From positions 1 to 54,548 of the forward strand of contig JAOACB010000015.1 in the NCBI GenBank assembly GCA_026418055.1: 54,548 bases of DNA, given 5' to 3'. The stretch comes from Fimbriimonadales bacterium (GTDB lineage: Bacteria; Armatimonadota; Fimbriimonadia; Fimbriimonadales; Fimbriimonadaceae). Under the pieces are notes generated by a model. It searched no databases. It was given only the letters and a program-made list of their open reading frames with translations, and was not told where the DNA came from. This document shows, piece after piece, positions 1-54,548 of the stretch (within the stretch, counting starts at the first letter, position 1; every line of letters begins with the position of its first letter). The translations under genes and the position numbers were made by a program.

Positions 1-16
1 TGTGTATAAGAGACAG
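1..16 (+). other. Tn5/Nextera mosaic-end adapter remnant
   Basis: Bases 1-16 equal the last 16 bases of the 19-bp Tn5 transposase mosaic end used in Nextera libraries (tgtgtataagagacag). This is library adapter, not genomic DNA. Native sequence starts at about base 17, so the left edge is an assembly end and the first gene is truncated there. Confidence 0.95.
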
Positions 17-17
17 G

Positions 18-506
18 CTGGCGCCGATGTGCGTCTTTCTGCCTTTCTTCGACGCGTTCCTCGTGCTCACGCAGAAGGGATGGACGAAGCGGGTCTTGGA
101 AACAGCCCCTCAGGTGCTCGAGAGCGTGGCGATGCGCGTGCCGGAGGTCTCGAGCGGGCCGAAGGCCGCTCCCTTGGCGGCCACCGCATTCATCGGGCCG
201 GCCGACTTGGTGTTCGTCGCCCTCTTCGCGGCCTTGATCCATCGGTTCCAGCTGAACGTTAGGGCGACGGTGCTGTGGCTTGCTCCCGTTCTCGCGGCGT
301 ATCTCGTCGTCGTGATGGTGCTCGGCCACGTGGCTGTCGGCCCCGTCTCTCTGGGAGCGCTTCCGGCGCTCGTGCCCATCGGACTGGTGGTTCTGCTCGC
401 GAACGTCCGCCGCCTGCGGCTCACCCGGCAGGAATGGGTCCTCACGGTCTTCGCAGGTCTGTTGGGCCTCGGCTTGGTCGCGCTCGGCTCGATCGGCTCC
501 GGATGA
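18..506 (+). CDS. Polytopic membrane protein, 5'-truncated; possibly presenilin-like aspartyl protease
   Basis: The frame is open from the adapter junction to the stop at 506; the N-terminus is missing. Numbering from the Met at base 27, hydrophobic helices lie near residues 52-72, 82-102, 108-127 and 137-155, after part of an earlier one. Three elements recall presenilin-type (GxGD) intramembrane proteases: Asp9 in FFDAF at the end of a helix, Asp60 in IGPADLVF inside the next helix, and a PAL motif at 113-115 in a later helix. Presenilins have YD, GxGD and PAL in the same order. The match is motif-level only and the motifs are not perfect (FFD for YD, GPAD for GxGD). It converges on the hydrogenase operon with a 12-base gap. 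If the resemblance is chance, it is simply an unknown membrane protein. Confidence 0.6.
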   Translation: MAPMCVFLPFFDAFLVLTQKGWTKRVLETAPQVLESVAMRVPEVSSGPKAAPLAATAFIGPADLVFVALFAALIHRFQLNVRATVLWLAPVLAAYLVVVMVLGHVAVGPVSLGALPALVPIGLVVLLANVRRLRLTRQEWVLTVFAGLLGLGLVALGSIGSG

Positions 507-518
507 AGCCATGGGCGC

Positions 519-1808
519 TCAGAGCCTTTCAACGCGAAGCTTCAGAAAGTGCGTGGCGCAGGAGATGCAGGGGTCGTAGTTGCGCACGGCCTGCTCGCAC
601 AGCCACTGCAGCTCCGTGTCGGGTTTATCCAGATTCTTGGCGACCACCTGAGCCAAGTCCTCCTCGACGCATCGAAGGTTCTGTGCCGTGGGAGGCATGA
701 TGTGGGCCCTGCGGATCAGCCCGTCCGAGCCGACCTCATAGCTGTGGAAGCAGATTCCGCGCGGCGCCTCGGAACACCCGCAACCCTTGGCTTCCCTCGG
801 CTCGAAGTCCTCGAAGGGCCGTTCCGGCTCTTGGTACAGGTCCAGAATCCGCAAAGCCTCCTCACAGGCGAAGATCGTCTCGACGGCGCGCACCACGATG
901 CTTCGGAAAGGGTTCGTGACGGGAGGTTCGAGGCCCTGGCGCTTGGCAGCCTGCTTCGCCCTGGGTGTGAGCAGGTCGAAATTCAGGTTGAAGCGGGCCA
1001 TGGGTCCAACCTGGTAGCCTCCCGCTCCCCTGCGCGCCGAGTGCAGGGCGTTGCTGTGTTCGACGTGCTCTTCCGGGAAATGCTCTTCGAACTGGTCGAG
1101 CGACAGCTCGACGCCCGCACTCGAAACGACCTTGCCGTCGAACAGCGGGTACTCGGGAGGGTTGCGCAGCCCTACGAACTCGTACGAGCGATGGAATTCT
1201 GGGAAGGGGAAGCCCGCGACCAAGTCCGCCATCTGATCGGCAGCCTCCAGGGCCCACTCCAGGCTCGGGCGAAGGGCTTGGAGCTCGCTCCTGGTGGGTA
1301 CCTTGTAGAACCCTCCGATCCGCACGTTCACCGGATGGATCTCCCGCCCGCCGAGCAGAGCCATAACGTCGTTTCCGACCTTCTTCAGTCGCAGGGCGGT
1401 GCGCACGACGTCTGGGTGGTCCTTCGCCATTTCGATCGCGTCCGCGTACCCAAGGAAGTCGGGAGCGTGCAGCATCGCGACGTGCAGCACGTGGCTCTCG
1501 ATCCACTCCCCGCAGTAGATCAGGCGGCGCAATGCGCGCACCATCGGATCGATCGAAACCCCGAAAGCCTCCTCGATCGCCCTGGATGCGCTGATCTGGT
1601 AGGCGATCGGACAGATGCCGCAGATCCGCGCCGTGATGTCGGGCGCCTCCGCGCAGTGCCGTCCGACGAGAAACGCCTCGAAGAACCGGGGCGGTTCGTA
1701 GATGCTCAGCTTGGCATCCTGAACCTGGTCGCCTCGGATGCGCACGGTGAGCGCCCCCTCGCCCTCGACACGGGCCAACAGATCAACCTTGAGGTTTCGG
1801 GTTCTCAT
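519..1808 (-). CDS. hyhL: [NiFe]-hydrogenase large (alpha) subunit, group 3b
   Basis: Catalytic subunit of a cytoplasmic bidirectional NADP(H)-linked [NiFe]-hydrogenase (sulfhydrogenase type), 429 aa. The Ni-Fe ligands are all visible: Cys63 and Cys66 in RICGIC, and Cys414 and Cys417 in [10 protein letters not shown] 9-residue tail after His420 should be removed by a maturation endopeptidase. ATG start. It is the last gene of the operon and its start overlaps the end of the small-subunit gene by 26 bases. No hyp maturation genes or cognate protease lie in this window. Family level is secure. Assignment to 3b rests on the B-G-S-L partner set with a flavin/NAD(P) subunit. Physiological direction and NADP preference are inferred. 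Confidence 0.95.
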
Positions 1809-2586
1809 GGGCGGTACTCACAGAATGGAAAGCCTCCGAGGCGGCGTTGAAGCTGCGGAACAGACGCACGATGGCCTCGTCATCCTGGCCCAGGCGTCGA
1901 AGCCATGCGGCCAGCGAGGCACCGTTCGGCGACTCGGCCGGGCCGAAGCACCCGTAGCAGCCCCGATGGAAGCTCGGGCAGATGGCCCCGCAACCGGCTT
2001 GCGTCACCGGGCCTAGGCACGGCCGAGAGGCCGCCACCATGACGCAGACGTTTCCCTTGCGCTTGCACTCGAGGCACACCGAGTACGCCGGGATGTTCGG
2101 CTTTCTGCCATTCAGGAGGGCGTTCAGAACCTCGAGCAGCTGTTCCTTGCTCACCGGGCAACCCCGGAGCTCGAAGTCCACGAACACATGGTTGCGGATC
2201 GGCGTCGACTTGTCGAGCGAATCGATGAACTCGGGCCGCGGGTAGACGGCCTGGATGTAGTTGCGTAGGTTGGCGTAGTTGCGAAGAGCCTGGATGCCCC
2301 CAGCCGTGGCGCACGCGCCGATGCTCACCAGGAACGCGCTGTTTCGACGAATCTCCTGGATCCGCTTGGCGTCGTGGCGAGTGGTGATCGAGCCCTCGAC
2401 CAGGGAGATGTCGTAGGGCCCTTTCAGGACGGCGCGCGTCGCCTCGGGAAAGTAGGCGAGCTCGACCGAACCGAGCACCTCCAACAGCTGGTCCTCGAGA
2501 TCGAGAATGCTCAGCTGGCATCCGTCGCATGAGGCGAACTTCCAAACAGCCAGCTTGGGCCTCTTGGCCTTCGGGATGGCTCTCAC
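1783..2586 (-). CDS. hyhS: [NiFe]-hydrogenase small (delta) subunit, group 3b
   Basis: Electron-transfer subunit partnering the large subunit, 267 aa. Proximal [4Fe-4S] ligands are Cys20 and Cys23 (SCDGC), Cys92 (GACATAGG) and Cys143 (RGCP). Eight further cysteines at 171, 174, 181, 190, 199, 203, 210 and 213 can hold two more clusters. There is no Tat signal, which agrees with a cytoplasmic enzyme. The frame stays open well upstream. I chose the GTG at 2586 because homology begins there (MRAIPK..KLAVWKF) and because its GTG overlaps the TGA of the gamma gene (GTGA), as elsewhere in this window. Confidence 0.93.
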
Positions 2587-3440
2587 AGCTCCCTCTCCAC
2601 GAACAGCGGCTCGATCAAGTCGTAGCGGTAGACCGGCCCGTCCTTGCAGACGAACTCGCCCCTGAGCTGGCAGTGGCCGCACAGGCCGACGCCGCACTTC
2701 ATGTTGCGCTCCATCGACACGTAGATGTTCGCCTCCGCCACGCCGCGCTTCGTCAGCTCCTCGACCGCGAACCGCATCATGATCTCGGGTCCGCACACCA
2801 TCGCCACGGTGTCGGTGGGATCGAACGGAGCGCGTCCCACCAGCTTGGTCACCACTCCGACGTTGCCCCGCCACTCCGTCGTGGCGCGGTCGACGGTGAT
2901 GTGCACCTCCAGGTCGAACTGGGAGCGCCACTTCGCCAACTCTTTGCTGTACAGGATGTCCTCCGGCGATCGGGTTCCATACAGCAACACGACCTTGCCG
3001 TATTCGTCTCTGTTGCGGAGGATCCAGTAGAGAGCCGGCCGCAGGGGGGCGAGGCCGATGCCTCCGGCGACGAGAACCACGTCGTGACCCTTCGCCTCCT
3101 CCATCGGCCAGCTGGTGCCGAAAGGACCGCGGGCGCCGATGGTGTGGCCCGCCTTCAGGTTGCGCATCGCGCGGGTCACGACTCCCACTTCTCTCGTGGT
3201 GTGCACGAGCCTCTTCGTGTCGGTGGCGTCGCCGCTGATGGAGATCGGCACCTCGCCGACGCCGAACACGTACAACATGTTGAACTGGCCCGGCCGGAAA
3301 GCCAGCTCGTAGGTGGGATCGAACGGCTCCAGCTCCAAGGAGAACGTGTCGTTCGTCTCCCGTAAGAAGCGCTCGACCACGTACGGCACCGGGATCATGG
3401 GATCCCGGGCGGCTTGCGTCAGCTCAATGCTTGTCGCCAT
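2583..3440 (-). CDS. hyhG: Hydrogenase gamma subunit, FAD/NAD(P)-binding reductase
   Basis: Ferredoxin-NADP reductase-type diaphorase subunit of the group 3b hydrogenase, 285 aa. It passes electrons between NAD(P)H and the Fe-S chain. An FAD-binding barrel comes first (RPGQFN; VPISISG), then a nucleotide-binding fold with [12 protein letters not shown], then a C-terminal [2Fe-2S] site of Cys249, Cys254, Cys257 and Cys265. Its start overlaps the end of the preceding cNMP-domain gene by 17 bases, and its stop overlaps the small-subunit start, so coupled translation is likely. Same family as sulfhydrogenase gamma and dihydroorotate dehydrogenase electron-transfer subunits; the operon context decides the call. 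Confidence 0.92.
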
Positions 3441-3885
3441 AAACGTCGAGCATCCTCAAGATCGATGCCTGCAACCTCGACTCCATCATCTGCGCCATGC
3501 GCAGCATCAGGTGGTAGCCCAGCTTCGGGTTTGCTTCGCACTTGTTCCGCAGACACTCGCCGTCCAGAGCGATCGCTCGCAGCAGCGTGTCGCAGCGTGC
3601 CGCGAAGTGCCACCGATAGGGTGGGATGAGCCAAGACCACCCCAGCGGCTCGCCCTCCTCGATGGTCTCCACAACCACGACTCCCCTGCCCGGCAGCAGC
3701 AGCTCGAGGGACACCTTTCCGTGCCGCACGAGATAGAAGTGGTTCGCAGGCTCGCCTTCCCGAAAGACGTACTGTCCGGGGTGGAGGACGATGTTCGTGG
3801 CGCAACCGGCGACTTCGTGCACGTCCTCTTCCGAAAACTCCTTGAAGAACTCTTGGCTTCGAATGATCGGATAAAGGTCCGTCAT
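3424..3885 (-). CDS. Stand-alone cyclic-nucleotide-binding-domain protein inside hydrogenase operon
   Basis: A 153-aa protein made almost entirely of one cNMP-binding (CAP_ED-type) beta-roll: [24 protein letters not shown], then a phosphate-binding-cassette-like stretch with GEPLGWSWL and RWHFAARC, ending in a helix. There is no room for a DNA-binding helix-turn-helix, so it is not a CRP/FNR transcription factor. ATG at 3885 overlaps the hyhB stop (ATGA) and its end overlaps the hyhG start, so it is translationally locked into the operon. It may be an allosteric or assembly partner that tunes the hydrogenase to a nucleotide. That role is inference. Confidence 0.85.
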
Positions 3886-5033
3886 CGGACCGCCTCCCTG
3901 TTTCCGCCGACTCTGGATCGGAACGTCTCCAACTCCTCGGTGATGTCGATGCCGACGGGACACCACACGATGCAACGGCCGCAACCGACGCACCCCATCG
4001 TGCCGAACTGGTCCTGCCACGACGCGAGCTTGTGGGTCATCCAGTGGCGATACCTGGCGTACGGCGAGAACCTGACGCTTCCGCCGTGGATGTACGAAAA
4101 CTCCAGCGAGAAGCAAGAGTCCCAAACCCGCTCCCGCTCGGTTTGGCTACCGTCCAGGCTGGTGCGGTCGACCACCGTCACGCAGAAGCAGGTGGGACAG
4201 GCCATCGTGCAGTTCCCGCACATCAGACAACGCTGGGCGATCTCGTCCCAATGGTTGTCCGAGGCGGCTTGGTAGAGCAACTCCTTGGCTCCTTCTGGAT
4301 TCATCCGCCTGCCCATGCGCCTCAGCGCACGCTGCCGTTGCCTCTCGGCGGCCTGGAGGTCGGCGGGAGAGGTTTCGGTCCAAGGCAGCGCGCGAAGCAC
4401 GTCGAGGCCCTTGGAGGATCCAGCGCGGACCAAGAACCGGTGCCGCCCCTGCAGGATCTCCGTCATGGCCAAGTCCCAGCCCTCGCCCTGCTCCGTCGGT
4501 CCCGTGCCGAGGGAGGCGCAGAAGCACCCCCCGCCCGGCTCGTGGCAATCTGCGACCACCACGAAAGCCTGTCTGCGCCGCGATGCGTAGTTCGAATCCT
4601 GGTACTGCCCGTTCGCGAGCACCCGATCCTGAACACGGATGGCGGCCATCTCGCACGGCCGAACGCCGAACAGAGCCAGCTTGGGAGTGTCCTCGACGAT
4701 CGGAAGAAGGTGGAAGCGCGCGCCTTCGCGCTCGGCTCTCCAAAGGCTTCTCTTAGGAGGAAACAGCAGCCGCTTCCAGCTGTGCGGGCCGACGGCGTAG
4801 CCGAAGACTGCATCGTCCTCGCGCCTTTCGAGCCGATAGGTTCCGGCGTCCTGTCGGTCTCGCCACCCGATCGGCAGGTCTCGATCGCTCTCGATCGGCC
4901 CGAGGACGATCGCCCCGTCGGAAAGGATCGGACCATGGACGACGTAGCCCAGTTTCCGGATGGCCTCGAAGAGTCCCGCCAACCGCTCTCGATCCAGCAC
5001 GACCTGGTCGCCGATCCTGAGCGTCCTCGTCAT
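3882..5033 (-). CDS. hyhB: Hydrogenase beta subunit, 2[4Fe-4S] iron-sulfur protein
   Basis: Iron-sulfur electron-transfer subunit of the group 3b hydrogenase, 383 aa. Two ferredoxin-type motifs are seen: Cys269/272/275/279 (CLMCGNCTMAC) and Cys348/351/354/358 (CVGCGRCIVWC). An upstream Cys-rich loop (DCHEPGGGCFC) is typical of the HydB/AsrA family. I chose ATG at 5033 over an in-frame TTG six bases upstream; neither has a clear ribosome binding site. It is the first hydrogenase gene and lies 54 bases after the last gene of the membrane-protein block, so it may be co-transcribed with it. The anaerobic sulfite reductase A subunit is a relative; the following large and small subunits settle the identity. 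Confidence 0.92.
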   Translation of the reverse strand: MTRTLRIGDQVVLDRERLAGLFEAIRKLGYVVHGPILSDGAIVLGPIESDRDLPIGWRDRQDAGTYRLERREDDAVFGYAVGPHSWKRLLFPPKRSLWRAEREGARFHLLPIVEDTPKLALFGVRPCEMAAIRVQDRVLANGQYQDSNYASRRRQAFVVVADCHEPGGGCFCASLGTGPTEQGEGWDLAMTEILQGRHRFLVRAGSSKGLDVLRALPWTETSPADLQAAERQRQRALRRMGRRMNPEGAKELLYQAASDNHWDEIAQRCLMCGNCTMACPTCFCVTVVDRTSLDGSQTERERVWDSCFSLEFSYIHGGSVRFSPYARYRHWMTHKLASWQDQFGTMGCVGCGRCIVWCPVGIDITEELETFRSRVGGNREAVR

Positions 5034-5087
5034 GAGCAAAAACCGTTTTCGCCAAGGCTTACGGCGTTTCCTGCAAAGGACGGCGGC

Positions 5088-6629
5088 TCAGCCGAGCAAC
5101 TGTTGGAAGAACGGTTTGATCCACTCGTCCACCAGAAACATCAGCCGATCCAGCAGAAAGCTCATCCGGCTCATCACGGTGTTCCCGAAGAACGCCCCGA
5201 ACCCGAGCATGAGCAACCATCGTCCCATCCGGCGAACCCCCGTGACCGCTCGGGGCTCGCTTCGGAAAGAGAAGAAAAAGTAGCTCATGACGCAGACGAG
5301 GGTCACGACGAAAACCCAGTTGTCCCAGTAGTCGGATGCCCCCAAAGCCTTGGGCACGTTCGGAAGCTCCAGGGCCGACCCTCCCTCCGGTCCGACAGCG
5401 AACAGCACACCGCCGCTGGATCCGAGCCAAACCACGGGCTTGCGCAGGCTCGTGCGCCAAAGGAGGGCTCCGGCCGTTTGCCGAGAAACGCGGTGCTCCG
5501 CCGCGGCAAAGCCAAGAATCTCACCGCTGGGAAAAGCCGCAAGGAGCGTGGCCTGGTCATGAACCGGGTCCGCCATGCGCGCTACAGCCATCCAGTTGGG
5601 AGAGGCCGGGAGCGGAACTCGGCTGACCACGGTTCCCAGCGATGCATCGACACAGAACGCCTCCCGATCTCCGGCCACGAGAAGGTACCGAGATCCGTCG
5701 AAGAGCTTGGAACCGGCGACGGGTGGCGCCTGCGGCCAGAGCGTACGGCCGTCGACGTCGGAAACAGACATGGCGGCCAAGCCGGACGGCTCCATGCGGT
5801 AGCTTGCCAGAATCTCCCTGCCGTCGGGAGACACGACGCCCTGCTTCACCAAAACATCCTGCCGCCCTCCGTCGGGTTGCCAGCCGCTCTCCAGACCCGT
5901 CTGACCCCTCAGGGTGGGTGGCACCGGGCGACGGGCTCTCACGGTTCCCCGGCCAGTGTCGCGATTGATCAGCACCTCCTTGTCGCCGCAGGGCACCACG
6001 ATGCCCTCGGGGGTCGACCGCAAACGTGCCGAGGGTTCCGCCGGGAGCGGGCACCTCCAGACCTCACGGCCCTCCAGAGTCTCGACGGCCAGAGCCTGAC
6101 GACCTGCGGCCAAGACGAGCAGCGGCTCGTCGAGCAGCGGAGGAACGCTTGAGGCAGGCAACGGGAACAGCGGACGGGGCTGGACGGCGATCGCGCTCGG
6201 GCCGAGCGGTCGGAAGGAATCCACCACCTGCGGAATGTTCTGCCCGAACAGGCTCTTGAACGTGAAGCCCGCGCCGATGCCGACCGTGATGCCGATCACG
6301 ATGCGGCTGAGCCACAGATAGCGGCGGCTGAGCTGGAAGTACCACAGAAGGCCGAGACAACCGACGAGAACCCACAGCGCGCCGTAGGGCGACCCTTGGC
6401 CGCGACCGAGCAGGGCCTCGATGCCGTCGGTCATCGGAAGCCACCACAGCGGATAGAGGATGTCCTTCCACTGCACGACGACCGCGTAGCCGACGTTGAT
6501 GCCGATGAAGATCTGCATCATCAGCCGGTACAAGGGGTTGTCGCGGAAGAGATAGCTGTAGATGGCCAGGACACAGAAGGCTCCCAGCCACACGGCCCAG
6601 CTGGTCGACCAGTACTCGGTCCAGCTCAC
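5088..6629 (-). CDS. Membrane protein with PQQ-like propeller domain, unknown function
   Basis: 513 aa. The N-terminal ~130 residues hold about four membrane helices. A non-membrane part (about 140-400) follows, with repeated strands of quinoprotein-like propeller type (for example LAVETLEGREVWRC). Two or three helices lie at the C-terminus (the clearest is NWVFVVTLVCVMSYFFF). No catalytic motif was recognised. GTG start overlaps the upstream TGA (GTGA). Fourth gene of a tight membrane operon that runs into the hydrogenase genes. A sensor or scaffold is possible, but function is unknown. Confidence 0.8.
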   Translation of the reverse strand: MSWTEYWSTSWAVWLGAFCVLAIYSYLFRDNPLYRLMMQIFIGINVGYAVVVQWKDILYPLWWLPMTDGIEALLGRGQGSPYGALWVLVGCLGLLWYFQLSRRYLWLSRIVIGITVGIGAGFTFKSLFGQNIPQVVDSFRPLGPSAIAVQPRPLFPLPASSVPPLLDEPLLVLAAGRQALAVETLEGREVWRCPLPAEPSARLRSTPEGIVVPCGDKEVLINRDTGRGTVRARRPVPPTLRGQTGLESGWQPDGGRQDVLVKQGVVSPDGREILASYRMEPSGLAAMSVSDVDGRTLWPQAPPVAGSKLFDGSRYLLVAGDREAFCVDASLGTVVSRVPLPASPNWMAVARMADPVHDQATLLAAFPSGEILGFAAAEHRVSRQTAGALLWRTSLRKPVVWLGSSGGVLFAVGPEGGSALELPNVPKALGASDYWDNWVFVVTLVCVMSYFFFSFRSEPRAVTGVRRMGRWLLMLGFGAFFGNTVMSRMSFLLDRLMFLVDEWIKPFFQQLLG

Positions 6630-7501
6630 CGGGAACCTCCCTTGCCCGCGCGCCGCTTGGCAACCATTCCGAGGTTGCCGAGGAGGATGAAGGCGATGAT
6701 TACGAGGTGACCGAAGGCCAGCGGCACGAGCAACCGCCCGCCGCGCAGGCCCTCTTGGTCGTACCGAGAGCCGTACTTCTCGCGCACGAGGGATTCGTAC
6801 TCGGCTGCACCCCGGATCCCCGCCATCATGCCCTTCATCTGACCGGAGCTGATGTACGGGTACCAGCTCGTCGTCACGATGCCCGCGCTACCGAAGGCCA
6901 CCGGCACCCTGCCCGCGGGGTCCAGCCACACCATCCAGTCGAGCGACGGCTGGTATTCGATGGCCCAAAGGATCTGAAAGTCCGCCGCCCCGGTGACGCC
7001 CTGCAGGATCGGTAGCTTGCTCGCATCGTTCGTCGAGTTGCCGCGGTAGTCCCTGGGGAACACCGACTTGATGTTCCGGCCGATCGAAGCCATGATGAGC
7101 GGGGCGCCGCGAACCATCCCGAGGTTCACCCAGTCTTTGCCGTATTCCCGCCCGTACTTGGCCGCCTGGCGCTCGTTGATGCGCTCGGAAAACTGAGGCG
7201 CCAGAGGATCGGAGTCCACGGCGATCACGACGAACTTGATCCCGCGCAGCATCAAGTGGCTGACCAGCGCCTCGTACTGGGGCCAGTTCTCACCCTGGCT
7301 TCCCTGCACCCAGTTGCTGCAGATGAGCACCACCTTGTTCGGGGGCGTGGAATCCGTGACCTCGAAGACCGCGCGCGTCTCAGGCCACACGTACAGAGGT
7401 AGCCGCACGTCCAGGAAGAACGGCAAGCCGCAGGCGACGAACATCAGCAGGTAGATGGTCTGCCGAGGGACCCGGTCGAGGCGGGCCAGCCAGCCCCACA
7501 T
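6626..7501 (-). CDS. Membrane-anchored protein of unknown function
   Basis: 291 aa with one helix near residues 16-32, a soluble domain of about 220 residues, and a second helix near 262-280 followed by a basic tail (KRRAGKGG). The soluble part has strand-loop patterns such as KVVLICSNW and KFVVIAVDSDP that suggest an alpha/beta fold, but I see no known active site. Start is one base after the upstream gene's stop; its own stop overlaps the next start. Part of the four-gene membrane block. Confidence 0.8.
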   Translation of the reverse strand: MWGWLARLDRVPRQTIYLLMFVACGLPFFLDVRLPLYVWPETRAVFEVTDSTPPNKVVLICSNWVQGSQGENWPQYEALVSHLMLRGIKFVVIAVDSDPLAPQFSERINERQAAKYGREYGKDWVNLGMVRGAPLIMASIGRNIKSVFPRDYRGNSTNDASKLPILQGVTGAADFQILWAIEYQPSLDWMVWLDPAGRVPVAFGSAGIVTTSWYPYISSGQMKGMMAGIRGAAEYESLVREKYGSRYDQEGLRGGRLLVPLAFGHLVIIAFILLGNLGMVAKRRAGKGGSR

Positions 7502-7502
7502 C

Positions 7503-8726
7503 TCAGTCGCCTCCTCCCATCGCGGAACCCTTCTCCAGGTTCAACCAATAGCGCAGCGCGGTGCCGATGCCACCGAGCATGGTGCCGAAGATCAGACCTC
7601 GCACCACGGCGGAGTTGGGCACCCGTAGGATCCATCCGGCGACGTTCGGCAGCCACAGCGCCTTCAGTTGCTCGCCGAGCCAACCTGTGAGGTACATGCC
7701 GAAAGGCGTTTGGCCGAGCATGACGATCAGCGCCGTCGCCATCATCAGCGCCGCTTCGGCAGAACGGATGCGGAAGGCCCGATACGCCGCGCTGGCAAGG
7801 TAGAAGGCCAACAGGCTGAAGATGGTGGATCCCACGGGCCCCAACAGCCGGAAAACGATCGTGTCGCTGAAGGCGCGCTCCGTGGTGTTCGGGTCGTAGT
7901 ACTTGTACACTCCGGCGCAAACGCCGACGGCAACCGCCGCGAAGAACGCGAGCGCCACCCAGCGATCCTCGCCGGAGCGCTTCAGCTTGCGCCCGTTGAC
8001 CATGGCTAGGCTCAGCAGACCCATCCCGAGCGCCAGGGTGCCGAGCACCGTGTTGAACTGCGCGGCGGTGTCGCGCTGATCGCGCAGGAACGTCGTGTGG
8101 CCGATGGCCAGGGTGTCCCCGACCCTCGCCTCGTAGGGTTCGATCTCGTCGGGGGTGCCCTTTCGCTTCTCCCTCAGCACGGCCACGTGGGGACCGAGCT
8201 GGATCGTCGCCCGCTCTCGGTTCTGGAGCAGCGTCACGCTCCCCCACTGCACTTCGGCGACCCGAGCCGAGCGAACCTCCACGCGCACCTTGCTGCCGAT
8301 CGGCAAGGCTGCGAGGTCCGCCGGCGTCTCCTCCGAACCGTCCAGGTAGAGCTGCTCCCCAGGGCGAAGCGCGGCGACCGCTCCCTCGGCATCCACCACC
8401 AGCCCGTTCCGCAAGCCGCCGAACACGAACGTCCTCGTCCGTGCAGTCAGCGTCTCTCCGACCGACACCTCGCGCGTGCGTTGGACCTTGGCTTGCAGCT
8501 TGCCTGTGGGGTCTCGAACCATCATCGACAGCTCAACGCCGGGCCGAACGGCCACATCCACGAAGTCCCCTGCGCCGGTCCGCAAACGAACGACCGTTGG
8601 GTCGTGGGAGAGGTAGATCCCTCTGGAGGTGCGGCCCGGCACCGTGGGTGGCAACACGAACTCTAAGAGGAAGTACAGGCCCGCGAGGAAGGTGAGGATC
8701 GCAATGAACCGGCGTCTCGCTGCCAT
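7503..8726 (-). CDS. Polytopic membrane protein with large exported domain, unknown function
   Basis: 407 aa. One N-terminal helix (about residues 7-25) is followed by roughly 200 residues rich in beta-strand patterns, then five or six helices from about residue 225 to the end. No enzyme motif was recognised. It starts three bases after the upstream stop, so it is certainly in the same transcript. Within the block it could be the membrane core to which the two anchored soluble proteins bind; that is inference. Confidence 0.8.
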   Translation of the reverse strand: MAARRRFIAILTFLAGLYFLLEFVLPPTVPGRTSRGIYLSHDPTVVRLRTGAGDFVDVAVRPGVELSMMVRDPTGKLQAKVQRTREVSVGETLTARTRTFVFGGLRNGLVVDAEGAVAALRPGEQLYLDGSEETPADLAALPIGSKVRVEVRSARVAEVQWGSVTLLQNRERATIQLGPHVAVLREKRKGTPDEIEPYEARVGDTLAIGHTTFLRDQRDTAAQFNTVLGTLALGMGLLSLAMVNGRKLKRSGEDRWVALAFFAAVAVGVCAGVYKYYDPNTTERAFSDTIVFRLLGPVGSTIFSLLAFYLASAAYRAFRIRSAEAALMMATALIVMLGQTPFGMYLTGWLGEQLKALWLPNVAGWILRVPNSAVVRGLIFGTMLGGIGTALRYWLNLEKGSAMGGGD

Positions 8727-8729
8727 TCC

Positions 8730-9509
8730 TCAGAACCTCAGCAGAGACTCGTACACGTTCAGCGGGTTGCCCGAACCGAACAGGGTGGCACCGATCACCC
8801 CGGCGAGGATGAGGAGCAGAAGAAACAGCTTGCCCAAGTCTTGCCCCACGACGCTCCCTAGCATCGTGGGCTCGCGGGTCAGATAGGCGGAGCAGGCGAA
8901 CAGCTCCTCCACCATCACGACGTAGTCGCAGGAGGCCACGAAGAAGGGGATCTGGTAGTAGTCCGACGTGCCCGCGATCTGCATGCAGCCTGCGATCTGG
9001 CCGCCCTCGGAGTACAGAAGCGACGTGTAGTCGTACGCGCCGAACAGGAAGCAGCTCGAGACCTTCTCATCGACGAGGAGCTGCGTGGTACCCAGCGCCG
9101 TCAGGTCTCCGGCTGGAGAAATGAAGCGCACCTCCGACCAATTGGCCAACTCGGGCCTGCCAGCCGCTGCGAAGGACGCTTTGATCACGTCCTCCCAGAT
9201 CGGCACCATCACGGGCATGGCGGTGGTCACGAGGATGCGGTTCCCATACTTGGCGGCCGTCTTGCAGATGTGCTCCAAGATGCCGACCGCCGCGAGGGTC
9301 TGCACGTTGGTGAAGTCGGCGATGCCGCCGTGGAAGAGCAGCGGGCCACCCAGCTCGGCGGAGCGGCCGACCGCCTCCTCGATCGCGTTCAGACCTGGAA
9401 TCGGTCGGATGTACAGCTGCCGCCCTTTCCTGGCCGAGCCGATCTTCCACAGGACCAAGCCCGCGAAGACCACCATGAGGAGCAGAACCTGCCAGTTGGC
9501 GTTATCCAT
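8730..9509 (-). CDS. DUF6754-like membrane protein, first gene of membrane operon
   Basis: 259 aa. A helix at about 7-23 is followed by a soluble domain beginning near RPIPGLNAIEEAVGRS, and one or two helices near the C-terminus (LFLLLLILAGVIGATLF). The GLNAIEEAVGR and ILVTTAMP stretches recall the DUF6754 family as I remember it; I could not check this. I chose the ATG at 9509, which places the membrane helix at the N-terminus; the frame itself is open a little further. It begins a run of four membrane genes with gaps of 3, 1 and -4 bases. Confidence 0.78.
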   Translation of the reverse strand: MDNANWQVLLLMVVFAGLVLWKIGSARKGRQLYIRPIPGLNAIEEAVGRSAELGGPLLFHGGIADFTNVQTLAAVGILEHICKTAAKYGNRILVTTAMPVMVPIWEDVIKASFAAAGRPELANWSEVRFISPAGDLTALGTTQLLVDEKVSSCFLFGAYDYTSLLYSEGGQIAGCMQIAGTSDYYQIPFFVASCDYVVMVEELFACSAYLTREPTMLGSVVGQDLGKLFLLLLILAGVIGATLFGSGNPLNVYESLLRF

Positions 9510-9546
9510 GGAACGTCGACTCTCCGCAGCGCCGCAGGAACGCCCC

Positions 9547-9575
9547 AGTTTAGCGGATGGACCTTCTCCCCGCAA
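9547..9575 (-). promoter_or_regulatory. Candidate promoter for the membrane/hydrogenase operon
   Basis: On the minus strand TTGCGG (9575-9570) and TAAACT (9552-9547) are separated by exactly 17 bases, with the first ATG about 38 bases downstream. It lies in the only gap before a nine-gene co-directional run. Hexamer matches are modest (3/6 and 4/6). Confidence 0.35.
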
Positions 9576-9584
9576 GCGCGGAAG

Positions 9585-12278
9585 TCAAGGGGCGCCGAGG
9601 TACAGGATGGAGTGGCGCAAGCCGAACGACTTCACGAACCCGATGTCGTCGAAGTCGCCCATCGGCTCCTCCTCGATGCCCGTTCCGCGGTATCCGACGT
9701 GGATCTCCCCGTCCCGCTCGGGTCGGTCGTCGGCCCATCGGTAGGCGTAAAGGATGTCGCCGTCCCACCATGCCGCGTGAGGCGAGGACCGTGAGGTCGT
9801 CCACTCGTCGTACAGCATCTTCACCAGCCAGCCGTCCGACTTGTTTCGGTCGGCGATCTGGTGGGCCACGAAACAGACGGACCGTTCGTTGCCCCATTCG
9901 CCGCCTCTACCGAAGAAGTAGATGCGGCCCTCCCTCCCGGCTGCCTTCGAACCGTCGAAGAGGATCGTCGGCCTGCCGACGCCCCGGGCGCCTCCCCTCT
10001 CCCCCTCGACGAACACCGTGGGTCCCTGCACGAGGGCTCCGCTCCTCTGCAACATCCATCGCTGGACGGCCCAACGCCCTTGGAGCTGGCCACCCAAGTC
10101 GGCGAGGAACCCAAGGAGCAAATGGCCCGCGCGGGTGTCCTCGCAGAGGGTCACAGGCGAATTGGACTTCAGCGACCCGCCCGGCAACCTCCTCCAGCTC
10201 CCGTCGAGGGTCCAGAGCGTCGCCTCCTTGGAGGAGGCGGACCACAGCGCCGCGAACACCCTCCCCTTGACCAAGGCAACCGTCGGGACATCGTCGGCGT
10301 CGCCACCCATCGGCCGAGGTGCGCCGATCGCTTCGCCGCTCTCCTTGAGCCAAAGCCACTGCGGCCCGTTGGCGGTCGGGAACACGATCAGGAGCTTGCC
10401 CTCTGCGGCCACCCCGGCGGGATCTCCGATGGCACCCGCGGCGACGGCAAGGGGCTCGGACCAGCGCCTTCCCTCTCCCAAGCGTCGCAGTCCGATGACC
10501 CCAGGCTGAGTACCATCCAGAGGCGAAGTCTGCAAGGCCAGCATCCAGGCGTTCTTGCCCCTGGTGATCAGCCAGGGAGAACCGGCGGCCTTGCCCACAT
10601 GCTGCCGCACGCCAGCGGAGGTGCTGTAGCCGTAGTTGACGTCGGCTCGAACGCGCCTCTCGCCAAAAACTCCGTTCCAGTTCCAGTCGATCAGCGTGCG
10701 CTCTCCGTCGGCCTTCAGATTGAAGCGGTAGGGTCCCTTCGCCAGGAAGGCGACCTTCTCCAGCGGCAGGGGCAACACCTCATCGAGAGCGGTCTCCCTA
10801 AGGACGAGGTTCCCCAGCTCCCCCCGGCTGAACTGGATTCGGTCACGGCTGTCCTCGAATCCATAGGCGTAGGCGTAGTTCATGAGCGACGGGTAGATCG
10901 GACACCATGCTGGCTGCCAGAAGCCCGAGTGGTCCAAGCCAACCTGGTGGCCGAGCTCATGGGCGAACGTGGCCCAAAGGGTGCCTTCGCCGCCCCCGCA
11001 CCCCCCTCCATCGTCCAGCATCCCGGACTGCCCTCCGCCGCCAGCCGTGAGCTGCATCCAGTGGGCGATCCCTCGGTGGGCCATTGGCAGGCGGCGATCG
11101 CGGATCTCCCACCAAGGAAGTTGCTGTTCGGCCCTCGGGACAGGATCCTGCCAGACCGGGTGAAGCCGAATGCCGTATCGCCCGTAAAGCTCCGCCGCTC
11201 GGCGGATCTCGCGCTCCTGCATCGGGCGGTCGGTTCCTTCGAACGGCGCGAGGTAGCAGACCAGGTCGGGCAGGCGAGGATCGCACCCCAGTGCGGCCAG
11301 GTCGAGGCCACGAAAGCCGCGTGCCTCCCAACCATCCAGCAGGCCGTCTCCGTCCGTGTCGGAGTTCCGGGGATCGGTTCCCAGTCGCGTCTCCTCGCCA
11401 TCGGACAACCCATCTCGGTCGGGGTCGTCCTCTCCGGCGGACACCGCGCGGAGCAGCAGCACCTGATGGGCGGTGTGGCGCTCTGTCCCGTAGCGGAACA
11501 CCAAGACGTCCAGGTCGCCGTCGGCATCCACATCGCTCAGCCGCCGGATCTCCCGCGCCGGCGGCAAGCTGATTGCCGGCAACGGGACCTCGTTGCCTGC
11601 GGGATCCACGAGCCGGTCCGCCAGCGCCAGCCATCCCTCGTGGACCCCAGGGATCGAGCCCTTCGGCATTCGGAGATTCCGGAAGGGGAGGAACCGACCC
11701 TCCTCAGACCATCGTCCCACCTGACCATCCTCGCGAACGGCCCACTTGACGGACCCGTCCGTCGCCCAAACGAGGCCTTTTGGGAACGCGATCCGGCGCA
11801 CGGACCCTGAGCGGAGAGAGATCTCCGCGGCTGAGCCGCTCCGCCGGTCGACGAGAACCAGACGATGGCTGGGCTCTTCCAGAAAGAAAGGCTCAGCCCA
11901 CGAGCCGGGCACCGCGCGCCAGCGAAGCGTCCGCTCGAACCTGCCTTCGCCGCGTCCCGAGGCCAGATGGAGGTAGCCGTCGGCGAAGGCCGCGACGTCC
12001 GGCCCGGGACGGTCGTCGAACTCGCCCACCGCGGCGGCTCGAATGCCCGCCACGAAAGGATTGAGCCCTTGGAACGGCCGGCCGGCTTTCTGCCCGCCTT
12101 GGTTCAGGCTCGAATCGAGGATGCCGGGAGCCTCCGGAAACACCGCGAGCAGGTCACCGCGACGGTCTCCATTGAGATCCACGTTGAACGGAAGCCGGGG
12201 CGGCGCGGCGAACCCCAAGGCCCACGGCGTGGGAACGCAGAAAGTCGTCGGGAGGGCCAACGGGATCCAGGCCAACAT
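9585..12278 (-). CDS. Secreted metzincin-like metalloprotease with FG-GAP and calcium-binding repeats
   Basis: 897 aa with a hydrophobic N-terminus that looks like a signal peptide. FG-GAP/VCBS-like repeats follow (DLNGDRRGDLLAVF near 34-47; DVDADGDLDVLVF near 249-261). Thrombospondin type 3-like acidic calcium motifs lie at about 284-315 (DPDRDGLSDG, DTDGDGLLDG). The zinc site HELGHQVGLDH at 440-450 fits HExxHxxGxxH. The remaining ~440 residues read as a second propeller or repeat region. Probably an extracellular or surface calcium-dependent protease. A -10-like TAAAGT lies six bases before the ATG. Substrate unknown. Confidence 0.85.
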   Translation of the reverse strand: MLAWIPLALPTTFCVPTPWALGFAAPPRLPFNVDLNGDRRGDLLAVFPEAPGILDSSLNQGGQKAGRPFQGLNPFVAGIRAAAVGEFDDRPGPDVAAFADGYLHLASGRGEGRFERTLRWRAVPGSWAEPFFLEEPSHRLVLVDRRSGSAAEISLRSGSVRRIAFPKGLVWATDGSVKWAVREDGQVGRWSEEGRFLPFRNLRMPKGSIPGVHEGWLALADRLVDPAGNEVPLPAISLPPAREIRRLSDVDADGDLDVLVFRYGTERHTAHQVLLLRAVSAGEDDPDRDGLSDGEETRLGTDPRNSDTDGDGLLDGWEARGFRGLDLAALGCDPRLPDLVCYLAPFEGTDRPMQEREIRRAAELYGRYGIRLHPVWQDPVPRAEQQLPWWEIRDRRLPMAHRGIAHWMQLTAGGGGQSGMLDDGGGCGGGEGTLWATFAHELGHQVGLDHSGFWQPAWCPIYPSLMNYAYAYGFEDSRDRIQFSRGELGNLVLRETALDEVLPLPLEKVAFLAKGPYRFNLKADGERTLIDWNWNGVFGERRVRADVNYGYSTSAGVRQHVGKAAGSPWLITRGKNAWMLALQTSPLDGTQPGVIGLRRLGEGRRWSEPLAVAAGAIGDPAGVAAEGKLLIVFPTANGPQWLWLKESGEAIGAPRPMGGDADDVPTVALVKGRVFAALWSASSKEATLWTLDGSWRRLPGGSLKSNSPVTLCEDTRAGHLLLGFLADLGGQLQGRWAVQRWMLQRSGALVQGPTVFVEGERGGARGVGRPTILFDGSKAAGREGRIYFFGRGGEWGNERSVCFVAHQIADRNKSDGWLVKMLYDEWTTSRSSPHAAWWDGDILYAYRWADDRPERDGEIHVGYRGTGIEEEPMGDFDDIGFVKSFGLRHSILYLGAP

Positions 12279-12284
12279 GCCGGG

Positions 12285-12290
12285 ACTTTA
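12285..12290 (-). promoter_or_regulatory. -10-like hexamer, leaderless start of protease gene
   Basis: TAAAGT on the minus strand ends six bases before the ATG at 12278. There is no ribosome binding site in between, so the transcript would begin at or next to the start codon. It overlaps the 3' end of the FKBP gene. Confidence 0.35.
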
Positions 12291-12680
12291 CCTATCAGGT
12301 TGCTTGGGCCGAATGGACACCACCGTCAGGGACACGACCAGCCGGGTCCTCGGAGGAACGATCGGGGGAAGCCCGTCTTCGCCGTACGCCTCCTCCGGCG
12401 AAAGGAGGAACCTTCGCACTCCGCCGGATCGGACGCCTCGCACCGCAGCCTCCATCCATGGTTCGACTTCGCCGCCGCCGAGCAGAAAGGTGAAGGCCAG
12501 GCCGCGGCGTCGCGTATCCGCGAGCACGCGGCCGTCCGTGGTCTGAGCAACAATCTGTACGGTCACCACGTCGCCCGCCTGAGCCGCCGGCCCGCTTCCA
12601 GCTACAATTTCCTGGCTCGTGATCGGTCCGACCTGGGCAACGAGCCAAGCCCACGAGACCGCGGTCGCGAGGACCATCAT
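12288..12680 (-). CDS. FKBP-type peptidyl-prolyl isomerase, exported
   Basis: 130 aa. An N-terminal hydrophobic segment (VLATAVSWAWLVAQ) acts as signal peptide or anchor, then one FKBP domain: GDVVTVQIVAQTTDGRV, a GLAFTFLLGGGEVEPWMEAAVRG-type stretch matching the usual VIxGWxxg region, a LSPEEAYGEDG flap, and a strand at the end. It should catalyse proline isomerisation in exported proteins. Start is the first of two adjacent ATGs (12680). Divergent from the ribokinase gene with 45 bases between them; the protease gene follows. Confidence 0.85.
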   Translation of the reverse strand: MMVLATAVSWAWLVAQVGPITSQEIVAGSGPAAQAGDVVTVQIVAQTTDGRVLADTRRRGLAFTFLLGGGEVEPWMEAAVRGVRSGGVRRFLLSPEEAYGEDGLPPIVPPRTRLVVSLTVVSIRPKQPDR

Positions 12681-12725
12681 CAGATCCAGACGCGCGGCGA
12701 ACGAGAAAGGGGGCAGGAGGAGGCC

Positions 12726-13667
12726 ATGTCGAGAATCGTTGTGGTTGGTAGCGCCAACATCGACTTCGTCTTCCGGGTGGTCCGTTCGCCCAACGCCGGC
12801 GAGACGCTGAGCGGCGATGGATGGGCCGTGCATCCGGGCGGGAAGGGGGCGAACCAGGCGGTGGCCGCGGCGAAGCTGGGTGGGGACGTGTTGTTCGTCG
12901 CCAAAGCTGGCACGGACCCTCAAACGGAGGCGATGCTTGAGTCCTACCGCGCAGCCGGTCTGCGGACCCATGGAATCCTTCGGACCAACACGGTTCCGAC
13001 AGGCGCGGCATCCATCTGGGTCGACGCGTCCGGCCAAAACCGCATCATCGTCGTGGCGGGGGCGAACGGCGAGCTCCGCGCAGACGAGGTCCTTGCGGCC
13101 GCCGCCGGCTTCCGAGGGGCGGCGTACGCCCTGTTCCAGCATGAGACGCCCCGGGAAACGGTTGAGGAATCGATCCGCCAGATTCCGGAGGAAGTGCGCG
13201 TCGTGTTGAACCCCGCCCCAGCGAGGCACGTTTCCCCCGAGGCTCTCGCCCGACTATGGCTCGTCACGCCGAACGAATCGGAGGCGGAATCGATCACCGG
13301 CGTGCGGCCCTCCGACGAGGCATCTTGCGCCACCGCCTCAGCATGGTTTTTCGAGCGCGGCGTGGCGAACGTGGTCATCACGCTGGGGGAGAAGGGTTGC
13401 TGGGTTCAGTCGCGCGGCGAGCAGGGCGCTGTGGTGCCTGCTCCCACGGTGCCCGTCGTGGACACCACCGCCGCGGGAGACGCGTTCAACGGGGCTTTGG
13501 CGGTGTTCCTCGACGAAGGGCTTCCTTTGCGGACCGCTGCTCGCAGGGCCAACTGCGCGGCGGCTCTCTCGGTGACGAAACCGGGCGCCCAGCCGTCGTT
13601 GCCGTCCCGGGCCGATCTGGAACGCTTTCTGAGCGAGCTCGAACCCCGCTGGACGGAGAGGAACTAG
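12726..13667 (+). CDS. rbsK: Ribokinase, PfkB family
   Basis: 313 aa, typical length. Phosphorylates ribose to ribose 5-phosphate using ATP. N-terminal sugar-binding motif PGGKGANQAVAAAKLG at about 37-52; C-terminal PfkB signature DTTAAGDAF with the catalytic Asp at about 252. ATG at 12726 follows a strong purine-rich ribosome binding site (GCAGGAGGAGG). No ribose transporter is adjacent, so a salvage role is inferred. Other PfkB sugar kinases are possible, but the N-terminus is ribokinase-like. Its TAG stop shares the CTAG palindrome with the stop of the convergent ABC ATPase gene. Confidence 0.88.
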   Translation: MSRIVVVGSANIDFVFRVVRSPNAGETLSGDGWAVHPGGKGANQAVAAAKLGGDVLFVAKAGTDPQTEAMLESYRAAGLRTHGILRTNTVPTGAASIWVDASGQNRIIVVAGANGELRADEVLAAAAGFRGAAYALFQHETPRETVEESIRQIPEEVRVVLNPAPARHVSPEALARLWLVTPNESEAESITGVRPSDEASCATASAWFFERGVANVVITLGEKGCWVQSRGEQGAVVPAPTVPVVDTTAAGDAFNGALAVFLDEGLPLRTAARRANCAAALSVTKPGAQPSLPSRADLERFLSELEPRWTERN

Positions 13668-14548
13668 CCCAAGGGGTGCCAGCAGTCCACGCGGTGAGGC
13701 TCCCTCGTTGGCGCGGGAGGAACCTCGCGGCAACGGTCGTCGGCCCAAGGGCAACGGGGTGCGAACACACAGCCACGATGGGGGCGCGAGCCAGCCTCAC
13801 CGAAACCTCCAATCGGTAGCTCGCCGACCCGCTCCAAGCTCGGCACCGAGTCCAACAGCATCCGCGCATACGGGTGACGGGGTGCCGCGTACACCTCCTC
13901 GGCCGGACCCTCCTCGACCACCTTCCCGAGGTACAGCACCACGATGCGGTCGCACAGGAAACGCACGGTCGGCAGATCGTGGGAGATGTAGAGGACCGAG
14001 AATCCCAGTCTTCTCTGCTCCTCGCGGATCAGGTTGAGAATCTGAGACTGGATGCTGAGGTCGAGCGCCGCCGTTGGCTCGTCGCACAGCAGCAAGTCCG
14101 GCCGCAGCGACAAGGCGCGCGCGATGGCGGCCCTTTGGCGCTGTCCGCCGCTGAGCTCGTGCGGGTATCGGCACCCCAGCGATGGATCCAGGCCCACCTC
14201 GGTCAGCAGGGCGTCCACGTCGATCTTCTTGCGGTGGATGCGCGCGGGCTCGCCCACGCTTCTCCCGATGGTCCACCGGGGGTTCAGGCTGGCCGAAGGA
14301 TCCTGCCAAACCATGCCCAAACCCTCTGAGCCCCTCTCGGACCGGAAGACGACGCTGCCGTGGGAGGGCCGATCCAATCCCAGGATCACCCGGGCCAGCG
14401 TCGTCTTGCCGCACCCGGATTCTCCGACGAGCCCCACGGACTCGCCCGGTCGAATCTCCAGATCGACTCCGTCCAAAGCCCGGAACTTCCCTCCCGGCCC
14501 TTCGAACTCCACGACCAAGGACCGGACCTCGAGCAAAGGCTCGCTCAA
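13664..14548 (-). CDS. Oligopeptide/dipeptide ABC transporter ATP-binding protein (DppF/OppF type)
   Basis: 294 aa ATPase that powers peptide uptake. Walker A GESGCGKTT (about 42-50), signature LSGGQRQRAAIARAL, Walker B LLLCDEPTAALD, switch His in ISHDLP, and the C-terminal oligopeptide-transporter extension with a Cys pair (CVFAPRCPWADDRC) seen in DppD/DppF proteins. TTG at 14548 overlaps the nadK stop (TTGA), preceded by GGAGGGAGAAGG. No permease or binding-protein gene lies nearby, so the partner genes must be elsewhere. Last gene of the purL-TPR-nadK run. Confidence 0.9.
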   Translation of the reverse strand: MSEPLLEVRSLVVEFEGPGGKFRALDGVDLEIRPGESVGLVGESGCGKTTLARVILGLDRPSHGSVVFRSERGSEGLGMVWQDPSASLNPRWTIGRSVGEPARIHRKKIDVDALLTEVGLDPSLGCRYPHELSGGQRQRAAIARALSLRPDLLLCDEPTAALDLSIQSQILNLIREEQRRLGFSVLYISHDLPTVRFLCDRIVVLYLGKVVEEGPAEEVYAAPRHPYARMLLDSVPSLERVGELPIGGFGEAGSRPHRGCVFAPRCPWADDRCREVPPAPTREPHRVDCWHPLG

Positions 14549-15408
14549 CCGTCCTTCTCCCTCCAGATGCTGTGGCTCCAGAACAGCAGCGCGTTGAGCT
14601 TGCGGACGAAGTCTCGAGGATCGACCTGCACGAGCTTCGTCGTGCGACTGGACCGGGTGACGCGCACGCAATCTCCCCGCAGGATGTGCAGACGCGTGCG
14701 CCCGTCGGTCGTGAGCACCGCGTCGCCCCTGCTCACCACGTTGAGCTCCACCACCGCATCCGGTCGGAACACCAGCGATCTGCTGCTCAGGCTGTGGGGC
14801 GCGAGCGCCGTCATGACGAAGGCGCTCACGCTGGGATCCACGATGGGGCCGCCGGCGGACAGGTTGTAGGCCGTCGATCCCGTAGGAGTGGCCAGCAGAA
14901 CTCCGTCCGCAGGGTAGCTGGTCAGCTTCTCGCCATCCACCACCACTCGGAACACCATCATGCGGTCGGTCGCAGAGCGCTGGACCACCACCTCGTTGAG
15001 CGCGTGGAACGACGCGATGGAGTGGCCACCCCGCACGAGGTCCGCCTGCAGCATCATCCTCTCCTCGACCCCCAGCTCCCCCCGACCGAAAGCGGCGATC
15101 GCGTCCTCCGCCTGGGTGGGGTGGCACTGGGTGACGAACCCGAAGGTGCCATAGGCGACTCCCAGGATCGGTGTCCCGTAGGCGCTGCAGAGTTCCGCCG
15201 CCTTGATCAGGGTGCCGTCGCCTCCGAACGACAGCATGAGGTCGGCTTGGCCGAGCTCCGGTGGATCCACTCGCGGGCAGGGCAAAAGGTGCGCGGCATC
15301 CGCGTCGACTCCAACCTCGTGCCCGTGCGCTCGCAGCTTCGAGCACAGCTCCTGTGCCGCCGCGATGGCGTCTTCTCTGGCGGGGTTGGCTACGACGTGG
15401 ATGTGCAA
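14545..15408 (-). CDS. nadK: NAD kinase
   Basis: 287 aa. Phosphorylates NAD to NADP. The GGDGT motif is in LSFGGDGTLIKAA near residues 59-71, and the second conserved block ATPTGSTAYNLSAGGPIV is intact. Start ATG at 15408, five bases after the TPR gene's stop. NADP supply from this gene is relevant to the NADP-type hydrogenase in the same window, though they are not linked in one operon. Confidence 0.95.
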   Translation of the reverse strand: MHIHVVANPAREDAIAAAQELCSKLRAHGHEVGVDADAAHLLPCPRVDPPELGQADLMLSFGGDGTLIKAAELCSAYGTPILGVAYGTFGFVTQCHPTQAEDAIAAFGRGELGVEERMMLQADLVRGGHSIASFHALNEVVVQRSATDRMMVFRVVVDGEKLTSYPADGVLLATPTGSTAYNLSAGGPIVDPSVSAFVMTALAPHSLSSRSLVFRPDAVVELNVVSRGDAVLTTDGRTRLHILRGDCVRVTRSSRTTKLVQVDPRDFVRKLNALLFWSHSIWREKDG

Positions 15409-15413
15409 GCGAC

Positions 15414-16907
15414 CTACCCCGACTCCTTGAGGCGCTTCAGGTTCTTCTGGACCTCCGAATCCCTCGGATTTCGCCTCAGGGCGTCCTCCAAAACCTTGAT
15501 CGCCTCCGACTTCCGGTTCTTGCGCTCCAAAACGATCGACAGGTTCACTGCAGCGGGGGAGAACGAGGGGTTGACCGCGAGCGCCGCTCGGAAGCGCTGC
15601 TCGGCAGCGTCGAGCTGAGAGCGCCTCAGATGGTACAAGCCGACGCCGTTGAGCGCCTCAACGGACCTCGGGTTGTCCTGCAGGACGCGATCGTACTGCG
15701 CCTTGGCTGCTTCCGCGTCTCCATCCTGCCAGAGCGCGTTCGCAAGGTTCAGCCGCACCATCCAGTTCGTTGGGCTGACCCGAAGAACGTCGCGCCACTG
15801 CGCCACGGCGGAAGCACGGTCCCCCAGTTTCAGACAGGTCGCGGCGAGATTGAGCTTAGCCTGCACGCTCGCAGGGTTCAATCCTACCAGCTTCTGAAAG
15901 ACCACCTTCGCCTCCTCAAACTCCCCTCGCCGGTACCGCAACAGGCCGAGGTTGTTCAGGGCGTCCAGGTCGTTGGGCGCCAACTCGAGCGCACGCGTGT
16001 AGGCCGCGATCGCACCCTCTTGGTCGTTGTTCTGCGACCGCAGAACTCCAAGGTTGAACCAGAAGGTTGGACGCCCCGCCAGCCTCTCCGTCAACGACTC
16101 ATAGATGCCGAGCGCCTCCTTGCGCCGGTTGAGCCTCGTGTAGACGTCGGCGAGAGCGACGCGGAGGTCGTCGTTCTGTGGCTCGAGCCTCACCGCTCTG
16201 TCGAGGAAAGCCACCGCCTGCACCAGCTGCTGGGCCCGGATCAGCGACAAGCCCGCGTTCTTCAAGAAGACCGGGTTGTTCGGGGCCAGGTTCGCGGCCC
16301 GAACGAAGGACTGCGCGGACTTGACGTTGTCACCCAACGCCTCGTACGCCACGCCAAGGTTGTTGTGGACGTACGGATCGTCCCGCTTCAAGCTGGCAGC
16401 CTTCAGAAACGCCTCGACAGCTCCCTTGGCGTTCCGCTTCTTCAATCGGATGTTGCCGAGGTTGTACCATGGGTCGAACAGACTCGGCTTGGCCGCGACA
16501 ACCTGGGCGTACGTACGCTCGGCTGCGTCCAAATCCCCCACGCCCGCATACGCCGCCCCGAGGTTGTTCGCCACCTCCAAGTCCGAAGGCCGTGCCTTGT
16601 GAGCCCTCTCGAGCAAGGGCACGGCGTCCTTGGGGCGATCGGACCTCAGGTACAGGAAGCCCAACCAAGCCTGAACGTCGGTGTTGTCCGGTGCGCGCTC
16701 GCGCAGCTGCTCCAAGTCGCGCACGGCCTCGGCGAGGTTGCCCGCTCGGTACTTGGCGGCCGCGTCCATGACGCCCTTGTGCACCTCTTCGGGTGTCTGT
16801 GCCAACGCCAGGCTCGCGGCGAGAATCACCGCACACCAACAGCCTCTCGCGAACCGCGAGGGCTTCCACCTCCGGTCACCCACAGTTGCGGTACCTCCCA
16901 CGAACAC
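15414..16907 (-). CDS. Exported tetratricopeptide-repeat protein
   Basis: 497 aa. An N-terminal signal-like segment (CWCAVILAASLALAQ) is followed by about 11-12 TPR units running to the C-terminus, with the usual W..LG..y, N.P...A.L and A..Y..AL positions. A protein-interaction scaffold in the periplasm or on the envelope; no enzymatic domain. The GTG start shares one base with the TAG stop of purL (TAGTG). A GTG eight codons later would give a shorter signal peptide and is an alternative start. Confidence 0.85.
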   Translation of the reverse strand: MFVGGTATVGDRRWKPSRFARGCWCAVILAASLALAQTPEEVHKGVMDAAAKYRAGNLAEAVRDLEQLRERAPDNTDVQAWLGFLYLRSDRPKDAVPLLERAHKARPSDLEVANNLGAAYAGVGDLDAAERTYAQVVAAKPSLFDPWYNLGNIRLKKRNAKGAVEAFLKAASLKRDDPYVHNNLGVAYEALGDNVKSAQSFVRAANLAPNNPVFLKNAGLSLIRAQQLVQAVAFLDRAVRLEPQNDDLRVALADVYTRLNRRKEALGIYESLTERLAGRPTFWFNLGVLRSQNNDQEGAIAAYTRALELAPNDLDALNNLGLLRYRRGEFEEAKVVFQKLVGLNPASVQAKLNLAATCLKLGDRASAVAQWRDVLRVSPTNWMVRLNLANALWQDGDAEAAKAQYDRVLQDNPRSVEALNGVGLYHLRRSQLDAAEQRFRAALAVNPSFSPAAVNLSIVLERKNRKSEAIKVLEDALRRNPRDSEVQKNLKRLKESG

Positions 16908-19183
16908 TATACCGATCCTTCCCCTTCCTCCGACAGCAAGCTCGGAAGGGCTCCCTCGAACGCTTCGCGCAGATCCTCAAGCTCGAACTCCAATGCTTCC
17001 CCTCCCTCGCCGACGCGGATCCTCACGCGGCTTGTGGATCCGAACGAGCCCAGCTTCTTGGCCCGCAGCCCCGTACCTTCCAGCCGCGTCGGCAGCAACG
17101 GGCCGTCCTCTTCGCGCACCCCCACGATCACCCTGCCCGGCCACTCCCCGAAAAGCGCGGGGATCGCTCCGTGCCGAGTGTCCGGCAAAGCAACGTCCAA
17201 CCCCTTGTCGCCGGTCAACGCGACTTCGGCGAGCGCAACGGCAAGGCCGCCGTCGCTGCAGTCATGGGCGCTCAGGATCCGGCCCTCCCCGGCCATGCGA
17301 GCCAGCCAATGGCAGAGTTGCCGCTCCATGCCGAGATCGGGCGCAACGGGCACCCCGTCCTCCACTCGAGCGACCTCGGCGAGGAACTCCGAGCCTCCCA
17401 ATCCGAGCTGGGAGTCCTCCGACTGGGGGTAGTCGATCAGCCACAGCTCGCACGGCTCTCGCGGGGCCATTTCCAGCGCCCGATCCTTGTTCGGCATCCA
17501 GCCGAGCATGCCGATCACCGGCGTGGGGAGCACCTCGCCGAGGTCGCTCTCGTTGTAGAAGCTCACGTTGCCGCTGATGACCGGCGTCCCCAGAGCCTCG
17601 CACGCATCGGCGATGCCGCGAACCGCCTCCTGGAACTGCCAGAAAACATGCGGCCTCTGCGGGTTTCCGAAGTTCAGGCCATCGGTCACCGCGCACGGGA
17701 TCGCACCCGTGCAAGCCACGTTGCGGGCCGCTTCCGCCACGGCGAGCGATCCGCCCCGATAGGGGTGCAGGTAGGTGTGGCGGGCGTTCCCGTCCGTCTT
17801 GACGGAGATCGCCTTCGGGGTTCCCCGCAACGCCAGCACTGCCGCGTCCCCTCTGCCAGGAAGAACCGCCGTCTGCGTCTGGACCTGGTGGTCGTACTGC
17901 TCGTAGACCCATCGCTTGCTGGCGACGTTCGGAGACCGCAGCAACCGAAGCAGCGACTCCTTCGGGTCGAAGCGATCGAGTCCTGAGGGCTGGTATCGCA
18001 GCGCCCTCTGGTGGTAGTCCGGAACCTCGGCCGGTGCCCGATAGGTCGGGCAGGCGTCCGTCAGAAGCTTCGGATCCAGCCGCGCCTCGACCCTGCCGTG
18101 CCGAAGGACGGTGACCACGCCGTCGTCGGTCACCTCTCCGATCACCACGCCGTGCACTCCCCACTTCCGGAAAACGCCGAGGACCTCCTCCTCCCTGCCC
18201 TTCTGGACGACCGCGAGCATCCGCTCTTGGCTCTCGCTCAGCATCAGCTCGTAGGCGGTCATGTCCGATTCCCGCATCGGGACCTTGTCCAAGTCGATGC
18301 GCATTCCGACGCCGCCCTTGCTCGACATCTCGACCGTGCTGCAGGTCAGACCTGCTGCCCCCATGTCCTGGATGGCCACGATCGCCCCGGTTTGCAGCGC
18401 CTCCAGGGTGGCCTCGATGAGCAGCTTCTCCGCGAGCGGGTCTCCGATCTGCACGTTGGGGCGCTTCGCCTCGTTGTCTTCTCCCAGAGCGTCGCTGGCG
18501 AACGTCGCGCCATGGATGCCGTCCTTGCCCGTCGCCGATCCGATGTAGACCACCGGATTGCCGACCCCCGAGGCTGCCGCCGTGGCGATCTGGTCCATCC
18601 GCAAGACTCCCACGCACATCGCATTGACCAGGGGGTTGCCGCTGTACCGAGGGTGAAACGCCACCTCCCCCGCGACCGTCGGCACGCCCACACAGTTGCC
18701 GTAGCCGGCGATCCCTGCCACGACGTGCTCGAAGAGGTAGCGGTTCCGGGCGACCGTTTCCGGAGCTTCTCGGTTTCCTCCGATCGTGCCGAAGCGCAAC
18801 GAGTTGAGCGAGGCGATCGGCCTCGCCCCCATGGTCAGGATGTCCCGGATGATGCCCCCCACGCCCGTTGCGGCTCCTTGATAGGGCTCGACCGCGGACG
18901 GATGGTTGTGGGACTCGATCTTCATCGTCACCGCGAGCCCGTCGCCCAGCTCGACGATCCCTGCGTTCTCGAGACCCTGCCCCTCCAAGGCCTCCCGGTA
19001 CTTCTTGAACAGCGCGAGAACCGGCCTCGAGTACTTGTAGCCGCAGTGCTCGCTCCACATCACCGCGAACATCCCCAGCTCGGTGTAGCTCGGCTCCCTG
19101 CCGTGGAGGCGGACGAGAAGCTCGTACTCCTCCCGCGTGAGGCCCATGGAGGTGTACACTTCGGGGGTGATGCGGGGGTCCAT
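16907..19183 (-). CDS. purL: Phosphoribosylformylglycinamidine synthase II (PurL)
   Basis: 758 aa, the usual length for small-type PurL. Fourth step of purine synthesis, using glutamine-derived ammonia with PurS and PurQ, which are not in this window. Conserved blocks are MWSEHCGYK, KIESHNHPSAVEPYQGAATG, IGSATGKDGIHGATFAS and a late ISGNVSFYNE. ATG at 19183 gives the normal N-terminus (ITPEVYTSMGLTREEYEL). A perfect TATAAT lies seven bases upstream with no ribosome binding site, implying a leaderless message. Its 5' end overlaps the divergent lipoprotein gene by 17 bases. Confidence 0.95.
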   Translation of the reverse strand: MDPRITPEVYTSMGLTREEYELLVRLHGREPSYTELGMFAVMWSEHCGYKYSRPVLALFKKYREALEGQGLENAGIVELGDGLAVTMKIESHNHPSAVEPYQGAATGVGGIIRDILTMGARPIASLNSLRFGTIGGNREAPETVARNRYLFEHVVAGIAGYGNCVGVPTVAGEVAFHPRYSGNPLVNAMCVGVLRMDQIATAAASGVGNPVVYIGSATGKDGIHGATFASDALGEDNEAKRPNVQIGDPLAEKLLIEATLEALQTGAIVAIQDMGAAGLTCSTVEMSSKGGVGMRIDLDKVPMRESDMTAYELMLSESQERMLAVVQKGREEEVLGVFRKWGVHGVVIGEVTDDGVVTVLRHGRVEARLDPKLLTDACPTYRAPAEVPDYHQRALRYQPSGLDRFDPKESLLRLLRSPNVASKRWVYEQYDHQVQTQTAVLPGRGDAAVLALRGTPKAISVKTDGNARHTYLHPYRGGSLAVAEAARNVACTGAIPCAVTDGLNFGNPQRPHVFWQFQEAVRGIADACEALGTPVISGNVSFYNESDLGEVLPTPVIGMLGWMPNKDRALEMAPREPCELWLIDYPQSEDSQLGLGGSEFLAEVARVEDGVPVAPDLGMERQLCHWLARMAGEGRILSAHDCSDGGLAVALAEVALTGDKGLDVALPDTRHGAIPALFGEWPGRVIVGVREEDGPLLPTRLEGTGLRAKKLGSFGSTSRVRIRVGEGGEALEFELEDLREAFEGALPSLLSEEGEGSV
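19155..19160 (+). promoter_or_regulatory. -10-like hexamer for the divergent lipoprotein gene
   Basis: TACACT ends six bases before the GTG at 19167. It lies inside the purL coding sequence on the other strand. Spacing matches the leaderless pattern seen elsewhere in the window. Confidence 0.35.
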
Positions 19184-19592
19184 CGCCCGGATTATAGCCT
19201 TCGCCACCCTCGCCGGGTTCGCCGCAGGCTGCGGGCCGACGTTCGATTTCCAAGGGAACTGGTCCGGGCAGAGGCGGCTGGACGCTCCGCCCGGGGTCGA
19301 TCCCAGCGTGGTCCGCGCCGTGGCCAAGGTTCGGCTCCAGATCCAAGGCTCGAGGTTCGACCTCCTGGAGGCGGGCACCACCAAATCCGGGTCTGTGCGG
19401 TACGAGGCCGGCAGAGCCTTCCTGCGCGTCGACTCCTATCTCGGACGTCCGATCGAGGCTCTGGGAAGCGGGGCCGCGAGGATGAACAAGGAGATCGAGC
19501 TCAGGCCGGTCTCGAAGGACCGCCTGCTGTTTGTGGATCCGGCTGGCTTCGACCCGAAACCCATCGAGCTCGCGAGGGATTCGCAACCCTGA
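19167..19592 (+). CDS. Small lipoprotein of unknown function
   Basis: 141 aa. Starts MMRGSIARIIAFATLAGFAAGC, a lipoprotein signal with the lipobox Cys at residue 22. The mature part (PTFDFQGNWSGQRRL...) looks like one small beta-rich domain ending in DPAGFDPKPIELARDSQ. I chose GTG at 19167 because a -10-like TACACT sits six bases upstream; the next codon is ATG and is an equal alternative. The gene is divergent from purL and their 5' ends overlap. No family was recognised. Confidence 0.7.
   Translation: MMRGSIARIIAFATLAGFAAGCGPTFDFQGNWSGQRRLDAPPGVDPSVVRAVAKVRLQIQGSRFDLLEAGTTKSGSVRYEAGRAFLRVDSYLGRPIEALGSGAARMNKEIELRPVSKDRLLFVDPAGFDPKPIELARDSQP
19191..19196 (-). promoter_or_regulatory. Consensus -10 of purL
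   Basis: TATAAT on the minus strand, seven bases before the purL ATG at 19183. A perfect hexamer in GC-rich DNA at the distance expected for transcription starting at the start codon. No convincing -35 is seen. Confidence 0.6.
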
Positions 19593-19642
19593 TCTGCGCG
19601 CCGGCGTAATGGCTTCAAAAGCGAAGGAAGGTGGTTGGAGCG

Positions 19643-20194
19643 ATGGGTTTTTGGATCTTTCTGATCCTGGTCGTTCTTTTTCTGGTCTGGCTGGTCGGAA
19701 TGTACAACCGGCTGGTTGCCCTGCGCCAAGAGACCCGCAACGCTTGGGCGCAGATCGACGTGCAACTCAAACGGCGCTACGATCTGATCCCGAACCTCGT
19801 GGAGACCGTCAAGGGCTACATGAAGCACGAGCAGGACACGCTCGAGAGGGTGATCAAGGCCCGAAACGCCGCGCTCGGCGCTAGCACCGTGCATGACAAG
19901 GCCGTTGCCGAAACCCAGGTCGCCGCGGCGCTCAGCGGCTTCTTCGCCGTGGCGGAGAGCTATCCAGAATTGAAGGCGAACGAGAACATGCTCTCCCTGC
20001 AGGAGGAGCTCAAGAGCACGGAGAACAAGATCGCGTTCGCGCGGCAGTACTACAACAATGTGGTGACGCAGTACAACACGAAGCTGGAGGCTTTCCCCAC
20101 GAACCTCATGGCGTCCATGGGGAACTTTCAGCCTGCGGAGCTGTTCGAGCTGGACGAGCCCGCGGCGAGGGATGCCGTGAAGGTGCAGTTCTGA
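19643..20194 (+). CDS. lemA: LemA family protein
   Basis: 183 aa. One N-terminal membrane helix (FWIFLILVVLFLVWLVGMY), then the classic LemA core NAWAQIDVQLKRRYDLIPNLVETVKGY and the region with ENMLSLQEELKSTENKIAFARQYYN and FP. Role in bacteria is unclear; often an envelope protein. ATG at 19643 matches LemA N-termini and follows AAGGAAGG; a GTG 12 bases earlier is an alternative. It is not next to the TPM/htpX genes that often accompany lemA. Confidence 0.93.
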   Translation: MGFWIFLILVVLFLVWLVGMYNRLVALRQETRNAWAQIDVQLKRRYDLIPNLVETVKGYMKHEQDTLERVIKARNAALGASTVHDKAVAETQVAAALSGFFAVAESYPELKANENMLSLQEELKSTENKIAFARQYYNNVVTQYNTKLEAFPTNLMASMGNFQPAELFELDEPAARDAVKVQF

Positions 20195-20206
20195 GTCCGC
20201 TAAGGC

Positions 20207-20377
20207 TCAGGCGGCTTTCTGGCGCTCTCTGCGGATCGCCTCGAGGTCGATGATGTCGCCCGACCGAGGTTGCGGAATGCCCGAGTCCGTCTCTTCCCGG
20301 TAACGGGCGGTGCGGCACATGAGCACGTAGAACCCAGTCGCAAGCAACACGTATCCGCTGATCGCCAAACCGAGCAT
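20207..20377 (-). CDS. Small single-pass membrane protein
   Basis: 56 aa: one helix (LAISGYVLLATGFYVLM) followed by a charged tail with DSGIPQPRSGDIIDLEAIRRERQKAA. ATG at 20377 is preceded by GAGGGA eight bases away, a good ribosome binding site, which supports a real gene despite its size. Convergent with lemA (12-base gap) and divergent from the HEAT-repeat gene. No family recognised. Confidence 0.6.
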   Translation of the reverse strand: MLGLAISGYVLLATGFYVLMCRTARYREETDSGIPQPRSGDIIDLEAIRRERQKAA

Positions 20378-20437
20378 CGCAGGTTCCCTCACATCATCCT
20401 CGGTACATTGGCGGGCGGGATGGAGGCAACGCGGACT

Positions 20438-20486
20438 TCCTGCCGCCAAATCCGGCAGGATGACGGGGCCTCCGTGGCGAACGGAG
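20438..20486 (+). promoter_or_regulatory. Two hairpins in the leader of the HEAT-repeat gene
   Basis: First hairpin: 8-bp perfect stem 20438-20445/20453-20460 with a 7-base loop. Second: 6-bp stem 20470-20475/20481-20486 with a 5-base loop. The second stem's right arm contains GGAG, the likely ribosome binding site of the ATG at 20497, so folding could limit translation. Confidence 0.4.
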
Positions 20487-20496
20487 ACGATCAGGC

Positions 20497-21777
20497 ATGC
20501 GGTGGCGTCGAGGGTCCTCCGAAGATAAGCGGAAGAACAAGGGCGGCAACCACAGCGGCGGTTCCTGGACCACGCTCCTGTTGCTGATCCTGGTGTCCTT
20601 GCTCCTCGCCGCGTACAACGCCTATGCAACGGCGCGCGACGTCCGACTCGCGGTCGGTCCCGAGGGTGAAGCCCAACGGCGCTTCTTCATCGAAGCTGCC
20701 GACCGTCCGGACATCCTGACCCTCTTCAAGGGCATGACCTTGGAGGAAAAGCTGGCCACCGCAAGGAACATCGCGCGTTACGACCACCCGAAGCTCGCAA
20801 AGCTCGTCGCGATCCTGCTGCAAGACTTTGATGCACCCGCGCGACGAGAGCTGACGGAGACGTTCAAGGTCGTCGCCCAGAGACAGCCCAAGGCCGTCGC
20901 CGAGGAGCTCAAGAACGCCTCCAGCTTCCAGTACCTGGGCGTGACCGCGGCTCTGCGATCCATCGGAGACCGTGCCATCCCCTTTGTGGTGGAGACCCTG
21001 TCCAACGGGGACTGCCGACCCAGAGCGATCGAATACCTCACGAACTCGGGTCCCGCCGCCATTCCCTTCGTCCTTCGAAGCCTGCGCTCCGACAGCAAGG
21101 ACGTGAGGCTTGCGGCTGTCGAGACGCTCGGCAAACTCCGGGCCCGTGTGGCCGCGGAACCCATCCGCAGGCTGTTCCTGTCGGCAGAGCGCGCCGACCG
21201 CATGCCTTACCTCACTGCCTTGGCCACGATCGCCGCGCCCCAGGATGAGGCGTTGCTCCGGGAAGCCTTGGATGACACCGGCTACCCCACGCCTCTTCGG
21301 GCACAGGCCGCGCTCGGACTAGGAAGGATCGCTTCACCGACATCCATCCGCACGCTGTGGGACAGAACGAGGGACCGGGATCCGGACCTGGTGGAGGCTG
21401 CCGTCGCCGGGTTGAGGCTGGCGGAGGACAGGGCGCTCTTGTACGGCTCGGGCTCCACCAGGGTGACGGCCGAGGTTTGCGCCGGCTTCGAGTCGCCGCT
21501 CAGCGATCGAACCCTTTCCTCGTTGCTTCGGGCCTCCGATCGCCCCACATTGGAGGCGGCGACCGAAGCCGCCCGCGGCCGGCCTCAGCTCGCGGCCTCG
21601 CTGAAGTCCCTTCTGCTGCGGTTGGATCCCCTCCGAGACGGGGACCTGGTGGAACTGGCGGTCGACGCCCTTTACTCCACGGCGCCCGGAAGGGAGGCGC
21701 TTGCGGGAGTATCGGACCCCGTGTTGCGGGCCTTCGTGGAACGGCGAAAGCTGATCGAGACGTTCGGCAGCACCTAG
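20497..21777 (+). CDS. Membrane-anchored HEAT-repeat protein
   Basis: 426 aa. A basic start (MRWRRGSSEDKRKNKGG) is followed by one helix (TTLLLLILVSLLLAAYNAY) and about 350 residues of alpha-helical HEAT-like repeats. Typical units are AIPFVVETLSNGDCRPRAIEYL and AIPFVLRSLRSDSKDVRLAAVETLGKL. An interaction scaffold, probably facing outside given the positive N-terminus. No catalytic motif. The GGAG at 20483-20486, ten bases before ATG, lies in a hairpin arm. Confidence 0.85.
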   Translation: MRWRRGSSEDKRKNKGGNHSGGSWTTLLLLILVSLLLAAYNAYATARDVRLAVGPEGEAQRRFFIEAADRPDILTLFKGMTLEEKLATARNIARYDHPKLAKLVAILLQDFDAPARRELTETFKVVAQRQPKAVAEELKNASSFQYLGVTAALRSIGDRAIPFVVETLSNGDCRPRAIEYLTNSGPAAIPFVLRSLRSDSKDVRLAAVETLGKLRARVAAEPIRRLFLSAERADRMPYLTALATIAAPQDEALLREALDDTGYPTPLRAQAALGLGRIASPTSIRTLWDRTRDRDPDLVEAAVAGLRLAEDRALLYGSGSTRVTAEVCAGFESPLSDRTLSSLLRASDRPTLEAATEAARGRPQLAASLKSLLLRLDPLRDGDLVELAVDALYSTAPGREALAGVSDPVLRAFVERRKLIETFGST

Positions 21778-21786
21778 CGCGGGCGA

Positions 21787-22842
21787 TCAGACTCGGAGCC
21801 GCGCCCGACGAACGCGCTCGATCGCCTGCTCGTCGACGGCTCTCTCAAACGAACGGAACCCGGCCAGGCGGAAGCCGTGCTTCGCCGCGAGCTCAAGCAT
21901 CTCGCGCACCTGGCGTACGGTCACGTCCTTTCCCACCGTGTAGCTCTCCGGCCGATTCTCGAGGGCCAGAATCATCGTCTCGCTCATGCACGCGTAGGCC
22001 GTTCTCGGCGGAAAGCCGAAGTCGAAGCCGAAGTCCACTTCGCCGGGGACCTCCACCACGCCACCCTCGATGACCAGCACGTCCGGGCGCTCACGGGCCA
22101 CCCGAACGGAGACATCGCGCGGACGCGCCACGTCGCACACTACGGCACCAGGCTTCAGGTGCTGGGGAAGAAGGACCGCGGCATCCGACGAAGTCACCGT
22201 GACGACGGCGTCGCACTCGCGAAGGGCCGCCACGTCCGTGGTTGGCTCGCCCCTTCCGAGCGCCTCGGCGACAGCCTCCGTGCGAGCTTGGTCCCTGCCA
22301 ACCAGCACCAAGCGCTGGAAGCGCTCCGAGAGGATCTGTGCGCAGGTGCGGCCGATGCTGCCGGTGGCTCCGACGACGGCGAGCGCGCTCGTCTCCGGGA
22401 CGATCCCTACCATGCCGCAGGCAACCAGCGTTCCCTCGATGGCTGTTGCCACCGTGTAGCTGTTGCCCGTGGTCACGGCGACCTTGGAGCGTTCGGCGAT
22501 GGTCACCCCGCCATCGCCGACGACGCTGGTGAAGGCGCCGAGCCCCACCACTTGCGCGCCCTCCCGCCGAGCGAGCTCCACGGCCTCACCGATCCGATCG
22601 TACACGAGCTCCAGCGGCAACTTTCCCACCATTTGCCGCGGGGTGAGCGGACAACCCACGAACCAGCCGTGCGTTTCGGCTCCCGTAACCGAGCGCACCC
22701 CCGTGATGTGGCTCACCACCATCGGCTTCTTGCGGGCGAGGAAGGCCTCGATCGCCGCCTCAGGCAAGTACCGGGCAACGGGGTACTTGCGTGCGGCGTC
22801 CCGCGGCGAAAGGGGATGGATGACGAACCCGAACGGAGTCAA
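21787..22842 (-). CDS. COG5322 / acyl-ACP-reductase-like dehydrogenase
   Basis: 351 aa, close to the ~340 aa of cyanobacterial long-chain acyl-ACP reductase (AAR), which makes fatty aldehydes. Shared landmarks in order: LGAFTSVV (about 101-108, AAR has LGGFSSII), TTGNSYT (124-130, AAR TTGNTHT), a Rossmann motif VVGATGSIG (157-165), and YACMSETM with Cys285 where AAR carries its catalytic Cys (FACFAESM). Start TTG at 22842 is the only fitting start codon near the homologous N-terminus and lies 11 bases after the upstream stop. Family is fairly secure. Whether the substrate is acyl-ACP, acyl-CoA or something else is unknown; no aldehyde decarbonylase is in the window. Confidence 0.75.
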   Translation of the reverse strand: MTPFGFVIHPLSPRDAARKYPVARYLPEAAIEAFLARKKPMVVSHITGVRSVTGAETHGWFVGCPLTPRQMVGKLPLELVYDRIGEAVELARREGAQVVGLGAFTSVVGDGGVTIAERSKVAVTTGNSYTVATAIEGTLVACGMVGIVPETSALAVVGATGSIGRTCAQILSERFQRLVLVGRDQARTEAVAEALGRGEPTTDVAALRECDAVVTVTSSDAAVLLPQHLKPGAVVCDVARPRDVSVRVARERPDVLVIEGGVVEVPGEVDFGFDFGFPPRTAYACMSETMILALENRPESYTVGKDVTVRQVREMLELAAKHGFRLAGFRSFERAVDEQAIERVRRARLRV

Positions 22843-22853
22843 CGGTGCTGACT

Positions 22854-23771
22854 TTACCCCGCTCCCTCCCCGAGGAGCTCGACGACGTTCGGCCTCCAGC
22901 CGAGTTTCGCCAGCGTGCTGAGATAGTCGCTCTCGGTCATCTCCGCCGGGCTCTTCCTGAGAAGAGCCACGATCACCGCCTCCATCACGTTCGTCGCGAA
23001 CGTTTCGCCGCCCATCTCCGGCGTCGTGGTGATCAACCGGCGCACACCCGAGGACCGGAGCCACTCCAGGTCCGCCTTGCGGATGCTCTGGGTCAGCACG
23101 GTCTTCCCATCCATCCGATCCGGTGCGTAGCGTCGGATGTAGTGCTTGTCTCCGGCGATCAGCGTCGCCCAGTCGAAGACGTCTTCGAACTTCGGAGACC
23201 GGCTCTCCTGCTTCTCCCCCGTTGGATAGAACCAGGTGAACGGGAGTTGAACGATGATCGGAAGCAGAAGTCGGCCGGCCAGCTGGATGGTCCGGTAGCT
23301 CCGGATGCGCCAGGGCCAACCGAGGGCGAACAGCGCATCCCCGTACACCACCTGTGGGCAGACGGAGGCGAGGCTCTCCGCCATCCCGTAGCGATCCACC
23401 GCGGAAACCAGCAAAACCCGCTCGCGAGAGAAATCCACGGTGCCTTCCGCCTGCAACCGTCGGATCGTCTCGCGCTCCAAAGTGTGCTTGAGGCCGCTGC
23501 CGTCCACCACGGGGGTTCTCTGGGCTCCGGACGTCAGCCGCCGGATCTCTCGGAAGACATACCTTCGGCCGCCCGCGACCACGTACAGGTCTGCGCCGCC
23601 GATGCCCAGCGCGTCGACCTTGCCGTCGAGCTCTGCGAACAGGCGCGCGAACCTCGCGCGGTCCCCATCGGTGCCGATGCGCTCGATGAGGAACCTTTCG
23701 CCCAAGATTTCCGTCTCGAACGTCTTGTCGCCTTTGCTCGACCCCAGGCTGATCGAGACGACCCGCTTCAT
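22854..23771 (-). CDS. Conserved protein, commonly labelled quinate 5-dehydrogenase
   Basis: 305 aa, beginning MKRVVSISLGSSKGDKTFET and continuing LIERIGTDGDRARF and GKVDALGIGGADLYV. I recall this N-terminus from proteins labelled quinate 5-dehydrogenase in clostridia and others. I see no Rossmann GxGxxG motif that would support a dehydrogenase, so the label looks unreliable. It lies between RidA (3-base gap) and the AAR-like gene (11-base gap), so it probably works with the latter. ATG start at 23771. Confidence 0.7.
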   Translation of the reverse strand: MKRVVSISLGSSKGDKTFETEILGERFLIERIGTDGDRARFARLFAELDGKVDALGIGGADLYVVAGGRRYVFREIRRLTSGAQRTPVVDGSGLKHTLERETIRRLQAEGTVDFSRERVLLVSAVDRYGMAESLASVCPQVVYGDALFALGWPWRIRSYRTIQLAGRLLLPIIVQLPFTWFYPTGEKQESRSPKFEDVFDWATLIAGDKHYIRRYAPDRMDGKTVLTQSIRKADLEWLRSSGVRRLITTTPEMGGETFATNVMEAVIVALLRKSPAEMTESDYLSTLAKLGWRPNVVELLGEGAG

Positions 23772-23774
23772 CGC

Positions 23775-24155
23775 TCAGAAGACGGCGATGCCCTCGATCT
23801 CCACGTCCACCCCGCGCGGCAGTCCCGCGACGGCGACCGTCGACCGTGCGGGCGGGGCGCCTTCGAACATGGCCGCATAGATCTCATTGACCGCGGCGAA
23901 ATGCTCCATCGAGGAGAGGAAGATGGTGGTCTTGACGAGATTGGACGGGCTCAGCCCCTTGGCGGCGAGCACGGCCTTCAGGTTGGCCACGACCTGCCGC
24001 GTCTGCTCGGCGATGTCCCCGTGCACCAGCGTTCCGTCCGGTCGCAAGGGAATCTGACCGCTGAGGAACAGGAACCTTCCCTCTGCCGCCACCGCTTGGC
24101 TGTACGGGCCAATGGCCGCTGGGGCGGCGCCCGTGGAGACGATCTCACGCACCAT
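23775..24155 (-). CDS. ridA: RidA family enamine/imine deaminase
   Basis: 126 aa, full length. Clears reactive enamine/imine intermediates of amino-acid metabolism in the cytoplasm. Conserved GPYSQA (16-21), LSGQIPL (31-37), PPARSTVAV with the carboxylate-binding Arg104, and Glu121 near the end (VEIEGIAVF). There is no ribosome binding site; an extended -10 (TGGTATAGT) lies eight bases upstream, so the message is probably leaderless. First gene of a three-gene run with the quinate-dehydrogenase-labelled and AAR-like genes. Confidence 0.93.
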   Translation of the reverse strand: MVREIVSTGAAPAAIGPYSQAVAAEGRFLFLSGQIPLRPDGTLVHGDIAEQTRQVVANLKAVLAAKGLSPSNLVKTTIFLSSMEHFAAVNEIYAAMFEGAPPARSTVAVAGLPRGVDVEIEGIAVF

Positions 24156-24163
24156 GGAGTGGC

Positions 24164-24172
24164 ACTATACCA
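24164..24172 (-). promoter_or_regulatory. Extended -10 promoter of ridA
   Basis: TGGTATAGT on the minus strand: TG-n plus a 5/6 TATAAT match, eight bases from the ATG at 24155. It lies immediately after the hairpin that ends the flagellar block. Confidence 0.5.
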
Positions 24173-24177
24173 GCAAC

Positions 24178-24210
24178 AAGTCCGGCTCCCTGCTGGAGGG
24201 AGCCGGACTT
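24178..24210 (-). terminator. Perfect 13-bp hairpin after flgE
   Basis: Arms 24178-24190 and 24198-24210 (aagtccggctccc and its reverse complement) pair perfectly around a 7-base loop, 17 bases after the flgE stop. There is no T-run on either side, so it may be a Rho-assisted terminator or a 3'-end stabiliser rather than a classic intrinsic terminator. Confidence 0.6.
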
Positions 24211-24227
24211 GCGGAGTGCTCAGGGCA

Positions 24228-25520
24228 TCACCGCTTCATGTTGAGCAGCTCCTGCAGCATTTCGTCCACGACCGTGACGACCCTCGTGTTGGCTTGGAAG
24301 CCACGCTGCGTCACGATCAGCTCGGTGAACTCATTGCCGATGTCCACGTTCGACTGCTCGAGGAAGCCGGAGTTCACGCTGCCGCGGCCGCCGGTTCGGG
24401 GAGTGCCGATGACGGGAATGCCCGAGTTGTCCGTTGCGCGCCACAGGTTGTTGCCCATCCGCTCCAAACCGTTCGGGTTCGGAAAGATGGCCATGGCGAT
24501 CTGACCCAGCGGCCGGGTGAGGCCGTTCGTGAACAGGCCGGTGATGATCCCGTCCACGCCGATCGAGAAGCCCTGCAGCGAGCCGGGGGGATAGCCATTC
24601 TGGTTCGAGGCCTGCACCTGCGTGTCCGTGGCGAGCTGACCGACCCTTCTGAAGTCCAAGTCGATCGGGAAGGCCGGGGCCGCGGTCGACCCGGGCACGG
24701 TGATGCGCCCCATCACGCTCGCGTTCAGCAGAATGCCGTTCTCGTCGAAGTACAGCGGCTCGTTGCCTGTGTCGGACGAGCTTCCGATGATCGTGCTGCC
24801 GGTGGCCGGTTCGGTGGCTTCCCATTGCCAGCTCGAGATGGTTCCCGCGGGCGCACCCGACGGAGGGGTGCTGTGGCTCTGCCGGTTGAAGAAGCGCACG
24901 TTGATGTCGTGCTGGCCGCCCAGCGAGTCGTACACCCTCACGATGGTGTTCCACTCCTCGGTCGGCGGTGCGGCCGCGTTCAGGTTGCCGGCGAAGTCCA
25001 CCCGAGACGTCACCTGCACCGCGTTCAGGGCTCCGACCGGGATCTTCAGCGTCGACGCCGTGCCGATAGGCTGGTTCGTGTCGATGTTTCCGAAGCTGTC
25101 CGCCGACCATCCCAGGAGCCTCTCGCCCGTGGCTCGGTGCACAAGGTCGCCGAGGGCGTCCAGCTCGAAGGCGCCGTCTCTCGTGTAAGAAACCCGGTCG
25201 CCGTTCGAGACGACGAAGTAGCCGTTGCCTTGGATGGCCAGGTCCGTCGGCCGGTTCGTCGCGTTCAACGAACCTTGCTCGTTGTTGACGTCGGTTCCAC
25301 CGATCAGCACTCCGAGGCCGTACTGGATGGGGTTCGTGCCTCCCAGACTGTCGGTCGGCCGAGCTGCGCCGCGGATCGTTTGCGCGATCATGTCCTGGAA
25401 CGTCACGCGCGATCCCTTGTACGCCGTGGTGTTGACGTTGGCGAGGTTGTTGCCGATCACGTTCATGCGCGTCTGCTGCGCCTTGATGCTGGCGACTCCA
25501 GCGAGCAATGCCTGTAGCAC
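24228..25520 (-). CDS. flgE: Flagellar hook protein FlgE
   Basis: 430 aa. Builds the hook outside the cell. N-terminal rod/hook motif SIKAQQTRMNVIGNNLANVNTTAYKGSRVTF, a GTDVNNEQGSL block, DLAIQGNGYFVV, and C-terminal NVDIGNEFTELIVTQRGFQANTRVV with a coiled-coil end. The central insert (DSLGGQHDINVRFF) marks FlgE rather than rod proteins FlgF/FlgG. GTG start at 25520 is set by a perfect AGGAGG six bases upstream. Last gene of the hook block. Confidence 0.95.
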   Translation of the reverse strand: MLQALLAGVASIKAQQTRMNVIGNNLANVNTTAYKGSRVTFQDMIAQTIRGAARPTDSLGGTNPIQYGLGVLIGGTDVNNEQGSLNATNRPTDLAIQGNGYFVVSNGDRVSYTRDGAFELDALGDLVHRATGERLLGWSADSFGNIDTNQPIGTASTLKIPVGALNAVQVTSRVDFAGNLNAAAPPTEEWNTIVRVYDSLGGQHDINVRFFNRQSHSTPPSGAPAGTISSWQWEATEPATGSTIIGSSSDTGNEPLYFDENGILLNASVMGRITVPGSTAAPAFPIDLDFRRVGQLATDTQVQASNQNGYPPGSLQGFSIGVDGIITGLFTNGLTRPLGQIAMAIFPNPNGLERMGNNLWRATDNSGIPVIGTPRTGGRGSVNSGFLEQSNVDIGNEFTELIVTQRGFQANTRVVTVVDEMLQELLNMKR

Positions 25521-25665
25521 TTGATGCCTCCTGTTTCCTTGTTCGGTTCTGGTTTGCGGAGGCTGCTCGCCCCTGTCTGGGGTTTCGCCGACACTCGAAG
25601 CCGAAGCTCCGATCCTGCCTGATGGCCTCCGCCGTGGGTCGATGGGACACTCGTCGCTGACAGCG

Positions 25666-26040
25666 CTACACGATGACCGCGCTGTCGATGTTGGTGAACA
25701 CGTTGTCCTTCAGGTGCTGCTTGTCGACCGCCGTGATCACCGTTCGGTTGCGAATGCTGACCACGAGTGCGATGTCGTCGAGCATCACCAGGGACTCCTT
25801 CGCGCCTTTCTGGGCGGCGCGCTCCACTCCGTTGAGCACGCGCTCCCATTCCTCCTTGCCGAGCTGGATCTCGCGGCTCTGCAGGCGCGTCTGCGCATGA
25901 CCGCTGACCTTCAGTCGGTCTTGCAACAGGGCCTGGAACCCGATCGCGTTCTGCGCGGGCTGGGGGCCTGCGGGTCGGGGACCGACCGGCTGCTGAGCGA
26001 TCCTCTCGGCAATCCGTGCGTTCTGAATCCTTGCGTCCAT
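25666..26040 (-). CDS. Flagellar operon protein, TIGR02530 type
   Basis: 124 aa. Starts MDARIQNARIAERIAQQ; the C-terminal half (GFQALLQDRLKVSGHAQTRLQSREI..) and VMLDDIALVVSIRNRTVITAVD match the small protein found between flgD and flgE in many non-enteric flagellar operons. Function is not settled; likely a hook-assembly accessory. ATG at 26040 is preceded by GAGG nine bases away. The 145 bases between it and flgE hold only the flgE ribosome binding site and a short CCCC/GGGG stem. Confidence 0.82.
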   Translation of the reverse strand: MDARIQNARIAERIAQQPVGPRPAGPQPAQNAIGFQALLQDRLKVSGHAQTRLQSREIQLGKEEWERVLNGVERAAQKGAKESLVMLDDIALVVSIRNRTVITAVDKQHLKDNVFTNIDSAVIV

Positions 26041-26050
26041 CGTTCGTACC

Positions 26051-26686
26051 TCAGTCCGTGATGCTTTGGACGGCGGCGAGAGCGACGCTCGCCGTCTGAC
26101 CGTCATCCTTCTTCACCAGCAGCTCGATTCCCTGCTGACCGTTCCGCAGGCCCACCACCCGCCCGGCGATCGGCAGGTACACGGGCGCGTCGCTGGAACC
26201 CGAGGTGACCAGAGCGCTGATCCGCTTGCCGAGCAACGCCGCGCCGGCCGACAGATCCGCTCCCTCGGAGATGCTCAGAATCTGCGTGATCTTCGCTTCG
26301 ACGATTCCCCCGCCGGGCTCCTCGATCCCGACGAAGCGCTCGCCGTTCTTGATGACCACCTTGCGCACCACGCCGGTGACGGTCTGGTTGACGCCCTCGG
26401 AATTCTCGGTCATCGGTCGGAAGGCCGTAACCACCTTGCCCATCAGCTGGTTCGCCTGCTGAACGTCCAGGGTGCTCTGCATCTTCTCCAAACCCTGCAC
26501 CTGACCGAGCTGGGCCATTTGGGCGAAGAAGTCCCGGTCGTTCATGGGCTCGAGCGGGTTTTGGTTCGTGAGCTGCGTGACGAGCAGCTTCAGGAAGGTC
26601 TCCATGTTCAGCTCGCTCTTCGCAGCCTGCGGCTTCACGCCGTAGTACAGGGCTCCATCGTAGGGGTTCACGGCACCGGCAAGCAT
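26051..26686 (-). CDS. flgD: Flagellar hook-capping protein FlgD
   Basis: 211 aa. Scaffold cap needed for FlgE assembly. The N-terminal signature METFLKLLVTQLTNQNPLEPMNDRDFFAQMAQL is the FlgD family motif; the C-terminal half is strand-rich as expected. ATG follows GGAGAAGAGAGA. It lies between fliK and the TIGR02530-type gene, the usual order. Confidence 0.93.
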   Translation of the reverse strand: MLAGAVNPYDGALYYGVKPQAAKSELNMETFLKLLVTQLTNQNPLEPMNDRDFFAQMAQLGQVQGLEKMQSTLDVQQANQLMGKVVTAFRPMTENSEGVNQTVTGVVRKVVIKNGERFVGIEEPGGGIVEAKITQILSISEGADLSAGAALLGKRISALVTSGSSDAPVYLPIAGRVVGLRNGQQGIELLVKKDDGQTASVALAAVQSITD

Positions 26687-26699
26687 TCTCTCTTCTCCG

Positions 26700-29600
26700 C
26701 TAGATCGTGTAGTTCACCGTCTGGGCTGGGCCAGTCTGCTCGTAGAGCGCCGGTGCCTCCGACGGCCGAGCGTCGAGCCCGGACCTGTCGCCTTGGAACC
26801 GGAACGGCATCGGTTGCTGCTGGGGAGCCTGCTGGCCCGCCGCAGACCGATCACCAGCCCCGTGCCCAGTCGTTTGGGACTCGATGTTCAGTTGACCCAG
26901 TTGCAAGCCTCTCGCTTCGAGCGACTGCTGCAGCGCCGGCGCGCTGCTCTGGAGGGCAGCCCGAACCTGCTCGTTGCTGGCGGCCAAGGTTGCGTCCACT
27001 TGCCCATCGCTCTGGACGACCGTGATGGTCAACACACCGAGATCCTTCGGCTCCAGCCGAACGGTCACGGGTTCCCGCCTTCGGGATGCAGCGAGCAACA
27101 GGAGACGATCGGCCACCTGGCGCAGGGTGCGGGGGGCAACGGTTTCCAGCACACCGCTGTTGGCCTCGGGCCGGCCGCTCCCGATGGAGGAACTGGCCAG
27201 CGGGGCGCCAGCCGAGGGTTGCACAGCCGCGCCATCGACGGTGTTGGCGGCCGAGTTTCTCTGTGCAACCTCCACCGTGGTTCGTGTCTGTTCTGAGACC
27301 CGGCTGCGGACGTCGGGTTCCAAGACCGTCTTGTCTGGCCGGGTCTCGGCTGAGGGAGCCTGGACGGCGTCAGTGCCCCCAGACGGATCCGTGCCCGGCC
27401 GCACGTTCCCATGCACCGGCATCGGGGTGTCCTGAACCTCTCGGCGAGGGCCGGCCGTTGCGCGTCGAGCGGGCTGGACCTCGCGGATCTCCGGTTGCGC
27501 AGCCAGTTCCGGGTCTCGCTGCACCGCGGCGTGCTCGGAGGCATCGCCCGACGATCGAGTCGTCGATGCTGCTGGTCCGGACTCCCACGCATCGTGGACC
27601 AAAGGCCGGATCGACGCACCCTCGCTCGTCTGGTCAGCCTGCCCGACTGGAGCCTCCATCTCGGAGGGGTTGCGGAAGGACTTGGCGCTCGGCTCCTCAA
27701 CGGGCCCCGGCACTCCCGACTTCCCTGGCTGCTCCGCTCGACTTGGCTCTTGGTGCGGCACAGGACGCGGAGAATCTTCGGTGCCCTGCGCCGCGTTGCG
27801 GCCTTCCCAAGCCCCGCTCCCGTCCCGTACCGCCGCCTCGGGCGTAGCCGCTTCCTCCTCTCCCAGGATGGTGACGGCGAAAGAGCGCACTCGAACCTGC
27901 TCTTCCACCTCCTCGGTGGGCTGCACCTCCCGATTCGCCGGTTCCGGCGCCGACGGCGCGGCGGCTCCAGGCTCCTGAGCGGGCATCGAGGCTCTTCCGG
28001 GCTCTTGTGCGGGCGTGTTCTCCCTGGTGACATCTTGCAACGACGCCTCGAGGATCACGGGCGCAACGGCAGGCCGCGAGACCGCCTCCTCGAACTGTGA
28101 GCGGAACGGGGACGCCGACAGGGGCTGGTGCACAGCGTCCGTGCGCGGCCATCCGTTCCCGGGGTCGAACGCAGACGGCTCTTCGGTCCTGCTAGCGTTG
28201 GACACGACGGCCCGAGCGAGCCCAGCGTCCGTCGGGTTCGCGCCGACGAACCTGGAGGACAGGAACGACCCACCAACGAGCAACGGCTCGGTCCGGATCC
28301 CGGCTTTCGACGGCCTCTCGGCGTTGGAGAGCGGCTGAATCTCCGTGGCCTCGAGCTGGGACAGCGCGGCATCCCTGACGGCGGCCCACTTGGACCAGCT
28401 CCAAAGCTTGGCCGCCGGCTGCGCAGGAACGTCGGAAAGCTGGGCCGTCGCGCTCGCACGGAGGTTCTGCCAGCTGGGCATTTCCGAAGCGGAGGTGGCG
28501 CGGGCCGTCGCGCTCGTACGGAGGTTCTCCGGAGCCGGAGCGGTTCGGTTGGCCTCGAGAGCCGCCTGGTCTGCATCGGCCCCCACTGGCTGAGCTTGGG
28601 GACTTCCGGAGATCCGGGTGCCCGATCGTGGTTGGGCCTGTGAGCCGTCGCTCGCCGGATCTCCTTCCACGCTCCCATCCGGACGACCGATCGCCGCCTC
28701 AGGGACCTTCTGTGCCACGGCGCTGCCCGCGGAAACTGTTGTTCGGGCCTTTTGGGCCGGGCGCGCGGAGACAGCCTCCTCGACCGTGGTTTCAGGCTCG
28801 CGGCCTTCTGCGCTGCTCTCTGCGGACACGGGGGCGGAAGGTCGCGCCACGGGGCTTTCTTGGGATCGTTTGGGGCTCTCCGCGTGCAATCGGTTCGCCG
28901 ATAGCGCGGCCACGGAGTCGCTTGCCTCACCCGGCTCTGCCGTCGGCGCCACGGGCGGTTGGGTGGAGAAAACGGCCTCTGCGCCGCGGGATGCGGATCC
29001 GAGCCGCGCAGAGCCCTCGGTTCCGGCGACCGAGGAGCGAGCCGGCACGGGACCCACAGGGTCCTGCGAAGACGAGCGCCGGTCCTGCGTGGTCCCCGTT
29101 GCGCCAATCTGTTCCGCAACGGTCGGGCTTTCGGGGGGAATCGAGGCTGGACGTCGGACTCTGGAGGCGACATCGCTCTCTTCAACGCTGCCGACGCGCG
29201 CCCTGGAAGCACGCTTCGCCGAGGCGCCGCCCGGTGCCATGGATGCCCGCTCGTCGTGCGAGCCGATCGGCGCCTCTGGAAGTCGATCCGTGGAGGAAGC
29301 GACGGCAGGAGCCTCGCCGTTTCGGGCGGCGCGACGAGCGTTCGCTTCGGCAACGGCACCGCTCGGCTCCTCGACTTCAGGCGCGATGCCGGGCGCCGCT
29401 GGCGCCGAGTCTACGGCGCCCTCCTCGGGGCTCGCACCGACTTCAGAAGGAAGAGGCGCGGCCTGTCGCGCGGCCGGGACCTCGCCTGAAGGAGCGATCG
29501 CGACCGGCTCCTCCGACGGGGAAACGCTGCTGTTCGTCGTTGGTTGAGCCGCAACCCGAGCCTCGGCGGAGGAGGCTCCCTGCGCGCCGACGACGGTCGG

Positions 29601-30062
29601 ATCGATGCTCCCTGCCTTGGCCTGGCTCTCTGGGAGACGCGTCTCAGCCTCCTCGCGGGCGTTTCTGACCCGACCTTGGTACGCTGGGCTCTCCGCTTTG
29701 CCGGAGGCATCGGCCGACCCTTCGGATAAGGCCGCCTCGGACGGCTGGACCGTCGGCGCATGGGTCTGGAGGGCGAGTGGCGCCAGCACCTCCGCCTTGA
29801 TGGCGAACCGCTTGCGGGATGCCCTTGCCTTTCCTTGGGGATTGGGGTCCAGTTCTCTCGACCGAGCATTCGGCTCTTGGGTCTCGACCTCCCCTTCCCC
29901 GGCGACGCTCGCCGGAGGGGGAGGATCCCCTGGTGGCTGGACCTCCAACTGAAGGAGGACGTCGAACGGTGCGGCGCTTCCCGCGACCTCCACGGGATCG
30001 CTCGGCGCGCTCGGCGCAGTCGGCTGAACCGGAACGGCTGCAATCGGATTCAAGACGTCCAT
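26700..30062 (-). CDS. fliK: Very long flagellar hook-length control protein FliK
   Basis: 1120 aa, whereas typical FliK is about 350-700. The C-terminal ~110 residues carry the conserved switch domain (LLAASRRREPVTVRLEPKDLGVLTITVVQSDGQVDATL and ALQQSLEARGLQLGQLNIE). The preceding ~950 residues are low complexity, rich in Ala, Pro, Glu, Ser and Arg, and predicted disordered, as expected of a molecular ruler. A 20-codon internal repeat is present. I chose ATG at 30062 (MDVLNPIAAVP). The frame remains open upstream but would then overlap the divergent HAD gene. No ribosome binding site is clear, so the exact start is uncertain. Confidence 0.85.
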   Translation of the reverse strand: MDVLNPIAAVPVQPTAPSAPSDPVEVAGSAAPFDVLLQLEVQPPGDPPPPASVAGEGEVETQEPNARSRELDPNPQGKARASRKRFAIKAEVLAPLALQTHAPTVQPSEAALSEGSADASGKAESPAYQGRVRNAREEAETRLPESQAKAGSIDPTVVGAQGASSAEARVAAQPTTNSSVSPSEEPVAIAPSGEVPAARQAAPLPSEVGASPEEGAVDSAPAAPGIAPEVEEPSGAVAEANARRAARNGEAPAVASSTDRLPEAPIGSHDERASMAPGGASAKRASRARVGSVEESDVASRVRRPASIPPESPTVAEQIGATGTTQDRRSSSQDPVGPVPARSSVAGTEGSARLGSASRGAEAVFSTQPPVAPTAEPGEASDSVAALSANRLHAESPKRSQESPVARPSAPVSAESSAEGREPETTVEEAVSARPAQKARTTVSAGSAVAQKVPEAAIGRPDGSVEGDPASDGSQAQPRSGTRISGSPQAQPVGADADQAALEANRTAPAPENLRTSATARATSASEMPSWQNLRASATAQLSDVPAQPAAKLWSWSKWAAVRDAALSQLEATEIQPLSNAERPSKAGIRTEPLLVGGSFLSSRFVGANPTDAGLARAVVSNASRTEEPSAFDPGNGWPRTDAVHQPLSASPFRSQFEEAVSRPAVAPVILEASLQDVTRENTPAQEPGRASMPAQEPGAAAPSAPEPANREVQPTEEVEEQVRVRSFAVTILGEEEAATPEAAVRDGSGAWEGRNAAQGTEDSPRPVPHQEPSRAEQPGKSGVPGPVEEPSAKSFRNPSEMEAPVGQADQTSEGASIRPLVHDAWESGPAASTTRSSGDASEHAAVQRDPELAAQPEIREVQPARRATAGPRREVQDTPMPVHGNVRPGTDPSGGTDAVQAPSAETRPDKTVLEPDVRSRVSEQTRTTVEVAQRNSAANTVDGAAVQPSAGAPLASSSIGSGRPEANSGVLETVAPRTLRQVADRLLLLAASRRREPVTVRLEPKDLGVLTITVVQSDGQVDATLAASNEQVRAALQSSAPALQQSLEARGLQLGQLNIESQTTGHGAGDRSAAGQQAPQQQPMPFRFQGDRSGLDARPSEAPALYEQTGPAQTVNYTI
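28442..28528 (-). repeat. Direct 27-base repeat inside fliK
   Basis: Bases 28442-28468 and 28502-28528 are identical except for one base and lie 60 bases apart, giving two copies of a NLR(A/T)SATA peptide 20 codons apart in the disordered ruler region. Confidence 0.8.
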
Positions 30063-30082
30063 ACGGATTGACCCGGGCGACC

Positions 30083-30136
30083 TCTCGCCAAAGCAATCAT
30101 CGGCGAGATCCCAGCGATCTTGAGGGGGATCGCTGG
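30083..30136. promoter_or_regulatory. Two tandem inverted repeats between fliK and the HAD gene
   Basis: Repeat A: 7-bp arms 30083-30089/30102-30108. Repeat B: 9-bp perfect arms 30111-30119/30128-30136 with an 8-base spacer. Both lie in the 126-base divergent gap. They may be operators or RNA hairpins in the fliK leader; the sequence alone does not tell. Confidence 0.45.
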
Positions 30137-30174
30137 TTGGTCGCGCGTCCTGCAGCCACCCTGCTCCCATCTGC

Positions 30175-30180
30175 CATACT
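30175..30180 (+). promoter_or_regulatory. -10-like hexamer of the HAD phosphatase operon
   Basis: CATACT eight bases before ATG 30189, with no ribosome binding site. Part of a small inverted repeat (30174-30179/30187-30192) that covers the start codon. Confidence 0.3.
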
Positions 30181-30188
30181 CCGGCTGT

Positions 30189-30893
30189 ATGGGCTCCGCG
30201 GCGTCCTCGGATAGGATCCGAGCCGTTCTCTTCGACTTGGATGGAACGCTCGTGGATTCGCTCCGAACGATTCTCGCGGGCCTCGGAGACACGTTGGAGC
30301 GCTTCGCCGGCTTCCGGCCCCGCCCCGAGGCCCTTCAAAGCCTAGTGGGCCTGCCGCTTTCTGCACAGGTGGTTGCGTTCGATCAGCCGGGCGGTGCCCC
30401 GGTGGACGTGCAGGAACGCGTCCGGTTTGCCGAGGAGCGTTTCGAGCACCACGCATCCTTGGAGCGCGTGTTTCCGTGCACCGAAGAGATTCTGATGCTT
30501 TGTCGCAGGGCGAGCGTGCCCTCGGCGATCGTCACGAGCAAGACCCGAAGCGAGTTTCAGTCTTTCCGTACGCGCCATCCTTGGGTGGACCTTGTGGATG
30601 CCGTTGTCTGCTCCACCGACGTCCCCCGGGGCAAGCCCGAGCCCGACTCCGCCCTCTGCGCGTTGAGACGGTTGGGAGTCGAAGGGGGCCGGTCGGTCCT
30701 CGTCGGCGACTCCACCTTCGACATGGAGTGTGGACGCCGTGCGGGTTGCGAGGTGTGGGCCGTCGCCTACGGGGCGGGGAGCCTGCAAGCGTTGCTGGGT
30801 GCCCGCCCTGACCGCGTCCTCGCGGATCAGACGGAACTGCTTCGGGCACTCGAACAAGAGGTTGTGAGCTTTCCATGCCCCGCAAGAAACTGA
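30189..30893 (+). CDS. HAD-superfamily phosphatase, phosphoglycolate phosphatase-like
   Basis: 234 aa. Motif I DLDGTLVDS (about 16-24) with the nucleophilic and acid Asp; motif II Thr/Ser in AIVTSKTR; motif III Lys in RGKPEPDS; motif IV GDSTFDMECGRRAG. A helical cap lies between I and II, as in Gph/PGP-type enzymes. Substrate not determinable. ATG at 30189 follows a -10-like CATACT. Its end overlaps the next gene by 19 bases; it opens a four-gene plus-strand run ending with era and the ZipA-like gene. Confidence 0.85.
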   Translation: MGSAASSDRIRAVLFDLDGTLVDSLRTILAGLGDTLERFAGFRPRPEALQSLVGLPLSAQVVAFDQPGGAPVDVQERVRFAEERFEHHASLERVFPCTEEILMLCRRASVPSAIVTSKTRSEFQSFRTRHPWVDLVDAVVCSTDVPRGKPEPDSALCALRRLGVEGGRSVLVGDSTFDMECGRRAGCEVWAVAYGAGSLQALLGARPDRVLADQTELLRALEQEVVSFPCPARN

Positions 30894-33800
30894 AGACCGA
30901 CGAACCGTCCTCCGAGCAGGAACCGACCCAAGCCGAAACGACTGCCGAACCTACAGAGTCCGAGCCGACTTCGCTCATCGAGATCATCAAGGAGAAGGTG
31001 AAGCGGGTTCGGCGGCGAACGAAGAAGTCCGATCCGGAGGCCGTGCAGGAACGCGACGACGCTCCGGAGGCGGAGGTCGCCGCGAACCGCGAGGCACAAC
31101 AGGTTGAGCCGGTGCCCGTGGATGCCCTCAGCTCACCCGAGCCTGAGCAAACCCAGGCCATCCAGGAGCGCCCCAAGCGAGCGCGCAGACGCGGCCCCAA
31201 GGCCCCCAGAGAGGGCGCCAGTGCCGCATCCGCTCCCGCAGCTGTTCCCGTGGCCTCCGTCCCCGAGGGTGGGGCGGGCGCCGCGACGGAGGCTTCGGAG
31301 CATCCCTCGCCGGCGGAAGAGACGGTTGGCGCTCAGCAGGTCGCGCCCGATCTCGTCGCGTTGTTGCTCGACGGAGAGACCTTTCCCAACATCACCTGGA
31401 GGCAACCGCGCCGAACCGAGAAGGTTGCCACGCCCACGCCCCCGGTGCCGGAATCGAAGCAAGCTCCGCGCCGATCGAGGCGCCAGAGGAACAACGGCGA
31501 GGCCTCCGAGAAGCCGATCACGGCTCTGGACGCCCTGCAGCCGCAACCGAAGCCGAGGGCCCGCGAACGCAAGCCCCACAAGGCGACCGAGCCGCAAACG
31601 GTCGCTCCGGCGAAGCCCGAGCCCCTGATCCCACCCCGACCACCGATTCCCACGCCGCCCCAAGCGCCTCAAATCGTGACGAAGGACGGTAACCCCATGC
31701 TGGTGGTTGGGGGCCGGGCGGTTCCACCCATCGTCTTCTTTGGTCAGGCCGCGGACGAGCGGAAGGCGCGCAACGTCTTCGAGGAGATCGCCATGGCGGG
31801 AGAGGCCGGCATCCACCTGCACTCTCTGCTTGTGGAGTTCGCCCCCGACCCAACCGCCGTGGAGGACGCCGTTCGGATGGCGGCCTTTCTCCTCAAGAAG
31901 ACCCTGGAGGCCGATCCGGAGGCTCGGGTGCTGTTCCGCGTGCTGTTCGTCGCCCCGCACGGTTGGCAGGAGAAGTTCCCGGATGCCCGCTACAGTCTGC
32001 AGAACGGCAAGCTGGCGGAGCCGTCCGTTTGCGACGACGCCTACTGGTCGATGGTGAAGGACTGCTTGGCAGAGTTCGTACGGAGCCTGCGGGCTCTGCC
32101 GACCGCAGACCGGATCCTTGGTCTGCACCTCGATCGCGGCGAGTGGTTCAACCCGTCCGGCGCCGGATACGACTGCTCCAACGCCGCCCGCAACCTGTTC
32201 CGCCGGTGGGCTCAGAAGAGGTACCTCGGAGACGTCGTCGCCTTGAGGGCCGCTTGGTTCGACGGAAGGGTCGACTTCGAGAACCTCGACGTGCCGCCCT
32301 ACCAGCCCCCAACCCCCCATAGGGACAAGTTCGTGCGGTCCGACCGCAAGGACCGCCGCTGGGTGGACTATCACCTCTTCCTGAGCGACGCGACTGCGGC
32401 GAGGCTCGCCGACCTGGCCTACGCGGTGAAGGAGGCCTCGGAAGGCTGGTTCCTCGTGGGAGTCTCCTATGGGTACACCTTCGAGTGGTCGCACGCAGAC
32501 AGCGGCCACCTCAGCCTGGGCAAGATCCTGAGAACCCGCGAGATCGACTACATCGCCGGTCCCCCCAGCTATCGGAACCGAGGTCCCGGCGGCAGCGCGC
32601 CCTTCCCTTGTCCGATCGACTCCTTCAACCTGAACGGGAAGCTGTTCCTCAGCGAGGAGGACTACCGAACCTCGCTGGGCGAACCGTCGGACCCTGACGA
32701 CTTCAACCCGGTGATCCGCACGCCGCAGGCTCTCGAGGCTGTCCATTGGCGCGGGGCAGGAGCGGCGCTCTGCCACTCGCACGGCGTCTGCTGGATGGAC
32801 CTCCGTGGCAACGGTTGGCTCAAAACCGCGAGCGTCTGGCAAAGGGCACGGCGCTTCCGCGACTGCCTGCAGCTCGGCATGGTTGCGCCGGTCTCCGAAC
32901 CCGAAGTCGCCGTTTTCATCGACGAGCGCGCGCTGGCGTATCTCGTGGATGCTAGGGCTTTCGAGGTTCTAGTGCAGAACGTGCGCGAAGCCGTCCTTCG
33001 ATCCGGACTGAGCGTGGGGTTCTACCTGCTCAGCGACCTCGCGCACCGCGAATCCTTCCCGGAAAGCAAGCTCTACATCTTCCTCAACGCCTGGGACATC
33101 CGCCAAGAGCTGCGGAGCGCCATCAAGCAGAGGTTGCAAAGGGACGACAAGGTCCTGTTCTGGCTGTATGTGGCGGGCCTCTTCGAGTCCGGTCGAGACA
33201 GCCTGGATAGGGCCCGCGAGGTCACGGGAATCGCTCTTCGGCCGCAGCCGTTCAGCAGCCGCACGGGGACCACCGTCAATCCGACCTTCAAGCGCAATCC
33301 GCTGTGCCAAGCCTTTGCGGCGAGCGAGCAATCGGCGCACACCTTGCTGGAGCCTAGCTACTGCGGCATCGCCGAGGATGCGATCGAGCTGGGAGAGTAC
33401 ACGCAGACCGGCTTGGCGAGCTTCCTGCTGAAGGAGTTCGGTAAGGATCGCGAGCCCTCTCAGCGCTGGAAGTCCGTGTTTCTCGGAGAGCCGATCGTCA
33501 CGCCTGGCCTCGTGAGGGCGCTCGGTCAGCTGGCAGGGGCGCACGTGTGGAGCTTCCAAGACGACGTGATCCACGTCCGACCGCCCTTCCTGATGGTGCA
33601 CTGTTCCGGAACCGGCGCCCGGACGCTGGCGATGCCGGGAAGGTGGGGAGTGTACAACCTGCTCGCCAGAGAGTGGGTGGCCGAGGAGACGACGAGCCTG
33701 CGCTTCTACGGCCAAGACGGCTCGAGCCATCTGTTCCTCATCGGCCCGAAGACGGAGATCGAACATCTGCTGAACACGGATTTCGACCAAGCTTTGGCGT

Positions 33801-34135
33801 TTCCCGAGATCCCGCCGCGGGACGAGAACACGATCCAGATCGATGCCGCTGACTTCGACGTTCCCATCGTGAAGTTCCTGGACTGGATGGAAGGCGCCAA
33901 CGCGGATGACTTCGCCGAGGACCTCTTGCTGCGGTTCCGATCCGTGGAGGAGAGCGAGGAACCCGATCAGCCGGAGCCTCCCGCGCCGACTCCGGGCTCA
34001 AAGAGGAGGCGACGCCGGAAGTCCTCGCAAGAGCGCAAGCTCGCCACGGAAGAGACCCAAACCCGGGAAGCCCCGGATCTTCTCGATCCGGATGGCACGC
34101 TCGGTCTCAACGTGATCTTCCGTCACAGGGAGTGA
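30875..34135 (+). CDS. Cytoplasmic glycoside-hydrolase-like protein (GH42-like barrel) with disordered charged ends
   Basis: 1086 aa with no signal peptide. Residues 1-270 are disordered, mixing acidic and basic tracts (VKRVRRRTKK, PKRARRRGPK). From about 275 a TIM-barrel glycosidase pattern appears: VPPIVFFGQA, GIHLHSLLVEF, LGLHLDRGEWF with Glu423 as candidate acid/base, the FRRWAQKRYLGDVVALRAAW segment usual in GH42-like proteins, and FLSEEDYRT with Glu594 or Glu595 as candidate nucleophile. A middle region resembles the trimerisation domain, and the C-terminus is again basic (SKRRRRRKSS). The barrel call is from motifs only. Cytoplasmic location and nucleic-acid-like basic tails are unusual for a glycosidase. 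It precedes era by four bases. Confidence 0.65.
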   Translation: MPRKKLKTDEPSSEQEPTQAETTAEPTESEPTSLIEIIKEKVKRVRRRTKKSDPEAVQERDDAPEAEVAANREAQQVEPVPVDALSSPEPEQTQAIQERPKRARRRGPKAPREGASAASAPAAVPVASVPEGGAGAATEASEHPSPAEETVGAQQVAPDLVALLLDGETFPNITWRQPRRTEKVATPTPPVPESKQAPRRSRRQRNNGEASEKPITALDALQPQPKPRARERKPHKATEPQTVAPAKPEPLIPPRPPIPTPPQAPQIVTKDGNPMLVVGGRAVPPIVFFGQAADERKARNVFEEIAMAGEAGIHLHSLLVEFAPDPTAVEDAVRMAAFLLKKTLEADPEARVLFRVLFVAPHGWQEKFPDARYSLQNGKLAEPSVCDDAYWSMVKDCLAEFVRSLRALPTADRILGLHLDRGEWFNPSGAGYDCSNAARNLFRRWAQKRYLGDVVALRAAWFDGRVDFENLDVPPYQPPTPHRDKFVRSDRKDRRWVDYHLFLSDATAARLADLAYAVKEASEGWFLVGVSYGYTFEWSHADSGHLSLGKILRTREIDYIAGPPSYRNRGPGGSAPFPCPIDSFNLNGKLFLSEEDYRTSLGEPSDPDDFNPVIRTPQALEAVHWRGAGAALCHSHGVCWMDLRGNGWLKTASVWQRARRFRDCLQLGMVAPVSEPEVAVFIDERALAYLVDARAFEVLVQNVREAVLRSGLSVGFYLLSDLAHRESFPESKLYIFLNAWDIRQELRSAIKQRLQRDDKVLFWLYVAGLFESGRDSLDRAREVTGIALRPQPFSSRTGTTVNPTFKRNPLCQAFAASEQSAHTLLEPSYCGIAEDAIELGEYTQTGLASFLLKEFGKDREPSQRWKSVFLGEPIVTPGLVRALGQLAGAHVWSFQDDVIHVRPPFLMVHCSGTGARTLAMPGRWGVYNLLAREWVAEETTSLRFYGQDGSSHLFLIGPKTEIEHLLNTDFDQALAFPEIPPRDENTIQIDAADFDVPIVKFLDWMEGANADDFAEDLLLRFRSVEESEEPDQPEPPAPTPGSKRRRRRKSSQERKLATEETQTREAPDLLDPDGTLGLNVIFRHRE

Positions 34136-34139
34136 GGGG

Positions 34140-35045
34140 ATGGCGTTCCGCAGCGGCCGCGTGGCTTTGATCGGCAAGCCCAACGCCGGCAAGAGCACTT
34201 TGCTGAATCGAATGGTGGGCCAGAAGGTCTCCATCGTGAGCAACAAGGCTCAGACCACGCGGCGAAGGGTTCTCGGCATCCTCACCACGCCCGAGTACCA
34301 GGTGGCCTTCGTGGACACTCCCGGCGTTCACGAGCCGCACACGCGGCTCGGCCGAGCGATGGTGGAGGCCGCGCGAAACAGCCTGACCGAGGTCGATCTG
34401 ATCGTCTTCGTGGCGGACGGTTCCAAGCGCCCCGACAACGACGATGCCGAGATCATCCGGATGGTCCATTCGGTTCCGAAGCCTCGAAGGGTCCCGGTGC
34501 TCGTTTGCGTGAACAAGATGGACCGCCTGCGGCCGGAGCATGTGCAGCGAACGGTCGACCACTTCGTTCAAGCCTTGGACGCGGAGGACTTTATGCTGAC
34601 CGTTGCTACGGACGGACAGAACGTCGACAAGCTGCTGCGACAGATCGTGGATCGGCTGCCTGAGGGTCCTCCTCTCTACGACGAGGACGAGTTCACGGAC
34701 CAGTCCTCCCGCTTCATGGCGGCGGAACTCGTTCGCGAGAAGGTACTGCAGGCCACAAGGCAGGAGGTGCCTCACGCCACGGCCGTGGTGGTGGACGCTT
34801 GGGACGAGCCCAACGACCCCGATGGCCTCGTCTCCATCTCTGCATCGATCATCGTCGAGAAGGAGAGCCAGAAAGCCATCCTGATCGGGCGGCAGGGGCG
34901 GTTCATCAAAGCGATCGGCACCAAGGCGCGACAGGAGATCGAGCAGTTGCTCGGCCGAAGGGTGTTCCTCGAGCTGTTCGTAAAAGTGCGCGAGGATTGG
35001 CGCATGAGTCCGCGCATGCTCCACGAGCTGGAGTACCTGGAGTGA
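34140..35045 (+). CDS. era: GTPase Era
   Basis: 301 aa, full length. Ribosome-assembly GTPase binding 16S rRNA. G1 GKPNAGKS (12-19), G2 region QTTRRRVLGI, G3 DTPGVHEP, G4 NKMD, and a C-terminal KH domain with AILIGRQGRFIKAIGTKARQEIE. ATG at 34140 follows GAGGGG. Located after the glycosidase-like gene and coupled to the ZipA-like gene by a GTGA overlap. Confidence 0.97.
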   Translation: MAFRSGRVALIGKPNAGKSTLLNRMVGQKVSIVSNKAQTTRRRVLGILTTPEYQVAFVDTPGVHEPHTRLGRAMVEAARNSLTEVDLIVFVADGSKRPDNDDAEIIRMVHSVPKPRRVPVLVCVNKMDRLRPEHVQRTVDHFVQALDAEDFMLTVATDGQNVDKLLRQIVDRLPEGPPLYDEDEFTDQSSRFMAAELVREKVLQATRQEVPHATAVVVDAWDEPNDPDGLVSISASIIVEKESQKAILIGRQGRFIKAIGTKARQEIEQLLGRRVFLELFVKVREDWRMSPRMLHELEYLE

Positions 35046-35890
35046 CCCTCCCCTTGTTCAGCGGCAGCCCAGGGGCCTCAGGGCCGCGAAGCATGGCCCA
35101 ATTCATCGTGGAGCTCGTCGGTCCTCGCCCGGCTCCAGGCGTGTGGGCTCGCGAGGCGTTGCAGCACCCGTGGTTCGGCGCGCTGGGGGAGCCCGAGGTG
35201 TACTGCATGGACGCGGGGGACCGATTCTGGCGCACCATGACGGTGCGGGATGCCGCGGCTAGCTACGACTCGCTCGCTCTCGCTTGGCGGTACCTCGATC
35301 GTCGTGGGAGGCTCACCGGGCGGTCCGCCGAGCGCCTGTACCACACGGCCGAGCGGTTCGCCTCTCGCTTGGAGCGGGTGGCCATGCCCTTGCTGCCGCC
35401 TGAGCACGTGGATGCTCACGTCCGCCTCTTGGAGGAGCTCCGAGAGCGCCTCGACGTGATGATCGCCCTGACCGTTCGTCCGACGAGCGGGTGGTTCGAG
35501 CCTGCGAGTGTTGCTCGCGTCTTGGAGACCCTCGGCTATCGCGAGAGCCCGACCGGCTGGGGCTTGTTCGTTGGAGCTTGGCCCGAAGCGCTCGTGGAAG
35601 CGGCGGCGGACTACGATCCCTCCGAGGGCCCCTCGAAGATCCTCGCGATCGACCTTGGATTGCGGGTCTCTCGCAACCCCGACCCCTTGTGGTCGCTGGA
35701 CCGGATGCACGAGACGGTCTCGACGCTGGCCACCCATCGCAATTGCCTGGCGGTGGATGACGACGGTCAGCTGGTGGACGCCGCACGCATGGAGTGGATT
35801 CGCCGACAGGCCGCCGAGGTGGTGCGCGAGCTGAAAGACAGAGGGCTCCCAGCTGGCTCGCCGGAGGCCCTCATGGTGTTTCCCGATTGA
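35042..35890 (+). CDS. Soluble protein with ZipA-like C-terminal domain
   Basis: 282 aa. GTG at 35042 overlaps the era stop and has GGAG eight bases upstream. ATG at 35093 (MAQFIVEL) is an alternative with a weaker site. Residues about 136-272 align by pattern with the FtsZ-binding domain of E. coli ZipA: a strand plus helix VMIALTVRP..FEPASVARVLETLGYRES, a later strand KILAIDLGL, then SLDRMHETVSTLATHRNCLAVDDDGQLVDAARMEWIRRQAAEVVRELK, parallel to ZipA [39 protein letters not shown]. There is no membrane helix. The N-terminal 120 residues are unrecognised. The match is by eye and needs a profile search. Confidence 0.55.
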   Translation: MTLPLFSGSPGASGPRSMAQFIVELVGPRPAPGVWAREALQHPWFGALGEPEVYCMDAGDRFWRTMTVRDAAASYDSLALAWRYLDRRGRLTGRSAERLYHTAERFASRLERVAMPLLPPEHVDAHVRLLEELRERLDVMIALTVRPTSGWFEPASVARVLETLGYRESPTGWGLFVGAWPEALVEAAADYDPSEGPSKILAIDLGLRVSRNPDPLWSLDRMHETVSTLATHRNCLAVDDDGQLVDAARMEWIRRQAAEVVRELKDRGLPAGSPEALMVFPD

Positions 35891-35891
35891 G

Positions 35892-35907
35892 CGAGCCTTA
35901 GGGCTCG
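35892..35907. terminator. Short hairpin between convergent genes
   Basis: CGAGCC-TTAG-GGCTCG: 6-bp perfect stem with a 4-base loop that overlaps the SecDF stop codon, just after the ZipA-like gene's stop. It could serve both directions; no T-run. Confidence 0.4.
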
Positions 35908-38438
35908 TCGTCCAACTCGCGCACCCCTTTCCGAGCGTCCGACGCGCGCCGCCGTCGGCGAACCTGCGAGAACTGTCCCGCGCCGGTCTCGAGGTCTGCC
36001 GTCGCCGGCGCATCCACCGAAGCCGTAGGACGAACGATTCGCTGAGCGAACTGCTGCTCCTTCGTGGTGATGGCGACCAAGCCCGCATCCTCCCCCTTCC
36101 TGCGCATGATCCACCGGTCGATGCCGTACAGCGCCGGCGAGGCGATGAAGATCGACGAGTAGGTTCCGAACACGATGCCCACGAGCATCGTGAGGTTGAA
36201 GAACTTCAGGTCCGTCGTCGAGGAGCCCCAGATCAGCAGCACTGCCAGCGTGAGGATCACCGTGAAGGAAGTGTTGATCGAGCGCGCGAAAGACTGCGTG
36301 ATCGAGCGGTTCACCAAGTTCTCGAAAGACTCCCCCGCGTGGGGACGCCTCAGGTTCTCGCGGATTCGGTCGAAGATGACGATGGTGTCGTGCGTGGAGA
36401 AACCGATCATCGTCAGCACCGCGGTGATGAACAGCGCGCTGATCTGCCAGTTGGCGAGGTAGCCGACCAAACCCGCCATGCCGAGCACGATCAACGTGTC
36501 GTGAACGAGCGCCACGATGGTGGCGGCGCTGAACCGCAGCCCCGTGACGAATCCACCCATGGCGATGCCGAAGCGGATCGCCAGGTACACCACGATCAGC
36601 AGGGCGCTGTAGATCACGCCGAGGATCGCGTTCTGCACGGTCTCGCGCTGAACCGTCGGGCCGACTTTGGTGAACTCGGCCACGTCGTCCTTCGTGAAGC
36701 CCGCCTTCTCGGCTAGCTGCCCGAGAGCAGCCTCGCCAGCCTCCTCGAGTTCCGGCGTCCCCGGAACGGTCACGCTGGCCAGCCTCTGCTCGGGAAGCAC
36801 CTTAACCGTGCCGCCGCGCACTCCGTTCCTCTCCAGGGTGGCGGAGATCTGGTTCGACGTCAGGTTGCGATCGCCGAGCTTGAAGTTGATCTCGTAACCG
36901 CCTTGGAACTCCACGTTCGGCTTGATGCCACCCATGCCGATGAACACCAAGCCGATCAGGATCGCCGCCACCGAGAAGCTGATGTACTTCCTCCAGTTCG
37001 CGATCACCTGCAGGGGCTTGTGCTCGGCGGACTTCTCGATGGACTCCCCGAACCATTGGCGGTTGAGCCCGTACCACTTGGGATCGGCGCCGATCCCGGA
37101 CCCTACGAAGAACACCAACAGCGAGCGGGTGACCGTCACGGCAGTGAACAGCGAGATCGCCACACCGATGATCAGCGTGCTCGCGAAACCCTTCACCGGA
37201 CCCGTGCCCAGCGTCGCGAGCACCAGCGACGTGAGGATCGTGCAGGCATTCGAGTCGACGATCGCCGGCAACGCCCGTTTGAACCCAAGGTGGATCGCCC
37301 GGTGCAAGGGTTGCCCTCCCCGCATCTCCTCCTTCATCCGTTCGAACACCAGGATGTTCGCATCGACGGCCATTCCCACCGAGACGATGAAGGCGGCGAT
37401 CGCAGCGAGCGAGAAGGTCGCCCCCAACATCTTCAGAACGGTGAGGACGAACAGCGCATACAGGAACAGCGCCAGCAGGGCGACGAACCCCGGGAAGACG
37501 TAGTAGAGCAACAGGAAAAGGGAGATCGCTACGAACGATGCGATCCCGGCCCGAACAATGTTGTCCAGAGCCTGCGCCCCGATCGTCGGGTCCACCTTCT
37601 GGCTGCTGAGCTCCTTCAGGTCGACCGGCAGGGCGCCGGAGTTCAGGAGCTCGACGAGCTTCTTCACCCACTCCGTCTCGAAGTTGCCTTGGATGACGCC
37701 CTCTTCCCGGATGATCGCGCCTTGCTCGAGCGGAGCGATGCTGATCACTTGGTTGTCCAAGACGGCGGCCAGCTGCTCGCGGCGGTTTTGGTAGCGCCGA
37801 GTCCAGCGTTCGATCTTCGGCGCACCCGTGGCCGAGAAGCGCATGCCCGGGATGAACCCGGTGCCGCGGGGATTCGGCTGAACCCTGGCTTCAGCGAGGT
37901 CGTCGCCCTGCAGGATCAGGTCCCAGCCTCTGATGACCTCGAGATACTCCGGCGTGCCTGGCTCAATGGGTTTCTGCTCGGGGTCGAACCGACGGTAGAA
38001 CGTGTAAACCTTGGTTCCGCCGACGTTCACCTCGGGACCGACCTCGTAGCGCCTTTGCGCCAGTTCGGTGCTGACGTTCTTCGCGTGGTACCACTTCAGG
38101 CTGGCGGTGGTCGACAGCAGCCTGCGCGCCTGCTCGACATCGGTGAAGCCTGGAATCTCCACGATGAACTGGTCGGTGCCCTTATCCTGGACCGTCCCCT
38201 CGGCGACCCCACCCAGAGCCCCGACACGGTTCTGCAGAATCCGCTTCACGTTGGCACGGATCCTCGCTAGCTCGGTTCTCTGCTCGGGTTTCAGCTCGGC
38301 GATCTGGAACGTGAAGCGTACGCCACCGCGGACGTCTAGGCCGAGGTTGTACTGCGTCCTCGTGTAGAAGAACGCCGACAAGCCGGCGAGCACCAGAACG
38401 GCGAGCAGAAAGAGGTAGCTTTGTGAACGCAACGACAC
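35898..38438 (-). CDS. secDF: Fused protein translocase subunit SecDF
   Basis: 846 aa, SecD followed by SecF in one chain. Uses the proton gradient to pull exported proteins through SecYEG. SecD half: N-terminal helix, GLDVRGGVRF, periplasmic P1 domain, and GMAVDANILVFERMKEEM in the membrane core. SecF half from about residue 480: N-terminal helix, FQGGYEINF, and GFSTHDTIVIFDRIRENLR. The C-terminal tail is cytoplasmic and basic. GTG start follows GGAGG closely. A TATACT lies about 26 bases upstream of the start. Confidence 0.97.
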   Translation of the reverse strand: MSLRSQSYLFLLAVLVLAGLSAFFYTRTQYNLGLDVRGGVRFTFQIAELKPEQRTELARIRANVKRILQNRVGALGGVAEGTVQDKGTDQFIVEIPGFTDVEQARRLLSTTASLKWYHAKNVSTELAQRRYEVGPEVNVGGTKVYTFYRRFDPEQKPIEPGTPEYLEVIRGWDLILQGDDLAEARVQPNPRGTGFIPGMRFSATGAPKIERWTRRYQNRREQLAAVLDNQVISIAPLEQGAIIREEGVIQGNFETEWVKKLVELLNSGALPVDLKELSSQKVDPTIGAQALDNIVRAGIASFVAISLFLLLYYVFPGFVALLALFLYALFVLTVLKMLGATFSLAAIAAFIVSVGMAVDANILVFERMKEEMRGGQPLHRAIHLGFKRALPAIVDSNACTILTSLVLATLGTGPVKGFASTLIIGVAISLFTAVTVTRSLLVFFVGSGIGADPKWYGLNRQWFGESIEKSAEHKPLQVIANWRKYISFSVAAILIGLVFIGMGGIKPNVEFQGGYEINFKLGDRNLTSNQISATLERNGVRGGTVKVLPEQRLASVTVPGTPELEEAGEAALGQLAEKAGFTKDDVAEFTKVGPTVQRETVQNAILGVIYSALLIVVYLAIRFGIAMGGFVTGLRFSAATIVALVHDTLIVLGMAGLVGYLANWQISALFITAVLTMIGFSTHDTIVIFDRIRENLRRPHAGESFENLVNRSITQSFARSINTSFTVILTLAVLLIWGSSTTDLKFFNLTMLVGIVFGTYSSIFIASPALYGIDRWIMRRKGEDAGLVAITTKEQQFAQRIVRPTASVDAPATADLETGAGQFSQVRRRRRASDARKGVRELDDEP

Positions 38439-38464
38439 GCCTCCGGGCGAAAACTGGTCGGCAC

Positions 38465-38496
38465 AGTATACCGAAGCCTTCCGAACGGGGCGTCAA
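38465..38496 (-). promoter_or_regulatory. Candidate promoter of secDF
   Basis: TATACT (38470-38465, 5/6) and TTGACG (38496-38491, 5/6) on the minus strand, but the 20-base spacer is longer than ideal. It sits over the stop codon of the upstream gene, which would let secDF be expressed on its own. Confidence 0.35.
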
Positions 38497-39317
38497 CGAG
38501 CTCCGACCGCCGAGAACCTCCACGCGCCGACGCGCTCTCGGTCCTCCACGATCAATCGCAGCTCGAACCCCTCGGGATGCAGCCTCAGACCGTCCACCGG
38601 CACCTGGATCCAGAACAGAGCGACGTGGCTGCCCCCCAGCAGGGACGGCTTGGCTGGAGGTTCCACCTCCAGCCAAGCAGGAGCGACGGCTAGCGGGTCG
38701 ATCTGCAAGGCCTCGCCGGGCGCGCGGAAGCTCGCCTTCCACGAAGGGCGAATCGGCTCCGGGGTGGTTTGGAAGGGCCATTCCGCCGAGCGAGCGGCCC
38801 GATACCGAGGAACCTGCGCGGGTTCCCAAGGAGGAGCGACAGGGTTCGGTCGGCGCTCCGGTGTTCCGGGGCCGCTCGTCAAGAGCCAGCGGACGGCCTC
38901 CACCCGCCGCGGATCTCCCGGAGCAGCGTCCTCGCCGTCCCAGCCCTTCTTCGGCAAGGCGCAGAGCCGCACGGCGAACGCGAGGTTTCCGTCGAGCTCC
39001 TCTCGGGCCCGCCGCCACCGACGGAGGACCTCCTCCATCGGCCAGCGCCGGCTGGCCCAGAGGTAGCCCAAACGCCTCGACACCATCTTCGGGGAGACCC
39101 AAACGCAGACGTCGGCGGCTCTCCGGATGCGCCCGTCGAACCATCGCGCCAGCACTGCCCGGTCCTCGGCGATGGTCCGTTCGATGCCTTTCCCGGCCTG
39201 CCACAGGGCCGCTCCCTCGCGGAACGCCGCGGGGTCGGGTTCGGACCCGAACACCCAAGGCGCCGCGGTGGCGGCTAGCAGGCCGACGACGGTTGACGAC
39301 AACATCCCCTGCACCAT
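38493..39317 (-). CDS. Exported protein of unknown function
   Basis: 274 aa with a signal peptide (MVQGMLSSTVVGLLAATAAPWVFG). The mature part is rich in Trp, Pro and Arg, ending in a beta-rich stretch (SHVALFWIQVPVDGLRLHPEGFELRLIVED) that may bind ligand. ATG at 39317 has AGGAGG ten bases upstream. The frame extends to a TTG at 39341 but that start lacks such a site. No family recognised. Divergent from the dihydroorotase-like gene. Confidence 0.7.
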   Translation of the reverse strand: MVQGMLSSTVVGLLAATAAPWVFGSEPDPAAFREGAALWQAGKGIERTIAEDRAVLARWFDGRIRRAADVCVWVSPKMVSRRLGYLWASRRWPMEEVLRRWRRAREELDGNLAFAVRLCALPKKGWDGEDAAPGDPRRVEAVRWLLTSGPGTPERRPNPVAPPWEPAQVPRYRAARSAEWPFQTTPEPIRPSWKASFRAPGEALQIDPLAVAPAWLEVEPPAKPSLLGGSHVALFWIQVPVDGLRLHPEGFELRLIVEDRERVGAWRFSAVGAR

Positions 39318-39347
39318 TGTCGGCACACCCTCCTGCCACAATCAGCC

Positions 39348-40676
39348 GTGCTCTACGATGTTCTCATCCGCGACGCCGTCGTTTGGTCGTCCGAAGGAGG
39401 CCGGCGCACGGACGTCGCCTTCGCCGACGGCTTGGTGGCAGAGGTGGGTGACCTGGGCGGGAGGCGAGCGCGTCAGGAGGTGGATGCCGCCGGCAGCTGG
39501 CTTCTGCCCGGGGCGATCGACACCCAGGTTCACTTCCGCGAGCCCGGCGCCGAGCACAAGGAGGACCTGGAGACGGGCAGCCGGGCCGCCGTGCTCGGCG
39601 GCGTGACCGCTTTCTTCGACATGCCCAACACGGCGCCGGCGACCACCTCGGCTGAGGCCCTGCGAGACAAGCTGGACCGTGCCGCGGCGCGCAGCCACGC
39701 CCATTACGCCTTTTACGTCGGAGCGACGGCCGAGAACGCTTCCCGGCTGCCCGAGCTGGAGCGCCTCCCGGGCTGCTGCGGAGTGAAGGTGTTCATGGGC
39801 AGCTCCACCGGCGACCTGCTCGTGGAGGACGACGAAACCCTAGAGGCCGTTCTGCGCAACGGTTCCACCAGGGTGGCGGTGCACGCGGAGGACGAGCCGA
39901 GGCTGAGGGAGCGGCGCGCCATCGCCACCGAGCGGGCGGACCCTTCGGCGCATCCCGAGTGGAGGGACGTGGAATCCGCGCTCCGAGCGACGCGCAGGCT
40001 GCTCGCGCTCGCGGAGCTCACGGGCCGCCCGGTGCATCTCCTCCATGTCAGCACGGGAGACGAAGCCAGGCTCGTGGCCGAAGCCAAGAGCCGTGGGCTC
40101 GCCCTCACCGCCGAAGTCACCCCTCAACACCTGTGTCTCTACGCACCCGACTGTTACGAGCGCTTGGGAACACGTGCCCAGATGAACCCTCCCATCCGGG
40201 ACTCTTGGCACCAGTCGTGCCTGCGTTCGGCCCTGCTCGACGGAGTCTTCGACATCGTAGGCAGCGACCACGCGCCGCACACTCTGGAGGAAAAGGCCCA
40301 GCCGTACCCCAAGTCTCCCAGCGGCATGCCGGGAGTCCAGACGCTGCTGCCCTGCCTGCTCAACCTTTGCTGGGAGGGCTTTCTCTCGCCGGAGCTGGTG
40401 GTCCGACTGGTGTGCGAGGCGCCTGCCGAGATCTTCGGAGTGCGCGGCAAGGGAAGGCTGAGTCCGGGCTTCGACGCCGACGCAGTGCTGGTCGACCCAA
40501 ACGAGGGGCGCGTGGTGGAGCGGTCGATGCTGGCCTCCAAGTGCGGGTGGAGCCCCTTCGAAGGGGAGCTGCTGTTCGGCTGGCCGCAGATGGTTTGGGT
40601 GAAGGGCCGCCTCGTCGTGGCCGAAGAGCGCATCGTCGACGGTCCGTTCGGCGAGATGCTGCGATTCGACCGATGA
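39348..40676 (+). CDS. Dihydroorotase-like amidohydrolase
   Basis: 442 aa. Amidohydrolase barrel of the class I dihydroorotase/allantoinase group. Metal-site motifs: DTQVHFREPG (58-67), GVKVFMGSSTGD with the lysine that is usually carboxylated, AHAEDE, LLHVSTGD, and GSDHAPHT. The usual DxHxH motif reads DTQVH, so the first metal His is Gln60; I recall other proteins labelled dihydroorotase with the same DxQVHFREPG form. It may be PyrC (carbamoyl-aspartate to dihydroorotate) or a hydantoinase-type paralog. GTG start with a -10-like CACAAT five bases upstream. No other pyr gene is adjacent. Confidence 0.75.
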   Translation: MLYDVLIRDAVVWSSEGGRRTDVAFADGLVAEVGDLGGRRARQEVDAAGSWLLPGAIDTQVHFREPGAEHKEDLETGSRAAVLGGVTAFFDMPNTAPATTSAEALRDKLDRAAARSHAHYAFYVGATAENASRLPELERLPGCCGVKVFMGSSTGDLLVEDDETLEAVLRNGSTRVAVHAEDEPRLRERRAIATERADPSAHPEWRDVESALRATRRLLALAELTGRPVHLLHVSTGDEARLVAEAKSRGLALTAEVTPQHLCLYAPDCYERLGTRAQMNPPIRDSWHQSCLRSALLDGVFDIVGSDHAPHTLEEKAQPYPKSPSGMPGVQTLLPCLLNLCWEGFLSPELVVRLVCEAPAEIFGVRGKGRLSPGFDADAVLVDPNEGRVVERSMLASKCGWSPFEGELLFGWPQMVWVKGRLVVAEERIVDGPFGEMLRFDR

Positions 40677-40698
40677 GCAAGCGGTTGCCCGGTCGGTG

Positions 40699-40704
40699 TA
40701 TCCT
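40699..40704 (+). promoter_or_regulatory. -10-like hexamer of gpmA
   Basis: TATCCT six bases before ATG 40711, with no spaced ribosome binding site. Fits the leaderless pattern of this window. Confidence 0.35.
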
Positions 40705-40710
40705 CAGGGC

Positions 40711-41316
40711 ATGCCCAAACTGGTTCTCGTCCGTCATGGCCAGTCCCTTTGGAACCTGGAGAATCGCTTCACGGGATGGGTCGACGTCCCGTTGACGGAG
40801 CTCGGCGAGCAGGAGGCTCGGCAAGCCGGCGAGCGTCTCAAGGGGATGCACTTCGATGTCGCTTACACCAGCGCCTTGACGCGCGCCCAGCGGACCCTCG
40901 ACATCATCCTCGAAACCATGGGGGTGCGCATCCCGATCATTCGCGATCAGGCGTTGAACGAGCGACACTACGGAGACCTGCAGGGCTTGAACAAGGCGGA
41001 GACGGCGAAGAGGTACGGCGACGAGCAGGTCCATCTCTGGCGCCGCAGCTACGACGTCCCGCCGCCGAATGGAGAGGCGCTCAAGAACACGGCGGAGCGA
41101 ACCCTCCCGTTCTTCGAGCGCGCGATCCTCGGCGACATCAAGCAGGGTAAGAACGTCCTCGTCGTCGCGCACGGGAATTCCAACCGCTCGATCGTGATGA
41201 AACTCGATAACCTCTCGGAGAAGGAGGTCCTGGACCTCAACCTCGACACCGGAGTGCCGCTGGTCTACGAGATGTCCACCGCGGGCGAGGTGCTCTCGAA
41301 GACGGTCCTCCAGTAA
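40711..41316 (+). CDS. gpmA: 2,3-bisphosphoglycerate-dependent phosphoglycerate mutase
   Basis: 201 aa. Interconverts 3- and 2-phosphoglycerate in glycolysis. LVRHGQSLWNLENRFTGWVDVPLTELG gives the phosphohistidine (His9) and substrate loop. NERHYGDLQGLNKAETAKRYG and a late VVAHGNSNRS supply the second His and remaining active-site residues. The length and RHYGDLQGLNK motif mark GpmA rather than a generic histidine phosphatase. 34 bases after the dihydroorotase-like gene. Confidence 0.95.
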   Translation: MPKLVLVRHGQSLWNLENRFTGWVDVPLTELGEQEARQAGERLKGMHFDVAYTSALTRAQRTLDIILETMGVRIPIIRDQALNERHYGDLQGLNKAETAKRYGDEQVHLWRRSYDVPPPNGEALKNTAERTLPFFERAILGDIKQGKNVLVVAHGNSNRSIVMKLDNLSEKEVLDLNLDTGVPLVYEMSTAGEVLSKTVLQ

Positions 41317-41322
41317 CGACGG

Positions 41323-42837
41323 TCAGGCTGCGCTTCTTTGGGGGGTCGGACCTTCGGAGCCATCATCGAGCGTCACGCGGTTCCGGCCCCCTCGCTTCGA
41401 TCGGTACAGCGCCTCGTCTGCTCGCCGGATGGCCTCCTTGGCGGCCACCGCATCGCCCTGGAGGCTGGCAACGCCTACGGACACGGTCACCGGTCGGAGC
41501 TCCCAAGGCTGAGCCTCGACGGCTCCCCGGATGCGCTCGGCAACCTCGGCGGCCGCCGAGAGGGGCGTGTTCGGCAGGATGACCGCGAACTCTTCCCCGC
41601 CATAGCGCGCGGGCACGTCCGAGCGCCGCACCGTCGCCGCTAGGATTTCGGCGACACGGCGCAGCACTTCGTCTCCGGCGGGATGGCCGAATGTGTCGTT
41701 GTACTGCTTGAAGAAGTCCACGTCGAGCATGACGAGGCTGATCGGTCGCCGCTCCCTGCCGGCCAGCTTGCAGGCCCGCTCCAGCTCTTCTTGGAAGTGG
41801 CGGTGGTTGGGAAGTCCGGTGAGACCGTCGGTGAGCGCCAGCTGCTCCAACCGCTGGTTGGCCTCCTCCAGCTTCTTCTTCTCCTCCGCGAGCTCGTCCG
41901 CAATGCGCTGGATGGTCTCCATCTGCGACACGATCAACCGTCGGGTCTTGTACTGCTCCGTCATGTCGACGTTGACGGCGATCCCGCCCGAGATCACCCC
42001 GCCGACGCCGTGGATCGGCAACAGGTCCGACTTCAGCTCGCTCTTGCGGCCGTCCTGCGCGACGTAGACCCAGTCGACCCCCGTCACAGCCCTGCCCTCC
42101 AAGACTCTCCGATAGGCGCCGCCGATCCACTCGGTCTCGTCGGGCGAGCCGAACAGGCAGTTGACGCTCTGCAGCAGCGCCTCGGCGCCGGTGAAGCCGA
42201 ACAGGGCTTCCGAGCGCTTGTTCCACTCGAAGACCACTCCGTCGGCGTCGAACGTGAAGGCCGCCACCGGCAACCCTTGGAACAGCTCTTCGAAGCGCCT
42301 CGAAGCCATCTGAAGGTTGGCGTTGGCCTGCTCGAGCTTCTGTGCCACCTCGAGCAAGTGCTTGCGCTGCCGCAGAAGGTCGTCCTCGGCGGCCAGGATG
42401 CGCAGAGCTACGCTGATGCGCGAGAAGAGCTCTTCCCGATCCAGCGGCTTGTTCAGGAAATCGTCGACGCCCGACTGATAGGCGAGGACGCGGTCCTCCC
42501 TCTGGCTCTTCGCCGTAAGCAGGATGACGTACGTGTAGGGCTCGGCGAAGGCGCGGATCTGCCGACAGACGTCCACGCCGTCCAGTTCCGGCATCATCCA
42601 GTCGGAGATGACGACCCGGTGCAACCCGGGCCGGAACAGCTCGAGAGCCTCCCTGCCGTTGCGGGCGCCATCCACCTCGAATCCCCTGCTCTCGAGCGTC
42701 TTGCGCAGAACCAAGAAAGAAACGGGATCGTCCTCCGCGATCAAAACCCTCGGATATGGCCGATCCTCCCGAAACGCTATGCCGCATGCATCCATGGCCC
42801 GAACGAACCCTTCCCGGTCCCTCTCCGTTCGAATCAT
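41323..42837 (-). CDS. Response regulator with PAS and GGDEF domains, diguanylate cyclase
   Basis: 504 aa from ATG 42837. REC domain about 30-150 with phosphoacceptor Asp79 (VVISDWMMPELDG) and Lys130 (LNKPLD); a coiled-coil linker; PAS domain about 180-295; a second coiled coil; GGDEF domain from about 336 with GGEEF at 413-417 and an intact inhibitory site RxxD (Arg404, Asp407). It should make cyclic-di-GMP when phosphorylated. No cognate kinase nearby. The start has no clear ribosome binding site; an ATG at 42933 in the same frame would overlap the pseudopilin gene and is less likely. Confidence 0.9.
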   Translation of the reverse strand: MIRTERDREGFVRAMDACGIAFREDRPYPRVLIAEDDPVSFLVLRKTLESRGFEVDGARNGREALELFRPGLHRVVISDWMMPELDGVDVCRQIRAFAEPYTYVILLTAKSQREDRVLAYQSGVDDFLNKPLDREELFSRISVALRILAAEDDLLRQRKHLLEVAQKLEQANANLQMASRRFEELFQGLPVAAFTFDADGVVFEWNKRSEALFGFTGAEALLQSVNCLFGSPDETEWIGGAYRRVLEGRAVTGVDWVYVAQDGRKSELKSDLLPIHGVGGVISGGIAVNVDMTEQYKTRRLIVSQMETIQRIADELAEEKKKLEEANQRLEQLALTDGLTGLPNHRHFQEELERACKLAGRERRPISLVMLDVDFFKQYNDTFGHPAGDEVLRRVAEILAATVRRSDVPARYGGEEFAVILPNTPLSAAAEVAERIRGAVEAQPWELRPVTVSVGVASLQGDAVAAKEAIRRADEALYRSKRGGRNRVTLDDGSEGPTPQRSAA

Positions 42838-42874
42838 CGGAGAGAGCGGTGGCCGACGAACACCCGCAATCCGA

Positions 42875-43648
42875 CTAGGTTCCGTCTTCGGATCGGCGTG
42901 GATCGAACCTGTCGATCGATGGCGGCGTTCCATCCATCTGCCGCCAGAGCTTCGGCCAAGGCGCCCGTTCGGCGTGGCCGTCGGCGAAGATGTACGGGCC
43001 CACGAGCGTGCGATCGTGGAGGACCGTCATGCGCGGAAGCCGCCGGGCAGGATCCCACTGCAACGATTGGAACCGAGCGTTCACGACCCTCGGCGGATTC
43101 CCATAGTACTGCGGATGGAAGTGGTCGCCGCGCACGAGGAAGTCGGAGCCGAGCAACCTCGTCCGCAACTCCGCCACAACCACCGTCTCGGAAGGCCGAG
43201 CGACTCCGTCCAAGGAGCAACCGAAGTAAGGAGGGTGAACCCAGTCGAAATAGGCGTTCAGTCCGTAGGACGTGAGCCGCGGGTTGGAGGGGTCTGCCCA
43301 CGCTGGAGAGTCATCCATCGGTGACCGCCGCAGGAGGCGGCTCCGGACGTACGGCTGAACCGAGTCGACCCACGTGGTGAGCGTGGGGTCCGCAAGGATC
43401 TCCTTCACCGGGGGGAACCAACCCTCGTGGTCGGCGGCGTACATCGCCAGAGCCAACCCCATCTGGCGCATGTTGGAGAGGCTGGCCACTTCGCTGGCCG
43501 CCTGCCTGGCGCGGAAGAGGACCGGGAACAGCAAGGCTGCGAGCGCCGAAAGGATCGCCGCAACCACCAGCAGCTCGACGAGCGTGAAGGCCTCCAACGA
43601 CTTCCTACCTCTCGTTCGGTGCTTTTGGAACCGACTCGGAATGAGCAT
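42875..43648 (-). CDS. Type IV pilin-like / pseudopilin protein
   Basis: 257 aa. Prepilin leader of 20 residues ending ..KSLEA, then FTLVELLVVAAILSALAALLFPVLF with Glu25 (mature position 5). The residue before the cut is Ala instead of the usual Gly, which many peptidases accept. The C-terminal part ends in a conserved-looking GPYIFADGHAERAPW block common in large pseudopilin families (DUF1559-like) of Planctomycetes and Armatimonadetes. Substrate or surface role unknown. ATG 43648, with GGAG 12 bases upstream. Followed by the diguanylate cyclase gene, which could control surface behaviour. Confidence 0.85.
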   Translation of the reverse strand: MLIPSRFQKHRTRGRKSLEAFTLVELLVVAAILSALAALLFPVLFRARQAASEVASLSNMRQMGLALAMYAADHEGWFPPVKEILADPTLTTWVDSVQPYVRSRLLRRSPMDDSPAWADPSNPRLTSYGLNAYFDWVHPPYFGCSLDGVARPSETVVVAELRTRLLGSDFLVRGDHFHPQYYGNPPRVVNARFQSLQWDPARRLPRMTVLHDRTLVGPYIFADGHAERAPWPKLWRQMDGTPPSIDRFDPRRSEDGT

Positions 43649-43665
43649 TTCGACCTAGTCTCCTT

Positions 43666-43678
43666 GGGTATGCTACCC
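43666..43678. promoter_or_regulatory. Palindrome with back-to-back -10-like hexamers
   Basis: GGGTA-TGC-TACCC is a perfect 5-bp inverted repeat. Its plus strand contains TATGCT and its minus strand TAGCAT, each oriented toward the gene on that side (hydC and the pseudopilin). A possible shared promoter/operator. No good -35 is seen. Confidence 0.4.
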
Positions 43679-43711
43679 GCTCGAGAGGTTGCGAACGCCT
43701 CGGAGGCGCCT

Positions 43712-44185
43712 ATGCCCGCACAGGAAAAGGATCTGGCCGCCGACGTCGCGCTGGCCGCGCGCAAATGGCAGAAGAAGCGTGGAGCGCTGATCATGGTGCT
43801 CCACGAGATCCAAGGGCGGCTCGGCTACGTGCCAAGGGAGATTGCGCTGGAGCTCTCGAAGCAGATGAACGTGCCGCTCGCCCGCATCTACGAGGTGCTG
43901 ACTTTCTACAACTTCTTCGAGCTGGAGCCTCCCGCCAAGTACGTGATCTCCGGCTGCATGGGAACGGCCTGCTACCTGAAGGGAACCCCCCAGATCCTGC
44001 AGGAGTTCGGCCGGTTGCTGGGCATCGAGGTGGGCCAGACCACTCCCGACGGCAAGTTCAGCCTCACCACGGTTCGTTGCGTAGGTTGTTGCGGGCAGGC
44101 GCCCGTGATCCTCGTCAACGGAGAGGTCAAGAGCAAGGTCAGCCCCAAGGATGTGCCGCACATCCTGGCGGAGTGCACGGACTAG
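43712..44185 (+). CDS. hydC: [FeFe]-hydrogenase subunit HydC, NuoE-like
   Basis: 157 aa thioredoxin-fold [2Fe-2S] protein. Ligands Cys82 and Cys87 (SGCMGTAC) and Cys123 and Cys127 (CVGCC). Supports electron transfer to the flavin subunit HydB. ATG at 43712 is set by GGAGG six bases upstream; an in-frame ATG at 43670 has none. Same fold as complex I NuoE, but the next two genes make it part of a soluble hydrogenase. Confidence 0.93.
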   Translation: MPAQEKDLAADVALAARKWQKKRGALIMVLHEIQGRLGYVPREIALELSKQMNVPLARIYEVLTFYNFFELEPPAKYVISGCMGTACYLKGTPQILQEFGRLLGIEVGQTTPDGKFSLTTVRCVGCCGQAPVILVNGEVKSKVSPKDVPHILAECTD

Positions 44186-44201
44186 CGCGAGGAGGGCCTC
44201 G

Positions 44202-45854
44202 ATGACCAAGCTGCAGAAGGACGAGCTCGAAACAATCGCGGAGCGGCGCAGGGCGAAGCGCACCGACTGGATCACGGTGGGCATGGGAAGCTGCGGCCTC
44301 GCGGCGGGCGCGGACGCCGTCTTCCGAGCCCTGCAGGATGGAGCCCGGGAACGCGGTCTCGAACTGGATATCCGGAAGACAGGTTGCGTGGGAGCTTGCC
44401 ACGCCGAGCCCTTGGTGGAAGTCGACGTCCAAGGCGCGCCCCGAACCCTCTACGGACACGTCAAGCCGGAGTGGGTGGACCTGATCCTGGACAGCCACGT
44501 GACGCTCAAGCGGGTGGTGCAACGCTTGGCCGTGCCCGAGATCGCCGAGCAGCGGAGGACGTGCAACGACCACCCCCAGCCCGAGGCGAACCGTCAGTTC
44601 AAGATCGTCACCCGCAACTGCGGGTTGGTGGACCCCGAGGATCTGGAGGACTACATCGCCTTCGGTGGCTACCAGGCGCTCCGCAGGTGCCTGTTCGAGC
44701 TCAGCCCCGAGGAGGTCGTGGAAGAAGTCGAGTCCAGCGGGCTTCGGGGCCGAGGCGGCGCGGGCTTCTCCACCGGCCTCAAGTGGAGGCTCACCCGCGA
44801 GGCAGCGGGCCGCGAGAAGTTCATCGTCTGCAACGGAGACGAGGGAGACCCGGGAGCCTACATGGACCGCAGCGTCCTGGAGGGGGACCCCTTCTCGGTC
44901 ATCGAGGGCATGACGATCGCGGCCTACGCGATCGGAGCCAACGAAGGCTACCTGTACATCCGCGCCGAATACCCGCTCGCGGTGGCCCGCATCGAGGCCG
45001 CCATCCGCAGCGCCAAGCTCGCCGGTTTGTTGGGGAGAAACATCCTCGGCACGGACTTCTCCCTCAACTTGGAGGTGCGCCTGGGCGCAGGGGCGTTCGT
45101 GTGCGGCGAAGAGACCGCGCTCATCGCCTCCATCGAGGGCAAACGCGGCACTCCGAGGCCTCGACCGCCCTACCCGTCCGTGTCGGGACTTTGGGGCGGG
45201 CCGACCTGCATCAACAACGTCGAGACGCTGGCCAACATTCCGCCGATCCTCTCGAACGGCGCGCAGTGGTTCCGATCGATCGGCACCGAGCGGTCCCCCG
45301 GAACCAAGGTGTTCGCCCTCACGGGCAAGGTCCGGAGGCCCGGCCTCGTGGAAATCCCGATGGGAACCCCGTTGCGCGTGGTGGTGGAGGAGATCGGCGG
45401 AGGCGCCCTTCCCGGCCGAACCATCAAGGCGGTGCAAACCGGCGGGCCCTCCGGCGGCGTGATTCCAGCCGCGCTGCTCGACACCCCCGTGACCTACGAA
45501 GACTTGGCCGAGCTCGGGTCGATGATGGGGTCAGGCGGGATGATCGTCATGGACGACGAGGACTCGATCGTCGACATCACCCGCTTCTACTTGGGATTCT
45601 GCGTCGAGGAGTCCTGCGGCAAATGCGCCCCGTGTCGGATCGGCGGCCGTCAGATGCTCACGATTCTCGAAAGGCTGGCCGAGGGCCGAGGCCGTCCCGA
45701 GGACCTGGACCAGCTCCGCCAGATCAGCAAGACCATGAAGGCCGCTTCCCTGTGCGGCCTCGGCAAGTCGGCTCCGAACCCGGTGCTGTCGACGCTGCGC
45801 TTCTTCCCCGAGGAGTACCAGCGCGCGATCTCCGCGAGCCGGTCGAACGCTTGA
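44202..45854 (+). CDS. hydB: [FeFe]-hydrogenase subunit HydB, NADH-binding flavoprotein
   Basis: 550 aa. N-terminal thioredoxin-like domain with Cys31, Cys62 and Cys66 visible as possible [2Fe-2S] ligands; NuoF core with FMN motif GRGGAGFSTGLKW (183-195), NAD/FMN loop CNGDEGDPGAYMD (210-222); [4Fe-4S] ligands Cys472/475/478 (ESCGKCAPC) and Cys518. It ends about 30 residues later and lacks the C-terminal 2[4Fe-4S] ferredoxin-like domain of Thermotoga maritima HydB (about 626 aa). That may mean NADH-linked chemistry without ferredoxin bifurcation. ATG follows GAGGAGGG. Confidence 0.93.
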   Translation: MTKLQKDELETIAERRRAKRTDWITVGMGSCGLAAGADAVFRALQDGARERGLELDIRKTGCVGACHAEPLVEVDVQGAPRTLYGHVKPEWVDLILDSHVTLKRVVQRLAVPEIAEQRRTCNDHPQPEANRQFKIVTRNCGLVDPEDLEDYIAFGGYQALRRCLFELSPEEVVEEVESSGLRGRGGAGFSTGLKWRLTREAAGREKFIVCNGDEGDPGAYMDRSVLEGDPFSVIEGMTIAAYAIGANEGYLYIRAEYPLAVARIEAAIRSAKLAGLLGRNILGTDFSLNLEVRLGAGAFVCGEETALIASIEGKRGTPRPRPPYPSVSGLWGGPTCINNVETLANIPPILSNGAQWFRSIGTERSPGTKVFALTGKVRRPGLVEIPMGTPLRVVVEEIGGGALPGRTIKAVQTGGPSGGVIPAALLDTPVTYEDLAELGSMMGSGGMIVMDDEDSIVDITRFYLGFCVEESCGKCAPCRIGGRQMLTILERLAEGRGRPEDLDQLRQISKTMKAASLCGLGKSAPNPVLSTLRFFPEEYQRAISASRSNA

Positions 45855-45864
45855 AGGTGCACCC

Positions 45865-47631
45865 ATGGCAGGAACGGCGATCCGAACCATCCGAGCGAAG
45901 CTGAACGGCATCGAAGTCGAGGTACCCGAGGGAACCACCATCCTCGCCGCCGCGGAGCAGGTGCACCTGAAGATCCCCACGCTGTGCAAGCACCCGGACC
46001 TGCCGCCCACCGCCGCGTGCGGAATCTGCATCGTCCGCGTGAAGGGCACCTCCCAGATGCCTCGGGCCTGTTGCACGCCCCTGGAAGAGGGCATGGAGAT
46101 CGTCACCCACGACCCAGAGATCGTGGAGATCCGTCGCAAGGTCCTGGAGCTGATCCTCTCGAAGCACCCGAACGAGTGCCTCACCTGCGGACGCAACGGA
46201 ACCTGCGAGCTGCAGCGCCTGGCCTCGGACTTCAGCATCCGCGAGCAGTCGCTGCCGTACATCGTGCCGGATCTGCCGGTAGACCAATCGACGCGCACGA
46301 TCGTGCTCGAGCCCAGGAAGTGCATCGCCTGTGGGCGTTGCCTCACCGTGTGTCAGGACTTGCAGAACGTCTGGGCCCTCTCGTTCCTGGAGCGGGGCAT
46401 CGACACTCGCATGGCGCCCGCAGGCGACATTCTTCTGGCGGACTCCCCGTGCATCTCTTGCGGCCAATGCTCGGCCCACTGCCCCACGGGCGCCATCTTC
46501 GAGTACGACGAGACCGAAAAAGCCTGGGAGCTTCTGCGCGATCCCGACCTGCACTGCGTCGTACAGATCGCGCCGGCCGTGCGCGTGGCCATCGGCGAGG
46601 CGTTCGGCTACCCTCCCGGCACCAACCTCACCGGGAAGCTCTACGCCGCGCTGCGGTACATGGGGTTCGATACGGTCTTCGACACGAACTTCGGCGCGGA
46701 CGTCACGATCATGGAGGAGGGCACCGAGTTCGTGAAGCGGTTCCAAGAGAACCAAGGCGAGCTGCCACTGATCACGAGCTGCTGCCCGGCTTGGGTGGAC
46801 TTCATGGAGAAGTACCACAGCGACATGATCGAGCACTTCTCCTCGTGCAAGTCGCCGCACGAGATCGTCGGGGTGCTGACGAAGACGTACTACTGCGAGA
46901 AACGCGGATTGGATCCGTCCAAGGTTCGCGTGGTCTCGATCATGCCCTGCACGGCCAAGAAGTACGAGATCCAGAGGAGCGACGACATGTTCGCCTCCGG
47001 CCACCAAGACGTGGATCTCTCGCTGACGACGCGCGAGCTGGCCCGGATGATCAAGCAGGCGGGCATCGACTTCGCCTCCCTGCCCGAGGGAGACGCGGAC
47101 CCGATGCTGGGGCTGTACACCGGCGCAGGAACGATCTTCGGGACTTCCGGGGGCGTGCTCGAAGCGGCTTTCCGCACGGCGCACAAGCTCCTCACGGGCG
47201 AGGAATTCGACGCCATCGAGTTCCACCCGGCGAGGGGTTTGCACGGCGTCAAGGAGGCCAGGATCAGCGTGCTGGGCAAGGAGGTGCGCGTCGCGGTGGC
47301 GCACGGCATGGGACACGTGGAGGAGGTCCTGGACCGCGTGCGCGCAGCCAAGGAAAGCGGCGACGAGCCGGCCTACCACATGATCGAGGTCATGGCGTGT
47401 CCCGGCGGGTGCATTGGGGGCGGTGGTCAGCCGTACGGCATCACGGATTCGGTGCGCAAGCAGCGCGCGGCGGGGCTCTACCGCGACGACCGCGAAAGGG
47501 AGTTCCGTCGCTCCCACGAGAACCCCTACGTCCAGACGCTCTACGCCTCCTACCTGGGCAAGCCGCTCAGCGAACGGGCGCACCGTCTCCTGCACAACTC
47601 GTACAAGCCGAGGCCGACGTACCGCCGATAG
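45865..47631 (+). CDS. hydA: [FeFe]-hydrogenase catalytic subunit HydA
   Basis: 588 aa. N-terminal [2Fe-2S] ferredoxin domain (CKHPDLPPTAACGIC; ACC), His-Cys3 cluster (HPNECLTCGRNGTC), two [4Fe-4S] motifs (CIACGRCLTVC; CISCGQCSAHC), then the H-cluster domain: TSCCPAW with Cys307 as ligand and Cys306 as proton relay, MPCTAKKYE with Cys362, and ACPGGCIGGGGQP with Cys512 and Cys516. All active-site residues are present, so it should be active. No C-terminal extra cluster. Maturases HydE, HydF and HydG are not in this window. ATG eleven bases after hydB. Confidence 0.97.
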   Translation: MAGTAIRTIRAKLNGIEVEVPEGTTILAAAEQVHLKIPTLCKHPDLPPTAACGICIVRVKGTSQMPRACCTPLEEGMEIVTHDPEIVEIRRKVLELILSKHPNECLTCGRNGTCELQRLASDFSIREQSLPYIVPDLPVDQSTRTIVLEPRKCIACGRCLTVCQDLQNVWALSFLERGIDTRMAPAGDILLADSPCISCGQCSAHCPTGAIFEYDETEKAWELLRDPDLHCVVQIAPAVRVAIGEAFGYPPGTNLTGKLYAALRYMGFDTVFDTNFGADVTIMEEGTEFVKRFQENQGELPLITSCCPAWVDFMEKYHSDMIEHFSSCKSPHEIVGVLTKTYYCEKRGLDPSKVRVVSIMPCTAKKYEIQRSDDMFASGHQDVDLSLTTRELARMIKQAGIDFASLPEGDADPMLGLYTGAGTIFGTSGGVLEAAFRTAHKLLTGEEFDAIEFHPARGLHGVKEARISVLGKEVRVAVAHGMGHVEEVLDRVRAAKESGDEPAYHMIEVMACPGGCIGGGGQPYGITDSVRKQRAAGLYRDDREREFRRSHENPYVQTLYASYLGKPLSERAHRLLHNSYKPRPTYRR

Positions 47632-47650
47632 TCGAAACACTTCCACTCGG

Positions 47651-47656
47651 TAAACT
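47651..47656 (+). promoter_or_regulatory. -10-like hexamer of prs
   Basis: TAAACT seven bases before the GTG at 47664, in the 32-base gap after hydA. It suggests that prs has its own leaderless transcript. Confidence 0.35.
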
Positions 47657-47663
47657 CAGGCGA

Positions 47664-48608
47664 GTGAACGACGTGATCGTGTTCAGCGGCGAAGCCCATC
47701 GTGGCTTGGCGCAAGAGATCTGCGACCACATGGGCCTCCCCCTGAGCCCATCCGTGTTCCGGCGGTTCAGCAACGACTGCCAGTACGTGCAGCTGCTGGC
47801 CAGCTGCCGCGAACAGGACGTGTACATCGTCCAGCCGCTCGTGCCGCCCGTGCAGGACAACCTGATGCAGCTCCTGCTGATGCTCGACGCGGCGCGGGGT
47901 GCCTCCGCCATCCGCCGAACCGCGGTGATTCCTTACTTCGCGTACGCCCGGTCCGACAAGAAGGATGCGCCGCGCATCAGCATCGCAGGCCGTTTGGTGG
48001 CCGACCTTCTGGCCACAGCCGGTGCGGACCGCGTTCTGACCATGACGCTGCACAGCGAGCAGGTGCACGGTTTCTTCTCCATGCCCGTGGACCATCTGAA
48101 CGCGCTGCAGGTGTTGGCGGAACACTTCCGCAAGATGCCTCTGGACAACGTCGTCGTGGTCTCGCCGGACCTTGGGAACGCGAAGGCCGCCGCCGCGTTC
48201 GCGAGCCTGCTCGGGGTTCCCGTGGCCGCCGGCCGCAAGAGACGGATTTCCGACACGCAGGTGACCATCGACACCATCGTTGGCGACGTTCGAGGAAAGC
48301 ACGCCATCGTCATGGACGACGAGATCGCCAACGGCGGCAGCGTGGTTGAGCTGCTGCACCGGCTCCGGGAAAATGGCGTGAGCCGATTTTGGGTCGCGTG
48401 CACGCACGGGCTGTTTTCGCATGGCGCAGTGGACCGCTTGGCCGCGGAGCCCGGCGTCGAGCAGATCGTGGCGACGAACACCATTCCGCCGCCCCAGCCT
48501 CCGCACCCGAAGCTCGTGACCCTGTCCATCGGACGGCTCATCGCGGAGGCCATTCAGCGGATCCACACAGGCCGTTCCGTCAGCGAGCTATTCGGCAACA
48601 CCGTGTGA
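47664..48608 (+). CDS. prs: Ribose-phosphate pyrophosphokinase
   Basis: 314 aa. Makes PRPP from ribose 5-phosphate and ATP. FSGEAHRGLAQEICDHMG start, the catalytic region YFAYARSDKKDAPRISIAGRLVADLL, the metal/His segment TLHSEQVHGFF, and the PRPP-binding loop MDDEIANGGSV, which differs from the common DDxxDTGGT form. GTG at 47664 puts NDVIVFSG at the N-terminus; a GTG three codons later is possible. Links ribokinase and purL functionally. Confidence 0.93.
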   Translation: MNDVIVFSGEAHRGLAQEICDHMGLPLSPSVFRRFSNDCQYVQLLASCREQDVYIVQPLVPPVQDNLMQLLLMLDAARGASAIRRTAVIPYFAYARSDKKDAPRISIAGRLVADLLATAGADRVLTMTLHSEQVHGFFSMPVDHLNALQVLAEHFRKMPLDNVVVVSPDLGNAKAAAAFASLLGVPVAAGRKRRISDTQVTIDTIVGDVRGKHAIVMDDEIANGGSVVELLHRLRENGVSRFWVACTHGLFSHGAVDRLAAEPGVEQIVATNTIPPPQPPHPKLVTLSIGRLIAEAIQRIHTGRSVSELFGNTV

Positions 48609-48663
48609 GCCGGCGGGTAACGTGGCGGAAGCCTGTGCCGTCCCATGGTTGAGGGCGGTCCTC

Positions 48664-49887
48664 ATGAAGAGTTTCTCCGAAGGGAAATCGATCGTTTGTG
48701 GCGCGTTGTTGCTCGTTGCCGCGGCGGCCTGCGCGGCGTCCGCGGCATCCGACTGGAACCGTTTTCGCGGGCCGAACGGAGACGGCATCTCCCCTGAAAC
48801 CGGGATCCGCAAGGATTGGTCCACGAATCCGCCTCGGCTTCTTTGGAAGGCGAGCCTGACCGACAACGGCTACGCCGGTCCCGCCGTAGCACAGGGAATC
48901 GTGTACATCGTCGACCATCGGGGCAGCGACGACATCGTTCGAGCCTTCGAGCTGCGCACCGGCAGGGAGCTGTGGAGATACACCTACCCCGACGCCCCGA
49001 ACGACAACTACGGCTTTGCGCGCACCACGCCGTTGGTGGCGTCGGGCAAGGTGTACGTCTACAGCCGCCTCGGCCGACTGCTGTGCCTGGACGCGAAATC
49101 GGGCAAGCTGCTGTGGCAACGAGACCTGATCGGCGAGTTCCGCGCCCCCCGCCCCTCTTGGGACATGGCGGCAAGCCCGATCATGCATCAGGGGCGCCTT
49201 CTGGTCTGCGTCGGCGGAAGGAACGCCGCAGTCGTCGCGCTCGATCCCAACACCGGCAGGACCCTGTGGCAGGGAGGCGGAAGCGACGCGTCCGGGTACG
49301 CCACGCCCGTCGTGGCGAACCTTCAAGGCCGCCAGCAAGTGCTCGTCTTCTCGAGCAAGGCCCTCATCGGCGTGGACCTTGCCGATGGCAGGACGTTGTG
49401 GCGGCAACCTTGGGAGACTCCCTACGACGTGAACGCCGCCACGCCCTTGGTGATCGGCAATTCCGTCTTCATCACATCGGGCTACAACCGCGGTTGTGCC
49501 TTGGTGGACGTCACGCCGCAGGGCCCGCGCATCCGCTGGGAAAGCAAGGCGGTCAAGGCCCACTTCAGCTCCCCGATCCTGCACAACGGGGTGGTGTACG
49601 CGAACTCCGACCCCGGCGAGCTGGTCTGCCTCAACCCGTCCGACGGCAGGGTTTTATGGAAGGCGAGGGGTTTCGAAAAGGGCGGCCTGTGCGCCGTCGA
49701 CGGTGTCCTTCTGGCCATGGACGGCGCCGGGGGCGACTTGGTGATGGTCGCCATGGATCCGCGATCCTATCGGGAGATCGGGCGGTTCCGGCCCCTCGGC
49801 GGGCAGAGCTGGACCGCGCCGATCGTGTCCAACGGTTGCCTCGTCGTTCGGAACCGCAGCACGATCGCCGTCTTCGCGCTCAAGTGA
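48664..49887 (+). CDS. Exported PQQ-like beta-propeller protein
   Basis: 407 aa. Signal peptide (SIVCGALLLVAAAACAASA), then DWNRFRGPNGDGIS typical of this family and about seven propeller blades with repeating A.D..TGRELW, D.KSGKLLWQRD and D..DGRTLWRQ strands. These proteins look like quinoprotein dehydrogenases but usually lack the PQQ-binding and calcium residues; I see no clear ones here. Probably a periplasmic binding or scaffold protein. Its last 8 bases overlap the convergent glycosyltransferase gene. Confidence 0.85.
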   Translation: MKSFSEGKSIVCGALLLVAAAACAASAASDWNRFRGPNGDGISPETGIRKDWSTNPPRLLWKASLTDNGYAGPAVAQGIVYIVDHRGSDDIVRAFELRTGRELWRYTYPDAPNDNYGFARTTPLVASGKVYVYSRLGRLLCLDAKSGKLLWQRDLIGEFRAPRPSWDMAASPIMHQGRLLVCVGGRNAAVVALDPNTGRTLWQGGGSDASGYATPVVANLQGRQQVLVFSSKALIGVDLADGRTLWRQPWETPYDVNAATPLVIGNSVFITSGYNRGCALVDVTPQGPRIRWESKAVKAHFSSPILHNGVVYANSDPGELVCLNPSDGRVLWKARGFEKGGLCAVDGVLLAMDGAGGDLVMVAMDPRSYREIGRFRPLGGQSWTAPIVSNGCLVVRNRSTIAVFALK

Positions 49888-51136
49888 GTTCCGCAAGCAG
49901 CGCTCGGGCCGCCGACCTGCCGGAGTAGGCGGCCCTCGTCTGCTCAGCCCGATGCAGGCGGGCCGACGGGCTCTGCAGCCGATCGTGCGTGCTCGCCAGC
50001 AGCGCCTCGCGCAGGGAGGCGGCGTTGGCGGTCTCGAACAGAACCACTCCCTCCGTCCGGTCCGCGATCTCGGGAAAGATCCCGCAGCGTGGCGCCACCA
50101 CGGGAACCCCATAGGCTAGGAACTCCAGGGCCGCAAGCCCCCGAGCCTCCGGGATCCTCGACGGCACGGCCCCAACCCCTGCCGTTGCCTGCAGCATCCG
50201 CCTGCGAAACGGCTCGATCTCGCCCAGCGACTGGACGCTTCCCGAGCGCCGCCATGCGTTCATTCGAAGTCCGATTTCCCGGCCGAACCGGCGGTCCATC
50301 ACCCGGCCCGCCATCGTGAGCCGCCAGCCTTGGTCTCGCAGCAACGGCTCCATGGCGTCGAGCAACAGGTCTTGCCCTTTTGCCCGCTGCACCACGCCCA
50401 CACACACGGCGTGCCGCAAGTCCGGCGCCTCGGTGGCGGCGATGCTGGGCTCGTCCGGCAGACACGGCGGCACCACCCCGAAGCGGCTCCTCTCCAACCC
50501 CAACCGTAGAGCCCAAGCCTCCGCCGACGCCTCATGGGTGGCCAGCAACCTTCTGCAACCCTCCGCCCAGCGACCCACCCACCGCCAAGCCTCGCTCCGA
50601 TAGGGCTCTCCGGTGGCGTCCAAGAAGGTCTCCTCGCCTTGCAGGAAGCACGCGCAGGGCACCCCCCAGACGCGATCGACGACCTCCGACGCAGCCCCCA
50701 GCATCGAGTTCGTGATCGTGACCCAGTCCGGCTTGGGCAGCTCTCGGAGCACCGCCTCGAGGCTCTTCCAGCAGGCCGCTTGGGGACCCTCCAGACCGCG
50801 GAGCACACCCACCGTGAGCGCGCCGAGCCTCCTCGCGTCCACAGCCGATGCCCTCGACGTGGCCAGACGTACGAGCCATGGAGCATCCAAGGTCCGTCGG
50901 AGGAAAGCAGGCAGGGCCCTGTACACGGCGCTGGATGCCAGATAAACCGAGATACCGCCGAAGCCCATCGGGCCGAAGGGAACGTCCTCCGCGCGCTCGA
51001 GCCGCAACGGAGTGTAAAGGGGAACGATCAGCACCTCGTGGCCGAGTTCGCGGAGAGCCCGAGCCAGGGCGACGTCTCGCTTGCAGGCACCGCAGTACAT
51101 CGGGCCGGCACCCGCCGCCAGGTGCACGATGCGCAT
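49880..51136 (-). CDS. Glycosyltransferase, GT4/GT-B type
   Basis: 418 aa. N-terminal HLAAGAGPMYCGACKRDVALARALRELGHEV is the usual GT4 start. The C-terminal donor-binding half has VGVVQRAKGQDLLLDAM and the Ex7E segment EARGLAALEFLAYGVPVVAP. Cytoplasmic sugar transferase; donor and acceptor unknown. A -10-like TAGATT lies six bases before the ATG and there is no ribosome binding site. Confidence 0.88.
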   Translation of the reverse strand: MRIVHLAAGAGPMYCGACKRDVALARALRELGHEVLIVPLYTPLRLERAEDVPFGPMGFGGISVYLASSAVYRALPAFLRRTLDAPWLVRLATSRASAVDARRLGALTVGVLRGLEGPQAACWKSLEAVLRELPKPDWVTITNSMLGAASEVVDRVWGVPCACFLQGEETFLDATGEPYRSEAWRWVGRWAEGCRRLLATHEASAEAWALRLGLERSRFGVVPPCLPDEPSIAATEAPDLRHAVCVGVVQRAKGQDLLLDAMEPLLRDQGWRLTMAGRVMDRRFGREIGLRMNAWRRSGSVQSLGEIEPFRRRMLQATAGVGAVPSRIPEARGLAALEFLAYGVPVVAPRCGIFPEIADRTEGVVLFETANAASLREALLASTHDRLQSPSARLHRAEQTRAAYSGRSAARALLAELT

Positions 51137-51142
51137 GCCCCG

Positions 51143-51148
51143 AATCTA
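51143..51148 (-). promoter_or_regulatory. -10-like hexamer of the glycosyltransferase gene
   Basis: TAGATT on the minus strand, six bases before ATG 51136; consistent with a leaderless message. Confidence 0.35.
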
Positions 51149-51221
51149 CCCTCTCGTTCTTGCGCTTCCCTCGGCAAGCGGATGAAGCTTCTCGTGCGGC
51201 GGGCCGTCGGACGGGTGTAGG

Positions 51222-52703
51222 ATGGACCTAGGACCATTCCTTCGGCCCATGCGAGCGCAACTTTTGGAACATCTGACGGTGATCGCTGTGGCGACCGCCT
51301 GCGCCGTGGCCACCGGTTGGTGGGTTCGGAGCTTCTGGTCGGACCCAGAGGTTCCAGAGCGGCCTTTGCTCGCCGACCTGGCTCAGGAGGCCGCGATCAA
51401 GCAGCGGGAGGCAGAGGATGCCCGGAAGGCGCGCTCCCAGGCGTCGGCCGTACCGTCCGGCCCGTCGGTCGTTCCCCAGTCGGCCTCGTCGCCCTCGGCC
51501 GCATCCGTTCGCGAGTGGCCTGGAACGTGGCCGGGTTTCCGAGGCCCCCGACGCGACGGCGTGTGCCGTGACAGGGCTCCGTTGGCCGAGAGCTGGCCGA
51601 CTGGAGGGCCTCCCGTAGTGTGGCGATTGTCGCTTGGAGAAGGGTACGCCTCCGCGGCAATCCATCGCGGTCGCGTGTTCGTGCTGGACTACGATCGAGA
51701 GGCGCGCGCCGACGTGTTGCGTTGCTTCTCTCTGCTCGACGCTCGGGAAATCTGGCGAAACGCCTATCCCGTCGTCGTCAAGCGCAACCACGGAATGTCC
51801 AGAACCGTGCCTGCGACCGACGGTCGGTACGTGGTGAGCCTCGGCCCGAAATGCCACGTGCTGTGCGCCGACTTCGAAACTGGGCGCACGCTCTGGCGCA
51901 AGGACCTCGTCGAGGAGTACGGCGCGGAAGTGCCGGAGTGGTACGCGGGACAGTGCCCACTGATCGATGGAGACCGGGCGATCCTCGCTCCGGGCGGCAA
52001 GGCGCTCATGGTCGCCATCGATCTCGCCTCGGGCAAGGAGGTCTGGAGGACGCCGAACCCGCAGGGCTGGAAGATGACCCACTCCTCCATCGTCAAAGCC
52101 GCCGTGGCTGGCGAGGAGATGTACGTCTATTGCGCTTCGGGCGGAGTGGTCGGCGTGCGAGCGAAGGACGGTTCCCTTCTTTGGATGGACCCGACTTGGG
52201 TGATCAACACCGCAACCGTGCCGACCCCCGTGCCGATCGGCGACGGGCGGTTCTTCCTGACCGGAGGCTACAACGCCGGAGCGATGATGCTGCGGGTGGA
52301 GCGCCAGGACGGAGCGTGGCGAACCCGGACGCTGTTCCGGCTGCCTCCCTCCGAATTCGGGTCCGACCAGCAGACGCCGGTCCTGTACGAGGGCCACCTC
52401 TATGGGGTGGCTCCCGGTGGACAGATGAAGTGCCTCGATCTGAACGGCAAGGTCCTCTGGGCCTCGGGATCGCAGCGCCGTTTCGGCCTCGGGGCTTACG
52501 CCGTCGCGGACGGCAAGATCTTCGCCCTGAACGACCGCGGGGAGCTCACGATGCTGGAGGCCAGTCCGAAGGGCTATCGGGAGCTTGCCACCGCAAGGGT
52601 TCTGCAGGGGCCCGACGCTTGGGGCCCGATGGCGTTCGCCAGCGGGCTGTTGGTGACGCGAGACCAAAACGAGATGGTATGCCTCAACCTCAGCGGATCC
52701 TGA
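51222..52703 (+). CDS. Membrane-anchored PQQ-like propeller protein
   Basis: 493 aa. One helix near residues 18-38 (VIAVATACAVATGWWVRSFW), a charged and Pro/Ser linker, then WPGFRGPRRDGVCRD and a full propeller with blades such as FETGRTLWRKD and LASGKEVWRT. It opens the right-hand redox block and overlaps the next gene by 25 bases. TAGGAT overlaps this ATG, so a start at ATG 51249 (MRAQLLEHL) is possible. No catalytic residues recognised. Confidence 0.82.
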   Translation: MDLGPFLRPMRAQLLEHLTVIAVATACAVATGWWVRSFWSDPEVPERPLLADLAQEAAIKQREAEDARKARSQASAVPSGPSVVPQSASSPSAASVREWPGTWPGFRGPRRDGVCRDRAPLAESWPTGGPPVVWRLSLGEGYASAAIHRGRVFVLDYDREARADVLRCFSLLDAREIWRNAYPVVVKRNHGMSRTVPATDGRYVVSLGPKCHVLCADFETGRTLWRKDLVEEYGAEVPEWYAGQCPLIDGDRAILAPGGKALMVAIDLASGKEVWRTPNPQGWKMTHSSIVKAAVAGEEMYVYCASGGVVGVRAKDGSLLWMDPTWVINTATVPTPVPIGDGRFFLTGGYNAGAMMLRVERQDGAWRTRTLFRLPPSEFGSDQQTPVLYEGHLYGVAPGGQMKCLDLNGKVLWASGSQRRFGLGAYAVADGKIFALNDRGELTMLEASPKGYRELATARVLQGPDAWGPMAFASGLLVTRDQNEMVCLNLSGS

Positions 52704-53620
52704 TCGCCGCCTTGATCCTGTCCTCGGCGTCTTGCGGACCCAGCCCATCGGTGCCCAGCCGCGTCCGCATGGCGAACCAGAGCCTTGCGCAGCTTGGGGC
52801 CGACGAGGGTCTCTTCCGCGAGACCGCGATCGAGCTGCCGAGGGCCTGGCGACCGGCCGCTTTGGCCGTATCGCCCCACGCCGGATTCGTGGCAACAGGT
52901 CCGACGATCTTCGAGATTCGTCAAGGGACGGAGCCAAGGAGCGTCTGCACCTTGGAAGAAGACGTGGTGGCGCTCGCGTGGAGGCCATCGGGAGGGCTTC
53001 TCGCAGCCTCGAGGAGCGGCGTCTACGCGGTGGATTCCGGCACCTTCCGGCGACTGTTTCAGGCTCCCGACACCGAACGGGCGCACTTCGCTTCTCTCGC
53101 GGCCTCCGACTCGCGCATCTGGATCGGAGACGCCGGATGCCGAAAGGTCTGGATCCTGGATCGCGACGGCAAACTCGTCGCGGGCTTCGGCGAACGCACC
53201 GCCGTCTACCCAGGCATTCTGGCGCCGAGCCCCCACCTCGACGTCCTGGCCCTCGCCGATGGAGGGTTCGCCAACGTCAACCCCGGCCGCCACAGACTGG
53301 AGATTCGGAACGCTGACGGCAGGCTCCTGCGATCGTTCGGACGAGAAGGAATGGGGTTGGAGGGGTTTGCAGGATGCTGCAACCCCACGGATGCCGCGGT
53401 CTTGCCTGACGGAAGGTTCGCCACGTTCGAGAAGGGACTGCCCAGAATCAAGCTCTTCCACGCGAACGGGGAGTTCTCCGAGCTCGTTGCAGGCAGCGCC
53501 GCCTTCCATCCCAAACTGGAAGGCGGCGACTTGCAGTGCGACCCGCTGGGACGCATCTGGTTTCTGGATGCTCGCAAGCGGAAGGTCCGCATCTTTTTCC
53601 GGGAGGGCCGGAGGCCGTGA
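52679..53620 (+). CDS. Lipoprotein with NHL-type propeller
   Basis: 313 aa. Lipoprotein signal ending LSSASC (Cys19). The mature part has repeated strands of NHL/6-bladed propeller type (WRPAALAVSPHAGFVATG, KVWILDRDGKLVAGFG, RLEIRNADGRLLRSFGREG, NPTDAAVLPDGRFATFEKG). The pattern of DG-R/F strands is like NHL repeats. Surface or periplasmic, function unknown. Coupled to both neighbours by overlaps. Confidence 0.78.
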   Translation: MPQPQRILIAALILSSASCGPSPSVPSRVRMANQSLAQLGADEGLFRETAIELPRAWRPAALAVSPHAGFVATGPTIFEIRQGTEPRSVCTLEEDVVALAWRPSGGLLAASRSGVYAVDSGTFRRLFQAPDTERAHFASLAASDSRIWIGDAGCRKVWILDRDGKLVAGFGERTAVYPGILAPSPHLDVLALADGGFANVNPGRHRLEIRNADGRLLRSFGREGMGLEGFAGCCNPTDAAVLPDGRFATFEKGLPRIKLFHANGEFSELVAGSAAFHPKLEGGDLQCDPLGRIWFLDARKRKVRIFFREGRRP

Positions 53621-53814
53621 CGCGAAGGCAACTTCTCCTCTCGATGGCGCGGTGGCTGGCAGGAGGCTCCCTCGCCTCGCTCGTCCTGAGCCGCGCCGAA
53701 CCCTGCGGTGACCCCCGGTGCCGCGACTGCGCGTTGTTCTCGCGTTGCCGAAGCCCTCTGCGCCAACCCAAGGCCGACGAAGCCCAGAAAGGAGGCGGCC
53801 GTGCCAGCCGCTGA
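53617..53814 (+). CDS. Small Cys-rich protein with Tat-like start
   Basis: 65 aa. GTG overlaps the upstream TGA (GTGA). N-terminus TRRQLLLSMARWLAGG resembles a twin-arginine signal; then four cysteines at 30, 35, 38 and 44 (CGDPRCRDCALFSRC), and a charged tail. The spacing could hold one Fe-S or metal site. Its end overlaps the next gene by 14 bases. No named family, but its place in the redox block argues it is real. Confidence 0.65.
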   Translation: MTRRQLLLSMARWLAGGSLASLVLSRAEPCGDPRCRDCALFSRCRSPLRQPKADEAQKGGGRASR

Positions 53815-54364
53815 ACGGTCGCGCCGGCAAGTGCTCGCAGACGCGGTCCGCCTCCTAGGCTTGGCCGCGACGAGCGGAATCTTGGGAGCCCTTGCGAACC
53901 GGAGCGAGGCGCGCAACTCGGTTTGGCAGATCGACCCCGATCGTTGCACGCAGTGCGGTAGGTGCGCAACCTCTTGCGTCTTGACCCCTTCCGCGGTGAA
54001 GTGCGTGCACAGCTACGCCCTCTGCGGCTACTGCCAGCTCTGTTTCGGGTTCTTCCGAGATCGTCGCGCCGGAAACCAGCCCTTCGCCGAGAACCTCCGG
54101 TGCCCGACGGACGCGTTGCGTCGCCGGTACGTCGAGGATCCGTACTTCGAGATCGCCGTGGAGGAGGCTCTCTGCATCGGCTGCGGCATCTGCGTGAAGG
54201 GTTGCGACCTGTTCGGCAACCGCTCGCTGCAGCTGCAGATCCGACACGACCGGTGCGTCGGATGCAACGAGTGCGCGATTGCCCGGGACTGCCCCGGCCA
54301 GGCGATTCGCCGCGGCAGCCCGAGAGAGCCGTACCTTCTGCGGAGAAAAGGAGGTCGGCCGTGA
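53801..54364 (+). CDS. Tat-exported polyferredoxin
   Basis: 187 aa. GTG at 53801 follows AAAGGAGGCGG, an excellent ribosome binding site. Twin-arginine signal SRRQVLADAVRLLGLAATSG. Three [4Fe-4S] sets: Cys49/52/55/59, Cys125/128/131/135 and Cys152/155/158/164, plus an unusual central set Cys68/75/78/81/101. Probably a periplasmic electron carrier working with the next, membrane-bound gene. Partner unknown. Confidence 0.85.
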   Translation: MPAAERSRRQVLADAVRLLGLAATSGILGALANRSEARNSVWQIDPDRCTQCGRCATSCVLTPSAVKCVHSYALCGYCQLCFGFFRDRRAGNQPFAENLRCPTDALRRRYVEDPYFEIAVEEALCIGCGICVKGCDLFGNRSLQLQIRHDRCVGCNECAIARDCPGQAIRRGSPREPYLLRRKGGRP

Positions 54365-54548
54365 GGCGAGTCGCGCTTTTTGCGTCCGCCTCTTTGCCGT
54401 TGCTCTCGGTGGCTCAGGAGCAGAAGCGCCAGCCTCCGCCCGACTTCACCTCTGGATCCCAGCTTCCGGCTCCACCCGTCCCACCGCCGAGGGCAGAGTG
54501 GCTGGCGTGGTCCGACGTGGGGGTGCTGCTGCTGGCGCTGGTCCTTGC
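54361..54548 (+). CDS. Start of membrane protein, probably NosR/NapH-like 4Fe-4S protein, cut by window end
   Basis: 62 codons are visible. GTG overlaps the upstream stop (GTGA). Signal-like start (RRVALFASASLPLLSVAQ), a Pro-rich stretch with PPDFTSGSQLPAPPVPPPRAEW, then a hydrophobic helix beginning DVGVLLLALVL. From memory, such a start belongs to membrane polyferredoxins of the NosR/NapH type next to Tat ferredoxins. The identifying cysteines lie beyond the window, so this is a guess. Confidence 0.5.
   Translation, partial: MRRVALFASASLPLLSVAQEQKRQPPPDFTSGSQLPAPPVPPPRAEWLAWSDVGVLLLALVL

Follow-up and report, generated by a model that had tools for sequence, protein, structure and literature searches.

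DUF6754 (Pfam PF20539) is a family name to which neither a function nor a system is attached. No publication naming DUF6754, PF20539, or PF13941 was found in a literature search that covered a minority of subscription papers and no bioRxiv preprints. PF13941 is the MutL family of actin-fold proteins, named after a glutamate mutase accessory protein. In the inner-membrane platforms of type II secretion systems and type IV pili, an actin-fold cytoplasmic protein, such as PilM or GspL, is encoded together with membrane proteins having extracytoplasmic domains.

The stretch of DNA analyzed here, called the window, comprises 54,548 nucleotides from a Fimbriimonadales bacterium (GCA_026418055.1, contig JAOACB010000015.1; genome G000, contig C41 in our collection). 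Four consecutive genes in it, here named A, B, C, and D, can be compared with each of these families and systems. A is a full-length member of DUF6754. In several phyla a MutL gene immediately precedes ABCD; the window lacks one. The likeness of ABCD plus MutL to PilM/GspL platforms is one of layout only; no sequence match was found, and neither a secretin nor an ATPase of pili or secretion was seen to recur beside ABCD. Next to the four genes lies an operon that resembles the NAD(P)-linked [NiFe] hydrogenase/sulfhydrogenase HydBGDA in all four subunits, with scores far under the NCBIfam equivalog cut-offs (the best matches were to sulfhydrogenase HydA/ShyA, at 263.6 bits versus a cut-off of 880); it is a candidate member of hydrogenase group 3b. 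The operon adjoins A to D, and its products are not relatives of theirs.

Gene set, coordinates, and family membership

The open reading frames of A to D run along the minus strand from 9509 to 5088 (Table 1), and each of the four products has hydrophobic segments. A and C have one such segment at each end with a soluble domain between, B has about six, and D has at least five. The initial annotation had described four co-directional membrane-protein genes, and its account of their spacing agrees exactly with the ORF coordinates: A and B are 3 bp apart, B and C are 1 bp apart, C and D overlap by 4 bp, and the ATG of hydB at 5033 lies 54 bp downstream of D. It was also right that a hydrogenase operon follows, but its gene names (hyhB, G, S, and L) give way to hydB, a cNMP-binding protein gene, hydG, hydD, and hydA.

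Table 1. Positions of the ABCD genes, their inserts, and the adjoining hydrogenase operon within the window
Feature	Position	Strand	Description
gene A	8730..9509	-	259 aa; DUF6754; soluble Rossmann-like domain flanked by TM helices, one on each side
gene B	7503..8726	-	407 aa; membrane protein, about six TM segments, core of ~205 aa plus inserted soluble domain
insert in B	8079..8615	-	between TM1 and TM2, ~residues 38-216; from alignment; boundaries approximate
gene C	6626..7501	-	291 aa; Rossmann-like domain between two TM helices
gene D	5088..6629	-	513 aa; membrane protein, core of ~200-220 aa plus inserted propeller-like domain
propeller-like insert in D	5325..6206	-	~residues 142-435; from alignments and PQQ_2; boundaries approximate
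D/hydB gap	5034..5087	-	54 bp, without terminator; 55 bp in same-genus genome G149
hydrogenase operon	519..5033	-	NAD(P)-linked [NiFe]; taken as lying outside the ABCD system
hydB	3882-5033	-	hydrogenase operon
cNMP-binding protein	3424-3885	-	between hydB and hydG
hydG	2583-3440	-	hydrogenase operon
hydD	~1783-2580	-	hydrogenase operon
hydA	519-1808	-	hydrogenase operon

Comparison of the window with G149, a genome of the same genus (locus L069), gave the lowest dN/dS values for A (0.05) and C (0.06), with 0.16 for B and 0.23 for D; hydB, hydG, and hydA gave 0.12 to 0.17. A to D are therefore real genes, all four under purifying selection, and A and C are under tighter constraint than the hydrogenase. 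Repeats in the region were limited to short, poorly matching pairs. The gene upstream of window A is secreted-protease-like: it encodes 897 aa (9585-12278, minus strand like A), ends 75 bp before A, and has TSP3 repeats and a weak metallopeptidase match. Its homolog in G149 (903 aa, with FG-GAP repeats) also precedes A, and ORFs of 903 aa adjoin A in genome G148 and at locus L087.

Protein A matched PF20539 over residues 4 to 243 with an E value of 1.6e-71 (240.9 bits, against a curated cut-off of 27). D carried a match to the beta-propeller family PQQ_2 (29.4 bits versus a curated cut-off of 27.6), which upholds the earlier proposal of an internal propeller in one of the proteins. B and C had no Pfam match, D had none besides the PQQ_2 insert, and none of the four proteins had an NCBIfam match, leaving three of the four subunits without a family name and the fourth with a DUF. 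The earlier remark that none of them has a recognized function holds. No Pfam family recurred across 27 B, 77 C, and 26 D homologs, and weak single-member Pfam matches of B and D were rejected because they were not reproducible among homologs. Profile comparison detected no similarity between A and C or between B and D, and mutual duplication within either pair was rejected. Sequence searches of the PDB found no relatives of the DUF6754 domain or of the C domain; sequence matches to solved structures were confined to the Fn3 part that extends A at its N terminus in other phyla, and nothing convincing was found for MutL.

Distribution, upstream partners, and paralogs

DUF6754 was present in 252 of 291 Armatimonadota genomes (181 of the 194 of good quality), a sample dominated by metagenome-assembled genomes; all 14 control genomes lacked it. 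A scan of a public genome collection returned at least 576 DUF6754 loci or relatives, the best 80 of which came from Armatimonadota, Planctomycetota, Zixibacteria, Fermentibacteria, WOR-3/Stahlbacteria, Eisenbacteria, Latescibacterota, Cloacimonadota, and others. When 120 loci were processed with a simple gene caller, 100 of 152 places had B, C, and D immediately after A and on its strand, and the four-gene arrangement is therefore not due to chance. Median gaps in the loci with this order were 9 bp for A/B, −1 bp for B/C, and −1 bp for C/D. ABCD is a real conserved unit recurring in many phyla, and the window has it in the same form, with the four genes in order, on one strand, and touching. 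Retention in more than 90% of good-quality Armatimonadota genomes and tandem sets in several phyla suggest that ABCD is probably important to the cell.

The remaining 52 A genes without a complete BCD mostly reflect contig ends or gene-caller losses, with some true A-B-only clusters among them. In most of the A-B-only clusters (L050, L053, L072, L074, L077, and L079), B is 520 to 570 aa long and has a large soluble insert, which is propeller-like by eye in L079 and has no Pfam match in L072; this insert is apparently independent of the one in window D. Many loci have two or three tandem ABCD sets, and duplication or triplication of the whole set was seen in Zixibacteria and related lineages (L104, L119, L135, L154, L159, and L161).

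In several lineages, ABCD is extended upstream to give the order P1, P2, MutL, BSH, A, B, C, D. P1 is a membrane protein of ~150 aa, P2 has ~100 to 160 aa, MutL matches PF13941 (E value of 2e-121 in L081), and BSH is a 375-aa protein with a weak barrel-sandwich (lipoyl/RnfC_N) match. Of 120 loci, 29 had MutL, 31 had BSH, 48 had P1, and 55 had P2. None of the four is encoded directly upstream of window A, and only P1/P2-like genes precede A in the canonical copy found in the window's own family. With its boundaries drawn in this way, the module is a definite set of genes, A to D plus P1, P2, MutL, and BSH in some lineages. No mutase gene recurred among the grouped neighbors of ABCD. PADLOC gave no match for A to D, MutL, BSH, or P2, and a known anti-phage defense system was rejected.

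Neighborhood clustering showed that glycine-cleavage genes, TonB/ExbBD, recO, glmU, and prs recur within lineages only (all names except TonB/ExbBD were assigned by eye). For example, a TonB-dependent receptor with ExbB/ExbD/TonB is encoded downstream of ABCD in Fermentibacteria, and in Stahlbacteria (L145 and L157) a DUF4388 protein and ExbB/ExbD/TonB follow ABCD on the same strand. Two ~215-aa proteins, roadblock-like by eye and without a Pfam match, are also encoded after ABCD at the two Stahlbacteria loci. In Fermentibacteria and their relatives (L105, L095, L100, L115, L124, and related loci), gcvT-gcvH-gcvPA-gcvPB, named by eye, lie directly upstream of P2-MutL-BSH-ABCD.

The genome of the window carries a second, canonical copy of the set on contig C62 (locus L067). 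A tree built from 149 A sequences places window A with its own genus and then with L088 to L092 (support of 1.0), at 4.2 substitutions per site from the canonical copy. By protein search, the subfamily of window A, here called A' (at least 51% identity), is present in 18 genomes of the phylum, which belong to the window's genus, to the same family (G091 and G094, 64% identity), and to more distant families (51 to 53%). A propeller-like insert in D occurs in the window and G149, is shorter in G091 and G094, and is absent from the other aligned D proteins; it is longer in the window than in genus g6. PQQ_2 matches were also obtained in L069 and L181, below the cut-off. Window D is the longest D among the loci compared, and the insert between TM1 and TM2 of B is absent or short in most homologs.

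Predicted folds and proposed organization of a probable complex

AlphaFold2 models of A (mean pLDDT of 94.4, from 75 sequences) and C (mean pLDDT of 93.6, from 77 sequences) predict in each an alpha/beta Rossmann-like domain between N-terminal and C-terminal hydrophobic helices. Positive charges follow TM1 of A, and Fn3 domains lie ahead of TM1 in many homologs, so the soluble domain of A should be cytoplasmic. In C, positive charges precede TM1 and follow TM2, a bias by which its soluble part should be, and probably is, extracytoplasmic. Residues of A that are strictly or nearly strictly conserved include R35, G48-R49, E52, Q177, Q186, D195, E202, D224, and K227, which suggests a predicted binding site or interface; no classic nucleotide-binding loop was recognized in A. 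Foldseek and VIA-align 2 returned middling, tied Rossmann-like matches to common nucleotide-binding folds, with top Z values shared by unrelated folds and no specific relative among them. The matches of A were to PGK, Sir2, RCK domains, and transhydrogenase dIII, and those of C to the CODH/ACS epsilon subunit, TON_0340, and dehydrogenases; naming the proteins by fold was rejected, and none of these matches was used to assign a function.

The four-gene order recurs in many phyla, often in tandem sets, and no described complex was matched, in support of what the initial annotation had suggested: the four proteins are probably parts of one complex, and the system is an undescribed one. The explanation we favor, with moderate confidence, is that A to D are subunits of a widely conserved inner-membrane complex, a transporter or transducer of an undescribed kind, and that the window has a divergent paralog of it beside a hydrogenase. 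Conservation, gene order, the fold models of A and C, and the lack of a general hydrogenase link are results of the tools used, and we infer complex formation, topology, and transport or transduction. By an undescribed kind of system we mean that no known kind was found in the searches by sequence and by the fold models of A and C.

In such a complex, B and D would form the membrane core, A would place its Rossmann-like domain in the cytoplasm, and C would place another on the outer face of the membrane. The assembly could then act as a transporter or trans-membrane transducer, coupling the binding of a ligand or partner on one face to the other. The MutL-type actin-fold ATPase, the barrel-sandwich protein, and the two small proteins encoded upstream are probably part of the same machine in several phyla. 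The copy in the window would be a second, divergent paralog that lacks MutL, BSH, P1, and P2 and has gained extra, putatively extracytoplasmic domains in B and D. Placed directly upstream of an NAD(P)-linked hydrogenase operon in one genus, it may share a transcript with the hydrogenase and would not be a hydrogenase subunit.

The neighboring hydrogenase and competing explanations

The initial annotation had named two observations that would speak against a link to the hydrogenase: occurrence of the four genes mostly without it and a terminator between them. ABCD does usually occur without the hydrogenase, a HydA relative being found in 75 of the 291 phylum genomes versus 252 with DUF6754, but the gap of 54 bp (55 bp in G149) contains no terminator-like site and no unusual fold. 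Read-through is therefore plausible, as is co-transcription of ABCD with the hydrogenase in this genus. For comparison, all DUF6754 genes were listed in 18 genomes outside the genus whose HydA is full length and at least 43% identical. None had DUF6754 on the hydrogenase contig, several of these contigs measuring 0.13 to 1.3 Mb. The 13 hydrogenase loci that were read contain hydB, the cNMP gene (in several), hydG, hydD, and hydA, although not every gene was called in each; none has ABCD, and other genes lie upstream of hydB. G091 and G094, whose A' orthologs are the nearest outside the genus, have no hydrogenase adjoining A', and G091 encodes its own copy of the same hydrogenase on another contig. 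The junction was seen in the window and in G149, while both G148 contigs end before it. These results confine the junction to the window's genus, the proposed functional link to the hydrogenase was not sustained, and a general role of ABCD as a hydrogenase accessory was rejected by gene neighborhood. Annotators could easily label A to D as hydrogenase accessory proteins, a misleading lead that is corrected here.

A narrower proposal, that the window copy alone is a partner of the hydrogenase through membrane docking, sensing by the propeller, or electron exit, draws on the shared strand, the short terminator-free gap, and the survival of the junction in a second species, and still appears improbable given that the junction is limited to one genus. 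A' does co-occur with this hydrogenase at the genus level, in 3 of 6 genera that have it versus 9 of 150 others (Fisher P = 0.006, with counts made by hand and genera treated as independent). This is a weak hint because genera were counted as independent and there is no adjacency in the other two genera, and the preferred explanation attributes it to common ancestry or ecology. A' occurs in six genomes that lack this hydrogenase, one of them only 77% complete. Neither Pfam nor NCBIfam gave a hydrogenase subunit match for A to D. No CxxC motif (heme c or Fe-S ligand) occurs in any of the four, and nothing therefore points to a cofactor of this kind for carrying electrons. Judged from its family, the hydrogenase would need no membrane electron exit, because HydG already supplies an NAD(P)/FAD subunit.

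The upstream partners raise another alternative, that ABCD is the core of a larger MutL-driven trans-envelope machine with a layout like that of the type II secretion and type IV pilus platforms. It is consistent with the P1-P2-MutL-BSH genes that immediately precede ABCD in several phyla, with a MutL-BSH pair ahead of an A'-type copy in G235, and with the downstream ExbB/ExbD/TonB genes of Fermentibacteria and Stahlbacteria, joined in Fermentibacteria by a TonB-dependent receptor. However, MutL and BSH accompany about a quarter of loci and are absent both at the window and at its own canonical copy, the TonB/ExbBD neighbors are lineage-bound, and no secretion or pilus part was matched by sequence, so that we regard this alternative as unlikely. 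A broader proposal, less likely than not, takes ABCD as the core of a trans-envelope machine that is so far undescribed, occurs in many diderm phyla, is absent from common model bacteria, and is energized by a MutL-type actin-fold ATPase in many lineages; the window copy would be a specialized paralog that has extracytoplasmic sensor domains and became part of a hydrogenase transcript by recruitment. It seems quite unlikely that A to D make up an ordinary transporter of solutes or a complex handling polysaccharides, from families diverged past sequence detection: the Rossmann-like folds of A and C do resemble many known domains, among them RCK/TrkA_N, transhydrogenase dIII, and glycosyltransferases, but no fold match stands out from the tied Z values, and the DUF6754 and C domains have no sequence match in the PDB.

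The cNMP gene of the window's hydrogenase operon is also inserted in hydrogenase operons of other Armatimonadota (L168, L172, L173, L175, and L177). HydA relatives with one in-frame TGA each were seen on G265:C285, G270:C32, G271:C185, G273:C25, G194:C1, G246:C19, and G199:C225, and are possibly selenocysteine-containing hydrogenases.
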